NCBI GenBank assembly: GCA_937967425.1
Contig: CALBST010000404.1
Location: 1-43,569, forward strand
Direction: 5' to 3'
Source of the DNA: an uncultured Caulobacteraceae bacterium
GTDB taxonomy: Bacteria; Pseudomonadota; Alphaproteobacteria; Caulobacterales; TH1-2
Length of the DNA: 43,569 bases
Shown here: in pieces, positions 1 to 43,569 of the stretch
Position numbering within the stretch: position 1 is the stretch's first letter
Layout: the number at the start of each line of letters is the position of its first letter
Position numbers and translations under genes: made by a program
Notes under the pieces: generated by a model
What the model saw: the letters and a program-made list of their open reading frames with translations, nothing else
Databases searched by the model: none
What the model was told of the DNA's origin: nothing

Positions 1-42
1 GCGAGGGATGCGCGCATGATACGGCTGGTCGAGGGGGTGTAG
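1..42 (+). CDS. Possible 3' end of an upstream plus-strand gene (partial)
   Basis: Frame 1 is open from the window edge to a TAG at 40-42, giving a tail ending in RLVEGV. Thirteen open codons are easily expected by chance, so this is only a possibility. The rest of 1-84 shows nothing recognisable. I cannot name a family. Confidence 0.25.
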   Translation, partial: ARDARMIRLVEGV

Positions 43-84
43 GATAGATTTATTTCTGGGAGTGACGAGGCCCGGCAGCGCGGT

Positions 85-366
85 TCAATCCAACGAGTAG
101 CGTTTAGAATGTTTTCTGCGATAGTTCGTCAGAACCTTCGTTACGACGCGTTCGGCCATTGCAGAATCGAACTCGATCATCTTCAGGACGAGCGCCTGAT
201 AGGATCGCGAAGACTTTGGTTTAAAGTCTGCGGAGACGATGCGCTGTTCCGCCAACTCGGCAATGAGGGCCGTACGCAACGCCTGGGTCACGCCTTTACC
301 TTTGGGCGGATGGGCCCACGGTGGGAGTTTGGCTGTCACTTCTTCCCAGTTGTCTTCAAAGAACAT
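85..366 (-). CDS. Small hypothetical protein paired with TIR-ParA ATPase
   Basis: A 93-residue protein that I do not recognise. It begins ATG with only a weak ribosome site (AAGTGAG) about 9 bases upstream. It lies 46 bases downstream of the TIR-ParA gene on the same strand, so the two are probably co-transcribed. The N-terminus is acidic and aromatic (MFFEDNWEEV), the middle looks helical, and the C-terminus is strongly basic (NYRRKHSKRYSLD), which could bind nucleic acid or the ATPase. There is no signal peptide or membrane segment. By analogy with ParA partners it might stimulate the ATPase or bind DNA, but that is inference from position only. It could instead be an effector or regulator of the TIR domain. 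The overlapping plus-strand frame has no family features. Confidence 0.6.
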   Translation of the reverse strand: MFFEDNWEEVTAKLPPWAHPPKGKGVTQALRTALIAELAEQRIVSADFKPKSSRSYQALVLKMIEFDSAMAERVVTKVLTNYRRKHSKRYSLD

Positions 367-412
367 GGCCGACTCACTTCAACAGTGGGAAGTGTCGAGC
401 GCCAAATCCTAA

Positions 413-1714
413 TCAACCTCTAATGCCAACTCTGAACGCCAACTCTTCTGCCACAGCTTCCAGCGCCGCATGCATTTCATCAGAGTAAGGTCCACTGCGA
501 GCATATGCCAATGTGTCCAAGGGATTCTCGGGCGCATCGTCTCTATTGGGCGTCTTCATGTAGGCGCTTTCGGGGATCCGCGCAGATAGCGTTCGTTCCC
601 CGTAGTTTCGGCTGGTTCTGAGCTGAGTTTCGACGTCGGAAGGGGCGGAACCGCGTTTGAAGCTGTTTACTAAAACGAGCTGGTCGGGAACAACAGTGGG
701 ATACAGCGCGGTCGTAATGTTTCTAAGTGCAACCAATCCGCGTAAAGCGAAGGTGTCCGGTGTAACTGGCGAGATGATGTGCGAACACGTTTCGAGAGCG
801 CATTCAGTTAGGAACGAGAAGCTTGGATTGCAATCGATAACGACGCAATCGTACTGCGAACGTGCAGTTGATACGAATTGCATAAAGCGGTTCTTGCAGA
901 CCTGCAGCTTCTCCGGCGAGTGACGTACGGTGTATTTAACGGTGGCGACCTGTCCGCAGACAAGGTCAAACGCACCCTGCAATCGACTGTGCGAGCCACG
1001 CCAAGCAATGTCAGGGGGGCTCGGCGGCTCGTAGCTCTCATCTGTGTTCAGAATTGTAAAATCCGCCGAGGGCGACGCTGCGTTCGTGATCTTGCTTGGC
1101 TCGAACGCACCTATGATTGTTTGCTCGGATTCCTGAAGGTCGTCCATCTCGCCCTGAGGCAAGATCATCTGAGTGAGGTTGTGCTGCGGGTCTAGATCGA
1201 TCAGAAGCACGCGCGCGGGTTTCATGCACGCGAGGGTGAAAAAGACGTTCGCTGACAGCGACGTCTTGCCCACTCCACCCTTCGAGTTGAGAATTGCCAA
1301 GACGGGACCAGCGCGACGTAGCTTATCCTTGGTCGTTGTGACGACTTGGTTGTGAAAGCGGCTCGGGCTCCCAAGATTCTTTCGCACAACCGCCGCCGCT
1401 TGTGTCGCCAAGAAGCTCAGGGAGTGGTTTCCAGGAACGGGGTTCACCTCGGCTACTATGATTGGCACTCGGTTGTGCTGTGCGTAGGCAATCTCACTAA
1501 CGACCCATTCGCTGAGACGCGCGCGATGTGTCTGGTACAAGACAAGCGCACCGGCGCTCGCGATCGCGCGCGATATCTCTAGTGGGAAAGCATCACCTTT
1601 GCGTATCTCGTCACGAGATACCCAGGGTCTGATCCCGTTATCGCGGAATGCGTTCGCCAGAGCATCGACGCCCCGGTCATCGCGATGCGAGTGACTTATG
1701 AATACGCTGTCCAA
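413..1714 (-). CDS. TIR domain fused to ParA/MinD-type ATPase, putative defence protein
   Basis: A 433-residue two-domain protein. Residues 1-115 form a TIR domain: it opens VFISHSHRDD, has the BB-loop-like stretch around W31-D41 (RDEIRKGD), and carries SEWVVSEIAYA, with E74 at the position of the NADase catalytic glutamate of TIR enzymes. Residues 136-433 form a ParA/Soj-type ATPase with deviant Walker A KGGVGKT (145-151, signature K145, phosphate-binding K150), Walker A' DLDPQ (173-177) and Walker B VVID (291-294). The start is TTG: the preceding GGGGGAGG is correctly spaced, and the TIR fold begins immediately. Known TIR fusions in bacteria often deplete NAD during phage infection, and ParA ATPases dimerise on DNA. 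I infer nucleotide-gated TIR activation, perhaps defence. The gene is less GC-rich than its neighbours, suggesting transfer. I know of no characterised TIR-ParA system. Confidence 0.88.
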   Translation of the reverse strand: MDSVFISHSHRDDRGVDALANAFRDNGIRPWVSRDEIRKGDAFPLEISRAIASAGALVLYQTHRARLSEWVVSEIAYAQHNRVPIIVAEVNPVPGNHSLSFLATQAAAVVRKNLGSPSRFHNQVVTTTKDKLRRAGPVLAILNSKGGVGKTSLSANVFFTLACMKPARVLLIDLDPQHNLTQMILPQGEMDDLQESEQTIIGAFEPSKITNAASPSADFTILNTDESYEPPSPPDIAWRGSHSRLQGAFDLVCGQVATVKYTVRHSPEKLQVCKNRFMQFVSTARSQYDCVVIDCNPSFSFLTECALETCSHIISPVTPDTFALRGLVALRNITTALYPTVVPDQLVLVNSFKRGSAPSDVETQLRTSRNYGERTLSARIPESAYMKTPNRDDAPENPLDTLAYARSGPYSDEMHAALEAVAEELAFRVGIRG

Positions 1715-1733
1715 ATTGAAGCCTCCCCCATTA

Positions 1734-1769
1734 GTTAAGGAACCTTAACGTGCGGGGATAAGTCGGCAA
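1734..1769 (-). promoter_or_regulatory. 16-bp palindrome over a possible promoter of the TIR-ParA operon
   Basis: GTTAAGG-AA-CCTTAAC (1734-1749) is a perfect 7-bp inverted repeat with a 2-bp spacer, ending 20 bases before the TTG start at 1714. On the minus strand a weak promoter can be read: TTGCCG (1764-1769), 16 bases, TAAGGT (1742-1747). The palindrome would then cover the -10 and start point, as an autorepression operator does. A parS-like centromere site is the alternative. The palindrome is seen; its roles are inferred. Confidence 0.55.
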
Positions 1770-1777
1770 CTGTGACG

Positions 1778-1975
1778 TCAGCCGTGAGAGGGGCGCTTCG
1801 CCTCGATCCGCGCCCAGGCGCGGTCGTGAATGAAATAGGCCACGGTTTGCACCGCTGGCTCGATCAGGCCGACCGCCAGCGCCGCGCGCCAGTCTTGGGT
1901 GATGGCGTAGGTGACGGCGATTGCAACCGTGAGGTGCATCAGGGAGTAGGAGCCGGTTTTCAGAGCGAGCCGCAT
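1778..1975 (-). CDS. DUF2061 family small membrane protein
   Basis: A 65-residue protein with the typical DUF2061 pattern: a short N-terminus with SYSLMH, a first membrane helix (about residues 13-27), a polar turn with TQDW, a second helix (about 32-50, AALAVGLIEPAVQTVAYF) and the conserved ending IHDRAWARI. Family members are 60-75 residues and sit in the inner membrane; their function is unknown. The ATG start has no strong ribosome site. It lies upstream of the TIR-ParA gene on the same strand, 63 bases away, but the composition differs, so a functional link is doubtful. Confidence 0.8.
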   Translation of the reverse strand: MRLALKTGSYSLMHLTVAIAVTYAITQDWRAALAVGLIEPAVQTVAYFIHDRAWARIEAKRPSHG

Positions 1976-2028
1976 GGTTGGAAGATAGGCGTGTTGCGAA
2001 CGGGTCGCAAGTATGTCCTTCGTAGAGG

Positions 2029-2086
2029 CCTGAGCTTGTCGAAGGCCGGTGGCGGCGTGACGGGACCGCCCTTCGACAAGCTCAGG
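2029..2086. repeat. Intergenic hairpin repeat, 17-bp inverted arms
   Basis: CCTGAGCTTGTCGAAGG (2029-2045) and its exact complement CCTTCGACAAGCTCAGG (2070-2086) flank a 24-base loop. Repeats with this core are scattered between genes in many alphaproteobacterial genomes. It lies between divergently transcribed DUF2061 and guaA. It lacks a T-run, so it is more likely a dispersed repeat than an intrinsic terminator. Confidence 0.85.
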
Positions 2087-2121
2087 GCTCGAAATGGACG
2101 CGCCTTATGCATTCCTGCGAA

Positions 2122-2150
2122 TTGACGCCTCGCGCGACGCACTCCATTTC
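2122..2150 (+). promoter_or_regulatory. Possible guaA promoter
   Basis: TTGACG (2122-2127) is followed after 17 bases by CATTTC (2145-2150), 6 bases before the guaA ATG. The -35 matches the usual alphaproteobacterial form, but the -10 is poor. If real, the transcript would be nearly leaderless, which would fit the lack of a good ribosome site before guaA. Confidence 0.3.
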
Positions 2151-2155
2151 AGGCC

Positions 2156-3757
2156 ATGGCGCAGAATACAGCGACGGCTCCTGAGCTCATCACAGACTCC
2201 GCAGCCCACCACGAACACGTCCTCATCATCGATTTTGGCAGTCAGGTCACGCAGCTCATCGCGCGGCGGGTGCGTGAGAATGGCGTCTATTGCGAAATCC
2301 ATCCGTTCAACAAAGTTGACGGCGATTTTCTGAAACGGTTTGCGCCGAAGGCGATCATTTTCTCCGGCGGGCCGGCGAGCGTGATGGATGCAGGGTCGCC
2401 CCGCGCGGCGGCGGAAGCGTTCCAGATGGACGTGCCGATCCTGGCGATTTGCTACGGCCAGCAGACAATGACGGTGCAGCTTGGCGGCGTCGTCGAAGGC
2501 GGACATGCGCGTGAGTTCGGGCGCGCCGATGTCGAAGTGAAGAAGGCTTCGCCGCTGTTTGAGGGCGTATGGGAGGTTGGCGGGCGCTATCCAGTGTGGA
2601 TGAGCCACGGCGATCGCGTCACCAAACTCGCCGAAGGTTTCGAAGTGGTGGCGACGAGCGAGAACGCGCCGTTCGCGATCGCTGTCGATGAGAAGCGCCG
2701 CTACTACACGACCATGTTCCACCCCGAAGTGGTGCACACGCCGGATGGCGCAAAGCTCCTGAAGAATTTCACGCACCGCATCGCCGGCATGAAAGGCGAT
2801 TGGTCGATGAAGGCCTTCAAGCAGGAAGCGATCGATCGCATCCGCGCGCAAGTCGGCGATGGCAAGGTGATTTGCGGGCTTTCGGGCGGCGTCGATTCAA
2901 GCGTGGCGGCGGTGCTGATCCATGAAGCGATCGGCGATCAGCTGACGTGCGTTTACGTCGATCACGGCATGATGCGCCTGGGCGAGAGCGAACAGGTCGT
3001 GAAGCTCTTCCGCGAGCACTATAATATCAAGCTGATACATGCTGAGGAAAGTGAGCTGTTCTTGGGCGCGCTTGCGGGTGTGTCCGATCCGGAAGTGAAG
3101 CGGAAGACTATCGGACGGCTGTTCGTCGAGGTGTTCGATGCGAAGGCTTCGAGCGTCGGCGGCGCGGAGTTCTTGGCGCAAGGCACGCTCTATCCGGATG
3201 TGATCGAGTCGAAGTCGGCGACGGGGGGGCCATCGGTCACGATCAAGTCGCACCATAATGTCGGCGGCTTGCCGGAAGAGATGACGCTGAAGCTGCTGGA
3301 GCCGCTGCGCGATTTGTTCAAGGATGAAGTGCGCGCGCTCGGGCGTGAGCTTGGGTTGCCGGATGCGTTCGTCGGGCGCCATCCGTTTCCAGGGCCGGGG
3401 CTCGCGATCCGCGTGCCGGGCGAGATCACAAAGGAGCGGCTCGATACGCTGCGCCAGGCCGATGCGATTTATCTCGAGGAGATCCGCAAGGCCGGTTTGT
3501 ACGATCAGATCTGGCAGGCGTTCGCGGTGCTACTGCCGGTGAAGACGGTTGGCGTGATGGGCGATCACCGCACCTATGAAAGCGTGCTGGCGCTGCGCGC
3601 GGTGACGAGCACCGATGGCATGACTGCGGATTTCTTCCCGTTCCCGATGGATTTCCTCGGCCGCACCGCCACACGCATCATCAACGAAGTGCGCGGCGTG
3701 AACCGGGTGGTTTATGACGTAACGAGTAAGCCGCCGGGGACGATTGAGTGGGAGTGA
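2156..3757 (+). CDS. guaA: GMP synthase (glutamine-hydrolysing)
   Basis: A 533-residue enzyme making GMP from XMP, ATP and glutamine in the cytoplasm. The class I glutamine amidotransferase domain occupies about residues 21-210, with the catalytic triad at C99 (AICYGQQ), H189 and E191 (MFHPE). The ATP pyrophosphatase domain carries the P-loop SGGVDS (243-248). The C-terminal dimerisation domain ends with the family's characteristic KPPGTIEWE. Length is close to the usual 515-525; the extra residues are an N-terminal extension of about 18 before [11 protein letters not shown] later start is possible but no better start codon or ribosome site is evident. The tag gene overlaps its 3' end. Confidence 0.98.
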
Positions 3758-4350
3758 CGAAGGCTTCCGCCGATCTGCCGCGCTGCAAATGGCCGGGAAG
3801 CGATCCGCTTTATATTGAGTACCACGACCACGAATGGGGCGTGCCGCTCAAGGATAGCCGGGCGCTGTTTGAGATGCTGCAGCTTGAGGGCGCGCAGGCG
3901 GGCCTGTCGTGGATCACGATCCTGCGCAAGCGCGAGAATTATCGCCGCGCCTTCGATGGCTTCGATCCAGTGAAGATCGCGCGCTACACGCCGGCCAAGA
4001 TCGAGAAGCTGATGAGCGACGAAGGCATCGTGCGCAATCGGTTGAAGATCGAGGGCGTGGTGGCGTCGGCGAAGGCGTATCTCGCGCTGGAGAAAGAGGG
4101 GCGCGCCTTCTCCGATTTCATCTGGGGTTTCGTCGACGGCGAGCCGATCATCAATCGCGTGAAGCCGGGCGGGCCTTTTCCGGCGGAGACAGAGATTTCG
4201 CGGGCGATGTCGAAGGCGCTGAAGAAGCGCGGTTTCAAGTTTGTGGGGCCGACGATCGTTTACGCGTTCATGCAGGCGGTGGGCATGGTCAATGATCACC
4301 TCGTGACGTGTCACCGCCACCCGGAATTCAAGAAGCGCGCGAAGCGCTAG
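3748..4350 (+). CDS. tag: DNA-3-methyladenine glycosylase I
   Basis: A 200-residue base-excision repair enzyme that removes 3-methyladenine from alkylated DNA. The family signature [20 protein letters not shown] is present with C13 and H26. The C-terminal H184-xxx-C188 (DHLVTCHRH) completes the zinc site known from E. coli Tag. The GTG start at 3748 overlaps the end of guaA by 10 bases, with GGGGAC upstream. GTG at 3754, which overlaps the guaA stop as GTGA, is an alternative giving 198 residues. The overlap implies translational coupling to guaA, an arrangement with no obvious functional logic. Confidence 0.96.
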
Positions 4351-4430
4351 CGCGCGTTCGCTTGCGGACGCTGCGTCAGGGGCGTGAGGGGTTGTGCGGG
4401 GCGGACGCGGCGTTAGAATCTGGCCCGGCT

Positions 4431-5390
4431 ATGGAAGAAAAGCTCATCCGCACCTGCTCGATCTGGCGGGCTCTGGAGGTCGTCGGCGACACCTCGACGA
4501 TCCTCATCCTGGAAGCGAGCTGGCTCGGCGCGCGCAAATTCGACCAGTTCCGGACCCGCACGGGCTTGCGCCAGTCGCTGCTGAGCGACCGGCTGAAGAA
4601 GCTGGTGGCGGCGGATGTGATGGCGAAGGCGCAGTATTCGTCGTCGCCGCCGCGCTTCGAATACCGGATGACGCGCAAGGGTCTCGATCTCTACTGGCCG
4701 TCGCTGATGATGTTGCGTTGGGAGCATCGCTGGGCGGCGCCGACGGGTGATAAGTGCGACGTGCAGCTCACGCACAAGACTTGCGGCAAGCGCTTCGAGC
4801 CGACGCCGACATGCACGGCGTGTGGCGATGAGATCAACGCCAAGGATATGTCGTGGAGCCCGGGCCCGGGCGTGGGTTGGATGTCGGCGCAATATAGCCG
4901 GCGCCGTCAGCATCGTGACTCGCCCGGCGACCGGCCGCCGTCTTCGACGCTGATGGATGAAGTCGCGCAGATCATGGGGGATCGTTGGGCGGGGCTCGTG
5001 CTGCGGGCGCTGTTCACGGGCTTGCGGAAGTTCGATGAGATTCTGAATGATTCAGGTATGGCGACGAACATTCTGTCCGAGCGCCTGCAGTGGCTGATCA
5101 GCAAGGGCATGATCCGCACGCACGAATATAGCGCGGTGCCGAAGCGCTACGAATACAGGCTGACGCGCAAGGGGATAGACTATTATCCGGTGCTGCTGAT
5201 GCTGATGCAGTGGGGCGACAAATATTATGTCGCGCCAGAAGGCCCGCCGCTGCTGTTGCGCCACAAGCGCGATGCGCATGATTTGCGCGCTGTCGTGACG
5301 TGCTCGGCGTGCGGCGGCGAAGTGCGGCCGCAGGACGTTGATTTCAACGTCATCGAGCCGGCGCGCGCGGCCGTCGCGACGAGCGCTTAG
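4431..5390 (+). CDS. Tandem-domain HxlR family transcriptional regulator
   Basis: A 319-residue protein made of two HxlR winged-helix domains, about residues 8-105 and 175-268. Each contains the pattern (R)KFD-x(n)-LSxRLxxL and ExYRxTRKGxDxY. Each domain is followed by a small cysteine pair: C128-C131 (TCTACGDEI, with C118 nearby) and C291-C294 (TCSACGGEV), which may form zinc knuckles. Typical HxlR proteins are single-domain, about 100-150 residues, and dimerise, so this looks like a fused dimer. I chose ATG 4431 because the first HTH begins directly after it; the frame stays open upstream but carries no domain. It is followed by an SDR and the catabolic block, so it is the most likely local regulator, possibly sensing an aromatic or carbonyl compound. 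The ligand is unknown. Confidence 0.88.
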   Translation: MEEKLIRTCSIWRALEVVGDTSTILILEASWLGARKFDQFRTRTGLRQSLLSDRLKKLVAADVMAKAQYSSSPPRFEYRMTRKGLDLYWPSLMMLRWEHRWAAPTGDKCDVQLTHKTCGKRFEPTPTCTACGDEINAKDMSWSPGPGVGWMSAQYSRRRQHRDSPGDRPPSSTLMDEVAQIMGDRWAGLVLRALFTGLRKFDEILNDSGMATNILSERLQWLISKGMIRTHEYSAVPKRYEYRLTRKGIDYYPVLLMLMQWGDKYYVAPEGPPLLLRHKRDAHDLRAVVTCSACGGEVRPQDVDFNVIEPARAAVATSA

Positions 5391-5396
5391 CCTCGC

Positions 5397-5424
5397 TTGC
5401 ATACGCGGACTGGCGCAATTAGCG
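5397..5424 (+). promoter_or_regulatory. Promoter-like element, TTGCAT-16-TTAGCG
   Basis: TTGCAT (5397-5402), a 16-base spacer and TTAGCG (5419-5424). The -10 ends 7 bases before the SDR ATG at 5432, and no ribosome site precedes that ATG, so a leaderless transcript is likely. The element is preceded by CCTCGC, making a CCTnGCTTGCAT motif shared with other units of this cluster. Confidence 0.5.
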
Positions 5425-5431
5425 TCTCCGC

Positions 5432-6325
5432 ATGAGCAATACTCCTTCGAACAATGGTCCGCGCGTGACGGTGATTACCGGCGCGGGAAAAGGCTTGGGA
5501 CGCGCGTTCGCGCTGCACGCCGCGACAACCGGCGCGCGCGTCGTGGTGAACAATCGCAAGCGTGACGGCGAGCCGAGTTCTGCGGACGCGGTTGTCGCTG
5601 AGATCGAAGCGGCCGGCGGCAATGCGGTGGCCGATTATCATGATGTGCGCGCCGCGGGCGCCGCGCAGGGTCTCGTCGATGCCGCGCTGAAGGCTTGGGG
5701 GCGATTGGATGCAGTCGTTCTCAATGCTGGCGTAAACGGGCCCGCGGCGCGTTTCAGCGGACAAACCGCGGAGGGGTTCCGCGATGTGATGGAGACGAAC
5801 TTCTTCGCAAACCTGAGCATCCTGCAGGCCGCGCTGCCGCATCTGATCGCATCGGGGGCGGGACGGGTGATTTTGGTGGCTTCTTCGGCGGGGCTCTACG
5901 GTGTGCGGGGCCGCGCGCCTTACGCGGCTTCGAAGGGCGCCTTGGTCGGGCTTGGGCTCACGCTCTCGCATGAGCTGCGGCGCGACGGCGTCGGTGTGAA
6001 CGTGCTTGCGCCCTATGCGGCAACGCAAATGACCGCCGACACCATGGCGGCGCAGGAGGAGCTCTCGCGGCGCATGACGCCGGAAAGCGTCGCGCCGTTG
6101 GCGACCTGGCTCGCCAGCGCTGAATGCGAGGCCAACGGTGAGATTTGGGTCGCCGGCGGGGGCTATCTGCGCCGGGCGCGCATGATGGAGGGCGATGGCG
6201 CCCGCTTCGAAAAGCTCGAAGATGTCGCCGCAGCGCTGGAAGCGAGCCGCCCTATGCACGGCGCCGCTGGCTACTTGGGCGCGGAAGCTTCGTTCGCTGA
6301 CTTCGCAGCCAAGGGCGCGCGCTGA
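5432..6325 (+). CDS. SDR oxidoreductase, MFE-2-type hydroxyacyl-CoA dehydrogenase-like
   Basis: A 297-residue classical short-chain dehydrogenase. It has the cofactor loop TGAGKGLG (16-23), NAG (98-100), catalytic S151/S152, and Y164-xxx-K168 (APYAASKGA). The sequence resembles the N-terminal 3-hydroxyacyl-CoA dehydrogenase unit of peroxisomal multifunctional enzyme 2: GKGLGRAFALHAATTGARVV, GRVILVASSAGLYG, and a long C-terminal extension after residue 245 of the kind seen there. I infer an NAD(P)-dependent 3-hydroxyacyl-CoA or related alcohol dehydrogenase acting in the adjacent catabolic pathway; the substrate is unproven. It sits between the HxlR regulator and the TonB-dependent receptor. 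Confidence 0.85.
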   Translation: MSNTPSNNGPRVTVITGAGKGLGRAFALHAATTGARVVVNNRKRDGEPSSADAVVAEIEAAGGNAVADYHDVRAAGAAQGLVDAALKAWGRLDAVVLNAGVNGPAARFSGQTAEGFRDVMETNFFANLSILQAALPHLIASGAGRVILVASSAGLYGVRGRAPYAASKGALVGLGLTLSHELRRDGVGVNVLAPYAATQMTADTMAAQEELSRRMTPESVAPLATWLASAECEANGEIWVAGGGYLRRARMMEGDGARFEKLEDVAAALEASRPMHGAAGYLGAEASFADFAAKGAR

Positions 6326-6338
6326 GGCTCAAAGAAAA

Positions 6339-6364
6339 GCGGGCGCCCCGATCGAGGCGCCCGC
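6339..6364 (-). terminator. Rho-independent terminator of the TonB receptor gene
   Basis: GCGGGCGCC (6339-6347) and GGCGCCCGC (6356-6364) form a 9-bp GC-rich stem with an 8-base loop. On the minus strand the stem is followed by TTTTCTTT (6331-6338 reversed), the expected U-tract. It lies 28 bases beyond the receptor stop and may also block the convergent SDR transcript. Confidence 0.85.
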
Positions 6365-6391
6365 AAGTTCCTAGGAGAGATGCGTCAGCGA

Positions 6392-8596
6392 TTAGAAACG
6401 CTGCGACAGCGAAACGCCGAACTCCTGCGGCGGGCCGAACACCGAGAAGCCAATGCCGACGTTCTTGATGACGTGCAGGCGATAATCTTCGTCGGTGAGG
6501 TTCTTGCCGTAGACCGAGAGCGTGAAGCCCGTTGGCGATTCCCAGGACGCGAATGCGCTGAGGAGGCCGTGGGCGTCTTCCAGCACTTCCGGGTTGTTCG
6601 ACGGATCGAAGTAGAATTCGTCTTGCCACTGGTAGTTCACGCGCGTTGCGAACTCGCCGCCGAACAGATCCCATTCGCCGTCAACGAACACGTTGTACTG
6701 ATGCTCAGGCGAACGCGGCAGCGTGTTGCCCTCGTAAGGCAGCGTGCCGACACCTGACACTGCGTCCGAGGTATAGAACGCTTCCAGACGCGTGTATGAA
6801 CCGCCGAGGGTGATGTTCTCGTTGAGCGCGAACGCGGTCTCGATTTCGATGCCCGACGATTGGGCGTCGGCGTTCGAGGTTGCGAGGTTTAGGCCAAGCA
6901 GCTCGTAGACCTGCAGATCGCTGTAATCGAGCAGGAATGCTTCGGCGTTGATGCGCCAGCGGCCATCGAGCCACGTCGTCTTCATGCCGACGGCGTAGTT
7001 GTCGAGGATTTCGCTGTCGATTGGCGTCGCAGCTTGTAGCGCCGTTTGGGTCGTGCTGACGAACGAGCCGGCTTTGTAGCCACGGTCATAGCTGATGTAG
7101 AAGCGCGCCTCTTCCACCGGTTCGACCGAGAGCGCGAGGCGCCATGTGGGCTCCTCGAACGTCTCGCTTGCAGTGACGTTGTACGGTGAGCCTGCCGGGC
7201 CGAGCGGAATGCCGACCGGTGGGTTGAGGCCGCCTTCGTTGTCGATGGCGATCTGATGAATCTCGCGCTCGTCGCGGGTGTAGCGCAGACCGGCCGTGAA
7301 CTCGAAGTACTGCGCGAATGGCACCGTCATTTGGCCGAAGACCGCGTAGCTGGTGTTGGTGCCGTCTTGCAGGAAGCTGGTGTCGCCACCAAAGCTCGGC
7401 GGTGCGATCGGCAGCGCAGCTTGCACGATGAAGCGTTCGTCGCGCTCAACGTTTTCCTGCATGAAGTAGACGCCGGCGACCCAATCGATGTTCGAGGTGT
7501 CCGGCGAGACAATGCGAAACTCTTGGCTGATTTGATCGGACTCTTCGCTAGCTCTGTCGTCAACCGCCAGCGGGAAACCGGGGAACGGCAGGCCGCCAAG
7601 GTTATCGCGCCAGGAATACTCGTTGTTGCGATACGAGGTCAGCGACACGAAGTTGAAGTTCTGGCCTTCATGTTCCGCGCGGAACGTCACGCCGTAGTTC
7701 GTGCGCTCCTGGTAATTGTCCGGCGACGAGAAGCTTTGGCGGATATCCAAGCCGGCGCGGAGGCCATCGACGATGGCGACGAAGGCTGGGTTCGTCGAAG
7801 GCGTCGTCACCGGGATACGCGCGTGGCCGTCCATGTCGTCGTTTGAGTAGTCGACGCCGGCCAAGAACGACCAGTTGCCCGCTTCAGTGAGGAACTGCGC
7901 GCGCGCGCCCCAGGTCGTGCCGCCTTCCAGGCCCTCGCCCGTCGGCGCGAACTCAGCGTAGCCCTCGTTGGTGCTGTAGATGCCGGCGAAACGCAGCGCC
8001 GAATTTTGGCCAATCGCGGCGTTGTACATTCCTTCGACGCCGTAGCGATCGAAGCTGCCAGCGCTTACGCTGATCTCGCCTTCGTTGTCGAACACGGGAC
8101 GGTTGGTGTAGACGTTGAGCGCGCCGCCGGAGGCGTTGCGGCCGTAAAGCGTGCCTTGGGGGCCGCGCAGAATTTCAACGCGGTTCACATCGAGAAATGT
8201 GAGCGAGCTCGCGCCCGCGCGACCGATGGAGACTTCGTCGATGGAGATGCCGATCGAGGGATCGCTCGCGGCAGAGTCGCTCGTGGTGCCGACGCCGCGA
8301 ATGTAGAGTTGAGGTTCGCCGATGTTGAATTGGGTGAGGGTGACGCCCGGCGCGCGGTTCGCGACATCTTGAATACCGGCGGCTGCGGAGCGCTCGAGAT
8401 CTTCCTCGGTGAACGCGGTGATCGCGACGGGCACGTCCTGCAAGCTCTCTTCGCGGCGTTGCGCGGTGACGACGATCTCATCGAGAGCTGCGCCGTCCTC
8501 GTCTTGCGCGAACGCCGGCGCGGCGCCGATCGTCGTTGCTGCGGCGATCACTGCGAGTGACGCGCCGAAAATGTTGAGCCTCTTTTGTGCGGCCAT
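6392..8596 (-). CDS. TonB-dependent outer membrane receptor
   Basis: A 734-residue receptor expected to import a scarce or hydrophobic substrate across the outer membrane using TonB energy. It has a signal peptide (residues 1-30, cleavage after APAFA), a TonB-box-like EIVVTA (40-45), a plug domain with the typical RGPQGTLYGRNASGGALNV, and then a 22-strand-type barrel ending GVSLSQRF with the terminal phenylalanine used for outer-membrane assembly. I chose ATG 8596 because AGGAGGGGAGG precedes it and the signal peptide starts there. Receptors of this short-plug type are common in sphingomonads and caulobacters for aromatic, steroid or glycan uptake. Neighbouring catabolic genes suggest it imports their substrate (inference). 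Confidence 0.95.
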   Translation of the reverse strand: MAAQKRLNIFGASLAVIAAATTIGAAPAFAQDEDGAALDEIVVTAQRREESLQDVPVAITAFTEEDLERSAAAGIQDVANRAPGVTLTQFNIGEPQLYIRGVGTTSDSAASDPSIGISIDEVSIGRAGASSLTFLDVNRVEILRGPQGTLYGRNASGGALNVYTNRPVFDNEGEISVSAGSFDRYGVEGMYNAAIGQNSALRFAGIYSTNEGYAEFAPTGEGLEGGTTWGARAQFLTEAGNWSFLAGVDYSNDDMDGHARIPVTTPSTNPAFVAIVDGLRAGLDIRQSFSSPDNYQERTNYGVTFRAEHEGQNFNFVSLTSYRNNEYSWRDNLGGLPFPGFPLAVDDRASEESDQISQEFRIVSPDTSNIDWVAGVYFMQENVERDERFIVQAALPIAPPSFGGDTSFLQDGTNTSYAVFGQMTVPFAQYFEFTAGLRYTRDEREIHQIAIDNEGGLNPPVGIPLGPAGSPYNVTASETFEEPTWRLALSVEPVEEARFYISYDRGYKAGSFVSTTQTALQAATPIDSEILDNYAVGMKTTWLDGRWRINAEAFLLDYSDLQVYELLGLNLATSNADAQSSGIEIETAFALNENITLGGSYTRLEAFYTSDAVSGVGTLPYEGNTLPRSPEHQYNVFVDGEWDLFGGEFATRVNYQWQDEFYFDPSNNPEVLEDAHGLLSAFASWESPTGFTLSVYGKNLTDEDYRLHVIKNVGIGFSVFGPPQEFGVSLSQRF

Positions 8597-8632
8597 GAAT
8601 TCCTCCCCTCCTAGGTGTCGTTGTTGTTCCCA

Positions 8633-8677
8633 GGCTTGCAATATAAGACTGACCATGTAAATCCATTTATGCAAGCC
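8633..8677. promoter_or_regulatory. Inverted GCTTGCA sites in the divergent TonB receptor/DUF1295 promoter region
   Basis: GGCTTGCA (8633-8640) and TGCAAGCC (8670-8677) are exact inverted repeats 29 bases apart. On the plus strand TTGCAA (8636-8641), 16 bases, TAAATC (8658-8663) is a plausible promoter for the DUF1295 gene. The second arm gives CCTGGCTTGCAT reading toward the receptor gene, but no well-spaced -10 follows it. The arms may be facing -35 elements or a regulator site. Confidence 0.5.
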
Positions 8678-8697
8678 AGGATGCGACGAGGGCCCAA

Positions 8698-9657
8698 GTG
8701 GTGCATTTAGGAACCAGTTGGATCGGACCCGCCGGAGCTGTCTGGGCTCTCCTGGCGCTGATTTGGTTGATTTTGTCTTGGCGCGAGACGCGAGGGCGGG
8801 CTTGGCACCAAGTGCTGGCGGTGGCGCCGTTGGCGGGGTTTGCGCTCGCGCTTTGGGGGCCGGCTGACCTCGCCGAAGCGAGCGCTCTCTGGCTCGTCGT
8901 CGGCGCTGGAATCTTGGTTGCGTTGGTTGTGGCGTGGGCGTGGGGCACTGCCGCGCGCAATCACGGTGTCATGGACATCATCTATCCGCTCACTGTGTTG
9001 ACCGGCGCGCTCGTGGGCGCGTGGGCGACGGGGATCGATGTCTGGATCGCGGTGGCGCTCGCGCCGATCGCCGTGTGGTCGCTTCGTCTCGCCGTTCAAA
9101 CCTACGGCCACAACATGGGTTCCGAGCGCGAACCCTACGCCTCATGGCGTAAGCGTTTTGGCGCGAAATGGCTGTGGTGGAGCGCTTTTCAGATCCACCT
9201 TCTGCAGGGCGTGACGGTTTGGATTTGGTGCGCGCCGATCGCATTTGCGTTCGCCGCGCCCGAGCCGCGCCCGCTCTGGCCGCTGCTGGTTGGCATTGTG
9301 ATCTGGTTCGCGGGTTTCGCGCTGCAGATGACGGCGGATGGCCAACTCGCGGCGTTCAAGGCCGATCCCAGCAATCGCGGTAAACTCCTCGACACCGGCG
9401 TTTGGAGCTTCGTTCGGCATCCGAACTATCTGGGCGAGGCGATGGTGTGGTGGGGCTATTTCGCGTTCGCCTTCGCCCACCCGCTGGGCATGCTCGCCGT
9501 GTTCGCGCCCATCTATGCGACCTGGTTCATGGGGTACGCCTCGGCGGCGCCGTTCAAGGAACGGCACATGGCCCGGACACGACCTGAAGCCTGGGCCGCG
9601 TACTGCCGGCGCACCCCCCGATTCCTGCCCTGGCCGCGCCCCAAACCGGGAACCTGA
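8698..9657 (+). CDS. DUF1295 / steroid 5-alpha-reductase-like membrane protein
   Basis: A 319-residue integral membrane protein with about eight hydrophobic segments. It has the DUF1295 hallmarks YGHNMGSEREPYASWRKRFG near the middle and WSFVRHPNYLGEAMVWWGYF near the C-terminus (about residues 235-256). The latter is the NAD(P)H-binding-type motif shared by C-terminal 3-oxo-5-alpha-steroid 4-dehydrogenases and related methyltransferases. The start is GTG 8698. Family members are annotated as steroid reductase-like without proven substrate. Divergent transcription from the TonB receptor, and location next to the oxygenase operon, suggest it reduces an enone or modifies a terpenoid or steroid-like substrate (inference). 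Confidence 0.88.
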   Translation: MVHLGTSWIGPAGAVWALLALIWLILSWRETRGRAWHQVLAVAPLAGFALALWGPADLAEASALWLVVGAGILVALVVAWAWGTAARNHGVMDIIYPLTVLTGALVGAWATGIDVWIAVALAPIAVWSLRLAVQTYGHNMGSEREPYASWRKRFGAKWLWWSAFQIHLLQGVTVWIWCAPIAFAFAAPEPRPLWPLLVGIVIWFAGFALQMTADGQLAAFKADPSNRGKLLDTGVWSFVRHPNYLGEAMVWWGYFAFAFAHPLGMLAVFAPIYATWFMGYASAAPFKERHMARTRPEAWAAYCRRTPRFLPWPRPKPGT

Positions 9658-9676
9658 ACAGCGCCACAGACCTAGC

Positions 9677-9705
9677 TTGCATTACCGGAGTTAAGGGTGT
9701 TAGCC
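9677..9705 (+). promoter_or_regulatory. Promoter-like element of the oxygenase operon, TTGCAT-17-TTAGCC
   Basis: TTGCAT (9677-9682), 17 bases, TTAGCC (9700-9705), with the start point expected near 9712 and the ribosome site CGGAGGAAAG (9731-9740) downstream. The upstream flank CCTAGC gives the CCTnGCTTGCAT motif found before the SDR at 5432 and the TonB receptor. Confidence 0.5.
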
Positions 9706-9742
9706 TCCGGCCAAAGAGGCGAATGAGGCTCGGAGGAAAGCT

Positions 9743-11191
9743 ATGGGCGCTGACGGCAATATGCGGCGGATCGAAACCGGCGAACTGACCGGCGTCAATC
9801 TGCTCAACCCGTACATCCAGGGCATTTACGAGCCGGTCGCCAAGGAAGTGACGGCGCTCGATCTGAAAGTGATCGGCGAAATCCCGAAGGACTTGCACGG
9901 CGCCTATTATCGCAATGGCCCGAACCCGGTGCACGCGCCGCAGAACCTGCACCATTGGTTCGATGGCGACGGCATGCTCCACGCCATTCACTTCGAGAAC
10001 GGCAAAGCCTCATATCGCAATCGCTATGTCCGCACCGATGATTTCAAGGCGGAACTCGCAAACAATGTCGAGGCCGGCGGCGTCTTGCTGCCCGCGAACC
10101 GCGCGCGCGCGAACAAAGTGTATAAGGACACCGCCAACACCGATGTGATCATTCACAACGGGCAGCTGATGGCGCTCTGGTATATTTCCGGCACGCCGGT
10201 GCGTGTTGATGCGCGCACGCTGGAGACGATCGGCAACGAGACCTTCGGCGGCAAGCTGCCGCGCAACGTGTCCGCGCACTCAAAGGTCGATCCGGAAACG
10301 GGCGAGTTCGTGTTCTTCGATTATTCGCTCTACGAGCCGTGGATGACATTCGGCACGGTAAGCGCGACGAACGAACTCGTTCACTTCGAGAAGGTCGAGC
10401 TGCCGGGCCCGCGCCTGCCGCACGATATGGGCCTGACCAAGAATTACGTCGTTCTCCACGACCTGCCTGTGATCTTCACCGAGAGCGGGCTGCGCAACGG
10501 CATGTGGCAGATCAAGGTCGCTGACCAGCCCGCGCGCTTCGGCGTCGTGCCGCGCCGTGGCAAGGGCAGCGAGATCAAGTGGTTCGAGACCGACAGCTGC
10601 TACATCTACCACGTCATCAACACATGGGAGGAAGGCGACGAAGTCGTCATGACCGCATGCATGATGACGCCGAACGGCTTTGCGCCGAACCCGGACTACG
10701 GGCCCTATGCGGCGATGGTGAACATCCTCGCGCTGCACGCGGTGCCGGTGGAATGGCGCATGAACATGCGCACCGGCGAATGCAAGAAGCGCATCCTCGA
10801 TGATCGCATCGGCGAATTCCCGGTGGTGAACCTTGACTATGCGGCGAAGAAAACGCGCTGGTCATATCATGTCGCGATGTCGCCGGATCAGCTGCAGAAG
10901 TTTAAAGGCCTGTTCAAGTACGATCTCGAGACCGGCGCTGCGCAGGAATACATGTTCGAGCCGGGCATGTTCGGCTCGGAACCCGCCTACGCGCCGCGCC
11001 TCAATGCGAAAGGCGAAGATGACGGCTACGTCGTTGTGTTTGTCACCAATGAGAACACCGGCCAATCCGAAGCGCAGGTAATCGACGCGCAGAACTTCGA
11101 GAAAGGTCCGATCGCGCGCGTGCTGCTGCCGGCGCGTGTGCCGGCCGGCTTCCACGGGACTTGGGCCCGCGGCGATCAGATGGCCGGCTAA
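9743..11191 (+). CDS. Carotenoid-cleavage-type dioxygenase (RPE65/lignostilbene dioxygenase family)
   Basis: A 482-residue non-haem iron oxygenase of the carotenoid cleavage oxygenase family, which splits conjugated C=C bonds with O2 to give two carbonyls. The four iron-binding histidines can be placed at H179 (SAHSKVDP), H227 (LPHDMG), H290 (IYHVINTW) and H471 (FHGTW). The N-terminal signature YYRNGPNPVH and HWFDGDGMLHAI are intact. Length is normal and the ATG has a good ribosome site. Family substrates include carotenoids, apocarotenals, stilbenes and phenylpropenes such as isoeugenol; sequence alone does not decide. It heads an eight-gene operon with CoA-dependent catabolic enzymes and overlaps the next gene (TAATG), so I infer it starts a degradation pathway rather than pigment metabolism. 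Confidence 0.95.
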   Translation: MGADGNMRRIETGELTGVNLLNPYIQGIYEPVAKEVTALDLKVIGEIPKDLHGAYYRNGPNPVHAPQNLHHWFDGDGMLHAIHFENGKASYRNRYVRTDDFKAELANNVEAGGVLLPANRARANKVYKDTANTDVIIHNGQLMALWYISGTPVRVDARTLETIGNETFGGKLPRNVSAHSKVDPETGEFVFFDYSLYEPWMTFGTVSATNELVHFEKVELPGPRLPHDMGLTKNYVVLHDLPVIFTESGLRNGMWQIKVADQPARFGVVPRRGKGSEIKWFETDSCYIYHVINTWEEGDEVVMTACMMTPNGFAPNPDYGPYAAMVNILALHAVPVEWRMNMRTGECKKRILDDRIGEFPVVNLDYAAKKTRWSYHVAMSPDQLQKFKGLFKYDLETGAAQEYMFEPGMFGSEPAYAPRLNAKGEDDGYVVVFVTNENTGQSEAQVIDAQNFEKGPIARVLLPARVPAGFHGTWARGDQMAG

Positions 11192-12345
11192 TGTCGGCAT
11201 TCATCTATGACGCCGTGCGCACCCCGCGCGGCAAGGCGCGTCCCGATGGCGGGCTCGCGGCGCTGAAGCCGCAAGAGCTTGTCAGCGGGTTGATCGGCGC
11301 CATCGGCGAACGCACGGACGGGCCGGTGAAGCCTGATGCGCTCGTCGTCGGGGCGGTTGGCCAGATCGGCGCGCAGGGCGGCAACATCGCGCTTGTTTCC
11401 AAGCTGCACGCAAAGCTGCCGGATGAGACGGCGGCGTTCACGCTGAACAATTATTGCGTGTCCGGCCTGACCGCGATCGGCCAGGCGGCTGCGATGGTAG
11501 AGTCCGGCCAGGCCAAGAGCGTGCTGGCGGGCGGCGTCGAGATGATGTCCCGCGTTCCGTTCATGGCCGACAACGCCGATTACTACGCAGACGCGTCGTA
11601 CGATCGGCGCACACGCTACATTCCCGTCGCATTGGCCGCGGACCGGCTTGCGGAAGATATCGGCGTTTCGCGCGCGGAATTGGATCAAGCGGCGCTCGTA
11701 TCGCAGCAACGCACGGCGGCGGCGGAGGGCACGCCACTGGTGGCTTCGCGCATCGGCCTCAATGGATTGAACCGCGAAGAATGCGCGCGGCCCGCGACGA
11801 CTTTGGAGTCACTCGCCGCGCTTGCGCCGGCTTTTCCGGCATTGGCCGATCAGTATCGCGATGCCTTGGGCGATCGGGTCATCGATCATCGTCACACGGT
11901 TAGCCACGCGCCCCCGATGGCGGACGGCGCGGCGCTGGCGTTGGTCGGTGGTGAAGGCGCCGGCGCCAAGCCGAGAGCGCGCGTCGTTGCGTGGGCTGAA
12001 GCGGGCGGCGACCCAGCGCTATCGCTGACAGCGGGCTTCACCGCGATGGAGCGCGCTTTAGGGCAGACCAAGCTCGCACTGAGCGATCTTGACCGCATCG
12101 AGTTCATGGAAGCGTTCGGGGTCACGATCGTCAAGTTCATGCGCGACTACAAGCCTGATCCGGCCAAGGTCAACGTTGGCGGCGGGCACATGGCGAAGGG
12201 GCACCCGATGGGCGCGACCGGCGCGATCCTCCTTTCGTCTCTGCTGGATGCGCTCGATGCGAGCGACGGCAAGTATGGTTTGGTTGTGGCCGCTGGCGCC
12301 TCAGGTGTCGGCAGCGCGATGATTGTCGAACGGCTGGCGCGCTGA
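11191..12345 (+). CDS. Thiolase family acyl-CoA acyltransferase lacking the second catalytic cysteine
   Basis: A 384-residue thiolase of the acetyl-CoA acyltransferase type. The nucleophile C89 (NNYCVSGL) and the GHPMGATG histidine H338 are present. The C-terminal CxGGG element is altered: aligning GLATLCIGGGMG of Zoogloea thiolase with GLVVAAGASGVG here places A368 where the acid/base cysteine should be. Such a protein may be a slow or one-direction thiolase, or a KAS-like Claisen condensing or transfer enzyme. I chose ATG 11191, which overlaps the oxygenase stop as TAATG; upstream codons carry nothing of the fold. It overlaps the following ALDH gene by one base (TGATG). Confidence 0.9.
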   Translation: MSAFIYDAVRTPRGKARPDGGLAALKPQELVSGLIGAIGERTDGPVKPDALVVGAVGQIGAQGGNIALVSKLHAKLPDETAAFTLNNYCVSGLTAIGQAAAMVESGQAKSVLAGGVEMMSRVPFMADNADYYADASYDRRTRYIPVALAADRLAEDIGVSRAELDQAALVSQQRTAAAEGTPLVASRIGLNGLNREECARPATTLESLAALAPAFPALADQYRDALGDRVIDHRHTVSHAPPMADGAALALVGGEGAGAKPRARVVAWAEAGGDPALSLTAGFTAMERALGQTKLALSDLDRIEFMEAFGVTIVKFMRDYKPDPAKVNVGGGHMAKGHPMGATGAILLSSLLDALDASDGKYGLVVAAGASGVGSAMIVERLAR

Positions 12346-14039
12346 TGAACGCCGATCACCTCGCCCTGATTGAGCGGCACAAGCAACTGATCGCGCACGC
12401 CATCGAAGCGGTGGATACGCGCAAGAGCTGGAGCCCGTTCAAGGACTCTCCGTCAACGAAGATTCACGGCCCGGAGAAACCCGTTGCCGGAAAGGCGGCA
12501 TTTGAGGCGCGGCTTGGTCAACGCTTCGACTTGGAACAGCCGGGCGTGACTCATTGGGTGGGCGAAGAGGTTTCGCCCTACACGCAGGAAGCACTTGGGA
12601 TCACTTATCCCGTCAGCGAGCCGGCGGCGCTGGTCGAGGCGGCGTCAAAGGCGCTGCCGGCTTGGGCTAAAGCCGATCCGGAGCTGCGCATGGCGCTCTG
12701 CGCGGAAATGGCCGTGCGCCTCTATGAGCGCAACTTCGAAATGGCGCAGGCGGTGATGCATGTCGCTGGCCAAAGCTACACGCAGGCGTTCAGCGGTTCA
12801 GGCCCCAATGCGCTCGATCGCGGCATCGAGGCGCTGGCGTATGCGGCGAAAGCGATGCGCGGTGTGACTTCGCGTGCTGCCTATCACCGCGATTTCGCCG
12901 GCGAGCCGGTGGCGCTGGATAAGACTTATACGCTGCAGCCGCGCGGCATTGGCTTGGTCATTTGTTGCGCGTCCTTCCCGACATGGAACGCGTATCCGGC
13001 GATGTTCGCCAGCCTGGCGACGGGCAATCCGGTGATCGTCAAACCGCATCCCATTGCCGTGTTGCCGATGGCGATGGTTGTCGAAACTTGCCGTGATGTG
13101 CTGCGAGAGTATGGGTTCGACGCCAATCTCGTGACGTTGGCGGTCGATACGCTGGCGGCGCCGGTGGCGGGCAAGCTGGTCGACGATCCCGCCGTCCAGA
13201 TCATCGATTTCACCGGCAGCCCGCGTTACGGCGGCCATCTCGAACGCACGGTGACAGGCAAGCTGTTGTTCACCGAGACGGCCGGCGTGAACTCCATCGT
13301 TGTGGAGTCGGTGGACGATCTCACGCAATCGGCCCGCGCCATCGCCCGGGCGACGTGCTTGTTCTCGGCGCAAATGTGCACCAGCCCGCAAGTCGTCTAT
13401 GTGCCGAAAGACGGGATCAGAACCGGCGCCGGACATGCGACGTTCGATGAGGTCGCGCAGGCGATCGTGGCTGAGATCGATGCCTTGGCGGCAAATCCGG
13501 CGCAGGCCGCCGCGATCATGGGCGCGGTGCAAGGCCAAGTGAGTCTGGATGTCGTCAGCGAAACGCGCGACGCAGCTGAAAAGCAGGGGCTACGCGTCCT
13601 GCGCGAAGCGGCGCCCTACGAGCATCCGCAGTTTCCGAACGCGCGCACGATGACGCCGCTCGTACTCGCGGTGGAGCCGCAGCATCAGGAGCTTTATGCC
13701 GAAGAGCGGTTCGGGCCGGTGCTGTTCATTGTGGCAGACGCCAATGGTGATTCCGCCGTGGCGGAAGCGACGGATCTGGCGAAAACGCGGGGCGCCATAT
13801 CCTGCTATCTCTATTCGACGGACGAAGCGTTCATCGAGCGCTCCGTCGAACTCTACGAACGGGCTGGCGCCAACCTCTCGATCAATCTCACTGGCGCCAT
13901 GTGGATCAATTTCGCGGCCGCCTATAGCGACTATCACGTCACCGGGCTCAATCCGGCCGGCAATGCCTGCTTGACCGATATCGCCTTCGTTGCGTCGCGT
14001 TTCCGCATCGTGCAGCGCCGCCGCCCAATCGCGGCTTAA
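12345..14039 (+). CDS. PaaN-type aldehyde dehydrogenase family protein
   Basis: A 564-residue protein of the PaaN group of aldehyde dehydrogenases. Its N-terminal PSTKIHGPE, SPYTQEALGITYPV, AVMHVAGQSYTQAF and GPNALDRGIEALAYA follow the PaaN pattern rather than standard ALDHs. The ALDH core shows PRGIGLVICCASFPTWNA, E311 (FTETAG) and nucleophile C345 (AQMCTS). PaaN proteins occur with phenylacetate genes but have no settled role there; some relatives oxidise CoA-bound semialdehydes. In this operon the likely job is oxidising the aldehyde released by the cleavage oxygenase (inference). It overlaps the upstream thiolase by one base, and the next gene starts directly after the stop. Confidence 0.9.
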   Translation: MNADHLALIERHKQLIAHAIEAVDTRKSWSPFKDSPSTKIHGPEKPVAGKAAFEARLGQRFDLEQPGVTHWVGEEVSPYTQEALGITYPVSEPAALVEAASKALPAWAKADPELRMALCAEMAVRLYERNFEMAQAVMHVAGQSYTQAFSGSGPNALDRGIEALAYAAKAMRGVTSRAAYHRDFAGEPVALDKTYTLQPRGIGLVICCASFPTWNAYPAMFASLATGNPVIVKPHPIAVLPMAMVVETCRDVLREYGFDANLVTLAVDTLAAPVAGKLVDDPAVQIIDFTGSPRYGGHLERTVTGKLLFTETAGVNSIVVESVDDLTQSARAIARATCLFSAQMCTSPQVVYVPKDGIRTGAGHATFDEVAQAIVAEIDALAANPAQAAAIMGAVQGQVSLDVVSETRDAAEKQGLRVLREAAPYEHPQFPNARTMTPLVLAVEPQHQELYAEERFGPVLFIVADANGDSAVAEATDLAKTRGAISCYLYSTDEAFIERSVELYERAGANLSINLTGAMWINFAAAYSDYHVTGLNPAGNACLTDIAFVASRFRIVQRRRPIAA

Positions 14040-14040
14040 T

Positions 14041-15261
14041 ATGGCGGGCGGCGTTTACATCATCGGCGCCGCCATGACCGCGTTCGGTAAGCGGCTCAAT
14101 GACAGCGTGAAGTCGCTCACGGCGGAGGCTGTACGCGGCGTGCTCGCGGATGCGGGGGTCGAAGCGCGCGATATTGAAGCCGCATGGTTCTCCAATACGC
14201 GCCAGCCAATGCTTGAGGGCCAAAACACGGTGCGCGGTGAAATCGCGCTGAGGCCTATCGGCATCACGGGCGTACCGATCGCCAACGTGGAGAACGCGTG
14301 CGCGTCGGGCTCAACGGCGCTTCTGCAGGCAATGCACGCGATCCAAGCCGGCGCCGCCGAGGTCGCGTTGGTTGTGGGCGCTGAGAAGATGGTGTTTCCC
14401 GATCAGCCCGAGCGTGTCGCGGCGGCGTTCAGTGGCGGGACTGATGTCCACGATCGCGACGGCGTGCTCGCTTATATCGAACGTATGGGCGGCGAGCGGC
14501 CCGGGCCGGGCCGTAGCTTGTTTATGGATCTCTACGCCGCCCAAGCCCGCGCGCACATGCAGAACTTCGGCACGACGCAGGAGGATTTTGCCCGCGTTGC
14601 CGCCAAGAACCACACGCATGGCTCGAAGAACGCGCTAGCGCAGTATCGGACACCGTTCACGGTTGAACAGGTGCTGGCCGACAAGCCTGTGGTTTTCCCA
14701 TTTACGCGCGCCATGTGCGCGCCTGTAAGTGATGGTGCTGCGGCGCTTATCGTGTGCGGTGAGGCGGCGCTGCGAAGGCGCGGCGCCGGGCGCGCGGTGC
14801 GGGTGCGTGCTTGCGTTTTGCGCAGCGCTTCGGAGCGCGCAGCGGACGATTACGCCAATCACATCGGCCGTCGCGCCGCGAGCGCCGCCTATGAGATGGC
14901 TGGCGTCTCTGGCGGGGAGATCGATGTCGCCGAAGTGCACGATGCGACCGCCTACGCGGAGGTCCAGCAGATCGAAAATCTCGGCTTGGCCGCGCCTGGT
15001 GATGTTGGCGCCCGGCTTCGTGCAGGTGACTTCGCGCTCGGCGGACGCACGCCGGTCAATCCTTCGGGCGGGCTGTTAGCGAAAGGCCATCCGGTTGGCG
15101 CCACCGGCATCGCTCAGCTTTTCGAGTTGGTGACACAGCTGCGCGGCGAGGCTGGAGCGCGGCAGGTGGACGGCGCCCGGCTTGCCGCTGCTGAGAATGG
15201 CGGCGGTTTCCTAGGTGTCGAAGAGGCCGCGACGGTCGTCACTGTGTTGGAGCGCGCGTGA
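14041..15261 (+). CDS. SCP-x-type thiolase (lipid-transfer/thiolase family)
   Basis: A 406-residue thiolase of the SCP-x class, which cleaves branched or steroid side-chain 3-oxoacyl-CoAs in known members. It has nucleophile C87 (ENACASGS), the HDATAY motif replacing the usual NEAF loop, NPSGGLLAKGHPVGATG with the catalytic histidine, and ENGGGFLG near the C-terminus in place of CxGGG, as is normal for this class. ATG 14041 directly follows the ALDH stop; an upstream frame extension overlaps that gene and lacks thiolase sequence. The stop overlaps the next start (TGATG). It is the second of three thiolases in this cluster, indicating successive or alternative chain cleavage. Confidence 0.92.
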   Translation: MAGGVYIIGAAMTAFGKRLNDSVKSLTAEAVRGVLADAGVEARDIEAAWFSNTRQPMLEGQNTVRGEIALRPIGITGVPIANVENACASGSTALLQAMHAIQAGAAEVALVVGAEKMVFPDQPERVAAAFSGGTDVHDRDGVLAYIERMGGERPGPGRSLFMDLYAAQARAHMQNFGTTQEDFARVAAKNHTHGSKNALAQYRTPFTVEQVLADKPVVFPFTRAMCAPVSDGAAALIVCGEAALRRRGAGRAVRVRACVLRSASERAADDYANHIGRRAASAAYEMAGVSGGEIDVAEVHDATAYAEVQQIENLGLAAPGDVGARLRAGDFALGGRTPVNPSGGLLAKGHPVGATGIAQLFELVTQLRGEAGARQVDGARLAAAENGGGFLGVEEAATVVTVLERA

Positions 15262-16730
15262 TGCACCCGATAGGCGCCCTCTACGACAACCTCGCTGAAA
15301 AGGCGGCGCGCCCCGCTCTGTACGACGGCGCGGTCGCGCTCACGCATGAAGAGCTGATCGCGGGCGTTGAACGAGCGGCGCTCAAGGTTGAAGCTGGAAT
15401 GCGCGTCGGGCTTTGCGCGGGCAACACTTGGCGTCATGTGGTGGCCTATCTCGCGATCCTGCGCGCCGGCGGCGTCTGGGTTCCGCTCAATCCGCGAAAT
15501 GGTCCGCGGCTCAACGATGAATTGCGCTCACGCGCCGGGCTGCAGCTGACGTTGTGCGATGAGGCTTCGCATGTCGCCGTGGGCGACTTAGCCGGCGTCA
15601 GTTCGCTGGAGACTTGGCTCGAAAGCGACGGCGTTGGCGCGTTGCTGCCGCTCCCGCGCGATCCGGAGGCCGTCTTCGCCATCAAGTTCACCGGCGGCTC
15701 GACGGGGCAGCCGAAAGGTGTCGTGCAGACGGTGCGTAGCGCCGCGCAAGCGATGGCGTGCATGCAGAGCTTTTATGGGTTCAGCAAGGAAGACGTGAAT
15801 CTCGCGGTTGCGCCGCTGACCCACGGCTCGTCGCACTACGTCATCCCGGTGCTGGCAGCCGGTGGCGCGCACGTCTTGCTCGCCCAGCCGGATCGTGCGC
15901 GCATCGTGGAAGAGTTGAAGCAGCGTGTCAGCATCGCTTTCATGCCGCCGACCCTGATCCATCTGCTGATGAGCGACACTGCGTTCGCGCCGGCGGACTT
16001 CCCGGCACTGCGCCACATTACCTATTCGGCGGCGCCCATGGCCCCGGCGGCGATTGAAAAAGCGATCGCGCGGTTCGGTCCAGTCATTTCCACGCTCTAC
16101 GGCCAAACCGAAGCGCCGATGACGATTACGGCGCTGAGCGCTGCCGAGATGCAGCGTGAAGCGCTGCGCGCGTCCGTCGGACGTGCGTTCTCCGAGACGC
16201 CGCTCGCCGTGTTGACCACTTCCAATGAGATCGCAGCCATTGGCGAAGGTGAGATCCTCGTCGGCGGCGATCTCGCCGCCACGAGTTATCTGGATGATCC
16301 CGTGCTGAGCGCCGGGAGCCGTCACGAGGGTTGGCTCAAGACCGGCGACATCGGCCGCATCGATGCTGACGGCTACCTCTATCTGCTCGGACGCAGCAAA
16401 GAGATGATCATCAGCGGCGGTTACAACATCTATCCGGCTGAGGTCGAGCGTGCATTGGCGGCCCACCCGGCTGTGCGCGAGGCTTGCGCGTTCGGCGTCG
16501 CGGACGAAATCTGGGGCGAGCGGCTGGAGGCGGCAGTCGCCGCGGACGGCGTCGATGAAGCGACGCTCCGTGCGTTCGTGCGCGAGGCGCTCGGCGCGGT
16601 GCGCACGCCGAAGCGTTTGCATTTGTTGGCGGCATTGCCGAGAAATCCGGTCGGGAAGGTTGTTCGGAGCGACGTGCGCGATCTGTGCGCGCGGAAAGAA
16701 AAGGAATTTGGAGAGGAAGCGGTCTCATGA
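15261..16730 (+). CDS. AMP-forming acyl-CoA ligase (first of two)
   Basis: A 489-residue ANL superfamily adenylating enzyme. Motifs run in order: P-loop TGGSTGQPKGV (about 143-153), TLYGQTEAP, LKTGDIGRIDADGYLYLLGR, SGGYNIYPAEVE, and the C-terminal PRNPVGKV with the catalytic lysine. It converts a carboxylic acid to its CoA thioester via the acyl-AMP. The ATG overlaps the thiolase stop (TGATG); a GTG one codon earlier is possible. At about 490 residues it is on the short side for the family but complete. A non-identical ligase follows immediately, so the pathway may release two different acids, as expected from oxidative cleavage of one molecule (inference). Confidence 0.94.
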   Translation: MHPIGALYDNLAEKAARPALYDGAVALTHEELIAGVERAALKVEAGMRVGLCAGNTWRHVVAYLAILRAGGVWVPLNPRNGPRLNDELRSRAGLQLTLCDEASHVAVGDLAGVSSLETWLESDGVGALLPLPRDPEAVFAIKFTGGSTGQPKGVVQTVRSAAQAMACMQSFYGFSKEDVNLAVAPLTHGSSHYVIPVLAAGGAHVLLAQPDRARIVEELKQRVSIAFMPPTLIHLLMSDTAFAPADFPALRHITYSAAPMAPAAIEKAIARFGPVISTLYGQTEAPMTITALSAAEMQREALRASVGRAFSETPLAVLTTSNEIAAIGEGEILVGGDLAATSYLDDPVLSAGSRHEGWLKTGDIGRIDADGYLYLLGRSKEMIISGGYNIYPAEVERALAAHPAVREACAFGVADEIWGERLEAAVAADGVDEATLRAFVREALGAVRTPKRLHLLAALPRNPVGKVVRSDVRDLCARKEKEFGEEAVS

Positions 16731-18433
16731 TTGTGGTTCCTGCTGAAAGGATCGCCGCCTTCAAGCAGAAGGGTTGGTGGGGCGAGGTGCGGATCGATGA
16801 TTTGTTCGAGAAGCATGTGCGCGAGAAGACCGATCGCGAAGCCTGCGTCGATCCGGTTAATTGCATGGATATCATCGGCCGCGAGCCGCGACGGCTCAGC
16901 TGGTGGCAGCTGGAGGATCTGGTCGGGCGCTATACGGCGGTGCTGACGGCGCACGGCTTGCGCAAGGACGATGCGCTCGTGGTGCAATTGCCCAATACAG
17001 TCGATCTCCCGGCCATTTATCTCGCGTGCGCGCGCCTGGGCATCATCGTGAGCCCGGCGCCGGTGCAGTATCGCGAGCACGAGCTGGGCTATATCTGCGA
17101 AAGTATCGACGCAAAGGTGGCGATTACCGCGAACAGGATTGGCAAGCACGCGCACGGCGAAATGCTCGTTCGCGTGAAGCAAACGCAACCGAAGCTTCAG
17201 CATGCATTTGTTTTGGGTGACGCTGTGGAAGGCGCTATCCAGATCGATCCATTGCTCGCCAAAGTGAAGCAATCGGAATTGGCTGCCGCGCAGCGCGCCG
17301 AACAGGAAGCCGCGGTTTGCGCCGACGACATCTTCACGATCTGCTGGACCTCAGGCACTGAGGCGCAGCCGAAGGGCGTGCCGCGCAGCCACAATGAGTG
17401 GATCATCATGGGCGAGGGCGTCGTCCACGCCGGCGACATTGAGGATGGCGACCACCTCCTCAATCCGTTCCCGATGGTGAACATGGCCGGCATCTCGACC
17501 TCGTTCGTGAGCTGGCTGCTCGTCGGCGGCAAATTGGTTCAGCATCAGCCGTTCGACTTGCAAGTCTTCCTTGGTCAGATCCGTGACGAGAAGATCGATT
17601 ACACGGTGGCGCCGCCGGCCATCTTGAATCTCCTGCTGCAGAACGAGGCGCTGTTGCAGGGGATCGACTTTGGCCGTCTGCAGAACATCGGCTCAGGCTC
17701 GGCGCCGCTGTCGGAATGGATGGTGGACACCTTCCACAAGAAGTACGGCGTGCAGATCACTAATTTCTTCGGCTCGAACGAAGGCGCCTCTTTTCCAAGC
17801 ACCTATCGCGATGTGCCCGACCCGGCGCAGCGCGCAGCTTACTTCCCGCGCTTCGGCGATGGCTTCAAATGGGATTCGAAGCTGCACGACCGCATCTTCA
17901 CGCGTCTCGTTGATCCCGAGACCGAACGAGAAATCACCGAGGCCGGCAAGCCGGGTGAATTGCGTGTGAAAGGCGCGACGATCTTTTCGGGCTATTGGCG
18001 CGCGCCCGAGATCAATGCGCGGGCGTTCGATTCGGATGGCTGGTTCCGCACCGGCGATCTATTCGAACTCGCTGGCGATCGGTTGCAGTTCTATCGCTTT
18101 GTCGGCCGCTTCAAGGACATCATTATTCGCGGCGGCATGAACATCTCCTCCGAAGAGATCGAAGGCCACCTGGTCGGCCATCCGGCGGTTGCGGATGTAG
18201 CGGTTGTCGGCGCACCGGATCAGACGCTGGGCGAGCGGCTCTGCGCCTTTATCGTGTTCAAGCCGGGGCAAACAGCCGATATGGCCGAGATCAACCGCTA
18301 CCTCACGCAGGACAAGAAGGTGGCCGTGTTCAAACAGATCGAGAGGCTGGAGCCCATCGATATGCTGCCGCGCAATCCCGTCGGCAAAGTGCTGAAGCGC
18401 GAGTTGCGCGAAAGGCTGGCGCAGCAAGCATGA
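16727..18433 (+). CDS. AMP-forming acyl-CoA ligase (second of two)
   Basis: A 568-residue ANL ligase. It has the P-loop WTSGTEAQPKGVPRSH (about 207-222), NFFGSNEGASF, RTGDLFELAG, the hinge VGRFKDIIIRGGMNISSEE and the C-terminal PRNPVGKVLKREL lysine. It is clearly diverged from the previous ligase and longer, so the two are probably not a recent duplication and may activate different acids. The start overlaps the preceding stop as ATGA, with GAGAGGAAG upstream. Full-length medium-chain and aromatic acid ligases are similar in size. The substrate cannot be read from sequence. Confidence 0.95.
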   Translation: MIVVPAERIAAFKQKGWWGEVRIDDLFEKHVREKTDREACVDPVNCMDIIGREPRRLSWWQLEDLVGRYTAVLTAHGLRKDDALVVQLPNTVDLPAIYLACARLGIIVSPAPVQYREHELGYICESIDAKVAITANRIGKHAHGEMLVRVKQTQPKLQHAFVLGDAVEGAIQIDPLLAKVKQSELAAAQRAEQEAAVCADDIFTICWTSGTEAQPKGVPRSHNEWIIMGEGVVHAGDIEDGDHLLNPFPMVNMAGISTSFVSWLLVGGKLVQHQPFDLQVFLGQIRDEKIDYTVAPPAILNLLLQNEALLQGIDFGRLQNIGSGSAPLSEWMVDTFHKKYGVQITNFFGSNEGASFPSTYRDVPDPAQRAAYFPRFGDGFKWDSKLHDRIFTRLVDPETEREITEAGKPGELRVKGATIFSGYWRAPEINARAFDSDGWFRTGDLFELAGDRLQFYRFVGRFKDIIIRGGMNISSEEIEGHLVGHPAVADVAVVGAPDQTLGERLCAFIVFKPGQTADMAEINRYLTQDKKVAVFKQIERLEPIDMLPRNPVGKVLKRELRERLAQQA

Positions 18434-19350
18434 CGTTTCCCTACAAGATGCGGCTGCCGGTGTTCTGTGCGCCGATGTTTCTGGTCACGGGACCGGAGCT
18501 GGTTGTCGCCGCGTGCAAAGCTGGCATCGCCGGCGCCTTCCCAACGCCGAACACCCGTACGAGCGCCGAGCTCGACGCCTGGATGGGCGAGATCACCGGG
18601 CAGCTGGCGCCCGGCGATGGGCCGTGGGTGGCGAACCTCATCACCCACTCGACGAATGCGCGACTGGCGGACGATCTGAAACTGGTCGCCGAATACAAGC
18701 CGCCGATTGTCATCACCGCGCTCGGTTCGCCGAAGCCGGTCATGGAGACGGTGAAGTCCTATGGCGGTCTGGTGTTTGCCGACGTCGTTAGTTTGAAGCT
18801 CGCGCGCAAGGCAGCTGAAGCAGGCGTTGACGGCATGGCCTGCATCAGCGCGGGCGCTGGCGGCCATACGGGGCATCTCTCCCCCTTCGCCTTCATTTCC
18901 GCGGTGCGAGAGTTCTTCGATGGCTACATCACAGTCGGCGGCGGCATCTCCGATGGCGCGGGCATAGCGGGCGCGATCGCTGCGGGTGCTGACTTTGTCT
19001 ATATGGGTACGCGCTTCCTGCCGACGGTCGAGAGCCGCGCGCAGCCCGCGTACAAGCAAATGATCATCGACAGCACCGCTGACGATCTCGTCGTCTCCGC
19101 GGCGGTGACGGGCACGCCGGCGTCGTGGCTGAAAGCGAGCTTAGCGGCGGCGGGACGCGATCCGGACAATCTGGGCGGGCCGGCGGCGCGTGATTATTCC
19201 GGCGATAGCGCCAAACGCTGGCGCGATATCTGGGCGGCTGGACAAGGTGTCGGGCGTACGCGTGCGATCGAGACGGTTGCGGAGGTGGTCGCCGATCTTG
19301 AACGCGAGTATGCGGCAGCAATTGCGCGCTTCAAGACGATCACGGCATGA
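18430..19350 (+). CDS. Nitronate monooxygenase-like FMN protein
   Basis: A 306-residue TIM-barrel flavoprotein of the nitronate monooxygenase / 2-nitropropane dioxygenase family. It shows the N-terminal FCAPMFLVTGPELVVAACKAG, ISAGAGGHTGH with H146 at the class I catalytic histidine position, and the FMN phosphate loop GGGISDG followed by GADFVYMGTRF. Related flavoproteins include enoyl reductases (FabK) and components of aromatic or terpenoid catabolic operons, so nitronate may not be the true substrate; a redox step on an enoyl- or enone-CoA is equally possible. The ATGA overlap with the upstream ligase and downstream thioesterase shows it belongs to the operon. Confidence 0.88.
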   Translation: MTFPYKMRLPVFCAPMFLVTGPELVVAACKAGIAGAFPTPNTRTSAELDAWMGEITGQLAPGDGPWVANLITHSTNARLADDLKLVAEYKPPIVITALGSPKPVMETVKSYGGLVFADVVSLKLARKAAEAGVDGMACISAGAGGHTGHLSPFAFISAVREFFDGYITVGGGISDGAGIAGAIAAGADFVYMGTRFLPTVESRAQPAYKQMIIDSTADDLVVSAAVTGTPASWLKASLAAAGRDPDNLGGPAARDYSGDSAKRWRDIWAAGQGVGRTRAIETVAEVVADLEREYAAAIARFKTITA

Positions 19351-19808
19351 GCGCGGATCCCGTAATCTTCAAACTCGATCGCGAAGCCGACGGCTTCGAG
19401 CTGGCGCGGCGCTGGGTAGAGATGCCGCGCCCTGGCGGCTTCTTGAGCTTGCTCAAGGCGCGGCCGATCGAGATCGAACGCGGCTTTATGCGCGTGCGCT
19501 GTGACGTCGATGTTGGCCATTCGAATTTCGTCGGCTTGGTGCATGGCGGGGTGATCGCAGGGCTCACCGACATTGCCGGCGGCGGCGCGGCAATGACATT
19601 GCTCCGCCCGGGAGAGACTCTGCTCACCACCGACCTGAACACGCGCTTTCTCGACGCGGCGCCCATTGAAACGGCGCGGTTGGAGGCGACGGGGCGGGTG
19701 TCGTTTCATGGCGGGCGGCGGATCGTTGTCGCGGTCGAGATCAGCGGCGATAACGACGCGATCATCGCGCAAGGTTCAGTCGGCGTCTCCGTGCGCGCGC
19801 CGCGCTAA
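19347..19808 (+). CDS. PaaI-type hotdog-fold thioesterase
   Basis: A 153-residue hotdog acyl-CoA thioesterase of the PaaI/YbgC-like group. The motif GLVHGGVIAGLTDIAGG places H66-G67-G68 and D75, the residues around which the active site of PaaI enzymes is built. It likely hydrolyses stalled CoA esters to free CoA in the pathway. The start overlaps the upstream gene as ATGA. The stop (TAA 19806-19808) overlaps the stop of the convergent minus-strand thiolase, so this is the operon's last gene. Confidence 0.9.
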   Translation: MSADPVIFKLDREADGFELARRWVEMPRPGGFLSLLKARPIEIERGFMRVRCDVDVGHSNFVGLVHGGVIAGLTDIAGGGAAMTLLRPGETLLTTDLNTRFLDAAPIETARLEATGRVSFHGGRRIVVAVEISGDNDAIIAQGSVGVSVRAPR

Positions 19809-21034
19809 GCGGTACGTTGCACGATGAAGCTGACGACTGTGCCGAGCGAGCCGCCGATGTTCAGCGTCTGATAGGTGCGCGCGCCTTCGACTTGATAATC
19901 GCCGGCCGTGCCGGTCACTTGCCGGCCCGCGTCGAGCAACATGCGTGCGCCGGTGGCGCCGACCGGATGGCCAACGCCGATCAAGCCGCCCGAAGCATTG
20001 ACGGGGCAGGCGCCGCCCATTGCGATGACGCCGTCCTCGATCGCGCGCCAACTCTGGCCTGGTTCGGTGAGGCCGAAATGATCGATCGCCATGTATTCGG
20101 TCGAGGTGAAGCAATCATGCAGTTCGATGCCGCTGAGCGCAGTCACGCCCGGTAGATCGGCGCGCTTCCACGCATCGGTAATGGCCTTGCGCACATGCGG
20201 AAAAATGTAGTCCTGGCCGCGGCTGCGCTCGATTTTGTCGAGGAAGCGGATGCCGGCGTTCGTGTGGCCCCAGCCGGTGATTTGGGGGAAGTCTGAAGGC
20301 TTGGCGCCACGCTTCGTGGCGTAGCTCTCAATGAAGCGATCCGAGGCGACGATGATGGCGACGGCGCCGTCGGTGATCTGCCCGCAATCCTGGCGGCGCG
20401 TGCCCGGCTCGATGATCGGGTTCAGTTCGTCGTTGTCGGTGAAAGCGTCCGGATCGAAGCGCCATTTGCGCGTCTGCGCCAGCGGATTGCGCATCGCGTT
20501 GGTGCGATTGATCTCCGCGATGCGGTTGAGATAACGGCGATCGAGGCCGTAGCGCTCGTCGTATTCCTTGGCGATGCGGCCAAACACGGCGGGCCACATG
20601 AAGCGGCACTCGATGTCCTCGCGGCCTTGCCAGGACGCAGCGTTCTGAATCTTAGACGCCTCGTCGCCCGGAAGATTCTTCTCTTCCTCGACGCCCAAAA
20701 TGAGCACGCAATCGTAGCGGCCTGCTTCGATCTCGGCCGTTGCCGTCAGCACGGCAATAGAACTGGAGGCGCAGGCCGCCTCGTGGCGCATCGCCGGCTT
20801 GCCGTAAAATTCCGGCTTCACCTGCGCGACCATTGCGGCGAGGTGGCCCTGGTTGCGGTAAAGCTCACCGAAGGCGTTGCCGACATGGATCGCGTCGATG
20901 TCGGCGGGATCGAGGTTCGTCGCCGCCAACGCGCCGTCGATGGCCTCGCGCATCATGTCGGTGAAATCCAAACCCTCGCGCGACCAAGCGCGCGCAAAAT
21001 CGGTTTGGTGTCCGCCGAGCAGATAGATCGCCAT
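19805..21034 (-). CDS. Thiolase family protein (acetyl-CoA acyltransferase, SCP-x-like)
   Basis: A 409-residue thiolase with nucleophile C88 (EAACASSS), the ELHDCFTSTEY loop, NASGGLIGVGHPVGATG and a C-terminal LNIGGSLG in place of CxGGG, typical of SCP-x relatives. I chose ATG 21034; GAGAGGACC lies upstream of it. An ATG at 21067 would lie on top of a well-spaced -10 element. It is convergent with the big operon, sharing the last four bases. With the two thiolases there, the cluster has three distinct ones, suggesting the same or a linked pathway. Confidence 0.92.
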   Translation of the reverse strand: MAIYLLGGHQTDFARAWSREGLDFTDMMREAIDGALAATNLDPADIDAIHVGNAFGELYRNQGHLAAMVAQVKPEFYGKPAMRHEAACASSSIAVLTATAEIEAGRYDCVLILGVEEEKNLPGDEASKIQNAASWQGREDIECRFMWPAVFGRIAKEYDERYGLDRRYLNRIAEINRTNAMRNPLAQTRKWRFDPDAFTDNDELNPIIEPGTRRQDCGQITDGAVAIIVASDRFIESYATKRGAKPSDFPQITGWGHTNAGIRFLDKIERSRGQDYIFPHVRKAITDAWKRADLPGVTALSGIELHDCFTSTEYMAIDHFGLTEPGQSWRAIEDGVIAMGGACPVNASGGLIGVGHPVGATGARMLLDAGRQVTGTAGDYQVEGARTYQTLNIGGSLGTVVSFIVQRTA

Positions 21035-21065
21035 GGGCGAGGGTCCTCTCACATGCCTTTCGGAC

Positions 21066-21093
21066 ATGCTACGGAGTCAGTACGGAAATGCAA
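21066..21093 (-). promoter_or_regulatory. Promoter-like element of the minus-strand thiolase, TTGCAT-16-TAGCAT
   Basis: On the minus strand TTGCAT (21088-21093), 16 bases, TAGCAT (21066-21071), about 32 bases before the chosen ATG. The stretch CTTGCATTTCCGTACTGA is similar to CTTGCATTACCGGAGTTA before the oxygenase operon. Confidence 0.45.
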
Positions 21094-21103
21094 GTAACGT
21101 TCG

Positions 21104-21874
21104 TCAGCTGCGCGCGTATGTGACGCCGCCGTCCACAATGATGGTCGAGCCGACGACATAGTCACCCGCACGAGACGCGAGATAGATGGCGGCGCCCGCC
21201 ATATCCTCCGCCGTGCCGATGCGCTTAGCCGGGATCGCTTGCGCCACCATGTCGGCGTGATCACGCGCGACGCGGTTCATGTCGGAGGCAAAGGCGCCAG
21301 GTGCGATGGCGGTGACGCCGATATTGTCCTGGATCAAACGCAACGCCATGCGCTTGGTGAGGTGGATGAGACCGGCCTTGCTTGCGGCGTAGGAGTAAGT
21401 CTCTTGTTGATTGACGGAGACGCCGTCGATCGAAGCGATGTTGATCACCTTTGCCAGATGACCTTTCGCGGCGCCGCGTTTGAGCGCGTCGTGCAGTTTC
21501 TGCGTCAGGAAGAACGGCGTCTTGACGTTCAGGTCCATGACCTTGTCCCAACCGTGTTCGGGAAACTCATCGAACGGCGCGCCCCATGCGGCGCCGGCAT
21601 TGTTGACCAGAATGTCGAGCGTGTCCTCGTGGCCCAGGAAAGCGTCGGCCATCTTCTGCGCGCCATCGGCGCCGGAGGCATCGACGATCAACGGGATGCA
21701 CGGGCCAATCGCGGAAAGCTCCGTCGCCGTCTCTTCCAGCGCGCCGCCTTTGCGCGCGGAGATGTAAACTTTCGCGCCCTGATGAAGGAAGCCTTCGGCA
21801 ATCATCTTGCCGATACCGCGCGAGCCGCCGGTGACGAGGGCGATGCGGCCTTTGAGTGAGAAGAGATCCTGCAT
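21104..21874 (-). CDS. SDR oxidoreductase, RhlG/FabG-like
   Basis: A 256-residue classical short-chain dehydrogenase. It has cofactor loop TGGSRGIG (15-22), NNAG (91-94), S148, and Y162-xxx-K166 (YSYAASKAG), and closes with the substrate-side STIIVDGG. The ASDMNR and RIGTAEDMAG segments resemble RhlG, a ketoacyl reductase. It may act on a 3-oxo/3-hydroxyacyl-CoA of the neighbouring pathway; the substrate is not proven. It ends 3 bases after the GST gene begins its own transcription unit (GST stop at 21878, SDR ATG at 21874), so GST-SDR-thiolase probably form one minus-strand unit. Confidence 0.9.
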   Translation of the reverse strand: MQDLFSLKGRIALVTGGSRGIGKMIAEGFLHQGAKVYISARKGGALEETATELSAIGPCIPLIVDASGADGAQKMADAFLGHEDTLDILVNNAGAAWGAPFDEFPEHGWDKVMDLNVKTPFFLTQKLHDALKRGAAKGHLAKVINIASIDGVSVNQQETYSYAASKAGLIHLTKRMALRLIQDNIGVTAIAPGAFASDMNRVARDHADMVAQAIPAKRIGTAEDMAGAAIYLASRAGDYVVGSTIIVDGGVTYARS

Positions 21875-21877
21875 GAT

Positions 21878-22516
21878 TTAGCTCTGCTGCTGCTTTTGTT
21901 GTTCCGCGATGATGGCGTCGTCGATCTCGCGCGCGCGGACGGCGGCGGGACGATTGTGGAGGCGCGCCATATAGGGCTCGAACGCCGCGCGCTTCTCAAG
22001 CGTGCCGAACTGCGTGCCCCACATGATGTGTGAGCCGAAATAGACATCCGCCGCCGTGAAGCGATCGCCGGCGATGTATTGGGTGTCTTTCAAAGCAAAC
22101 TCGAGTGCATCGAGCACGTGCGCCATCGAGCCGAAACCGAGCATGCCTTGCTTGTCGGCGGGCGCCTCCCAACCCATCGCCTTGGCGTTGGCCGCCGCTT
22201 CGATGGGGCCGGCGGCGAAGAACATCCAGCGATAATAGCGTGCGCGCTCTGCGTTATTGGCCGGGCCAAGTTTGGCCTCGGGGAAAACGTCGGCGAGGTA
22301 AGCGCAGATCGCCGCGCCTTCCGTCACGACAGCATCTCCGTGCTTGATCGCCGGCACCTTTCCCATCGGATTGATCGCAAGATACTCCGGCGACTTCATG
22401 CTGGCGCCGTAGCCGAGGATCACCGTCTCGTAGGGTTGGCCGACTTCTTCCAGCATCCAGCGGATGATGCGGCCGCGCGACATCGGGTTCGTATAGAAAG
22501 TGAGCTTATCGGCCAT
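21878..22516 (-). CDS. Glutathione S-transferase family protein
   Basis: A 212-residue cytosolic GST. The thioredoxin-like N-terminus reads LTFYTNPMSRGRIIRWMLEE, with S13 a candidate glutathione-activating residue, then NPMGKVPAIKHGD and TEGAAICAYLAD. The helical C-terminal domain carries FTAADVYFGSHIMWG, the usual N-capping box. A strong GGAGGATC precedes the ATG. GSTs near ring- or ether-cleaving catabolic genes can remove glutathione or detoxify aldehydes and epoxides. Here it is first in the unit with the SDR and thiolase, so a pathway role is plausible but unproven. Confidence 0.93.
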   Translation of the reverse strand: MADKLTFYTNPMSRGRIIRWMLEEVGQPYETVILGYGASMKSPEYLAINPMGKVPAIKHGDAVVTEGAAICAYLADVFPEAKLGPANNAERARYYRWMFFAAGPIEAAANAKAMGWEAPADKQGMLGFGSMAHVLDALEFALKDTQYIAGDRFTAADVYFGSHIMWGTQFGTLEKRAAFEPYMARLHNRPAAVRAREIDDAIIAEQQKQQQS

Positions 22517-22551
22517 GGACGATCCTCCGTAGCCTTTGGCATAAACCCACC

Positions 22552-22911
22552 ATGGCCAAGAGCAAGAGCGTAACGATCTACGGGATCAAGAACTGCGACA
22601 CGATGAAGAAGGCGCGGACGTGGTTGGAGGACCATGGCGTCGCCTACGTGTTCCACGATTACAAAGCCGAGGGGATCGACAAAGCGTCGCTAGAGCGCTG
22701 GGCGAAGGAGGTGGGGTGGGAAGTCCTGCTCAATCGCGCCGGCACGACATTCCGCAAATTGCCTGACGCGCAGCGGGAAAACGTGACGGAGAAAAAGGCG
22801 ATCGCGCTCATGGTGGAGCAGCCCAGCATGATCAAGCGGCCGGTGCTGGATGTTGGCGGCAAGCTCATCGTCGGGTTCAAGCCGGAGGTTTATGCGAAGC
22901 AGTTCGGTTGA
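22552..22911 (+). CDS. ArsC/Spx-superfamily protein, YffB-like
   Basis: A 119-residue thioredoxin-fold protein of the YffB branch of the arsenate reductase family. It opens VTIYGIKNCDTMKKA with C15 as the single active-site cysteine, followed by VLLNRAGTTFRKL and the cis-proline region MIKRPVLDVGGK. YffB proteins resemble ArsC but arsenate reduction has not been established for them; they may be glutathione-dependent thiol reductases. No ars genes are nearby. It is transcribed divergently from the GST, with 35 bases between starts. Confidence 0.92.
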   Translation: MAKSKSVTIYGIKNCDTMKKARTWLEDHGVAYVFHDYKAEGIDKASLERWAKEVGWEVLLNRAGTTFRKLPDAQRENVTEKKAIALMVEQPSMIKRPVLDVGGKLIVGFKPEVYAKQFG

Positions 22912-22924
22912 ACGCCGTCTCTCT

Positions 22925-23036
22925 CTCTCATTCCGGCCGGAGGCGCGGTACGCGCCGCAGCGCCGGAACCCAGAGCGAGTGAAGGTGCGGCTGCCCTGGG
23001 TTCCGGGTCTTCGCTTCGCTACAACCGGAATGAGAG
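22925..23036. repeat. Nested inverted repeat (cruciform REP-like element)
   Basis: Outer arms CTCTCATTCCGG (22925-22936) and CCGGAATGAGAG (23025-23036) are exact complements. Inner arms CCGGAACCCAG (22963-22973) and CTGGGTTCCGG (22996-23006) are also exact. The whole 112-bp element fills the gap between two convergent genes. Elements with a CTGGGTTCCGG core are dispersed in many alphaproteobacterial genomes. It may also serve as a bidirectional transcription barrier. Confidence 0.85.
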
Positions 23037-23038
23037 GG

Positions 23039-23710
23039 CTATGTGTGCTTGGCGATCCAAGCCGCTGTCGCGTCCAGTATCTCCGCCAACACTTCCGCAT
23101 CGTTGCGTCCGCTTTTCTTCGGCACGTGGAAGCTGTGATCGGCGTGTTCAGAGAGCACTAGCGTTGCGCGTTTGCCTAAGCGCTTCACCACGGGCTTCAG
23201 CAAATCCACCGTCGCCAGCGCGTCGTTCGTGCCTTGAAGGAAGAGCATCGGGATCGCGACGTCGTCCAAGTGCTTGGCGCGTTCGTCGCTGGGCTTGCCA
23301 GCCGGATGCAGCGGGAAACCGAAGAAGATAAGCCCGCGCACGTTCGGCAGCGGGTCAAGCGCTTGCGCTTGCGACGTCATGCGCCCGCCGAACGATTTGC
23401 CGCCGGCGAAGAGGGGCAAGCTCGGGGCCAGCGCGTGCGCTTTGGCGACTGCGGCGCGCACGGCACTGTGCGCGAGCGCCGGTGTGTCCGGGCGCTTCGA
23501 GCCGCGCTCCATATAGAGAAAGTTGTAGCGCAACGTGGCGACGCCGCGTTCGGCCAAGCCCTCCGCGATCGCCGCCATCGACTTGTGCGCCATCCCGGCG
23601 CCTGCGCCGTGTGCGACGACGTATGTTGACTTCGCATCCGGCGGGGCGAGCCACAGGCCAGAGACCGCAGCATCGCCGTCAAGCGCAATGGTGATCTCTT
23701 TCGGTTTCAC
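23039..23710 (-). CDS. Alpha/beta hydrolase (Tex30/KANL3-like)
   Basis: A 223-residue alpha/beta-hydrolase fold protein. The oxyanion region reads VVAHGAGAGMAHKSM, the nucleophile elbow GGKSFGGRM places S106, the acid is probably D163 (QGTNDALA) and the base H192 or H195 (EHADHSFHVP). The HGAGAGMAH and GGKSFGGRM motifs match the Tex30/KANL3 group, whose bacterial members have no assigned substrate. No signal peptide, so cytoplasmic. It lies at the end of the minus-strand run that starts at the ArsR gene but is 14 bases beyond the YCII gene, so it may be co-transcribed. Confidence 0.9.
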   Translation of the reverse strand: MKPKEITIALDGDAAVSGLWLAPPDAKSTYVVAHGAGAGMAHKSMAAIAEGLAERGVATLRYNFLYMERGSKRPDTPALAHSAVRAAVAKAHALAPSLPLFAGGKSFGGRMTSQAQALDPLPNVRGLIFFGFPLHPAGKPSDERAKHLDDVAIPMLFLQGTNDALATVDLLKPVVKRLGKRATLVLSEHADHSFHVPKKSGRNDAEVLAEILDATAAWIAKHT

Positions 23711-23724
23711 CGGACCGTTCTAAT

Positions 23725-24081
23725 TCACTTCTCCGGAATGGGCAGCACTTCCATGATTTCCACGGCCTCGCCCGGAAAGATTGTGAAGTGCGGGTGACCT
23801 TCGAACATCTTCGCCGCGGCTTCGTGCGATTCAGCTTGCACAACGATCCAACCGGTAAGGTTGTTCTTGATGTCGGTGACGCCATTGAGGCCCGTGCGCT
23901 TGGTTTTGCCGAGAGGGCCGCCGTTCTGGACGATCGCCGCTTTATGCGCTTGGCTCCACTCGTGCCAAGCCTTTAGGCCCTTTTCGATGCGCGCGTTACG
24001 CTCGTCTTCACTGGCCTGATCCCAACCCGAGCGTTCGTGCGCGGCGGTGTTGCCGGTATAGACGGCCATGAACGTCTTCAT
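23725..24081 (-). CDS. YCII-domain protein
   Basis: A 118-residue protein of the YCII/DGPF group: MKTFMAVYTGN at the N-terminus, QNGGPLGKTKR, then GWIVVQAESHEAAAKMFEGHPHF with the conserved histidines of this dimeric ferredoxin-like fold. The biochemical role of such proteins is mostly unknown; some are near ECF sigma factors or SRPBCC genes. Its ATG overlaps the stop of the upstream SRPBCC gene by one base, so it is the fifth or sixth gene of the ArsR-led operon. Confidence 0.88.
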   Translation of the reverse strand: MKTFMAVYTGNTAAHERSGWDQASEDERNARIEKGLKAWHEWSQAHKAAIVQNGGPLGKTKRTGLNGVTDIKNNLTGWIVVQAESHEAAAKMFEGHPHFTIFPGEAVEIMEVLPIPEK

Positions 24082-24566
24082 TACTGCGCTCCATTCTTGG
24101 TCAAGAATGCGTCGAGCTTCCCAAGTAGCTCATTCCAGCCGGCTTCCCGCATCTTCACGCCATCGGCGCCATCGAAGAATGCGCCGTGCTCGGTGAAAAT
24201 GAGACGCGCGCCTTTGTCGGCGGGCTTTATTTCGACTATCGCCAGCGAGACACTGAAGCGTTTGCCGTTGCGATCCATCGAATAGGTGAAGATGATCCGT
24301 TCGTTGGGGACGATTTCGTTGAACACAGTTTCGTTGCCGAAAACTGTCCTCTCGCCGAACGTTTCTTCGCCTTTGAGGAAAAGGAAGGTGCTTCGCTCTG
24401 CGCCGCCTTCGCGGAAGTCGATCTCGTAGGATTGGATATCCCAGCCTTCGCCTTCAACGAACCAGGCGCGCTTGGCTGCGGGATCGGCCCAGGCGGCGAA
24501 GACGCGTTGCGGCGCCGCGGAATACGTGCGCTCGATCACGAAGCTGCCGTGCGTTGTGGTGGTCAT
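24081..24566 (-). CDS. SRPBCC (AHSA1-type) domain protein, third of three
   Basis: A 161-residue START-like fold protein of the Aha1 C-terminal type: FVIERTYSAAPQRVFAAWAD, then KRAWFVEGEGW, and a final long helix around MREAGWNELLGKLDAFL. This family binds hydrophobic ligands in a deep cavity; bacterial members have few known functions. It has two paralogues directly upstream (24574-25029, 25026-25478) that share the ERTYSA/VFAAWxD start. Such proteins are commonly co-transcribed with ArsR regulators, as here. Confidence 0.9.
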   Translation of the reverse strand: MTTTTHGSFVIERTYSAAPQRVFAAWADPAAKRAWFVEGEGWDIQSYEIDFREGGAERSTFLFLKGEETFGERTVFGNETVFNEIVPNERIIFTYSMDRNGKRFSVSLAIVEIKPADKGARLIFTEHGAFFDGADGVKMREAGWNELLGKLDAFLTKNGAQ

Positions 24567-24573
24567 GATCGCC

Positions 24574-25029
24574 TCACGCGTTCAGGTAAGTTTCAAGCTG
24601 GCCGAGCAATATGCGCGTGCCTTCTTCGCGTTGGCCGGCGTCGTCGTAGCCGTCGAGGTAGGCGCCTTGTTCAGTGTAGATAAGCTTTGATCCCGCACCG
24701 TTCGGCTTGATCTCAGTGGTCCCGAGAGAAACGGAGATGCGCGTCGCCCCGAGATGCAACTCGTAAGACATGACGATGCGCTCGTTCTCGACGATGTCCC
24801 AATATTCACCGCTCATTTTGTGAATGACGCCGCCCGGCGGGCCGCCGCTTGAGGTTTCCTTGCCGCCGACGCGAAAATCCATCGTGTGTTCGGAGTTCCA
24901 CTCTGGCGGGCCGCCGAACCATTTGGCCTTCTTCTTCGGATCGGCGTAGGCGGCGAATACCTTGGCGGGCGGATGCGCCAGTTCGCGTTCGATGACGAAG
25001 GTCGCATGCGTCGTGTTGCGTGGGCTCAT
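24574..25029 (-). CDS. SRPBCC (AHSA1-type) domain protein, second of three
   Basis: A 151-residue Aha1-type SRPBCC protein: FVIERELAHPPAKVFAAYAD, KKKAKWFGGPPEW, and a C-terminal EGTRILLGQLETYL helix. It is the most diverged of the three paralogues. The ATG overlaps the stop of the upstream paralogue by four bases, and the next gene begins 7 bases after its stop, indicating one operon. Confidence 0.9.
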   Translation of the reverse strand: MSPRNTTHATFVIERELAHPPAKVFAAYADPKKKAKWFGGPPEWNSEHTMDFRVGGKETSSGGPPGGVIHKMSGEYWDIVENERIVMSYELHLGATRISVSLGTTEIKPNGAGSKLIYTEQGAYLDGYDDAGQREEGTRILLGQLETYLNA

Positions 25030-25478
25030 TGTGAGAATTCCTTGGCGAGATTGTCCAGCGCCGCCGACCAGCCGAATTGGTAGCCTGCTTCCATGCCGGC
25101 GTCGTCGAACGAGGCGATCTGCATGGTGAGCGCGAGATGGGTCTGGGCATCCTTCGGCGTCAGCTCGACGCTGATGAGCGCGGCGGAGACGCGCTTGTTT
25201 CCGTGGACCACGTCCTCGGCGAAAACGATGCGCTGATCCTTGCGGATATCGAGATAGTTGACTGTCGCGACGTAGTCGGCGTTGCCCGGTTCGATGCAGC
25301 GCGAGACGTCCTTGCCGCCTTCGCGAAAAGCCGCCGCTTCGTACTCGATGCGGATGTTGTCGGCGGGCGCAGACCAGCGCTTGCGCGCTTCGACGTCCGA
25401 CCAGGCGGCGAACACGCGCGCTGGGCTGGCGCTGTAGGTACGCTCCATCACAATGGTGGCGTGAGCGATCGTGGTCAT
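25026..25478 (-). CDS. SRPBCC (AHSA1-type) domain protein, first of three
   Basis: A 150-residue Aha1-type SRPBCC protein: VMERTYSASPARVFAAWSD at the N-terminus, a central strand-rich region with EGGKDVSRC, and the terminal helix AGYQFGWSAALDNLAKEF. I chose ATG 25478, where the fold begins and which lies 5 bases after the stop of the upstream GST; the open frame upstream overlaps the GST gene and is arginine-rich shadow sequence. Confidence 0.9.
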   Translation of the reverse strand: MTTIAHATIVMERTYSASPARVFAAWSDVEARKRWSAPADNIRIEYEAAAFREGGKDVSRCIEPGNADYVATVNYLDIRKDQRIVFAEDVVHGNKRVSAALISVELTPKDAQTHLALTMQIASFDDAGMEAGYQFGWSAALDNLAKEFSQ

Positions 25479-25483
25479 GAGGC

Positions 25484-26122
25484 TCAAGCTCCCGGGTACA
25501 TGTGAAAGAGCGGCTCGGAACCTTTCACGGCGCGCGCGAAGGCTGGCCAGGCCTTCAGGCGGTCGAGATAGGCGGCGATGCGCGGAAAGGCGCCGTCGAG
25601 CGGAATGTTGCGCGTGCCGTACCAAAGCGACGGCGCGGCGGATGCATCGGCAAGCGTGAGTGAATCGCCGACGATGAAGTCGCGATCAGCAAGCTGCGTC
25701 TCGATGACGGTGTAGATCTTTCGCACGGCCACCTTGGCCGCCTCAACGCCGATCGGATCGCGCTGACCCTCGGGGCGGACGTTGTCCATGACGACCTTCG
25801 TCATCGTCGTGCCGACGGTGTCAAACAAACGATCCCAGCGCCGCACCTCGAGCGCTGTGTCAAAATCCGCAGGCACGAAGCGCGTGCGGCCCGGATAGTA
25901 GGCGTCGAGATACTCGATGATCACGCTGGTTTCGGTGACCATGCGTTTGCGGTCGCTATCGAGCAGCACTGGAAAGGTGCCGAGCGGCCACTTCGCCAGG
26001 AAGTCCGGATAGGTGTTCTGGTCAAGCGTCACGAACTCGAACGGCGTGTCGTTCTCGTAAAGCGCTGCGAGCACCTTCCATGTGTAGGAAGAGATCGGGT
26101 GTCCGTAGAGGGTGAGCATCAA
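25484..26122 (-). CDS. Glutathione S-transferase family protein
   Basis: A 212-residue GST: LTLYGHPISSYTWKVLAAL with S11/S12 near the glutathione thiol site, WPLGTFPVL with the cis-proline, TETSVIIEYLD, and the C-terminal domain box LTLADASAAPSLW. Its ATG overlaps the ArsR stop (ATGA), so it is the first structural gene of the ArsR operon. A detoxification or thiol-transfer role is likely; the substrate is unknown. It is only distantly similar to the GST at 21878. Confidence 0.93.
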   Translation of the reverse strand: MMLTLYGHPISSYTWKVLAALYENDTPFEFVTLDQNTYPDFLAKWPLGTFPVLLDSDRKRMVTETSVIIEYLDAYYPGRTRFVPADFDTALEVRRWDRLFDTVGTTMTKVVMDNVRPEGQRDPIGVEAAKVAVRKIYTVIETQLADRDFIVGDSLTLADASAAPSLWYGTRNIPLDGAFPRIAAYLDRLKAWPAFARAVKGSEPLFHMYPGA

Positions 26123-26451
26123 TCGTCTTTCGTTTCATCGAGAAATTGGCCGAGGCGATCCAAGCGTCGCTCCCAGAGGGCGCGGCGTTCGGCGATCCAG
26201 TGTTCGGCCTGGGTGAGAACCTTCGGCTCGATCCGGCAGGTGCGGGTGCGGCCGATCTTTTCAGAGACGACGAGGCCTGAGGCTTCGAGCACTGCGAGGT
26301 GCTGCATCACGCCGGGGAGCGACATCGCCAAGGGCTTGGCCAATTCGCTGACGGTGGCGGGACCTTGGACCAGGCGGTCGACCATGGCGCGGCGGCTGGG
26401 GTCGGCGAGGGCCTGAAAGGCCAAGTCCAAATGGGCTTCGGCTCTGAACAT
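26119..26451 (-). CDS. ArsR family transcriptional regulator
   Basis: A 110-residue winged-helix repressor: LAFQALADPSRRAMVDRL, then VSELAKPLAMSLPGVMQHLAVLEASGLV as the DNA-binding helices, and KIGRTRTCRIEP as the wing. No CxC or other metal-binding cluster is visible, which argues against metal sensing; it belongs with the ArsR proteins that partner SRPBCC genes. I chose ATG 26451 over GTG 26457 because the promoter and operators read directly into it. It overlaps the GST gene by four bases and very probably autoregulates the operon. Confidence 0.93.
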   Translation of the reverse strand: MFRAEAHLDLAFQALADPSRRAMVDRLVQGPATVSELAKPLAMSLPGVMQHLAVLEASGLVVSEKIGRTRTCRIEPKVLTQAEHWIAERRALWERRLDRLGQFLDETKDD

Positions 26452-26453
26452 CA

Positions 26454-26487
26454 ACACTTAAGTAAACACTTAAGTGTGATCGCGCAA
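26454..26487 (-). promoter_or_regulatory. ArsR promoter with two ACTTAAGT operators, apparently leaderless
   Basis: On the minus strand TTGCGC (26482-26487), 17 bases, TACTTA (26459-26464), then 7 bases to the ATG at 26451, with no ribosome site. Two copies of ACACTTAAGT start 12 bp apart (26454 and 26466). The second is the perfect 12-bp palindrome ACACTTAAGTGT (26466-26477) in the spacer, and the first covers the -10. Binding would block RNA polymerase directly. Confidence 0.75.
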
Positions 26488-26549
26488 GTCCCGAGCGCAT
26501 CCAATTTGCGCGGCAGCGGCTGCATACTGCTCAAAAAGGAGACTCAACG

Positions 26550-26948
26550 ATGATCAGTGCAGGCTGGGACGATTGGATGGTCGCGCTCTTCATTTTTGGG
26601 GCGGTCACGGTTTCGATGCTGGGGGCGGGCTGGAGCCAGTGGCTGGAGCACCAGCGGCGCAGCCAGGCGATGGATGTGATCAAGGCTGCGCTTGAGGCCG
26701 GCAAGGAGCCGCCGGCGATCGTTTACGATCAGATCAACAAGGCCAACCAGACCAAACCGCCCTGGGGCGAGGTTGTTGTCTTCAGCGCGTTGGGCTTCGG
26801 CTTTTGGATCGCGTTCGCAAACGCGGATGGCGAAGACAAAACCGCCTTCATGGTCATCGCCGCCACGATGACTGTCACCGCACTCGGGTGCTTGGCGCTC
26901 GCCATCATGCGTCCGGGCAGCGGCGGCAAAAACGATGACGCCGCATGA
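26550..26948 (+). CDS. Small membrane protein of ECF module, copy A (DUF6249-like)
   Basis: A 132-residue protein with an N-terminal membrane segment (about 9-28), a cytoplasmic stretch with AMDVIKAALEAGKEPPAIV, and two further membrane segments (about 75-92 and 99-120). The helix/ALExG/two-helix plan is that of DUF6249-like proteins often found with ECF sigma genes; this assignment is from layout and is tentative. AAGGAGACTCAACG gives a good ribosome site. It overlaps the sigma factor gene by 14 bases. The protein at 27848 has the same plan. Confidence 0.75.
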   Translation: MISAGWDDWMVALFIFGAVTVSMLGAGWSQWLEHQRRSQAMDVIKAALEAGKEPPAIVYDQINKANQTKPPWGEVVVFSALGFGFWIAFANADGEDKTAFMVIAATMTVTALGCLALAIMRPGSGGKNDDAA

Positions 26949-27471
26949 CGAAGCGCGTCTCATCGCTGCGGCGCGCAAGGGAGATAGTCGCGCATACGCT
27001 GCTTTGGTCGACGCGCATCAACAGGCCGTACGCGGGTTTTTGCGGCGTTTTGCAGGACATTGGGCCGATGCGGACGATCTCGCGCAGGAGGCTTTCGTGA
27101 CCGCGTGGCGCAAACTTTCGCGCTTTGAAGGCCGCTCAAGCTTCCGCTCATGGGTGAGCGGCATCGGCTTTCGCATCGCGCGCGACGCAAAGCGCGCGCA
27201 CGGCCGCGCGCAAACCCGCGATAGCGATTGGCTGAGTGAGCAAGACAATGTCGAGGAGGGCGCGCCGCTGGAAGATCGCATCGCCGTGACGCGGGCGATG
27301 GCGGAGCTGCCCGACGAACAGCGCGCGGTGGTCGCGCTTTGCCTGGGCGAGGGGTTCTCGCACAGTGAAGCAGCCGAGATCTTGAAACTCCCGCTCGGGA
27401 CGGTGAAATCGCACGTGACGCGCGGGCGCGAGCGCCTGCTGCGCGCGTTGGAGACGCGTGATGAACTCTGA
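26935..27471 (+). CDS. ECF RNA polymerase sigma factor, copy A
   Basis: A 178-residue extracytoplasmic-function sigma factor. Region 2 carries ADADDLAQEAFVTAWRKL, and region 4 carries LPDEQRAVVALCLGEGFSHSEAAEILKLPLGTVKSHVTRGRERL, the DNA-binding HTH. Regions 1.1 and 3 are absent, as expected. It is tightly coupled to the membrane protein upstream (14-base overlap) and to the small membrane protein downstream, the usual sigma/anti-sigma arrangement. Target promoters are unknown. Confidence 0.95.
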   Translation: MTPHDEARLIAAARKGDSRAYAALVDAHQQAVRGFLRRFAGHWADADDLAQEAFVTAWRKLSRFEGRSSFRSWVSGIGFRIARDAKRAHGRAQTRDSDWLSEQDNVEEGAPLEDRIAVTRAMAELPDEQRAVVALCLGEGFSHSEAAEILKLPLGTVKSHVTRGRERLLRALETRDEL

Positions 27472-27769
27472 AGCCCGCCTCGCTGCTGCTCTTGGCGCCG
27501 CGGCCGCGCCGGCGAGGGACCCCGCTTTCACCTTGGCCGTGATCCGCGCCGCGGAGGCGGATCGGTTCAAGGCCGAGGCCATCCGCTCGATGCTGAGCTG
27601 GGGTGCGGTAGCCGCCGCCGCCGCTTGCCTGGCCTTGATGCTGGCTGGGTGGACCAGCCTGCACTGGCAAGGGGCGCAAAGCGGTATTCTGGGCGCCGGC
27701 GGCATTTTCGCGCTGGTGGCGACCGCCCGGCTCATGACACAACGTTTAGCACCTGCGGCAGTCCGCTGA
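27461..27769 (+). CDS. Putative membrane-anchored anti-sigma-like protein, copy A
   Basis: A 102-residue protein with a cytoplasmic N-terminus of about 45 residues (SEARLAAALGAAAAPARDPA, FTLAVIRAAEADRF) and two membrane segments (about 47-65 and 72-91). It overlaps the sigma gene by 11 bases; GTG 27458 is an alternative start. Position, coupling and topology fit an anti-sigma factor, but no zinc-anti-sigma HxxxCxxC motif is visible, so the role is inferred. The protein at 28805 shares the D-x-F-x-x-x-V...A pattern before its first helix. Confidence 0.7.
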   Translation: MNSEARLAAALGAAAAPARDPAFTLAVIRAAEADRFKAEAIRSMLSWGAVAAAAACLALMLAGWTSLHWQGAQSGILGAGGIFALVATARLMTQRLAPAAVR

Positions 27770-27847
27770 GCGCCTGCATCCAAGGCCGTTCCTCAGCGCA
27801 TCTAGTCAGCAAAGGGGCATGAGACCCCGGGCTATGGAGACACCTTA

Positions 27848-28240
27848 ATGGATGCGGATATCTTTGTTCCGTTTCTCTTTTTCGGGTTTTTGGCGGCCAT
27901 TATCCTGGTCCCCATCTACCTTCGAGAACGAACGCGCCAGTCGGCGCACCACCTAATCGCGCAGGCTCTGGAGAAGGGTCAGCAGCTCGATCCTGCCCTG
28001 ATGCGCACCCTCACCGAGGGCCAAAAGAAGCCTCAGGACAAGGCCCGTTCGAGCCTTGGCGCGGGGATCGTGCTCCTTGCTTTGGGCGGCGGTTTCGCGG
28101 CGGCGGGCTATTTCGTCGGCGGCTACGCTGAAGAAGCCTTCAACGGCATGATGGTCCCGGCCGTCATTTTGGCCGCCTTGGGCATCGCCTTTGTCCTGCT
28201 CGCCATCGTCGATTATGCGACAAAGAGGAAGGAAGACTGA
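27848..28240 (+). CDS. Small membrane protein of ECF module, copy B (DUF6249-like)
   Basis: A 130-residue protein with membrane segments at about 5-24, 71-92 and 101-123. Between the first two lies HLIAQALEKGQQLDPALM, parallel to the ALEAGKEPP stretch of copy A. A GGAGAC site precedes the ATG. It begins 78 bases after copy A's last gene and 10 bases before the second sigma factor. Function unknown; it may be a membrane sensor or accessory of the sigma/anti-sigma pair. Confidence 0.75.
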   Translation: MDADIFVPFLFFGFLAAIILVPIYLRERTRQSAHHLIAQALEKGQQLDPALMRTLTEGQKKPQDKARSSLGAGIVLLALGGGFAAAGYFVGGYAEEAFNGMMVPAVILAALGIAFVLLAIVDYATKRKED

Positions 28241-28250
28241 GTGGTAACCT

Positions 28251-28808
28251 GTGGCGTCTCGGGGGTTCACACATCTGGCGGAGGCCACGGAAGCGGCGTT
28301 GATTATCGCCGCCCAGGCCAAAGACCAGGCGGCCTTCGGGGAGCTGGTCAAACGCCGCCAGGGTTGGGCTCGCGCCCTGCTACGGAGAATGTGCCAGAGC
28401 CACGCTGAAGCTGACGATCTCGCTCAAGAGGCGTTCATCAAGGCGTGGGATAGATTGAGGGACTTGGAAACCCCGGCAGCTTTTCCGGGTTGGTTTAGGA
28501 GAATAGCGGTCACCACGTTCCTGATGGCAAAGCGACGCCAGAAGGCCGTGTTCGAGGAAATCGACGACGCATCGCCAATCGCGTCGGAGGAGTCCACGCC
28601 GGAAGCCGCAGCCGGAGCGAAACTTGATCTGGAAAAGGCTCTTGCCAGATTAAGCGATGCTGAGAGACTTTGTGTGACGCTGAACCACGGAGAAGGGCTC
28701 AGTCACTCAGAGATAGTCGAAATCACAGGTCTTCCCCTAGGCACTGTGAAATCACACGTACTAAGGGGAACAGATAAACTTAGACGGCTATTGGACCCAG
28801 ATTCATGA
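28251..28808 (+). CDS. ECF RNA polymerase sigma factor, copy B
   Basis: A 185-residue ECF sigma factor: region 2 with AEADDLAQEAFIKAWDRL and PGWFRRIAVTTFLMAKRR; region 4 with LSDAERLCVTLNHGEGLSHSEIVEITGLPLGTVKSHVLRGTDKLRRLL. GEG-x-SHSE and LPLGTVKSHV are the same as in copy A, but the rest has diverged, so the duplication is old. The start is GTG 28251; no better in-frame start is seen. It overlaps the next gene by four bases. Confidence 0.93.
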   Translation: MASRGFTHLAEATEAALIIAAQAKDQAAFGELVKRRQGWARALLRRMCQSHAEADDLAQEAFIKAWDRLRDLETPAAFPGWFRRIAVTTFLMAKRRQKAVFEEIDDASPIASEESTPEAAAGAKLDLEKALARLSDAERLCVTLNHGEGLSHSEIVEITGLPLGTVKSHVLRGTDKLRRLLDPDS

Positions 28809-29194
28809 CTGACTTCGACGCCCTGTTGAAGCGCTCCTTCGCGGAAGCTCATGAACCCGCAGATGACGGGTTCGTGGTGAACGTAGGCCGTGCGGTGGCG
28901 AAGCGCGAAGCTGGCCTCAAGACGCGCGGATACATGCAGCTCGGCGCGGTTACGATCGGCGCGGCTGCCGTTTCTTGGGGTCTCTATGCATTTGCCGGTG
29001 CGTTCGGGCAGGAGTTCATGGCCTCGATCGGCCTCGAAGTGGCGCGGGCCCACGCCGCTGTCAGCACCGCCCCGGATCCGGGCGCTGCCGCCCAAGGCTT
29101 CATCCAATCGATGGGCGCGGGCCTGACGCAAATCCTGCTGGTTACGGCCGCTCTGGCCGGCGGCGCGGTGGCGTATCGCTCGACGCAGGAATAA
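28805..29194 (+). CDS. Putative membrane-anchored anti-sigma-like protein, copy B
   Basis: A 129-residue protein with a cytoplasmic N-terminus (MTDFDALLKRSFAEAHEP, then DDGFVVNVGRAVAKRE), a membrane segment at about 45-66, an extracytoplasmic loop, and a second segment at about 104-122. It overlaps the sigma gene by four bases. As with copy A, the anti-sigma role is inferred from coupling and topology. It ends just before a terminator hairpin. Confidence 0.7.
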   Translation: MTDFDALLKRSFAEAHEPADDGFVVNVGRAVAKREAGLKTRGYMQLGAVTIGAAAVSWGLYAFAGAFGQEFMASIGLEVARAHAAVSTAPDPGAAAQGFIQSMGAGLTQILLVTAALAGGAVAYRSTQE

Positions 29195-29216
29195 TTGGCG
29201 CTAACCAAGTTCGAGC

Positions 29217-29241
29217 AAAGGCGGCCCGCTTGGCCGCCTTT
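29217..29241 (+). terminator. Hairpin terminator after the duplicated ECF modules
   Basis: AAAGGCGGCC (29217-29226) and GGCCGCCTTT (29232-29241) form a perfect 10-bp stem with a 5-base loop. The U-run is only the three Ts inside the stem, so termination may be partial. It separates the ECF unit from panB. Confidence 0.65.
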
Positions 29242-29315
29242 CGCGTATCTGGGCTCGGCGCTGGCGCCGCACTGCAGCAAAGGCTATGACGCTGCGCTAG
29301 CAAACGAGGCCGCCC

Positions 29316-30185
29316 ATGTCCCGTCACGTCGAAGCGCCGATCCGCCGTCAGAGCGCGCCGGACATTCGCGCCCGAAAGGGCGGCGATCCGATCGTCTGCC
29401 TGACCGCCTACACCGCGCCCGTCGCTGAGATACTTGACGAGCATTGTGACGTGCTGCTGGTCGGCGACAGCGTCGGCATGGTCGTGCACGGCATGCCCAA
29501 CACGGTCGGCGTCACGCTCGAGATGATGATCATGCACGGGCAGGCCGTGATGCGCGGCGCCAAGCGCGCGCTCGTCGTCGTCGACATGCCGTTTGGCTCC
29601 TATGAAGCGAGCGCGGAACAAGCCTTCGCCAACGCCACGCGCATCCTGAAAGAGACCGGCGCCCAGGCGGTAAAGGTCGAAACCGGCGCCTACATTGCCG
29701 GCACCATCGCCTATTTGGTGCAGCGCGGCATTCCGGTGATGGGGCACGTCGGCCTGCGCCCTCAGGCGGTGAACGTAGACGGGAAGTTCCGGGCCAAGGG
29801 CCGGAGTAAGGAAGAGCGCGCTCAGGTGCTGGCCGAAGCCCGCGCCGCCGACGAGGCGGGCGCCTTCGCCATCGTTGTCGAGGGTGTGGACGAAACACTC
29901 GCCCCCGAAATAACCGCTGCTGTGAAGGCCCCCACCATCGGCATTGGCGCTTCGGCCCAATGCGACGGCCAGATCCTGGTCACCGATGACCTTCTGGGCC
30001 TGTTCGATTGGACCCCGAAATTTGTCCGCCGCTACGCCAACCTGAAGGCCGAGATCGGCAAAGCGGCCGCCAATTACGCCGCCGACGTCAAAGCCCGCCG
30101 TTTTCCTGCCGCAGCTGAGACTTACGTCCTGGGCGGCGGAAAGGCGCGGCGCCCACGCGTTGCCGGGGACGGCGAGCGCGGCTAG
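29316..30185 (+). CDS. panB: 3-methyl-2-oxobutanoate hydroxymethyltransferase
   Basis: A 289-residue enzyme of pantothenate synthesis, adding a hydroxymethyl group from methylene-tetrahydrofolate to 3-methyl-2-oxobutanoate. The metal and substrate residues are visible: LLVGDSVG (D51, S52), VVDMPFGSY (D90), VKVETG (K120), GHVGLRPQ, and VVEGVDE with the catalytic glutamate. Length exceeds the E. coli enzyme (264) through a C-terminal tail after [15 protein letters not shown] precedes the ATG. panC is not in the window. Confidence 0.97.
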
Positions 30186-30242
30186 CTTGCCGCCGATTTT
30201 AGGGGGACGGGCCTTTGCGGCCCCTGCGGTCAGGAACGGCGT

Positions 30243-30959
30243 GTGACCAACGAAACCGATAGTTTTGTCAATGAGGTGGACGAGAGCCTGCGCCGTGATC
30301 GCGCGCTCGACGTCGCCAAAAAGTACGGCCCGTGGTTCGTTGGCGCGTTCGCTTTGTTCATCCTTGGCTTGGCCGGATGGCAGGGCTGGAAAGCGTATGC
30401 CACGAACGCGGCGCGTGAGCACGCCGTCGAGTTCTCCGCGGCGCAGGCGCTGTTGGAAGCGGGCAATCTTGCGGAAGCCAAAACTGAATTCGAGCGCCTC
30501 TCGAACGAAGGCCCTCGTGTCTATCGCGCGATGGCGCAGATGGAGCGTGCCGGCATCCTCGTGCAGGAGGGTGACCTCGAAGGCGCACTGGCCGGCTTCG
30601 ACGCCGCAGCTGAGACGGCGCCTGATCGAGTGATGCGCGAGAGCGCGCAGATCCGCGCCGCTTACATTGCCGCCGACACCCAGGATTTCGCGGCCCTGCG
30701 CACGCGCCTGCAGCCGCTCATCGAGTCAGACACGCGCGTTCAATACCTTGCGAAGGAATTGCTCGCGGTTGAAGCGTGGGAAGCCGGTGAGACCCAGCTT
30801 GCGCGCGAAACACTCGAACAATTGACGCTCGCCTTTGAAGCGCCGGACTCGCTGCGCCAACGTGCGCAAATCGCGCTCAGCGTTCTTGGTCCCGCGCCTG
30901 CAACAGAAACACCGGCGGACGGCGCGGCTGCGCCCGCGCCCTCCGAAGGAGAAAACTAG
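30243..30959 (+). CDS. YfgM-like TPR-containing inner membrane protein
   Basis: A 238-residue protein with a cytoplasmic N-terminus (FVNEVDESLRRDRALDVAKK), one membrane helix (about 36-54) and a periplasmic tetratricopeptide-like domain (AAQALLEAGNLAEAKTEFER and similar repeats), then a Pro/Ala-rich tail. It fits the YfgM family, an ancillary partner of the Sec translocon and periplasmic chaperones in E. coli. The GTG start has CAGGAA upstream. The order yfgM-bamB-der is the same as in E. coli, which supports the call. Confidence 0.88.
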   Translation: MTNETDSFVNEVDESLRRDRALDVAKKYGPWFVGAFALFILGLAGWQGWKAYATNAAREHAVEFSAAQALLEAGNLAEAKTEFERLSNEGPRVYRAMAQMERAGILVQEGDLEGALAGFDAAAETAPDRVMRESAQIRAAYIAADTQDFAALRTRLQPLIESDTRVQYLAKELLAVEAWEAGETQLARETLEQLTLAFEAPDSLRQRAQIALSVLGPAPATETPADGAAAPAPSEGEN

Positions 30960-32318
30960 ATGAAGCCTTTGCGTCCCATCGCCATCATCGCGGCTGCGGC
31001 CGCGCTGTCGGCGTGCTCGACGGTGAGCCGCATAGGCGGTGCATTGAATCCGTTCGACGGCGGCGAAGCGCCGGCGCAAACCGCGCCGCAGGACGGCCGC
31101 CAGTCGATCCTGTCGGCTGAAGAAAACCTGACGCCGAACCCCGAGTTCGCGGCGCGCACGATCACAGTTCCGCCAGCGGTGGCGACGACGGATTGGAGTC
31201 AACCGGGCGGCACGGCAAACAATGCCCCGCCGCAGTCGAGCGGCGTCGCTATTCTTGAGCAGGCGTGGCGCGCGAACCTCGGCCAAGGCACGAATAATCG
31301 TGTGCAGATCGCAGCGCCGCCGGTCATTTCGAACGGCAGCCTCTACTTCCTCGACGGGGACCACCGCGTCCATGCCATTGATGCGCGCGACGGGCGTCGC
31401 CTTTGGAATGAGCGTGTTCGCCCGGAAGATAGCCGCGATCGCGTGGCGCGCGGCGGCGGCGTCGCCGTTGGCGCAGGCCGTCTCTATGTGACGACGGGCT
31501 TCGGCTTTATCGTGGCGCTCGACGCGGGCAACGGAAGCGAAATCTGGCGCGCGCGCGCCAACGCACCGTTCCAATCGGCGCCGACTTTCGCCGGTGACCG
31601 CGTCTACGCGGTCACCAATGACAGCGAGTTGATCGCGTTCGACGCCGCAACCGGCGAAGTCTCGTGGACCTACCAAGCGATCGCCGAACCGGCGCGCATC
31701 TTGTCGGCGCCGAGCGTCGGCGTGGACGGCGAAACGGTCGTCGCACCGTTTGCTTCGGGTGAGATCGTAGCGTTGCTCGCGGCGAATGGCCGTCGTCTCT
31801 GGGCGGACGCGCTCTCGCGGGCGGGCCGCATTAATTCACTCTCGGCGATCAACGACATCGCCGGTCGTCCTGTGATCGACGGCGGTGCTGTCTATGCGGC
31901 CAGCCACTCGGGCATTATCGCCGCGATCGATCTGCGCAGCGGCCAGCGCATCTGGGCGCGCACGTTCGCGTCCACGCAAACGCCATGGGTTGCGGGCGAT
32001 GTGCTATACGCTGTCAGCGTCGATGGTGAACTCGCCGCCTTCGATCGCCGGACCGGCAACGTCTACTGGGTCGTGCAGCTGCGGCGTTATCGCAACGAAG
32101 CGGAGCGCAAAGGCCGGGTAGCGTGGACCGGCCCGATCATGATGGGCGGCCGTCTGGTGTTGGCGAATTCGGAAGGCGATGTCGTCGCGGTTTCCCCGTC
32201 GAACGGGCAAACGCTGGCCTCGACAGACGTCAACCAGCCTGTGTTCATTCCGCCGATCGCCGCCAATGAGCAGATTTATATTGTAACCGACGAAGCACGT
32301 CTGGTCGTTCTTCGCTAA
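30960..32318 (+). CDS. bamB: Outer membrane assembly lipoprotein BamB
   Basis: A 452-residue lipoprotein of the BAM complex, which helps insert outer membrane proteins. The N-terminus has a lipobox ALSAC with C19 as the lipidated residue. An eight-bladed beta-propeller follows, with PQQ-like repeats: AIDARDGRRLW, ALDAGNGSEIW, AFDAATGEVSW, AAIDLRSGQRIW and AFDRRTGNVYW. It starts immediately after the yfgM-like stop with GAAGGAG upstream. It is longer than E. coli BamB (392), mainly through an N-terminal linker. Confidence 0.95.
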   Translation: MKPLRPIAIIAAAAALSACSTVSRIGGALNPFDGGEAPAQTAPQDGRQSILSAEENLTPNPEFAARTITVPPAVATTDWSQPGGTANNAPPQSSGVAILEQAWRANLGQGTNNRVQIAAPPVISNGSLYFLDGDHRVHAIDARDGRRLWNERVRPEDSRDRVARGGGVAVGAGRLYVTTGFGFIVALDAGNGSEIWRARANAPFQSAPTFAGDRVYAVTNDSELIAFDAATGEVSWTYQAIAEPARILSAPSVGVDGETVVAPFASGEIVALLAANGRRLWADALSRAGRINSLSAINDIAGRPVIDGGAVYAASHSGIIAAIDLRSGQRIWARTFASTQTPWVAGDVLYAVSVDGELAAFDRRTGNVYWVVQLRRYRNEAERKGRVAWTGPIMMGGRLVLANSEGDVVAVSPSNGQTLASTDVNQPVFIPPIAANEQIYIVTDEARLVVLR

Positions 32319-32320
32319 GG

Positions 32321-32402
32321 CAGGTGTCAGGTGTCAGGTGTCAGGTGCCAGGTTTCGCGCGTTTCGCGCTGCGGCGTTTCTGACACCCGGGGTCTGACAC
32401 CC
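32321..32402. repeat. Tandem 7-bp repeat plus inverted copies between bamB and der
   Basis: CAGGTGT is repeated in tandem from 32321 (three exact units, then CAGGTGC and CAGG, to 32352). Two inverted CTGACACCC copies follow at 32380-32388 and 32394-32402. The two halves can pair into alternative hairpins. It fills almost the whole bamB-der gap, ending 8 bases before the der ATG, so it may affect der expression. It is not a CRISPR: units are 7 bp with no spacers. Confidence 0.85.
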
Positions 32403-32410
32403 GACAGCTG

Positions 32411-33754
32411 ATGACGATCAAGCTTGCGATCGTCGGGCGGCCGAATGTCGGCAAGTCCACTTTGTTCAACAGGCTCGCGGGCAAAAAGCTCGCGATTGTT
32501 GACGATACGCCTGGCGTCACGCGTGATCGGCGCGAGGCGAAGGGGAAGCTGGGCGATCTTGATTTCCTCCTGATCGATACCGCCGGCTTCGAAGACACGA
32601 CGGACGCTTCGCTCGAAGCGCGCATGCGGCAGCAGACGGAGATCGCGATCCGTGATGCGGACGTCATCCTATTTCTGATCGATGCGCGCGCGGGCGTGCT
32701 GCCGCTCGATGAATCATTCGCCGCTTTGCTGCGCCGCGCCAACAAACCCGTCGTTCTGGCCGCCAATAAGGTGGAAGGTCGCGCCGGCGACGTTGGTCTC
32801 ACTGAAGCCTACGCGCTGGGTCTGGGCGAACCGATCGCGCTCTCCGCCGAGCACGGCGAGGGCATGTCCGAGCTTTATGCCGCTATCGCTGCGCACGAAA
32901 CGGAGAAGAGCGAAGAGGACGTGGCCGACAGGCCGGCGCGCCCGATCAACGTCGCTATCATCGGCCGTCCGAACGCCGGCAAGTCCACGCTTGTGAACGC
33001 GCTGATCGGGGAGGAGCGTTTGCTGGTCGGTCCTGAAGCCGGCATCACGCGCGATTCCATCTCGATTGACTGGGAATGGCGGGGAAAGAAATTCCGTCTC
33101 GTCGATACCGCAGGCATGCGCAAGAAAGCCAAGGTGCAGGCCAAGCTTGAGCGGATGTCGGTCGGCGACACGATCCACGCACTGAAGTTCGCTGAAGTGT
33201 GCGTGCTCGTGATGGATGCGAACGAGGCGTTCGAGAAACAGGACCTCTCGATCGCCGATCTGGTTATCCGCGAGGGGCGCGCGCTGGTTTTCTGTCTGGC
33301 AAAATGGGACACGATCGAAGACACGCGCGCGCACTTCGAGGAGTTGAAGCTGGTGGCGCGTGAGAGCTTACCGCAAGCGCGCGGAGCGCCGTTGGTCACG
33401 GTCGCAGCGCAATCCGGCGTCGGCCTTGATCGCCTGATGCGCGCGGTCGAAGAGGCGCATGAGGATTGGACAGCGCGGGTCAAAACCAAGGACCTTAACG
33501 AGTGGCTCTACGCATCGATCGCGCGTCATCCGCCGCCGGCCGTGGGGGGCAAACGCATCAAGCCGCGTTATCTCACGCAGATCAAAGCCCGGCCGCCAAC
33601 CTTCGTGTTAATCTCTTCGCGCGCCGAGGAGATGCCGGAGAGCTACAAGCGCTATCTGGTCAACGGTCTGCGTGACGCCTTTGATCTGCATGCAGCGCCA
33701 ATTCGCTTGATTGTGAAGGCGGGCAAGAATCCGTTCGCGGACAGCGAGGATTGA
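32411..33754 (+). CDS. der: Ribosome-assembly GTPase Der (EngA)
   Basis: A 447-residue double GTPase acting in maturation of the 50S ribosomal subunit. G domain 1 has GRPNVGKST (9-17), DTPGVTRDR and DTAGF; G domain 2 has GRPNAGKST (about 184-192) and DTAGMRKK. The C-terminal KH-like domain includes PPAVGGKRIKPRYLTQ. Two guanine-specificity motifs deviate from NKxD: NKVE in domain 1, a form I expect in alphaproteobacteria, and AKWD in domain 2, where A297 replaces asparagine. The latter is unusual. No good ribosome site precedes the ATG because of the repeat upstream. Confidence 0.97.
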   Translation: MTIKLAIVGRPNVGKSTLFNRLAGKKLAIVDDTPGVTRDRREAKGKLGDLDFLLIDTAGFEDTTDASLEARMRQQTEIAIRDADVILFLIDARAGVLPLDESFAALLRRANKPVVLAANKVEGRAGDVGLTEAYALGLGEPIALSAEHGEGMSELYAAIAAHETEKSEEDVADRPARPINVAIIGRPNAGKSTLVNALIGEERLLVGPEAGITRDSISIDWEWRGKKFRLVDTAGMRKKAKVQAKLERMSVGDTIHALKFAEVCVLVMDANEAFEKQDLSIADLVIREGRALVFCLAKWDTIEDTRAHFEELKLVARESLPQARGAPLVTVAAQSGVGLDRLMRAVEEAHEDWTARVKTKDLNEWLYASIARHPPPAVGGKRIKPRYLTQIKARPPTFVLISSRAEEMPESYKRYLVNGLRDAFDLHAAPIRLIVKAGKNPFADSED

Positions 33755-33758
33755 TCCG

Positions 33759-34955
33759 TCACAGGGATTGAGCCGCGGCCCAGCCGCTCGACCAAGCCCA
33801 CTGAAAGTTGTAGCCGCCGAGCCAGCCGGTGACATCAACGGCCTCGCCGATGAAGTAGAGGCCCGGCACGGCGCGCGTTTCCATCGTCTGTTGTGAGAGA
33901 GCGTTTGTATCGATGCCGCCGGCCATGACTTCAGCCTTGGCGTAGCCTTCAGTGCCATTGGCTTGGATGAGTGCGCCCTTCAGATGGCGCTGCGCAAACG
34001 TGATCAGCGCTTCATCCTTCCAATCGCCGAGTTGGCGCGGGGGATGAGCGGCGGTCAGGACGGCTGCAAGCCGCTCGGGCACATGTGCGGCGATCACGGT
34101 TTTTGGCAGAGCGAGAGGCCGCTCGCGCTTGGCGGCGACTAGCATGTCTTCGGCGGCGTCAGGGAGCCAATCGACTTTGATATAGGTCTGCGGATTGCTC
34201 CAATAAGACGATATCTGCAGGACAGCGGGCCCAGAGAGGCCGCGATGCGTAAACAGTGCGGCTTCGCGGAATACGATTTTGCCGAGAGACAGCACGACCT
34301 CCGTCGAGACGCCGCTCAGCGACTGCATCCAGTGCAGGTAGCGTTCATCGAACGTGAGCGGCACAAGCGCGGGTCGTGTCGGCGTCACGGGAATGGCGAA
34401 TTGTTTGGCGATATCGAAGGCGAAGCCGGTTGCGCCAAGTTTTGGGATGGGCAGGCCGCCGGTGGCGATGATGAGAGCCCCGGCTTCGAACCCGCCTTGG
34501 CTGGTTTCGATGCGAAATTTCTCGCCGCGCTCGATGCGCGTGACGCGGCAGCCGACGCGGATCGCCACCTGAACCGCCGCGCATTCATCGAGCAGCATCT
34601 GCACGATCTTGCGTGAGGAACGTGGGCCCTCACAGAAGAGCTGGCCAAGCGTTTTTTCGTAGTACGGGATACGGTGCTTTTCGACGAGCGCGATGAAATC
34701 GTGTTGTGTGTGACGCGCGAGGGCCGAGCGGGCGAAGTGCGGGTTGGCGGAGATGAACCGATCCGGCGCTGCGTGAAGATTTGTGAAGTTGCAGCGGCCG
34801 CCGCCGGAGATGAGGATCTTGGCGCCGACGTCGCTGTTGTGTTCGATGACGAGGACGCGCTTACCGCGCCGGCCGGCGTGCATCGCGCAATAGAGGCCAG
34901 CCGCTCCACCGCCGATGATGATGGCGTCGTAGGTCAGCGTTCGAACTGCACCCAC
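33759..34955 (-). CDS. BaiN/HI0933-type NAD(P)/FAD-dependent oxidoreductase
   Basis: A 398-residue flavoprotein. The N-terminal Rossmann motif is AIIIGGGAAGLYCAMHAG; the family signature KILISGGGRCNFTN follows, and the C-terminus has GLYFIGEAVDVTGWLGGYNFQ, typical of HI0933/BaiN proteins. Their reactions are largely undefined; BaiN acts in bile acid dehydroxylation. I chose GTG 34955 because the fold starts there; the frame open upstream is arginine/histidine-rich shadow sequence over the SDR gene. It overlaps the SDR 3' end by 22 bases. Convergent with der, 4 bases apart. Confidence 0.93.
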   Translation of the reverse strand: MGAVRTLTYDAIIIGGGAAGLYCAMHAGRRGKRVLVIEHNSDVGAKILISGGGRCNFTNLHAAPDRFISANPHFARSALARHTQHDFIALVEKHRIPYYEKTLGQLFCEGPRSSRKIVQMLLDECAAVQVAIRVGCRVTRIERGEKFRIETSQGGFEAGALIIATGGLPIPKLGATGFAFDIAKQFAIPVTPTRPALVPLTFDERYLHWMQSLSGVSTEVVLSLGKIVFREAALFTHRGLSGPAVLQISSYWSNPQTYIKVDWLPDAAEDMLVAAKRERPLALPKTVIAAHVPERLAAVLTAAHPPRQLGDWKDEALITFAQRHLKGALIQANGTEGYAKAEVMAGGIDTNALSQQTMETRAVPGLYFIGEAVDVTGWLGGYNFQWAWSSGWAAAQSL

Positions 34956-35647
34956 GCGCCGTTCTCTGTGTAGCTCGGCTGCAGCATCTTCACGATGTGC
35001 GGCGCGACTTCTTCCGGCGTCGGCAGCGTCATCGGATCTTCGCCGGGAAACGCTTTTGCGCGCATGGACGTGCGCGTGGGGCCGGGATTGAACAGGTTGG
35101 CGCGCATCGGCGTGACGTTGCCAATTTCCGCCGCCCACGAGATGACCAACGCGTCGAGCGCGGCCTTCGACGCCGCGTAGGGCGCCCAATAGGCGCGCGG
35201 GTTCTTGGAAGCGCCGGAGGTGAGAAACACAGCGCGGCCGGCATCGGACTCGCGCAACAACGGATGCAGGGCGCGGATGAGCCGTTGGTTGGCGAGATAG
35301 TTCACCAACGTTGTCTCATCCATGATCGCGGGCGTTGCCTGGTGCGCGGGCGTTAGCGAGCCGAGTGCGCCCGCGCAGGCGGCCAGGCCGTCGAGCTTGC
35401 CGAAGCGCTCGAACAAAGGCGCGGCGAGCTGATCGATTGCGGCCCCATCGCGCAAATCCAAAGGGATCAACGTCGCTTCGCCGCCGATCTCTCGGATGTC
35501 GTCGTCCAGCTTTTCCAGCGCCTTCTGCGCGCGCGCGACCGCGATCACACGCCAGTTCTGACGCGCAAGCTCCAGCGCCACCGCCCGGCCAATGCCGCGC
35601 GACGCGCCGGTGACGAGCGCGATGCGTTTCGATGAGGCGCCGGTCAT
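34934..35647 (-). CDS. SDR family oxidoreductase
   Basis: A 237-residue classical short-chain dehydrogenase: TGASRGIGRAVALELA, then LDLRDG, CAGALG in place of NNAG, SGASKNPRAYWAPYAASKAAL with the YxxxK pair, and NPGPTRTSMRAKAFPGED. The last segment is similar to the SDR found beside purF in many alphaproteobacteria, whose substrate is unknown. Its ATG overlaps the purF stop by four bases, so it is translated from the purF message. Confidence 0.93.
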   Translation of the reverse strand: MTGASSKRIALVTGASRGIGRAVALELARQNWRVIAVARAQKALEKLDDDIREIGGEATLIPLDLRDGAAIDQLAAPLFERFGKLDGLAACAGALGSLTPAHQATPAIMDETTLVNYLANQRLIRALHPLLRESDAGRAVFLTSGASKNPRAYWAPYAASKAALDALVISWAAEIGNVTPMRANLFNPGPTRTSMRAKAFPGEDPMTLPTPEEVAPHIVKMLQPSYTENGAWVQFER

Positions 35648-37170
35648 TCTGCTGCGTTTTCAGTGATCAGCGGCAGCTGCAAACCCTGCTCCGAGTTGGC
35701 CTTCTCCTGATCGAGCAGGGGCGTCGGGTAATCGCCGGTAAAGGCATGGTCGGTGAATTGCGGGTTGGCGGCGTCCCGCTTCTTCTCGCCCATTGCCGCG
35801 TAAAGCCCTTCGACCGACAGAAAGCCCAAGCTATCGACGCCGAGCGACTTGCGCATCTCGTCGAGCGTCATCTGCGCAGCCATCAGTTCGGAAAGCGCGG
35901 GCATATCGATGCCATAGAAATCCGGAAACTTGATCGGCGGAGAGGCGCTGCGGAAATGGACTTCCTTGGCCCCCGCCTCGCGGACCATTTGCACGATCTT
36001 GCGTGAGGTGGTGCCGCGCACGATCGAGTCATCGACGAGCACGACGCGCTTGCCTTTGATGACATTGCGATTGGCAGAGTGCTTCAAGCGCACGCCCATA
36101 TCGCGGATCGCTTGTTTCGGCTGAATGAAGGTGCGGCCGACATAATGGTTACGGATGATGCCGAGCTCGTAGGGGATGCCGCTCTGCTCCGCGAAACCCA
36201 TGGCCGCCGGCACGCCGGAATCCGGCACCGGCACGATGACGTCGGCTTCGACGCCGGTCTCCTCCGCCAGCCTCCGGCCCATACGCTTGCGAATGTCATA
36301 GACGCTGCGGCCGTCGATGATGGAATCAGGCCGTGCGAAATAGACGAACTCGAAAATGCATGGACGCGCTTTGCGGCGTGGGAACGGGAAATGGCTGTCG
36401 ACCGTCACCGCGCCATCCTTCGCGCGCGTAATGACGACGACCTCGCCTGGTTCAATCGAACGCACGAACTTCGCGCCGATCATATCGAGCGCGCAGGTCT
36501 CGGAAGCGAGGATCATGGCGCCGGCGCTTTCGCCGAGCACTAGGGGCCGAATGCCGATCGGATCGCGCGCGCCGATCATCATGTTTTCGGTCAGCGCCAC
36601 CAGCGCGAACGCGCCCTGAATGTCATGCAGCGCCTCAACGAAGCGCTCGACAACGCGCGGCCTCTTCGATTGCGCGATGAGTTGCAGGATGCACTCGGTG
36701 TCGGACGTCGATTGGAAGATCGAGCCGTTCTGAACGAGGCGGTTACGCAGATCGACGGCGTTGGTCAGGTTGCCGTTGTGAGCGACAGCAAAACCGCCCA
36801 ATGCGAGATCGGCGAAGAGCGGCTGGACGTTGCGGAGAATGGTGCCGCCGGCGGTGGCGTAGCGGGTGTGGCCGATGGCCATGGAGCCCGGCATCCGCTG
36901 CGGGAGGTCGCCGCCTGAGAAGTGCTCGCCGACGAGGCCGAGATAGCGCTCGTGGTAGAATTCGCTGCCGTCGTAGCTGACGATGCCGCAGCCTTCTTGG
37001 CCGCGATGCTGTAACCCGTGCAGACCGAGCGCGGTCAGAACCGCCGCGTCTTCCGAACCGAAAACACCAAAGACGCCGCATTCCTCGCGGGGCTTATCGT
37101 CGAACTCCCATTTATCGACCGGGTCTCCGGGCGCCGTCTGAAACTGGAGGGAGGGGCGCTCGGCGATCAT
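35644..37170 (-). CDS. purF: Amidophosphoribosyltransferase
   Basis: A 508-residue enzyme catalysing the first committed step of purine synthesis, PRPP plus glutamine to phosphoribosylamine. A 30-residue N-terminal stretch precedes C31 (EECGVFGVFG), the N-terminal nucleophile of the Ntn glutaminase, so it is probably a cleaved propeptide. The phosphoribosyltransferase domain has the PRPP loop VVLVDDSIVRGTTSRK (about residues 372-387). It follows cvpA by 24 bases, the usual cvpA-purF order. Confidence 0.97.
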   Translation of the reverse strand: MIAERPSLQFQTAPGDPVDKWEFDDKPREECGVFGVFGSEDAAVLTALGLHGLQHRGQEGCGIVSYDGSEFYHERYLGLVGEHFSGGDLPQRMPGSMAIGHTRYATAGGTILRNVQPLFADLALGGFAVAHNGNLTNAVDLRNRLVQNGSIFQSTSDTECILQLIAQSKRPRVVERFVEALHDIQGAFALVALTENMMIGARDPIGIRPLVLGESAGAMILASETCALDMIGAKFVRSIEPGEVVVITRAKDGAVTVDSHFPFPRRKARPCIFEFVYFARPDSIIDGRSVYDIRKRMGRRLAEETGVEADVIVPVPDSGVPAAMGFAEQSGIPYELGIIRNHYVGRTFIQPKQAIRDMGVRLKHSANRNVIKGKRVVLVDDSIVRGTTSRKIVQMVREAGAKEVHFRSASPPIKFPDFYGIDMPALSELMAAQMTLDEMRKSLGVDSLGFLSVEGLYAAMGEKKRDAANPQFTDHAFTGDYPTPLLDQEKANSEQGLQLPLITENAAE

Positions 37171-37194
37171 TCGGTCCTCAGGTGGCCCCTTGGG

Positions 37195-37794
37195 TCAAGG
37201 TTGGGCCTGGGTTGTTGCGGGCTCGGCCGGCGGGATTGGCGCCGACTCGCCCTCTCGACGGTCGATTATATCACGAGCTCGGTCCCGAGCCTGCGGCAGC
37301 ACGGCCTCAAGAGCAGACGCTACGCTGTCATAGATAGGATACGTCCGCGCGCCGCGTATAGCGTCCTGCATGGGATCTGCAGGTTGGGTGCTGTCCTCCA
37401 CCGTGGTTTGACGCATGAGCAGCACGAATAGCGACACCACCAGAACGCCGCGGAGGATGCCGAAGGCAAGGCCGGCGGCGCGGTCAAAAGAGCCAATTTC
37501 CGTGGATTGATGGGCGGTTTTCGCAACCGTCGAGGTAATCACGGTGATGACGATGAACACCACCAGGAAGATCAGAAGCCCTGCGGCGACGGATGCCAGA
37601 GGTCCGGAAAGGGGGGTGAAGCTCTCGACCAGCGGCCGCAGCATTCCGGCGAAGAACACCGCCGCGATCGCCGCGCCGATGAAGGCGATGATCGAGAACA
37701 CTTCGCGGATGAGGCCGCGGGCGAAGGCCATGACGCCCGAAAGGCCGAGCACGACCAAAGCGGCGAAGTCGAACCAAGTGAAGCCGAGATCCAT
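37195..37794 (-). CDS. cvpA: CvpA family membrane protein
   Basis: A 199-residue inner membrane protein with four hydrophobic segments (about 8-24, 30-48, 63-85, 103-122) and the CvpA hallmarks FDFAALVVLGLSGVMAFARG and LIREVFSIIAFIGA, then FDRAAGLAFGILRG. The C-terminal tail is long and Pro-rich. CvpA was named for colicin V production and is linked to envelope stress and purine operons. The ATG has GGGAG upstream; it heads cvpA-purF-SDR-BaiN. Confidence 0.93.
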   Translation of the reverse strand: MDLGFTWFDFAALVVLGLSGVMAFARGLIREVFSIIAFIGAAIAAVFFAGMLRPLVESFTPLSGPLASVAAGLLIFLVVFIVITVITSTVAKTAHQSTEIGSFDRAAGLAFGILRGVLVVSLFVLLMRQTTVEDSTQPADPMQDAIRGARTYPIYDSVASALEAVLPQARDRARDIIDRREGESAPIPPAEPATTQAQP

Positions 37795-37961
37795 CGCCCA
37801 CTCCCATATTGCCCGTTTCTGGGCGCGTCCCTGGCCACTGGATTAACCGGCCCACCGGAGCTTGGGAAGGCGCCACGCGCGCCGGGATGGCGGTCGCGGG
37901 CTTTGGGCGGCCGGTCGAACTGTGGGCGTTTCGTCGGCGGAATAGAGACAGGCTGCGGGAC

Positions 37962-38927
37962 ATGCTGCTACCGCTCCTGTTGATCGCTCAACTTGCCAGC
38001 CAAAGCCCTGCCGCGCCGCCTGTGCGTGAGGTTGCGCCAGGCGTGCACCTTCAGCCTGGCGGCTTCGAACTGGAGCGGGGGCCGGATGGCAACACCATCA
38101 TCTTCGACGCGCCGCAGGGGCTCGTGGTCGTCGATACCGGGCGCCATTCTTGGCACAGTGACGCAATCCTAGCTTACGCGCGCGAACGCGGCCGGCCCAT
38201 TGCCGCGATCGTCAACACGCACTGGCATCTCGATCATTCGAGCGGCAACGGGCGGGTGAGGGCGGTTTATCCGAATGCGCGGCTCTACACGACCGGCGCT
38301 GTCGATCGCGTCATCGCGCCGGGCGGTTTTCTTGTCCGCAACATGGATGGCGCGCGCGCGATGTTGGCGGGCAGCGGGATCACGCCGGTGCAGCGCGAGG
38401 AAGTTCAGATATTTCTCGACACCATGGCGGAGAGTCATGTGTTGCGGCCAGACATTGTGATCGACCGTTCGCAGCGCATGCGGCTGGCGGGGCGTCGCTT
38501 CGATGTGCACGTCACGAATGGCGCCGTCACCGATGCAGATGTGTGGCTCTACGATCGCCGCACGCGCACCGCGGTGATCGGCGATTTGGTGACATTCCCC
38601 GCGCCGTTTTTCGAGACCGCGTGTCCCGAGCGCTGGCGCGAAGCATTGGACGAGGTGTGGGCGACGCCGTTTCGCATCGCCATCCCAGGCCATGGTGAAC
38701 CGATGACGCGCGAACAATTCAACACGTGGCGCGTAGCGTATGGCGCGTTCATCGATTGCGCGGGGAGTGACACTGAAGCGTCCACATGCGCCTCAGGCTG
38801 GGCGCAAGCGACCTCGGAGTTTAACACGGACGATCTCAGCCAGCGCCGGGCTACAAGCATGGCGGAATATTACGTCGGCTATCTCCGCGAAAACGGCGGC
38901 AAGAGCCCGGATTGTTTGACGAGCTAG
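37962..38927 (+). CDS. Metallo-beta-lactamase-fold protein with an altered metal site
   Basis: A 321-residue protein with a signal peptide (about residues 1-17, MLLPLLLIAQLASQSPA), so probably periplasmic. The first metal motif is complete: H87-W-H89-L-D91-H92 (NTHWHLDHSSGN). The aspartate of GDLV (D208) and the final GHG histidine (H244) are present. The usual GHT histidine between them is missing: DVHVTNGAVTDADVW has V189 there. It may bind a single metal, use H183, or be inactive on beta-lactams. I chose ATG 37962 for the signal peptide. It lies between cvpA and radA, on the opposite strand to both. Confidence 0.85.
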   Translation: MLLPLLLIAQLASQSPAAPPVREVAPGVHLQPGGFELERGPDGNTIIFDAPQGLVVVDTGRHSWHSDAILAYARERGRPIAAIVNTHWHLDHSSGNGRVRAVYPNARLYTTGAVDRVIAPGGFLVRNMDGARAMLAGSGITPVQREEVQIFLDTMAESHVLRPDIVIDRSQRMRLAGRRFDVHVTNGAVTDADVWLYDRRTRTAVIGDLVTFPAPFFETACPERWREALDEVWATPFRIAIPGHGEPMTREQFNTWRVAYGAFIDCAGSDTEASTCASGWAQATSEFNTDDLSQRRATSMAEYYVGYLRENGGKSPDCLTS

Positions 38928-40306
38928 TCTGTATTCGCCTCGACGCCGATCGCGGCGGCCAAATCGGCGATGTGTCCGATCTGCTTGAGTTTGACGCCGT
39001 CGCTCGATGATTTCTTCTGCGGCGGCGCCAGCGCGTTGGTGAAGCCCAGTTTCGCGGCCTCCTTCAGGCGCAAATCGCTGCGGCCCGCGGGCCGCACTTC
39101 GCCGGAAAGCGCCACTTCGCCGAACACCACGCATTGCTTCGGCAGTGATTTGTCCGCCAGCGCCGAGATCAGGGCGGCAGCCACCGCGAGATCTGCGGCA
39201 GGTTCGGTGATGCGCAGGCCGCCGGCGACCGAGAGATAGACGTCGCGCCCGGAGAATGAGAGCCCGCAGCGGGTTTCGAGCACGGCCAAGATCATCGCCA
39301 GGCGCGCGGAATCCCAGCCAACCACGGCGCGCCGTGGCGTGCCGTACGCAGTTGGCGCCGCAAGCGCCTGGATTTCCACCAGCACCGGCCGCGAGCCTTC
39401 CACGCCTGCGAACACCGCCGCACCGGATGGCCGTTCTCCAGCGCCGCCGAGAAAGAGCGCCGAAGGGTTTGGCGTCTCGACCAAACCTTGCTCAACCATC
39501 TCGAACACGCCGATTTCGTCGGTCGGCCCGAAACGGTTTTTCACGGCGCGCAAGATGCGGAACGGCAGGCCGCGCTCGCCTTCGAAATAGATCACGGCGT
39601 CAACCAAATGCTCGACCACGCGCGGGCCTGCGATCTGCCCGTCCTTGGTGACGTGGCCGACCAGAATGATGACGGCGCCGTTTTTCTTGGCAAATCGCAC
39701 CAGTTCGTGCGCGCAAGCGCGCACTTGCGCGACGGTGCCGGGCGCGGCCTCGACGCCGTCGGCGTAGAGGGTCTGAATTGAGTCCACGATTACGACGTCG
39801 GGCTTCAGCGCCTTCAGGCCTTCGAGAATTTTCCGCAGATCGGTCTCCGCCGCGAGGCTGACATTGGCGTCGGACGCTTTGAGCCGCCGCGCCCGCTCCT
39901 GCACCTGCGCTTCGGCTTCTTCGCCCGTCACATAGGCGACCGAGGCGCCGCCGCGCGCGAGCGAGGCCGCGGCTTGCAACAGCAATGTCGATTTGCCGAC
40001 GCCCGGATCGCCGCCGATGAGCAAGGCGGAGGAGGGCACCAAGCCGCCGCCGCAGACGCGATCCAACTCCGAGATGCCTGTCGCGATCCGCGCCGGCGGA
40101 TCGGCGACCCCGGCGAGATCGACGAACGACACCGCCTTGCTCTTCTTGCCGCCGCCGACGGGCGCCGCGAACGCCCCGGGCACGACCGGGCGCGCCGCTT
40201 CTTCAACCAGCGTATTCCATTCCCCGCACGCGTCGCACTTGCCAGCCCATTTGGGCCAGATCGCGCCGCAGGCTTGGCAGGTAAAGACGTGATCTGACTT
40301 GGCCAT
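38924..40306 (-). CDS. radA: DNA repair protein RadA
   Basis: A 460-residue RecA-like helicase that promotes branch migration in recombinational repair. It has a C4 zinc finger at the N-terminus (C10, C13, C24, C27), Walker A GGDPGVGKST (98-107, K105), the RadA-specific KNRFG motif (VKNRFGPTDE), and a C-terminal Lon-like domain. I chose ATG 40306, where the zinc finger begins; the open frame upstream is not part of the family. It is convergent with the metallo-hydrolase gene, sharing four bases. Confidence 0.96.
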   Translation of the reverse strand: MAKSDHVFTCQACGAIWPKWAGKCDACGEWNTLVEEAARPVVPGAFAAPVGGGKKSKAVSFVDLAGVADPPARIATGISELDRVCGGGLVPSSALLIGGDPGVGKSTLLLQAAASLARGGASVAYVTGEEAEAQVQERARRLKASDANVSLAAETDLRKILEGLKALKPDVVIVDSIQTLYADGVEAAPGTVAQVRACAHELVRFAKKNGAVIILVGHVTKDGQIAGPRVVEHLVDAVIYFEGERGLPFRILRAVKNRFGPTDEIGVFEMVEQGLVETPNPSALFLGGAGERPSGAAVFAGVEGSRPVLVEIQALAAPTAYGTPRRAVVGWDSARLAMILAVLETRCGLSFSGRDVYLSVAGGLRITEPAADLAVAAALISALADKSLPKQCVVFGEVALSGEVRPAGRSDLRLKEAAKLGFTNALAPPQKKSSSDGVKLKQIGHIADLAAAIGVEANTD

Positions 40307-40369
40307 TCTGACCTCGACGCGAATCCTTCCAGTTGAGCTTAGCGCGGCGCGTCTGCTAACGCATGGGCC

Positions 40370-41095
40370 ATGGCCATGCGCGAACTGCATCCGCTGAAGG
40401 GAGAAAGGGACTTCCGCTGGCGGGGCGCACAGCCGACCCGCGTCGAGGCGCTGAGCGATATGGTGTTCGCCTTCGCACTGACGTTGTTGGTCGTCTCAAA
40501 CGCGCCGCCCACGTCCGTCACTGAACTCGATGCGCTGCTCTGGGATTTTCCGGGCTTCGCCGCAGCGTTCGCCATCCTTCTCTTGGTGTGGCACTCGCAT
40601 TACATTTTCTTCCGGCGCTATGCGTTGGAGGACGGATGGACGACGACGCTCAACGCCGCGTTGCTCTTCCTCATCCTCTTCTTCGTCTATCCGCTGAAGT
40701 ACCTAGCGACGATGCTATCGCGTTTTGTGGAGTCGGTGGCGGCAGGCGATCCGGCGCCGCCGTTCACGTTCCAGGAGGCGGAGTACTCGTTGGTGCTGCT
40801 TTCCATTGCGTACGCGGCCGTGTTTCTTATGTTCTTCGCGCTCTATGCGCATGCGCTAAGCAAGGCCGATGCGCTGCAACTGGATGAGCGGGAGTTGCAG
40901 CTGACGCGCTTCTCTCTCTGGCAGCAAGGCGTTCACATTTTCGTCGGTACAGCGACCGCGATCGCGGCGTTTGCACTGCCCGCGCCTTGGTCAACTTTTT
41001 CGGGCTTCATATACGGCTTGATCGGCCCGCTGATTTTCATTGGTGGCGCTATACTTGTGCCGACGCCGAAGCGGGCGCCCCAGCCTGGATTGTAG
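40370..41095 (+). CDS. TMEM175-family (DUF1211) potassium channel-like protein
   Basis: A 241-residue membrane protein with about six hydrophobic segments. The TMEM175 signature sits in the first helix: R24-V-E-A-L28-S29-D30 followed by MVFAFALTLLVV, a variant of RxxxFSD in which L replaces F. Characterised bacterial members form K+ leak channels. An alternative ATG at 40376 removes two residues. It is 9 bases upstream of the glutathione peroxidase gene and divergent from radA. Confidence 0.88.
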   Translation: MAMRELHPLKGERDFRWRGAQPTRVEALSDMVFAFALTLLVVSNAPPTSVTELDALLWDFPGFAAAFAILLLVWHSHYIFFRRYALEDGWTTTLNAALLFLILFFVYPLKYLATMLSRFVESVAAGDPAPPFTFQEAEYSLVLLSIAYAAVFLMFFALYAHALSKADALQLDERELQLTRFSLWQQGVHIFVGTATAIAAFALPAPWSTFSGFIYGLIGPLIFIGGAILVPTPKRAPQPGL

Positions 41096-41104
41096 GAGCA
41101 GCGC

Positions 41105-41584
41105 GTGACGAGCATCTATGATTTCACCGCGCGCGACATCGACGGCAAAGAGCGCTCGCTCTCCGAGTTTCGCGGCAAGCTTCTGCTGATCGTGAATACG
41201 GCGAGCCAATGCGGGTTTACCTACCAGTACAAAGGCCTGGAAGAATTGCACCGCAAATATGCGGATCAGGGCGTCGAGGTTTTGGGGTTTCCCTGCAATC
41301 AGTTCGGCAAGCAGGAGCCGGGCGACGCCGAGGAAATCAAGAATTTCTGCTCTCTGACCTATGACGTAACATTTCCAATGTTCGCGAAGATCGACGTCAA
41401 AGGGCCGTCGGCGCATCCGCTCTACGATTTTCTGACTCGCCAAAAGGGCGGCGGCTTATTGGGCCGCAACATCAAGTGGAACTTCACCAAGTTCTTGGTG
41501 GGCCGCGATGGCAAAGTGCTCGCCCGTTACGCGCCGACGGTGAAGCCGGAGGCGCTGGACGCAGTGATTAAGAAGCACGTCTGA
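41105..41584 (+). CDS. Glutathione peroxidase family protein
   Basis: A 159-residue thioredoxin-fold peroxidase. The peroxidatic residue is a cysteine, C36 (NTASQCGFTYQ), not selenocysteine. Q66 (FPCNQFGKQEPG) and the tryptophan of IKWNFTKFLV complete the tetrad. Bacterial Cys-type members usually take electrons from thioredoxin rather than glutathione. The GTG start has AGGAGC upstream. It is probably co-transcribed with the TMEM175-like gene. Confidence 0.95.
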   Translation: MTSIYDFTARDIDGKERSLSEFRGKLLLIVNTASQCGFTYQYKGLEELHRKYADQGVEVLGFPCNQFGKQEPGDAEEIKNFCSLTYDVTFPMFAKIDVKGPSAHPLYDFLTRQKGGGLLGRNIKWNFTKFLVGRDGKVLARYAPTVKPEALDAVIKKHV

Positions 41585-41586
41585 CG

Positions 41587-42075
41587 CTAATCGCAAGTGT
41601 CTTCGATATCCCAATAGCCGTTGCCCTGATCGGGGACGCCGGGGAAATCGGCGCAGCGAATTTGCAGCCAGCGTCCCCGCTTTGAGATGCGGCCGGGCGC
41701 GTCGCCCTCGGAACTGGGTTTGCCGTCCGAGCCGTCCGGATAGAATTCCTTTTCTTCGTATGGATCTTCTATCCAGCAGCGAAAGACGAGGTCGTCGACG
41801 ACGAACACTTCGGCCTTCACCCAATTGCTCGGATCAACCTCCAGCTCGATCCTGCCGTTGCCCTTGTCCGAGGTGAACAGAAGCTGCGCGCGATCGGCGA
41901 AATCGCCCTGGAAATGCCAGACGCGGCCGTTGGCGGCGCCTTTGAACTCAAGCGGACTCCTGCACCAACCGGAGAGCGTCTCGATCAAGCCGAGCGCGCA
42001 GTCGCGCGCGGCGCAGCCATAGGTTTCGTTGTCGCGGTAGTGCGGTTTGCGCGTGGGAGGTGTAGGCGGGGTCAC
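41587..42075 (-). CDS. Hypothetical protein at the end of the mla operon
   Basis: A 162-residue protein that I do not recognise. The N-terminus is Pro-rich, followed by YGCAARDCALGLIETLSGWC; the rest looks beta-rich, with WHFQGDFADRAQLLF, FRCWIEDPYEEKEFY and a C-terminal YWDIEDTCD. Seven or so cysteines are spread through it. No signal peptide or membrane helix. The GTG start overlaps the mlaF stop (GTGA), so it is translated with the Mla-type transporter genes; mlaD is the gene often found at this place, but this is not an MCE protein. Confidence 0.75.
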   Translation of the reverse strand: MTPPTPPTRKPHYRDNETYGCAARDCALGLIETLSGWCRSPLEFKGAANGRVWHFQGDFADRAQLLFTSDKGNGRIELEVDPSNWVKAEVFVVDDLVFRCWIEDPYEEKEFYPDGSDGKPSSEGDAPGRISKRGRWLQIRCADFPGVPDQGNGYWDIEDTCD

Positions 42076-42842
42076 ACCACGGCCTGGATCGGCCCGTCGG
42101 CGCGGCCTGCGACGAATTGATCGACCATGGCGTTGCCGCTCGTGTCGAGCGAGGCGGTTGGGCCGCGCCAGACAATTCTGCCGTTGTGCAGCATGGCGAT
42201 CTCATCGGCGATTTTGCGCGCGCTCGGCATGTCGTGAGTGATCGAGACGGCGGCGCAGCCGAGTTCCTTCACCATCTCGACGATGAGATCATTAATCGCG
42301 TCGGCGGTGATGGGATCGAGACCGGTGGTCGGTTCGTCGAAGAAGAGGATGTCGGGCTTGGCGATGATGGCGCGGGCGAGACCGGCGCGCTTTTGCATGC
42401 CGCCGGAGAGCTCGATCGGGCGTACGTCGGCAAATTCTGGCGCGAGGCGGACTTTGCGCATCGTCTCTATGGCGCGGTCGCGTGCTTCAGCGCGGCTCAC
42501 CTTGTCGGCATTGATGAGGCGGAAGGCGATGTTCTCCCAAACGGTCAGAGAGTCGAAGAGCGCGCCGCCTTGGAAGAGCATGCCGAATTTGCGCATGACG
42601 CGGGCGCGGATTTCTTCAGGCATCTTGGTGACGTCCGCGCCATCGACCAGGACTTGGCCGCTGTCCGGCTTCATCAGGCCCAGCGCGCATTTGAGCGTCA
42701 CCGACTTGCCTTGCCCGGAGCCGCCGATGATGACGAGCGACCGGCCTTGCGCCACGTCGATGTCGACGCCGTCGAGCACCTGGCGGCCGCGCAGTTGCTT
42801 CTTGATGCCGACGAGTTGGAGTTTCGCAGCCATCGGCATCAC
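42072..42842 (-). CDS. mlaF: MlaF-type ABC transporter ATP-binding protein
   Basis: A 256-residue ABC ATPase: Walker A GGSGQGKS, Q-loop FQGGALFDSL, signature LSGGMQKRAGLARA, Walker B ILFFDEPTTGLDP and the switch histidine SITHD. The GALFDSLTVWEN and GGMQKR forms are typical of MlaF, the energising subunit of lipid transport that maintains outer membrane asymmetry. The GTG at 42842 overlaps the mlaE stop; ATG 42839 and 42833 are alternatives. It is coupled to mlaE upstream and the unknown gene downstream. Confidence 0.95.
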   Translation of the reverse strand: MMPMAAKLQLVGIKKQLRGRQVLDGVDIDVAQGRSLVIIGGSGQGKSVTLKCALGLMKPDSGQVLVDGADVTKMPEEIRARVMRKFGMLFQGGALFDSLTVWENIAFRLINADKVSRAEARDRAIETMRKVRLAPEFADVRPIELSGGMQKRAGLARAIIAKPDILFFDEPTTGLDPITADAINDLIVEMVKELGCAAVSITHDMPSARKIADEIAMLHNGRIVWRGPTASLDTSGNAMVDQFVAGRADGPIQAVV

Positions 42843-43569
42843 TCCACGAAGAACGCGGTGATGAGGTAGTTCACCGCCAGAATGAGCACGATGGCGACGA
42901 CGACGGCGTTGGTAGTGGCGCGGCCAACGCCGAGCGCGCCGCCACTGGAGCGGTAGCCCTGATAGGCGCCGACCGTGGCGATGATGAAGCCGAACACGGC
43001 CGCCTTGATGAGGCCGAGGCCGACGTCCTGCGGCTCCATGAAGTCGAACGTATTGCGCAGATAAGCCGCGCCGTTGAAGTCGAGGCTGTTCACCGCAACC
43101 AGATAGCCGCCCATGACGCCGATAATGTCAGCGACGAGCACCAGAATCGGTAGCGTGAGCGTCGCCGCCAATACACGCGGCGCGATCAGATACTTAAACG
43201 GGTTGGTTGAGAGCGTCGTCATCGCGTCGATCTGTTCGGTGACGCGCATGGTGCCGATCTCGGCGGCGATGCCGGCGCTCACGCGCCCCGCGAGCATCAA
43301 GCCTGCAAGCACCGGCCCAAGCTCGCGCGTGATGCCGAGCACGACAATGTTGGGCACGAATTGCTCAGCGTTGAAGCGCGCGCCGCCGACGTAAATGTTC
43401 AGGGCCAGCGCCGCGCCGATGAACACGGCGGTGACGCCGACGACCGGCAGCGAGAAATAGCCGATCTGCATGCACTGGCGCAGAAACTGGCCAATGAAGA
43501 AGGGCGGCGAGACAGCGGCAGCAACAGCGCGTCCGACGAAAGCGGAGAAGCGGCCGATCTCGGCCAGCA
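42839..43569 (-). CDS. mlaE: MlaE-type ABC transporter permease (5' end outside window)
   Basis: At least 242 residues of an MlaE permease, running off the window. The first Met inside is at 43471 (MQIGYFSLPVVGVTAVF), but the frame stays open to the edge and encodes LAEIGRFSAFVGRAV and SPPFFIGQFLRQC, the usual MlaE N-terminus, so the true start lies further upstream. The core GITRELGPVLAGLMLAGRV, EIGTMRVTEQIDAM and GGALGVGRATTNAV are characteristic. About five membrane helices are visible. It overlaps mlaF by four bases. Confidence 0.95.
   Translation of the reverse strand, partial: LAEIGRFSAFVGRAVAAAVSPPFFIGQFLRQCMQIGYFSLPVVGVTAVFIGAALALNIYVGGARFNAEQFVPNIVVLGITRELGPVLAGLMLAGRVSAGIAAEIGTMRVTEQIDAMTTLSTNPFKYLIAPRVLAATLTLPILVLVADIIGVMGGYLVAVNSLDFNGAAYLRNTFDFMEPQDVGLGLIKAAVFGFIIATVGAYQGYRSSGGALGVGRATTNAVVVAIVLILAVNYLITAFFVE

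Follow-up and report, generated by a model that had tools for sequence, protein, structure and literature searches.

A TIR-ParA fusion gene and its small neighbor as a candidate immune module in an uncultured Caulobacteraceae bacterium

The TIR-ParA gene and its protein

The window is the whole stretch of DNA that was analyzed, 43,569 nucleotides of a contig from an uncultured Caulobacteraceae bacterium. Positions 413 to 1714 of its minus strand hold one open frame of 433 amino acids (aa) with a TTG start, identified as a TIR-ParA fusion gene by the frame itself, Pfam, homologues, and a structure model; the plus strand of the same stretch is interrupted by stops when read as a frame. The initial annotation gave no strand for this gene. 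A Shine-Dalgarno-like GGGGGAGG (1722 to 1729, minus strand), read from the sequence, lies 7 nt ahead of the TTG start. Scans of the window for tRNAs and for Rfam families (gathering thresholds) gave no matches.

The TIR domain and a linker helix occupy residues 1 to 134 (1313 to 1714, minus strand). Pfam TIR_2 matched residues 4 to 91 at 56.3 bits (cutoff, 28; E = 5.6e-15), and ThsB_TIR matched the protein at 23.8 bits, just over its cutoff of 21.2. The predicted structure of the fusion (pLDDT 92) has a TIR-like order, with strands at residues 3 to 7, 29 to 32, 56 to 61, 85 to 89, and 108 to 111 and helices between them. The catalytic-type glutamate E74 (1493 to 1495, minus strand) sits in helix 69 to 80 of this model. 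A PDB sequence comparison gave weak matches of the window TIR to the TIR proteins 3h16 and 7uxr and aligned E74 with the Glu of 3h16 (E = 0.0026).

The ParA/MinD-type ATPase domain covers residues 138 to 430 (425 to 1303, minus strand). Pfam AAA_31 matched residues 138 to 335 at 86.3 bits (cutoff, 27; E = 3e-24), and the translation contains DLDPQ, VVID, and the deviant Walker A motif KGGVGKT (1262 to 1282, minus strand), which includes K145 and K150. All Pfam matches within the protein were of the TIR or ParA/MinD type. The top structural matches were Soj and plasmid ParA. Because the rows of the PDB structural comparison span residues 126 to 433 only, i.e., the ParA half, the TIR half was assigned from profiles and from the topology of the model. 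With TIR_2 and AAA_31 both above cutoff, the two domains that had initially been proposed, a TIR domain with a catalytic-type E74 and a ParA ATPase with the three motifs, were confirmed.

Comparison with known systems

Like the TIR NADase effectors AbTIR, Cat1, and Thoeris ThsB, the window TIR has a catalytic-type Glu, and the TIR-ParA family profile matches 7uxr, Cat1 (9mud), and AbTIR (8g83) in the PDB. Unlike those effectors, it is joined to a ParA ATPase. The ThsB models of PADLOC match the window TIR weakly (best, 28.2 bits), at a locus whose left flank is cut. The window protein shares a deviant Walker A motif and the ParA fold with ParA/Soj/MinD ATPases but carries an N-terminal TIR domain. 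A small gene follows ParA, and no ParB family matched among the partners tested. Unlike SPARTA, the protein contains no APAZ part, residues 138 to 430 being ParA.

A known PADLOC system was rejected as an identity for the protein: no full-length model matched, and the best match, at 35.7 bits, was to the TIR half. The Aga_TIR-PNTD1-PNTD2 model (430 positions) matched residues 2 to 80 only, with its TIR part. PDC-M28B was likewise rejected; it matched the ParA half of L212, L215, L213, L005, and P0031 weakly (E = 1.2e-5 to 0.0078) and was absent for the window protein.

Distribution of the family

Both domains were found in 36 of 120 homologues among the matches listed (1,275 found), with the window protein included, and the closest full-length homologue among the matches listed was 53% identical; 35 two-domain homologues were aligned. 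The initial annotation had proposed a search for the two-domain architecture in other genomes, and this search revealed a real family, present at E ≤ 1e-45 in 90 of 398 sampled genomes of one order, that of Hyphomonas beringensis (G001, locus L001); one of the 90, G210, matches in two pieces. Absence from all other genomes, an outcome named initially as a refutation, was thus not observed. The full fusion also appeared in 2 of 385 class-wide and 3 of 398 phylum-wide genomes, all of them within the order's set as well, and one further class-wide and two further phylum-wide genomes gave matches to the ParA part only. Among 72,556 plasmid records, and likewise among phage records, none had one place covering 80% of the TIR-ParA query. 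In viral contigs, the 80 loci listed (of 421 relatives) all matched from residue 102 or later, with no fusion among them.

The window GuaA is 95% identical to that of G120, 94% to that of G185, and 91% to that of G057, and each of these genomes carries a copy of the family. By these identities, the window belongs in or close to the order. Judged from sequence, the window copy is a separate, divergent paralogue, since the best full-length match to its protein in 60 genomes of G120's family is 34% identical (the G210 fragment reaches 36%). The two pieces in G210 (C8:228705-229509) contain an internal stop and lie in the aroG-msrB setting of locus L217; a pseudogene or a sequencing error is possible.

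Resident and accessory copies

AroG was encoded nearby in 13 of 13 resident-clade loci examined, and Gor, RpiA, and GlmU were also nearby in 8 of the 13. L221 has a Vitreimonas-type protein within the Hyphomonas-type aroG-gor-rpiA-glmU order and so bridges the two resident types. At L217, AroG and MsrB are present and a complete fusion is absent. L002 is titled Candidatus Sulfopaludibacter; its contig shows the Hyphomonas-like aroG-gor-rpiA-glmU order, with an AroG that shares 87% identity with the L001 protein, and the record is possibly a binning error. AroG was absent from seven accessory loci, some of which are on short contigs.

Base composition was compared with flanks of up to 1.5 kb. 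The gene-minus-flank GC difference was negative in eight of eight accessory copies (-0.026 to -0.107; window, -0.041). For residents, named for the residue at the position of E74, the mean was +0.015 (54 with D/Q) and +0.006 (24 with E), so that on average they match their flanks. The ranges overlap, since E residents reach -0.042 and degenerate residents reach -0.037, about the level of the window. The GC content of the TIR-ParA gene, 0.555, is the lowest of the 24 listed window frames of at least 250 aa, and that of the whole window is 0.629. On the basis of gene order in the 13 copies examined together with GC, we infer that the resident copies were inherited vertically.

The guaA flank of relatives aligned to the window up to position 1721 in two of nine genomes; in the others, the alignment ended earlier, at 1733 to about 2120. 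Beyond this flank, the four relatives whose frames were listed, L225, L226, L227, and L206, hold different proteins (619, 733, 654, and 284 aa, respectively), with no Pfam match at E ≤ 0.01. The window to the left of about 1721 may therefore be a variable spot.

Defense-type neighbors were found at two of the seven other accessory loci. At L212, AbiTii and a second TIR gene are close to the fusion, a tyrosine integrase lies beside the copy, and a tRNA-Ser is present. A protein about 7 kb away matches the PADLOC Aga_SIR2 models (E = 1.3e-177), and we take it to be a SIR2-APAZ-type protein. At L208, the fusion is preceded by a tRNA-Phe at a distance of about 1.2 kb, and a pPIWI-associated-nuclease-like gene lies about 3.4 kb downstream. 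A clear specialized defense neighbor was missing at the remaining five loci. Beside the L211 copy is a UvrD-type helicase, possibly a housekeeping protein, with matches to GajB models; a neighbor at L214 gave a generic RecD-like match. In scans that covered 75 of 91 listed accessory frames and 64 of 115 listed resident frames, some of which may be spurious, 54 PADLOC models matched accessory neighbors at E ≤ 1e-10 and one matched resident neighbors; the 25 of the 54 that were listed each matched in one protein, and the L211 helicase alone matches 44 models at 1e-8. Because of their GC below that of the flanks, their scattered positions, and the defense-type neighbors at two of the seven other loci, the accessory copies, that of the window included, look like acquired genes.

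Conservation of the active site

The alignment comprised 141 sequences, 96 unique ones from loci and 45 listed proteins. N143, K145, K150, D173, D175, and D294 of the ATPase were invariant (141/141). The E74 column held E in 63 sequences, D in 46, Q in 16, A in 1, and H in 1; the 14 gaps are sequences without a TIR part. E was present in 20 of 20 accessory members, whose TIR domains average only 27% identity, and E74 was tied with F5 and S7, at 100%, as the top of the 109 TIR columns in this group. Its place is taken by D in 42 and by Q in 16 of the 58 Hyphomonas-type members. Their TIR domain is still constrained, with a mean identity of 57% and ten other columns at 100%; the family as such therefore does not need the catalytic Glu, and the protein can be kept without it.

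The D/Q group forms one clade in a FastTree tree (support, 0.889), and the window protein groups with P0002, P0003, and P0005 (support, 1.0); several deep nodes are poorly supported (0.4 to 0.8), and the accessory copies do not form one clade. Accessory P rows were chosen by tree position, and P0039 was excluded from A1. Membership of the Vitreimonas-like group was decided by a motif near the Glu, and that of the "other E" group by the presence of E; evidence was therefore drawn from the accessory and D/Q groups alone.

The small partner gene

A 93-aa gene at 85 to 366 (minus strand), just downstream of the TIR-ParA stop, was identified as a partner gene by its relatives, its position, and a summed pairwise score. 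The initial annotation overlooked this small conserved gene. The contig stops 84 nt past it, which cuts the left flank. Its product has three relatives, at 68%, 75%, and 84% identity; in the 84% case, the match covers 73% of the open reading frame (ORF). In loci of the Vitreimonas type and in accessory loci, a small ORF comes directly after the fusion, frequently with an overlap of a few bases, and its product is 131 to 147 aa long across accessory loci, the window excepted.

Partners were sought with leave-one-out HMMs, and only loci with room downstream were counted (three loci lacked room, and three further ones were ParA-only or without TIR). Of 31 E-type loci, 29 were positive with the partner HMMs; the 54 loci of the D/Q clade were all negative. 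A separate retest of L169, which is the same as training member L216, gave E = 2.1e-6. On the Vitreimonas side, a partner was also detected at three D-type, one A-type, and one H-type locus, the last weakly (E = 0.00055). The two E-type loci missed were L211 and the window itself, and each has an ORF at that place. The HMM score of the window ORF was 2.1 bits, a value reached by 45 of 487 scored shuffles. Its summed pairwise score to ten partner proteins was 363 versus 270 for shuffles (standard deviation, 17), higher than 500 of 500 shuffles; L215 and L210 are close relatives, so that this sum is not ten independent tests. For single pairwise scores, the number of the 500 shuffles that reached the window partner was 0 for L215, 3 for L213, 12 for L210, 13 for L216, and 254 for L003.

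Pfam gave no convincing family, and no ParB family, for the partners tested. The predicted structure of the L003 partner consists mainly of helices (pLDDT 82.5; pTM 0.54), and a fold search of the PDB with it gave no match at E ≤ 0.001. A second partner-like ORF (L213:4391-4792; E = 1.2e-5) lies about 4.4 kb from the TIR-ParA gene of that locus.

A candidate NADase switch and its alternatives

Our preferred reading, to which we assign a probability of roughly 0.55, is that the window gene and its 93-aa neighbor are a horizontally acquired two-gene module that works as an abortive-infection-like NADase switch. The ParA half would bind ATP and, on DNA or some other surface, dimerize or form a larger assembly. 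The small partner would act as regulator or sensor, either controlling the assembly state of ParA or reporting infection. Assembly would gather the TIR domains, with cleavage of NAD+ and a stop to the infected cell as the outcome. We infer the NADase activity, the ATP-driven assembly, the role of the partner, the trigger, and the protection from the comparisons above. The protein of the Hyphomonas-like clade, with D or Q and no detected partner, presumably serves another purpose.

The initial annotation had called the fusion a candidate undescribed immune protein. For the window copy, this proposal is favored by the retained E74 and by the acquired look of the accessory copies. It does not extend to the whole family, which is not simply an immune effector, because residents lie near aroG (13/13) and 58 members have D or Q in the E74 column. 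A broader proposal, which we offer tentatively and at odds well below even, is that TIR-ParA and its partner make up a so far undescribed immune switch, with an NADase controlled by the ATP-driven assembly of a ParA-type protein on DNA or a membrane, and that in one bacterial lineage the gene was domesticated as a long-standing resident close to aroG, its active site altered and its partner missing. If this is true, a surface-patterning ATPase would be added to the mechanisms known to switch TIR effectors, and ParA-type ATPases as infection sensors would become a testable idea. Accessory copies with E and a partner, resident copies with E and a partner, and resident copies with D or Q and no detected partner would make up a natural series in which the change of an immune active site and the loss of a regulator could be followed.

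The same resident copies suit a different explanation, in which the fusion is a cellular positioning or regulatory ATPase, the TIR part is a protein-protein or assembly domain and no enzyme, and the accessory copies are dispersed paralogues of an ordinary chromosomal gene. Such a role would fit the nearness of AroG in all 13 resident loci examined, the constrained TIR of the D/Q members that lack the Glu, and the presence of the family in 90 of 398 genomes of the order. It fits poorly with the retention of E74 in the window's group and with the accessory copies, which are poorer in GC, sit at different positions, and in two cases have defense-type neighbors, and we consider it unlikely.

Lower still in our estimate is the idea that the genes form a module for the partition or maintenance of an integrated element, made of ParA and a small ParB-like partner, to which the TIR was added later. 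The order of ParA and then a small gene with frequent overlap, the structural matches to Soj and plasmid ParA, and the integrase beside the L212 copy are all as expected of such a module, but the partners tested match no ParB family, and the resident loci examined have common chromosomal neighbors. The plasmid and phage records, none of which covers 80% of the query in one place, speak against a plasmid partition gene. Residence in plasmid partition loci beside a ParB gene, named initially as evidence that would count against an immune role, was thus not encountered in these records or among the partners tested, but a small partner gene does exist.

Relatives without a TIR domain

Three loci, L005, L315, and L316, each encode a related ParA with a small gene after it and then a third protein resembling DUF5677; the DUF5677 matches (E = 0.00024, 0.045, and 0.045, respectively) are all below cutoff, and the three proteins align with one another. 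P0028 has a similar DUF5677-like part fused to ParA (E = 2e-9 versus the L315 protein). L283 has ParA and the small gene, and a DUF5677-like third gene was absent among the frames listed there. Homology between the small genes of the TIR-less loci and the TIR partners was sought and not found. Because a TIR-less ParA and a small gene accompany a DUF5677-like protein, these loci suggest a base, made up of ParA and a small gene, to which different, exchangeable effectors are attached.

No TIR-ParA protein was described in the literature searched, which was mainly open-access and was judged by titles and the beginnings of abstracts. The nearest printed ideas found, each in the part of the paper available to us, concern ParA/Soj-HEPN dyads, postulated to be toxin-antitoxin systems (Anantharaman et al. 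2013, PMC3710099), and a MinD/ParA-like effector domain of VMAP/vWA conflict systems, predicted to be inactive (Kaur et al. 2020, PMC7159879). As far as that text goes, the TIR-less relatives resemble the dyads in pairing a ParA-type ATPase with a putative toxin, here the DUF5677-like third gene, with no HEPN nature implied for its product; the window locus differs in having an N-terminal TIR as effector and an extra small gene (PMC3710099). The VMAP/vWA systems, on the same footing, also place a ParA-like domain within a conflict system, but in the TIR-ParA family the six tabulated ATPase residues are invariant (PMC7159879). A toxin-antitoxin-like pair kept by addiction, with TIR-ParA as toxin and the small protein as antitoxin, would agree with the postulated dyads (PMC3710099), the third gene of the three TIR-less relatives, and the failure to detect a partner at any of the 54 D/Q-clade loci that have room for one. 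On the other hand, a single loss may account for the whole D/Q clade, and the partner is retained in five residents whose residue in the E74 column is A, H, or D. This is the least probable of the explanations considered.

Next to one ParA/small gene/DUF5677-like triplet, a 617-aa protein (L317:5690-7543) has a HATPase part and a sub-cutoff HSDR_N-like part and is a possible defense gene.
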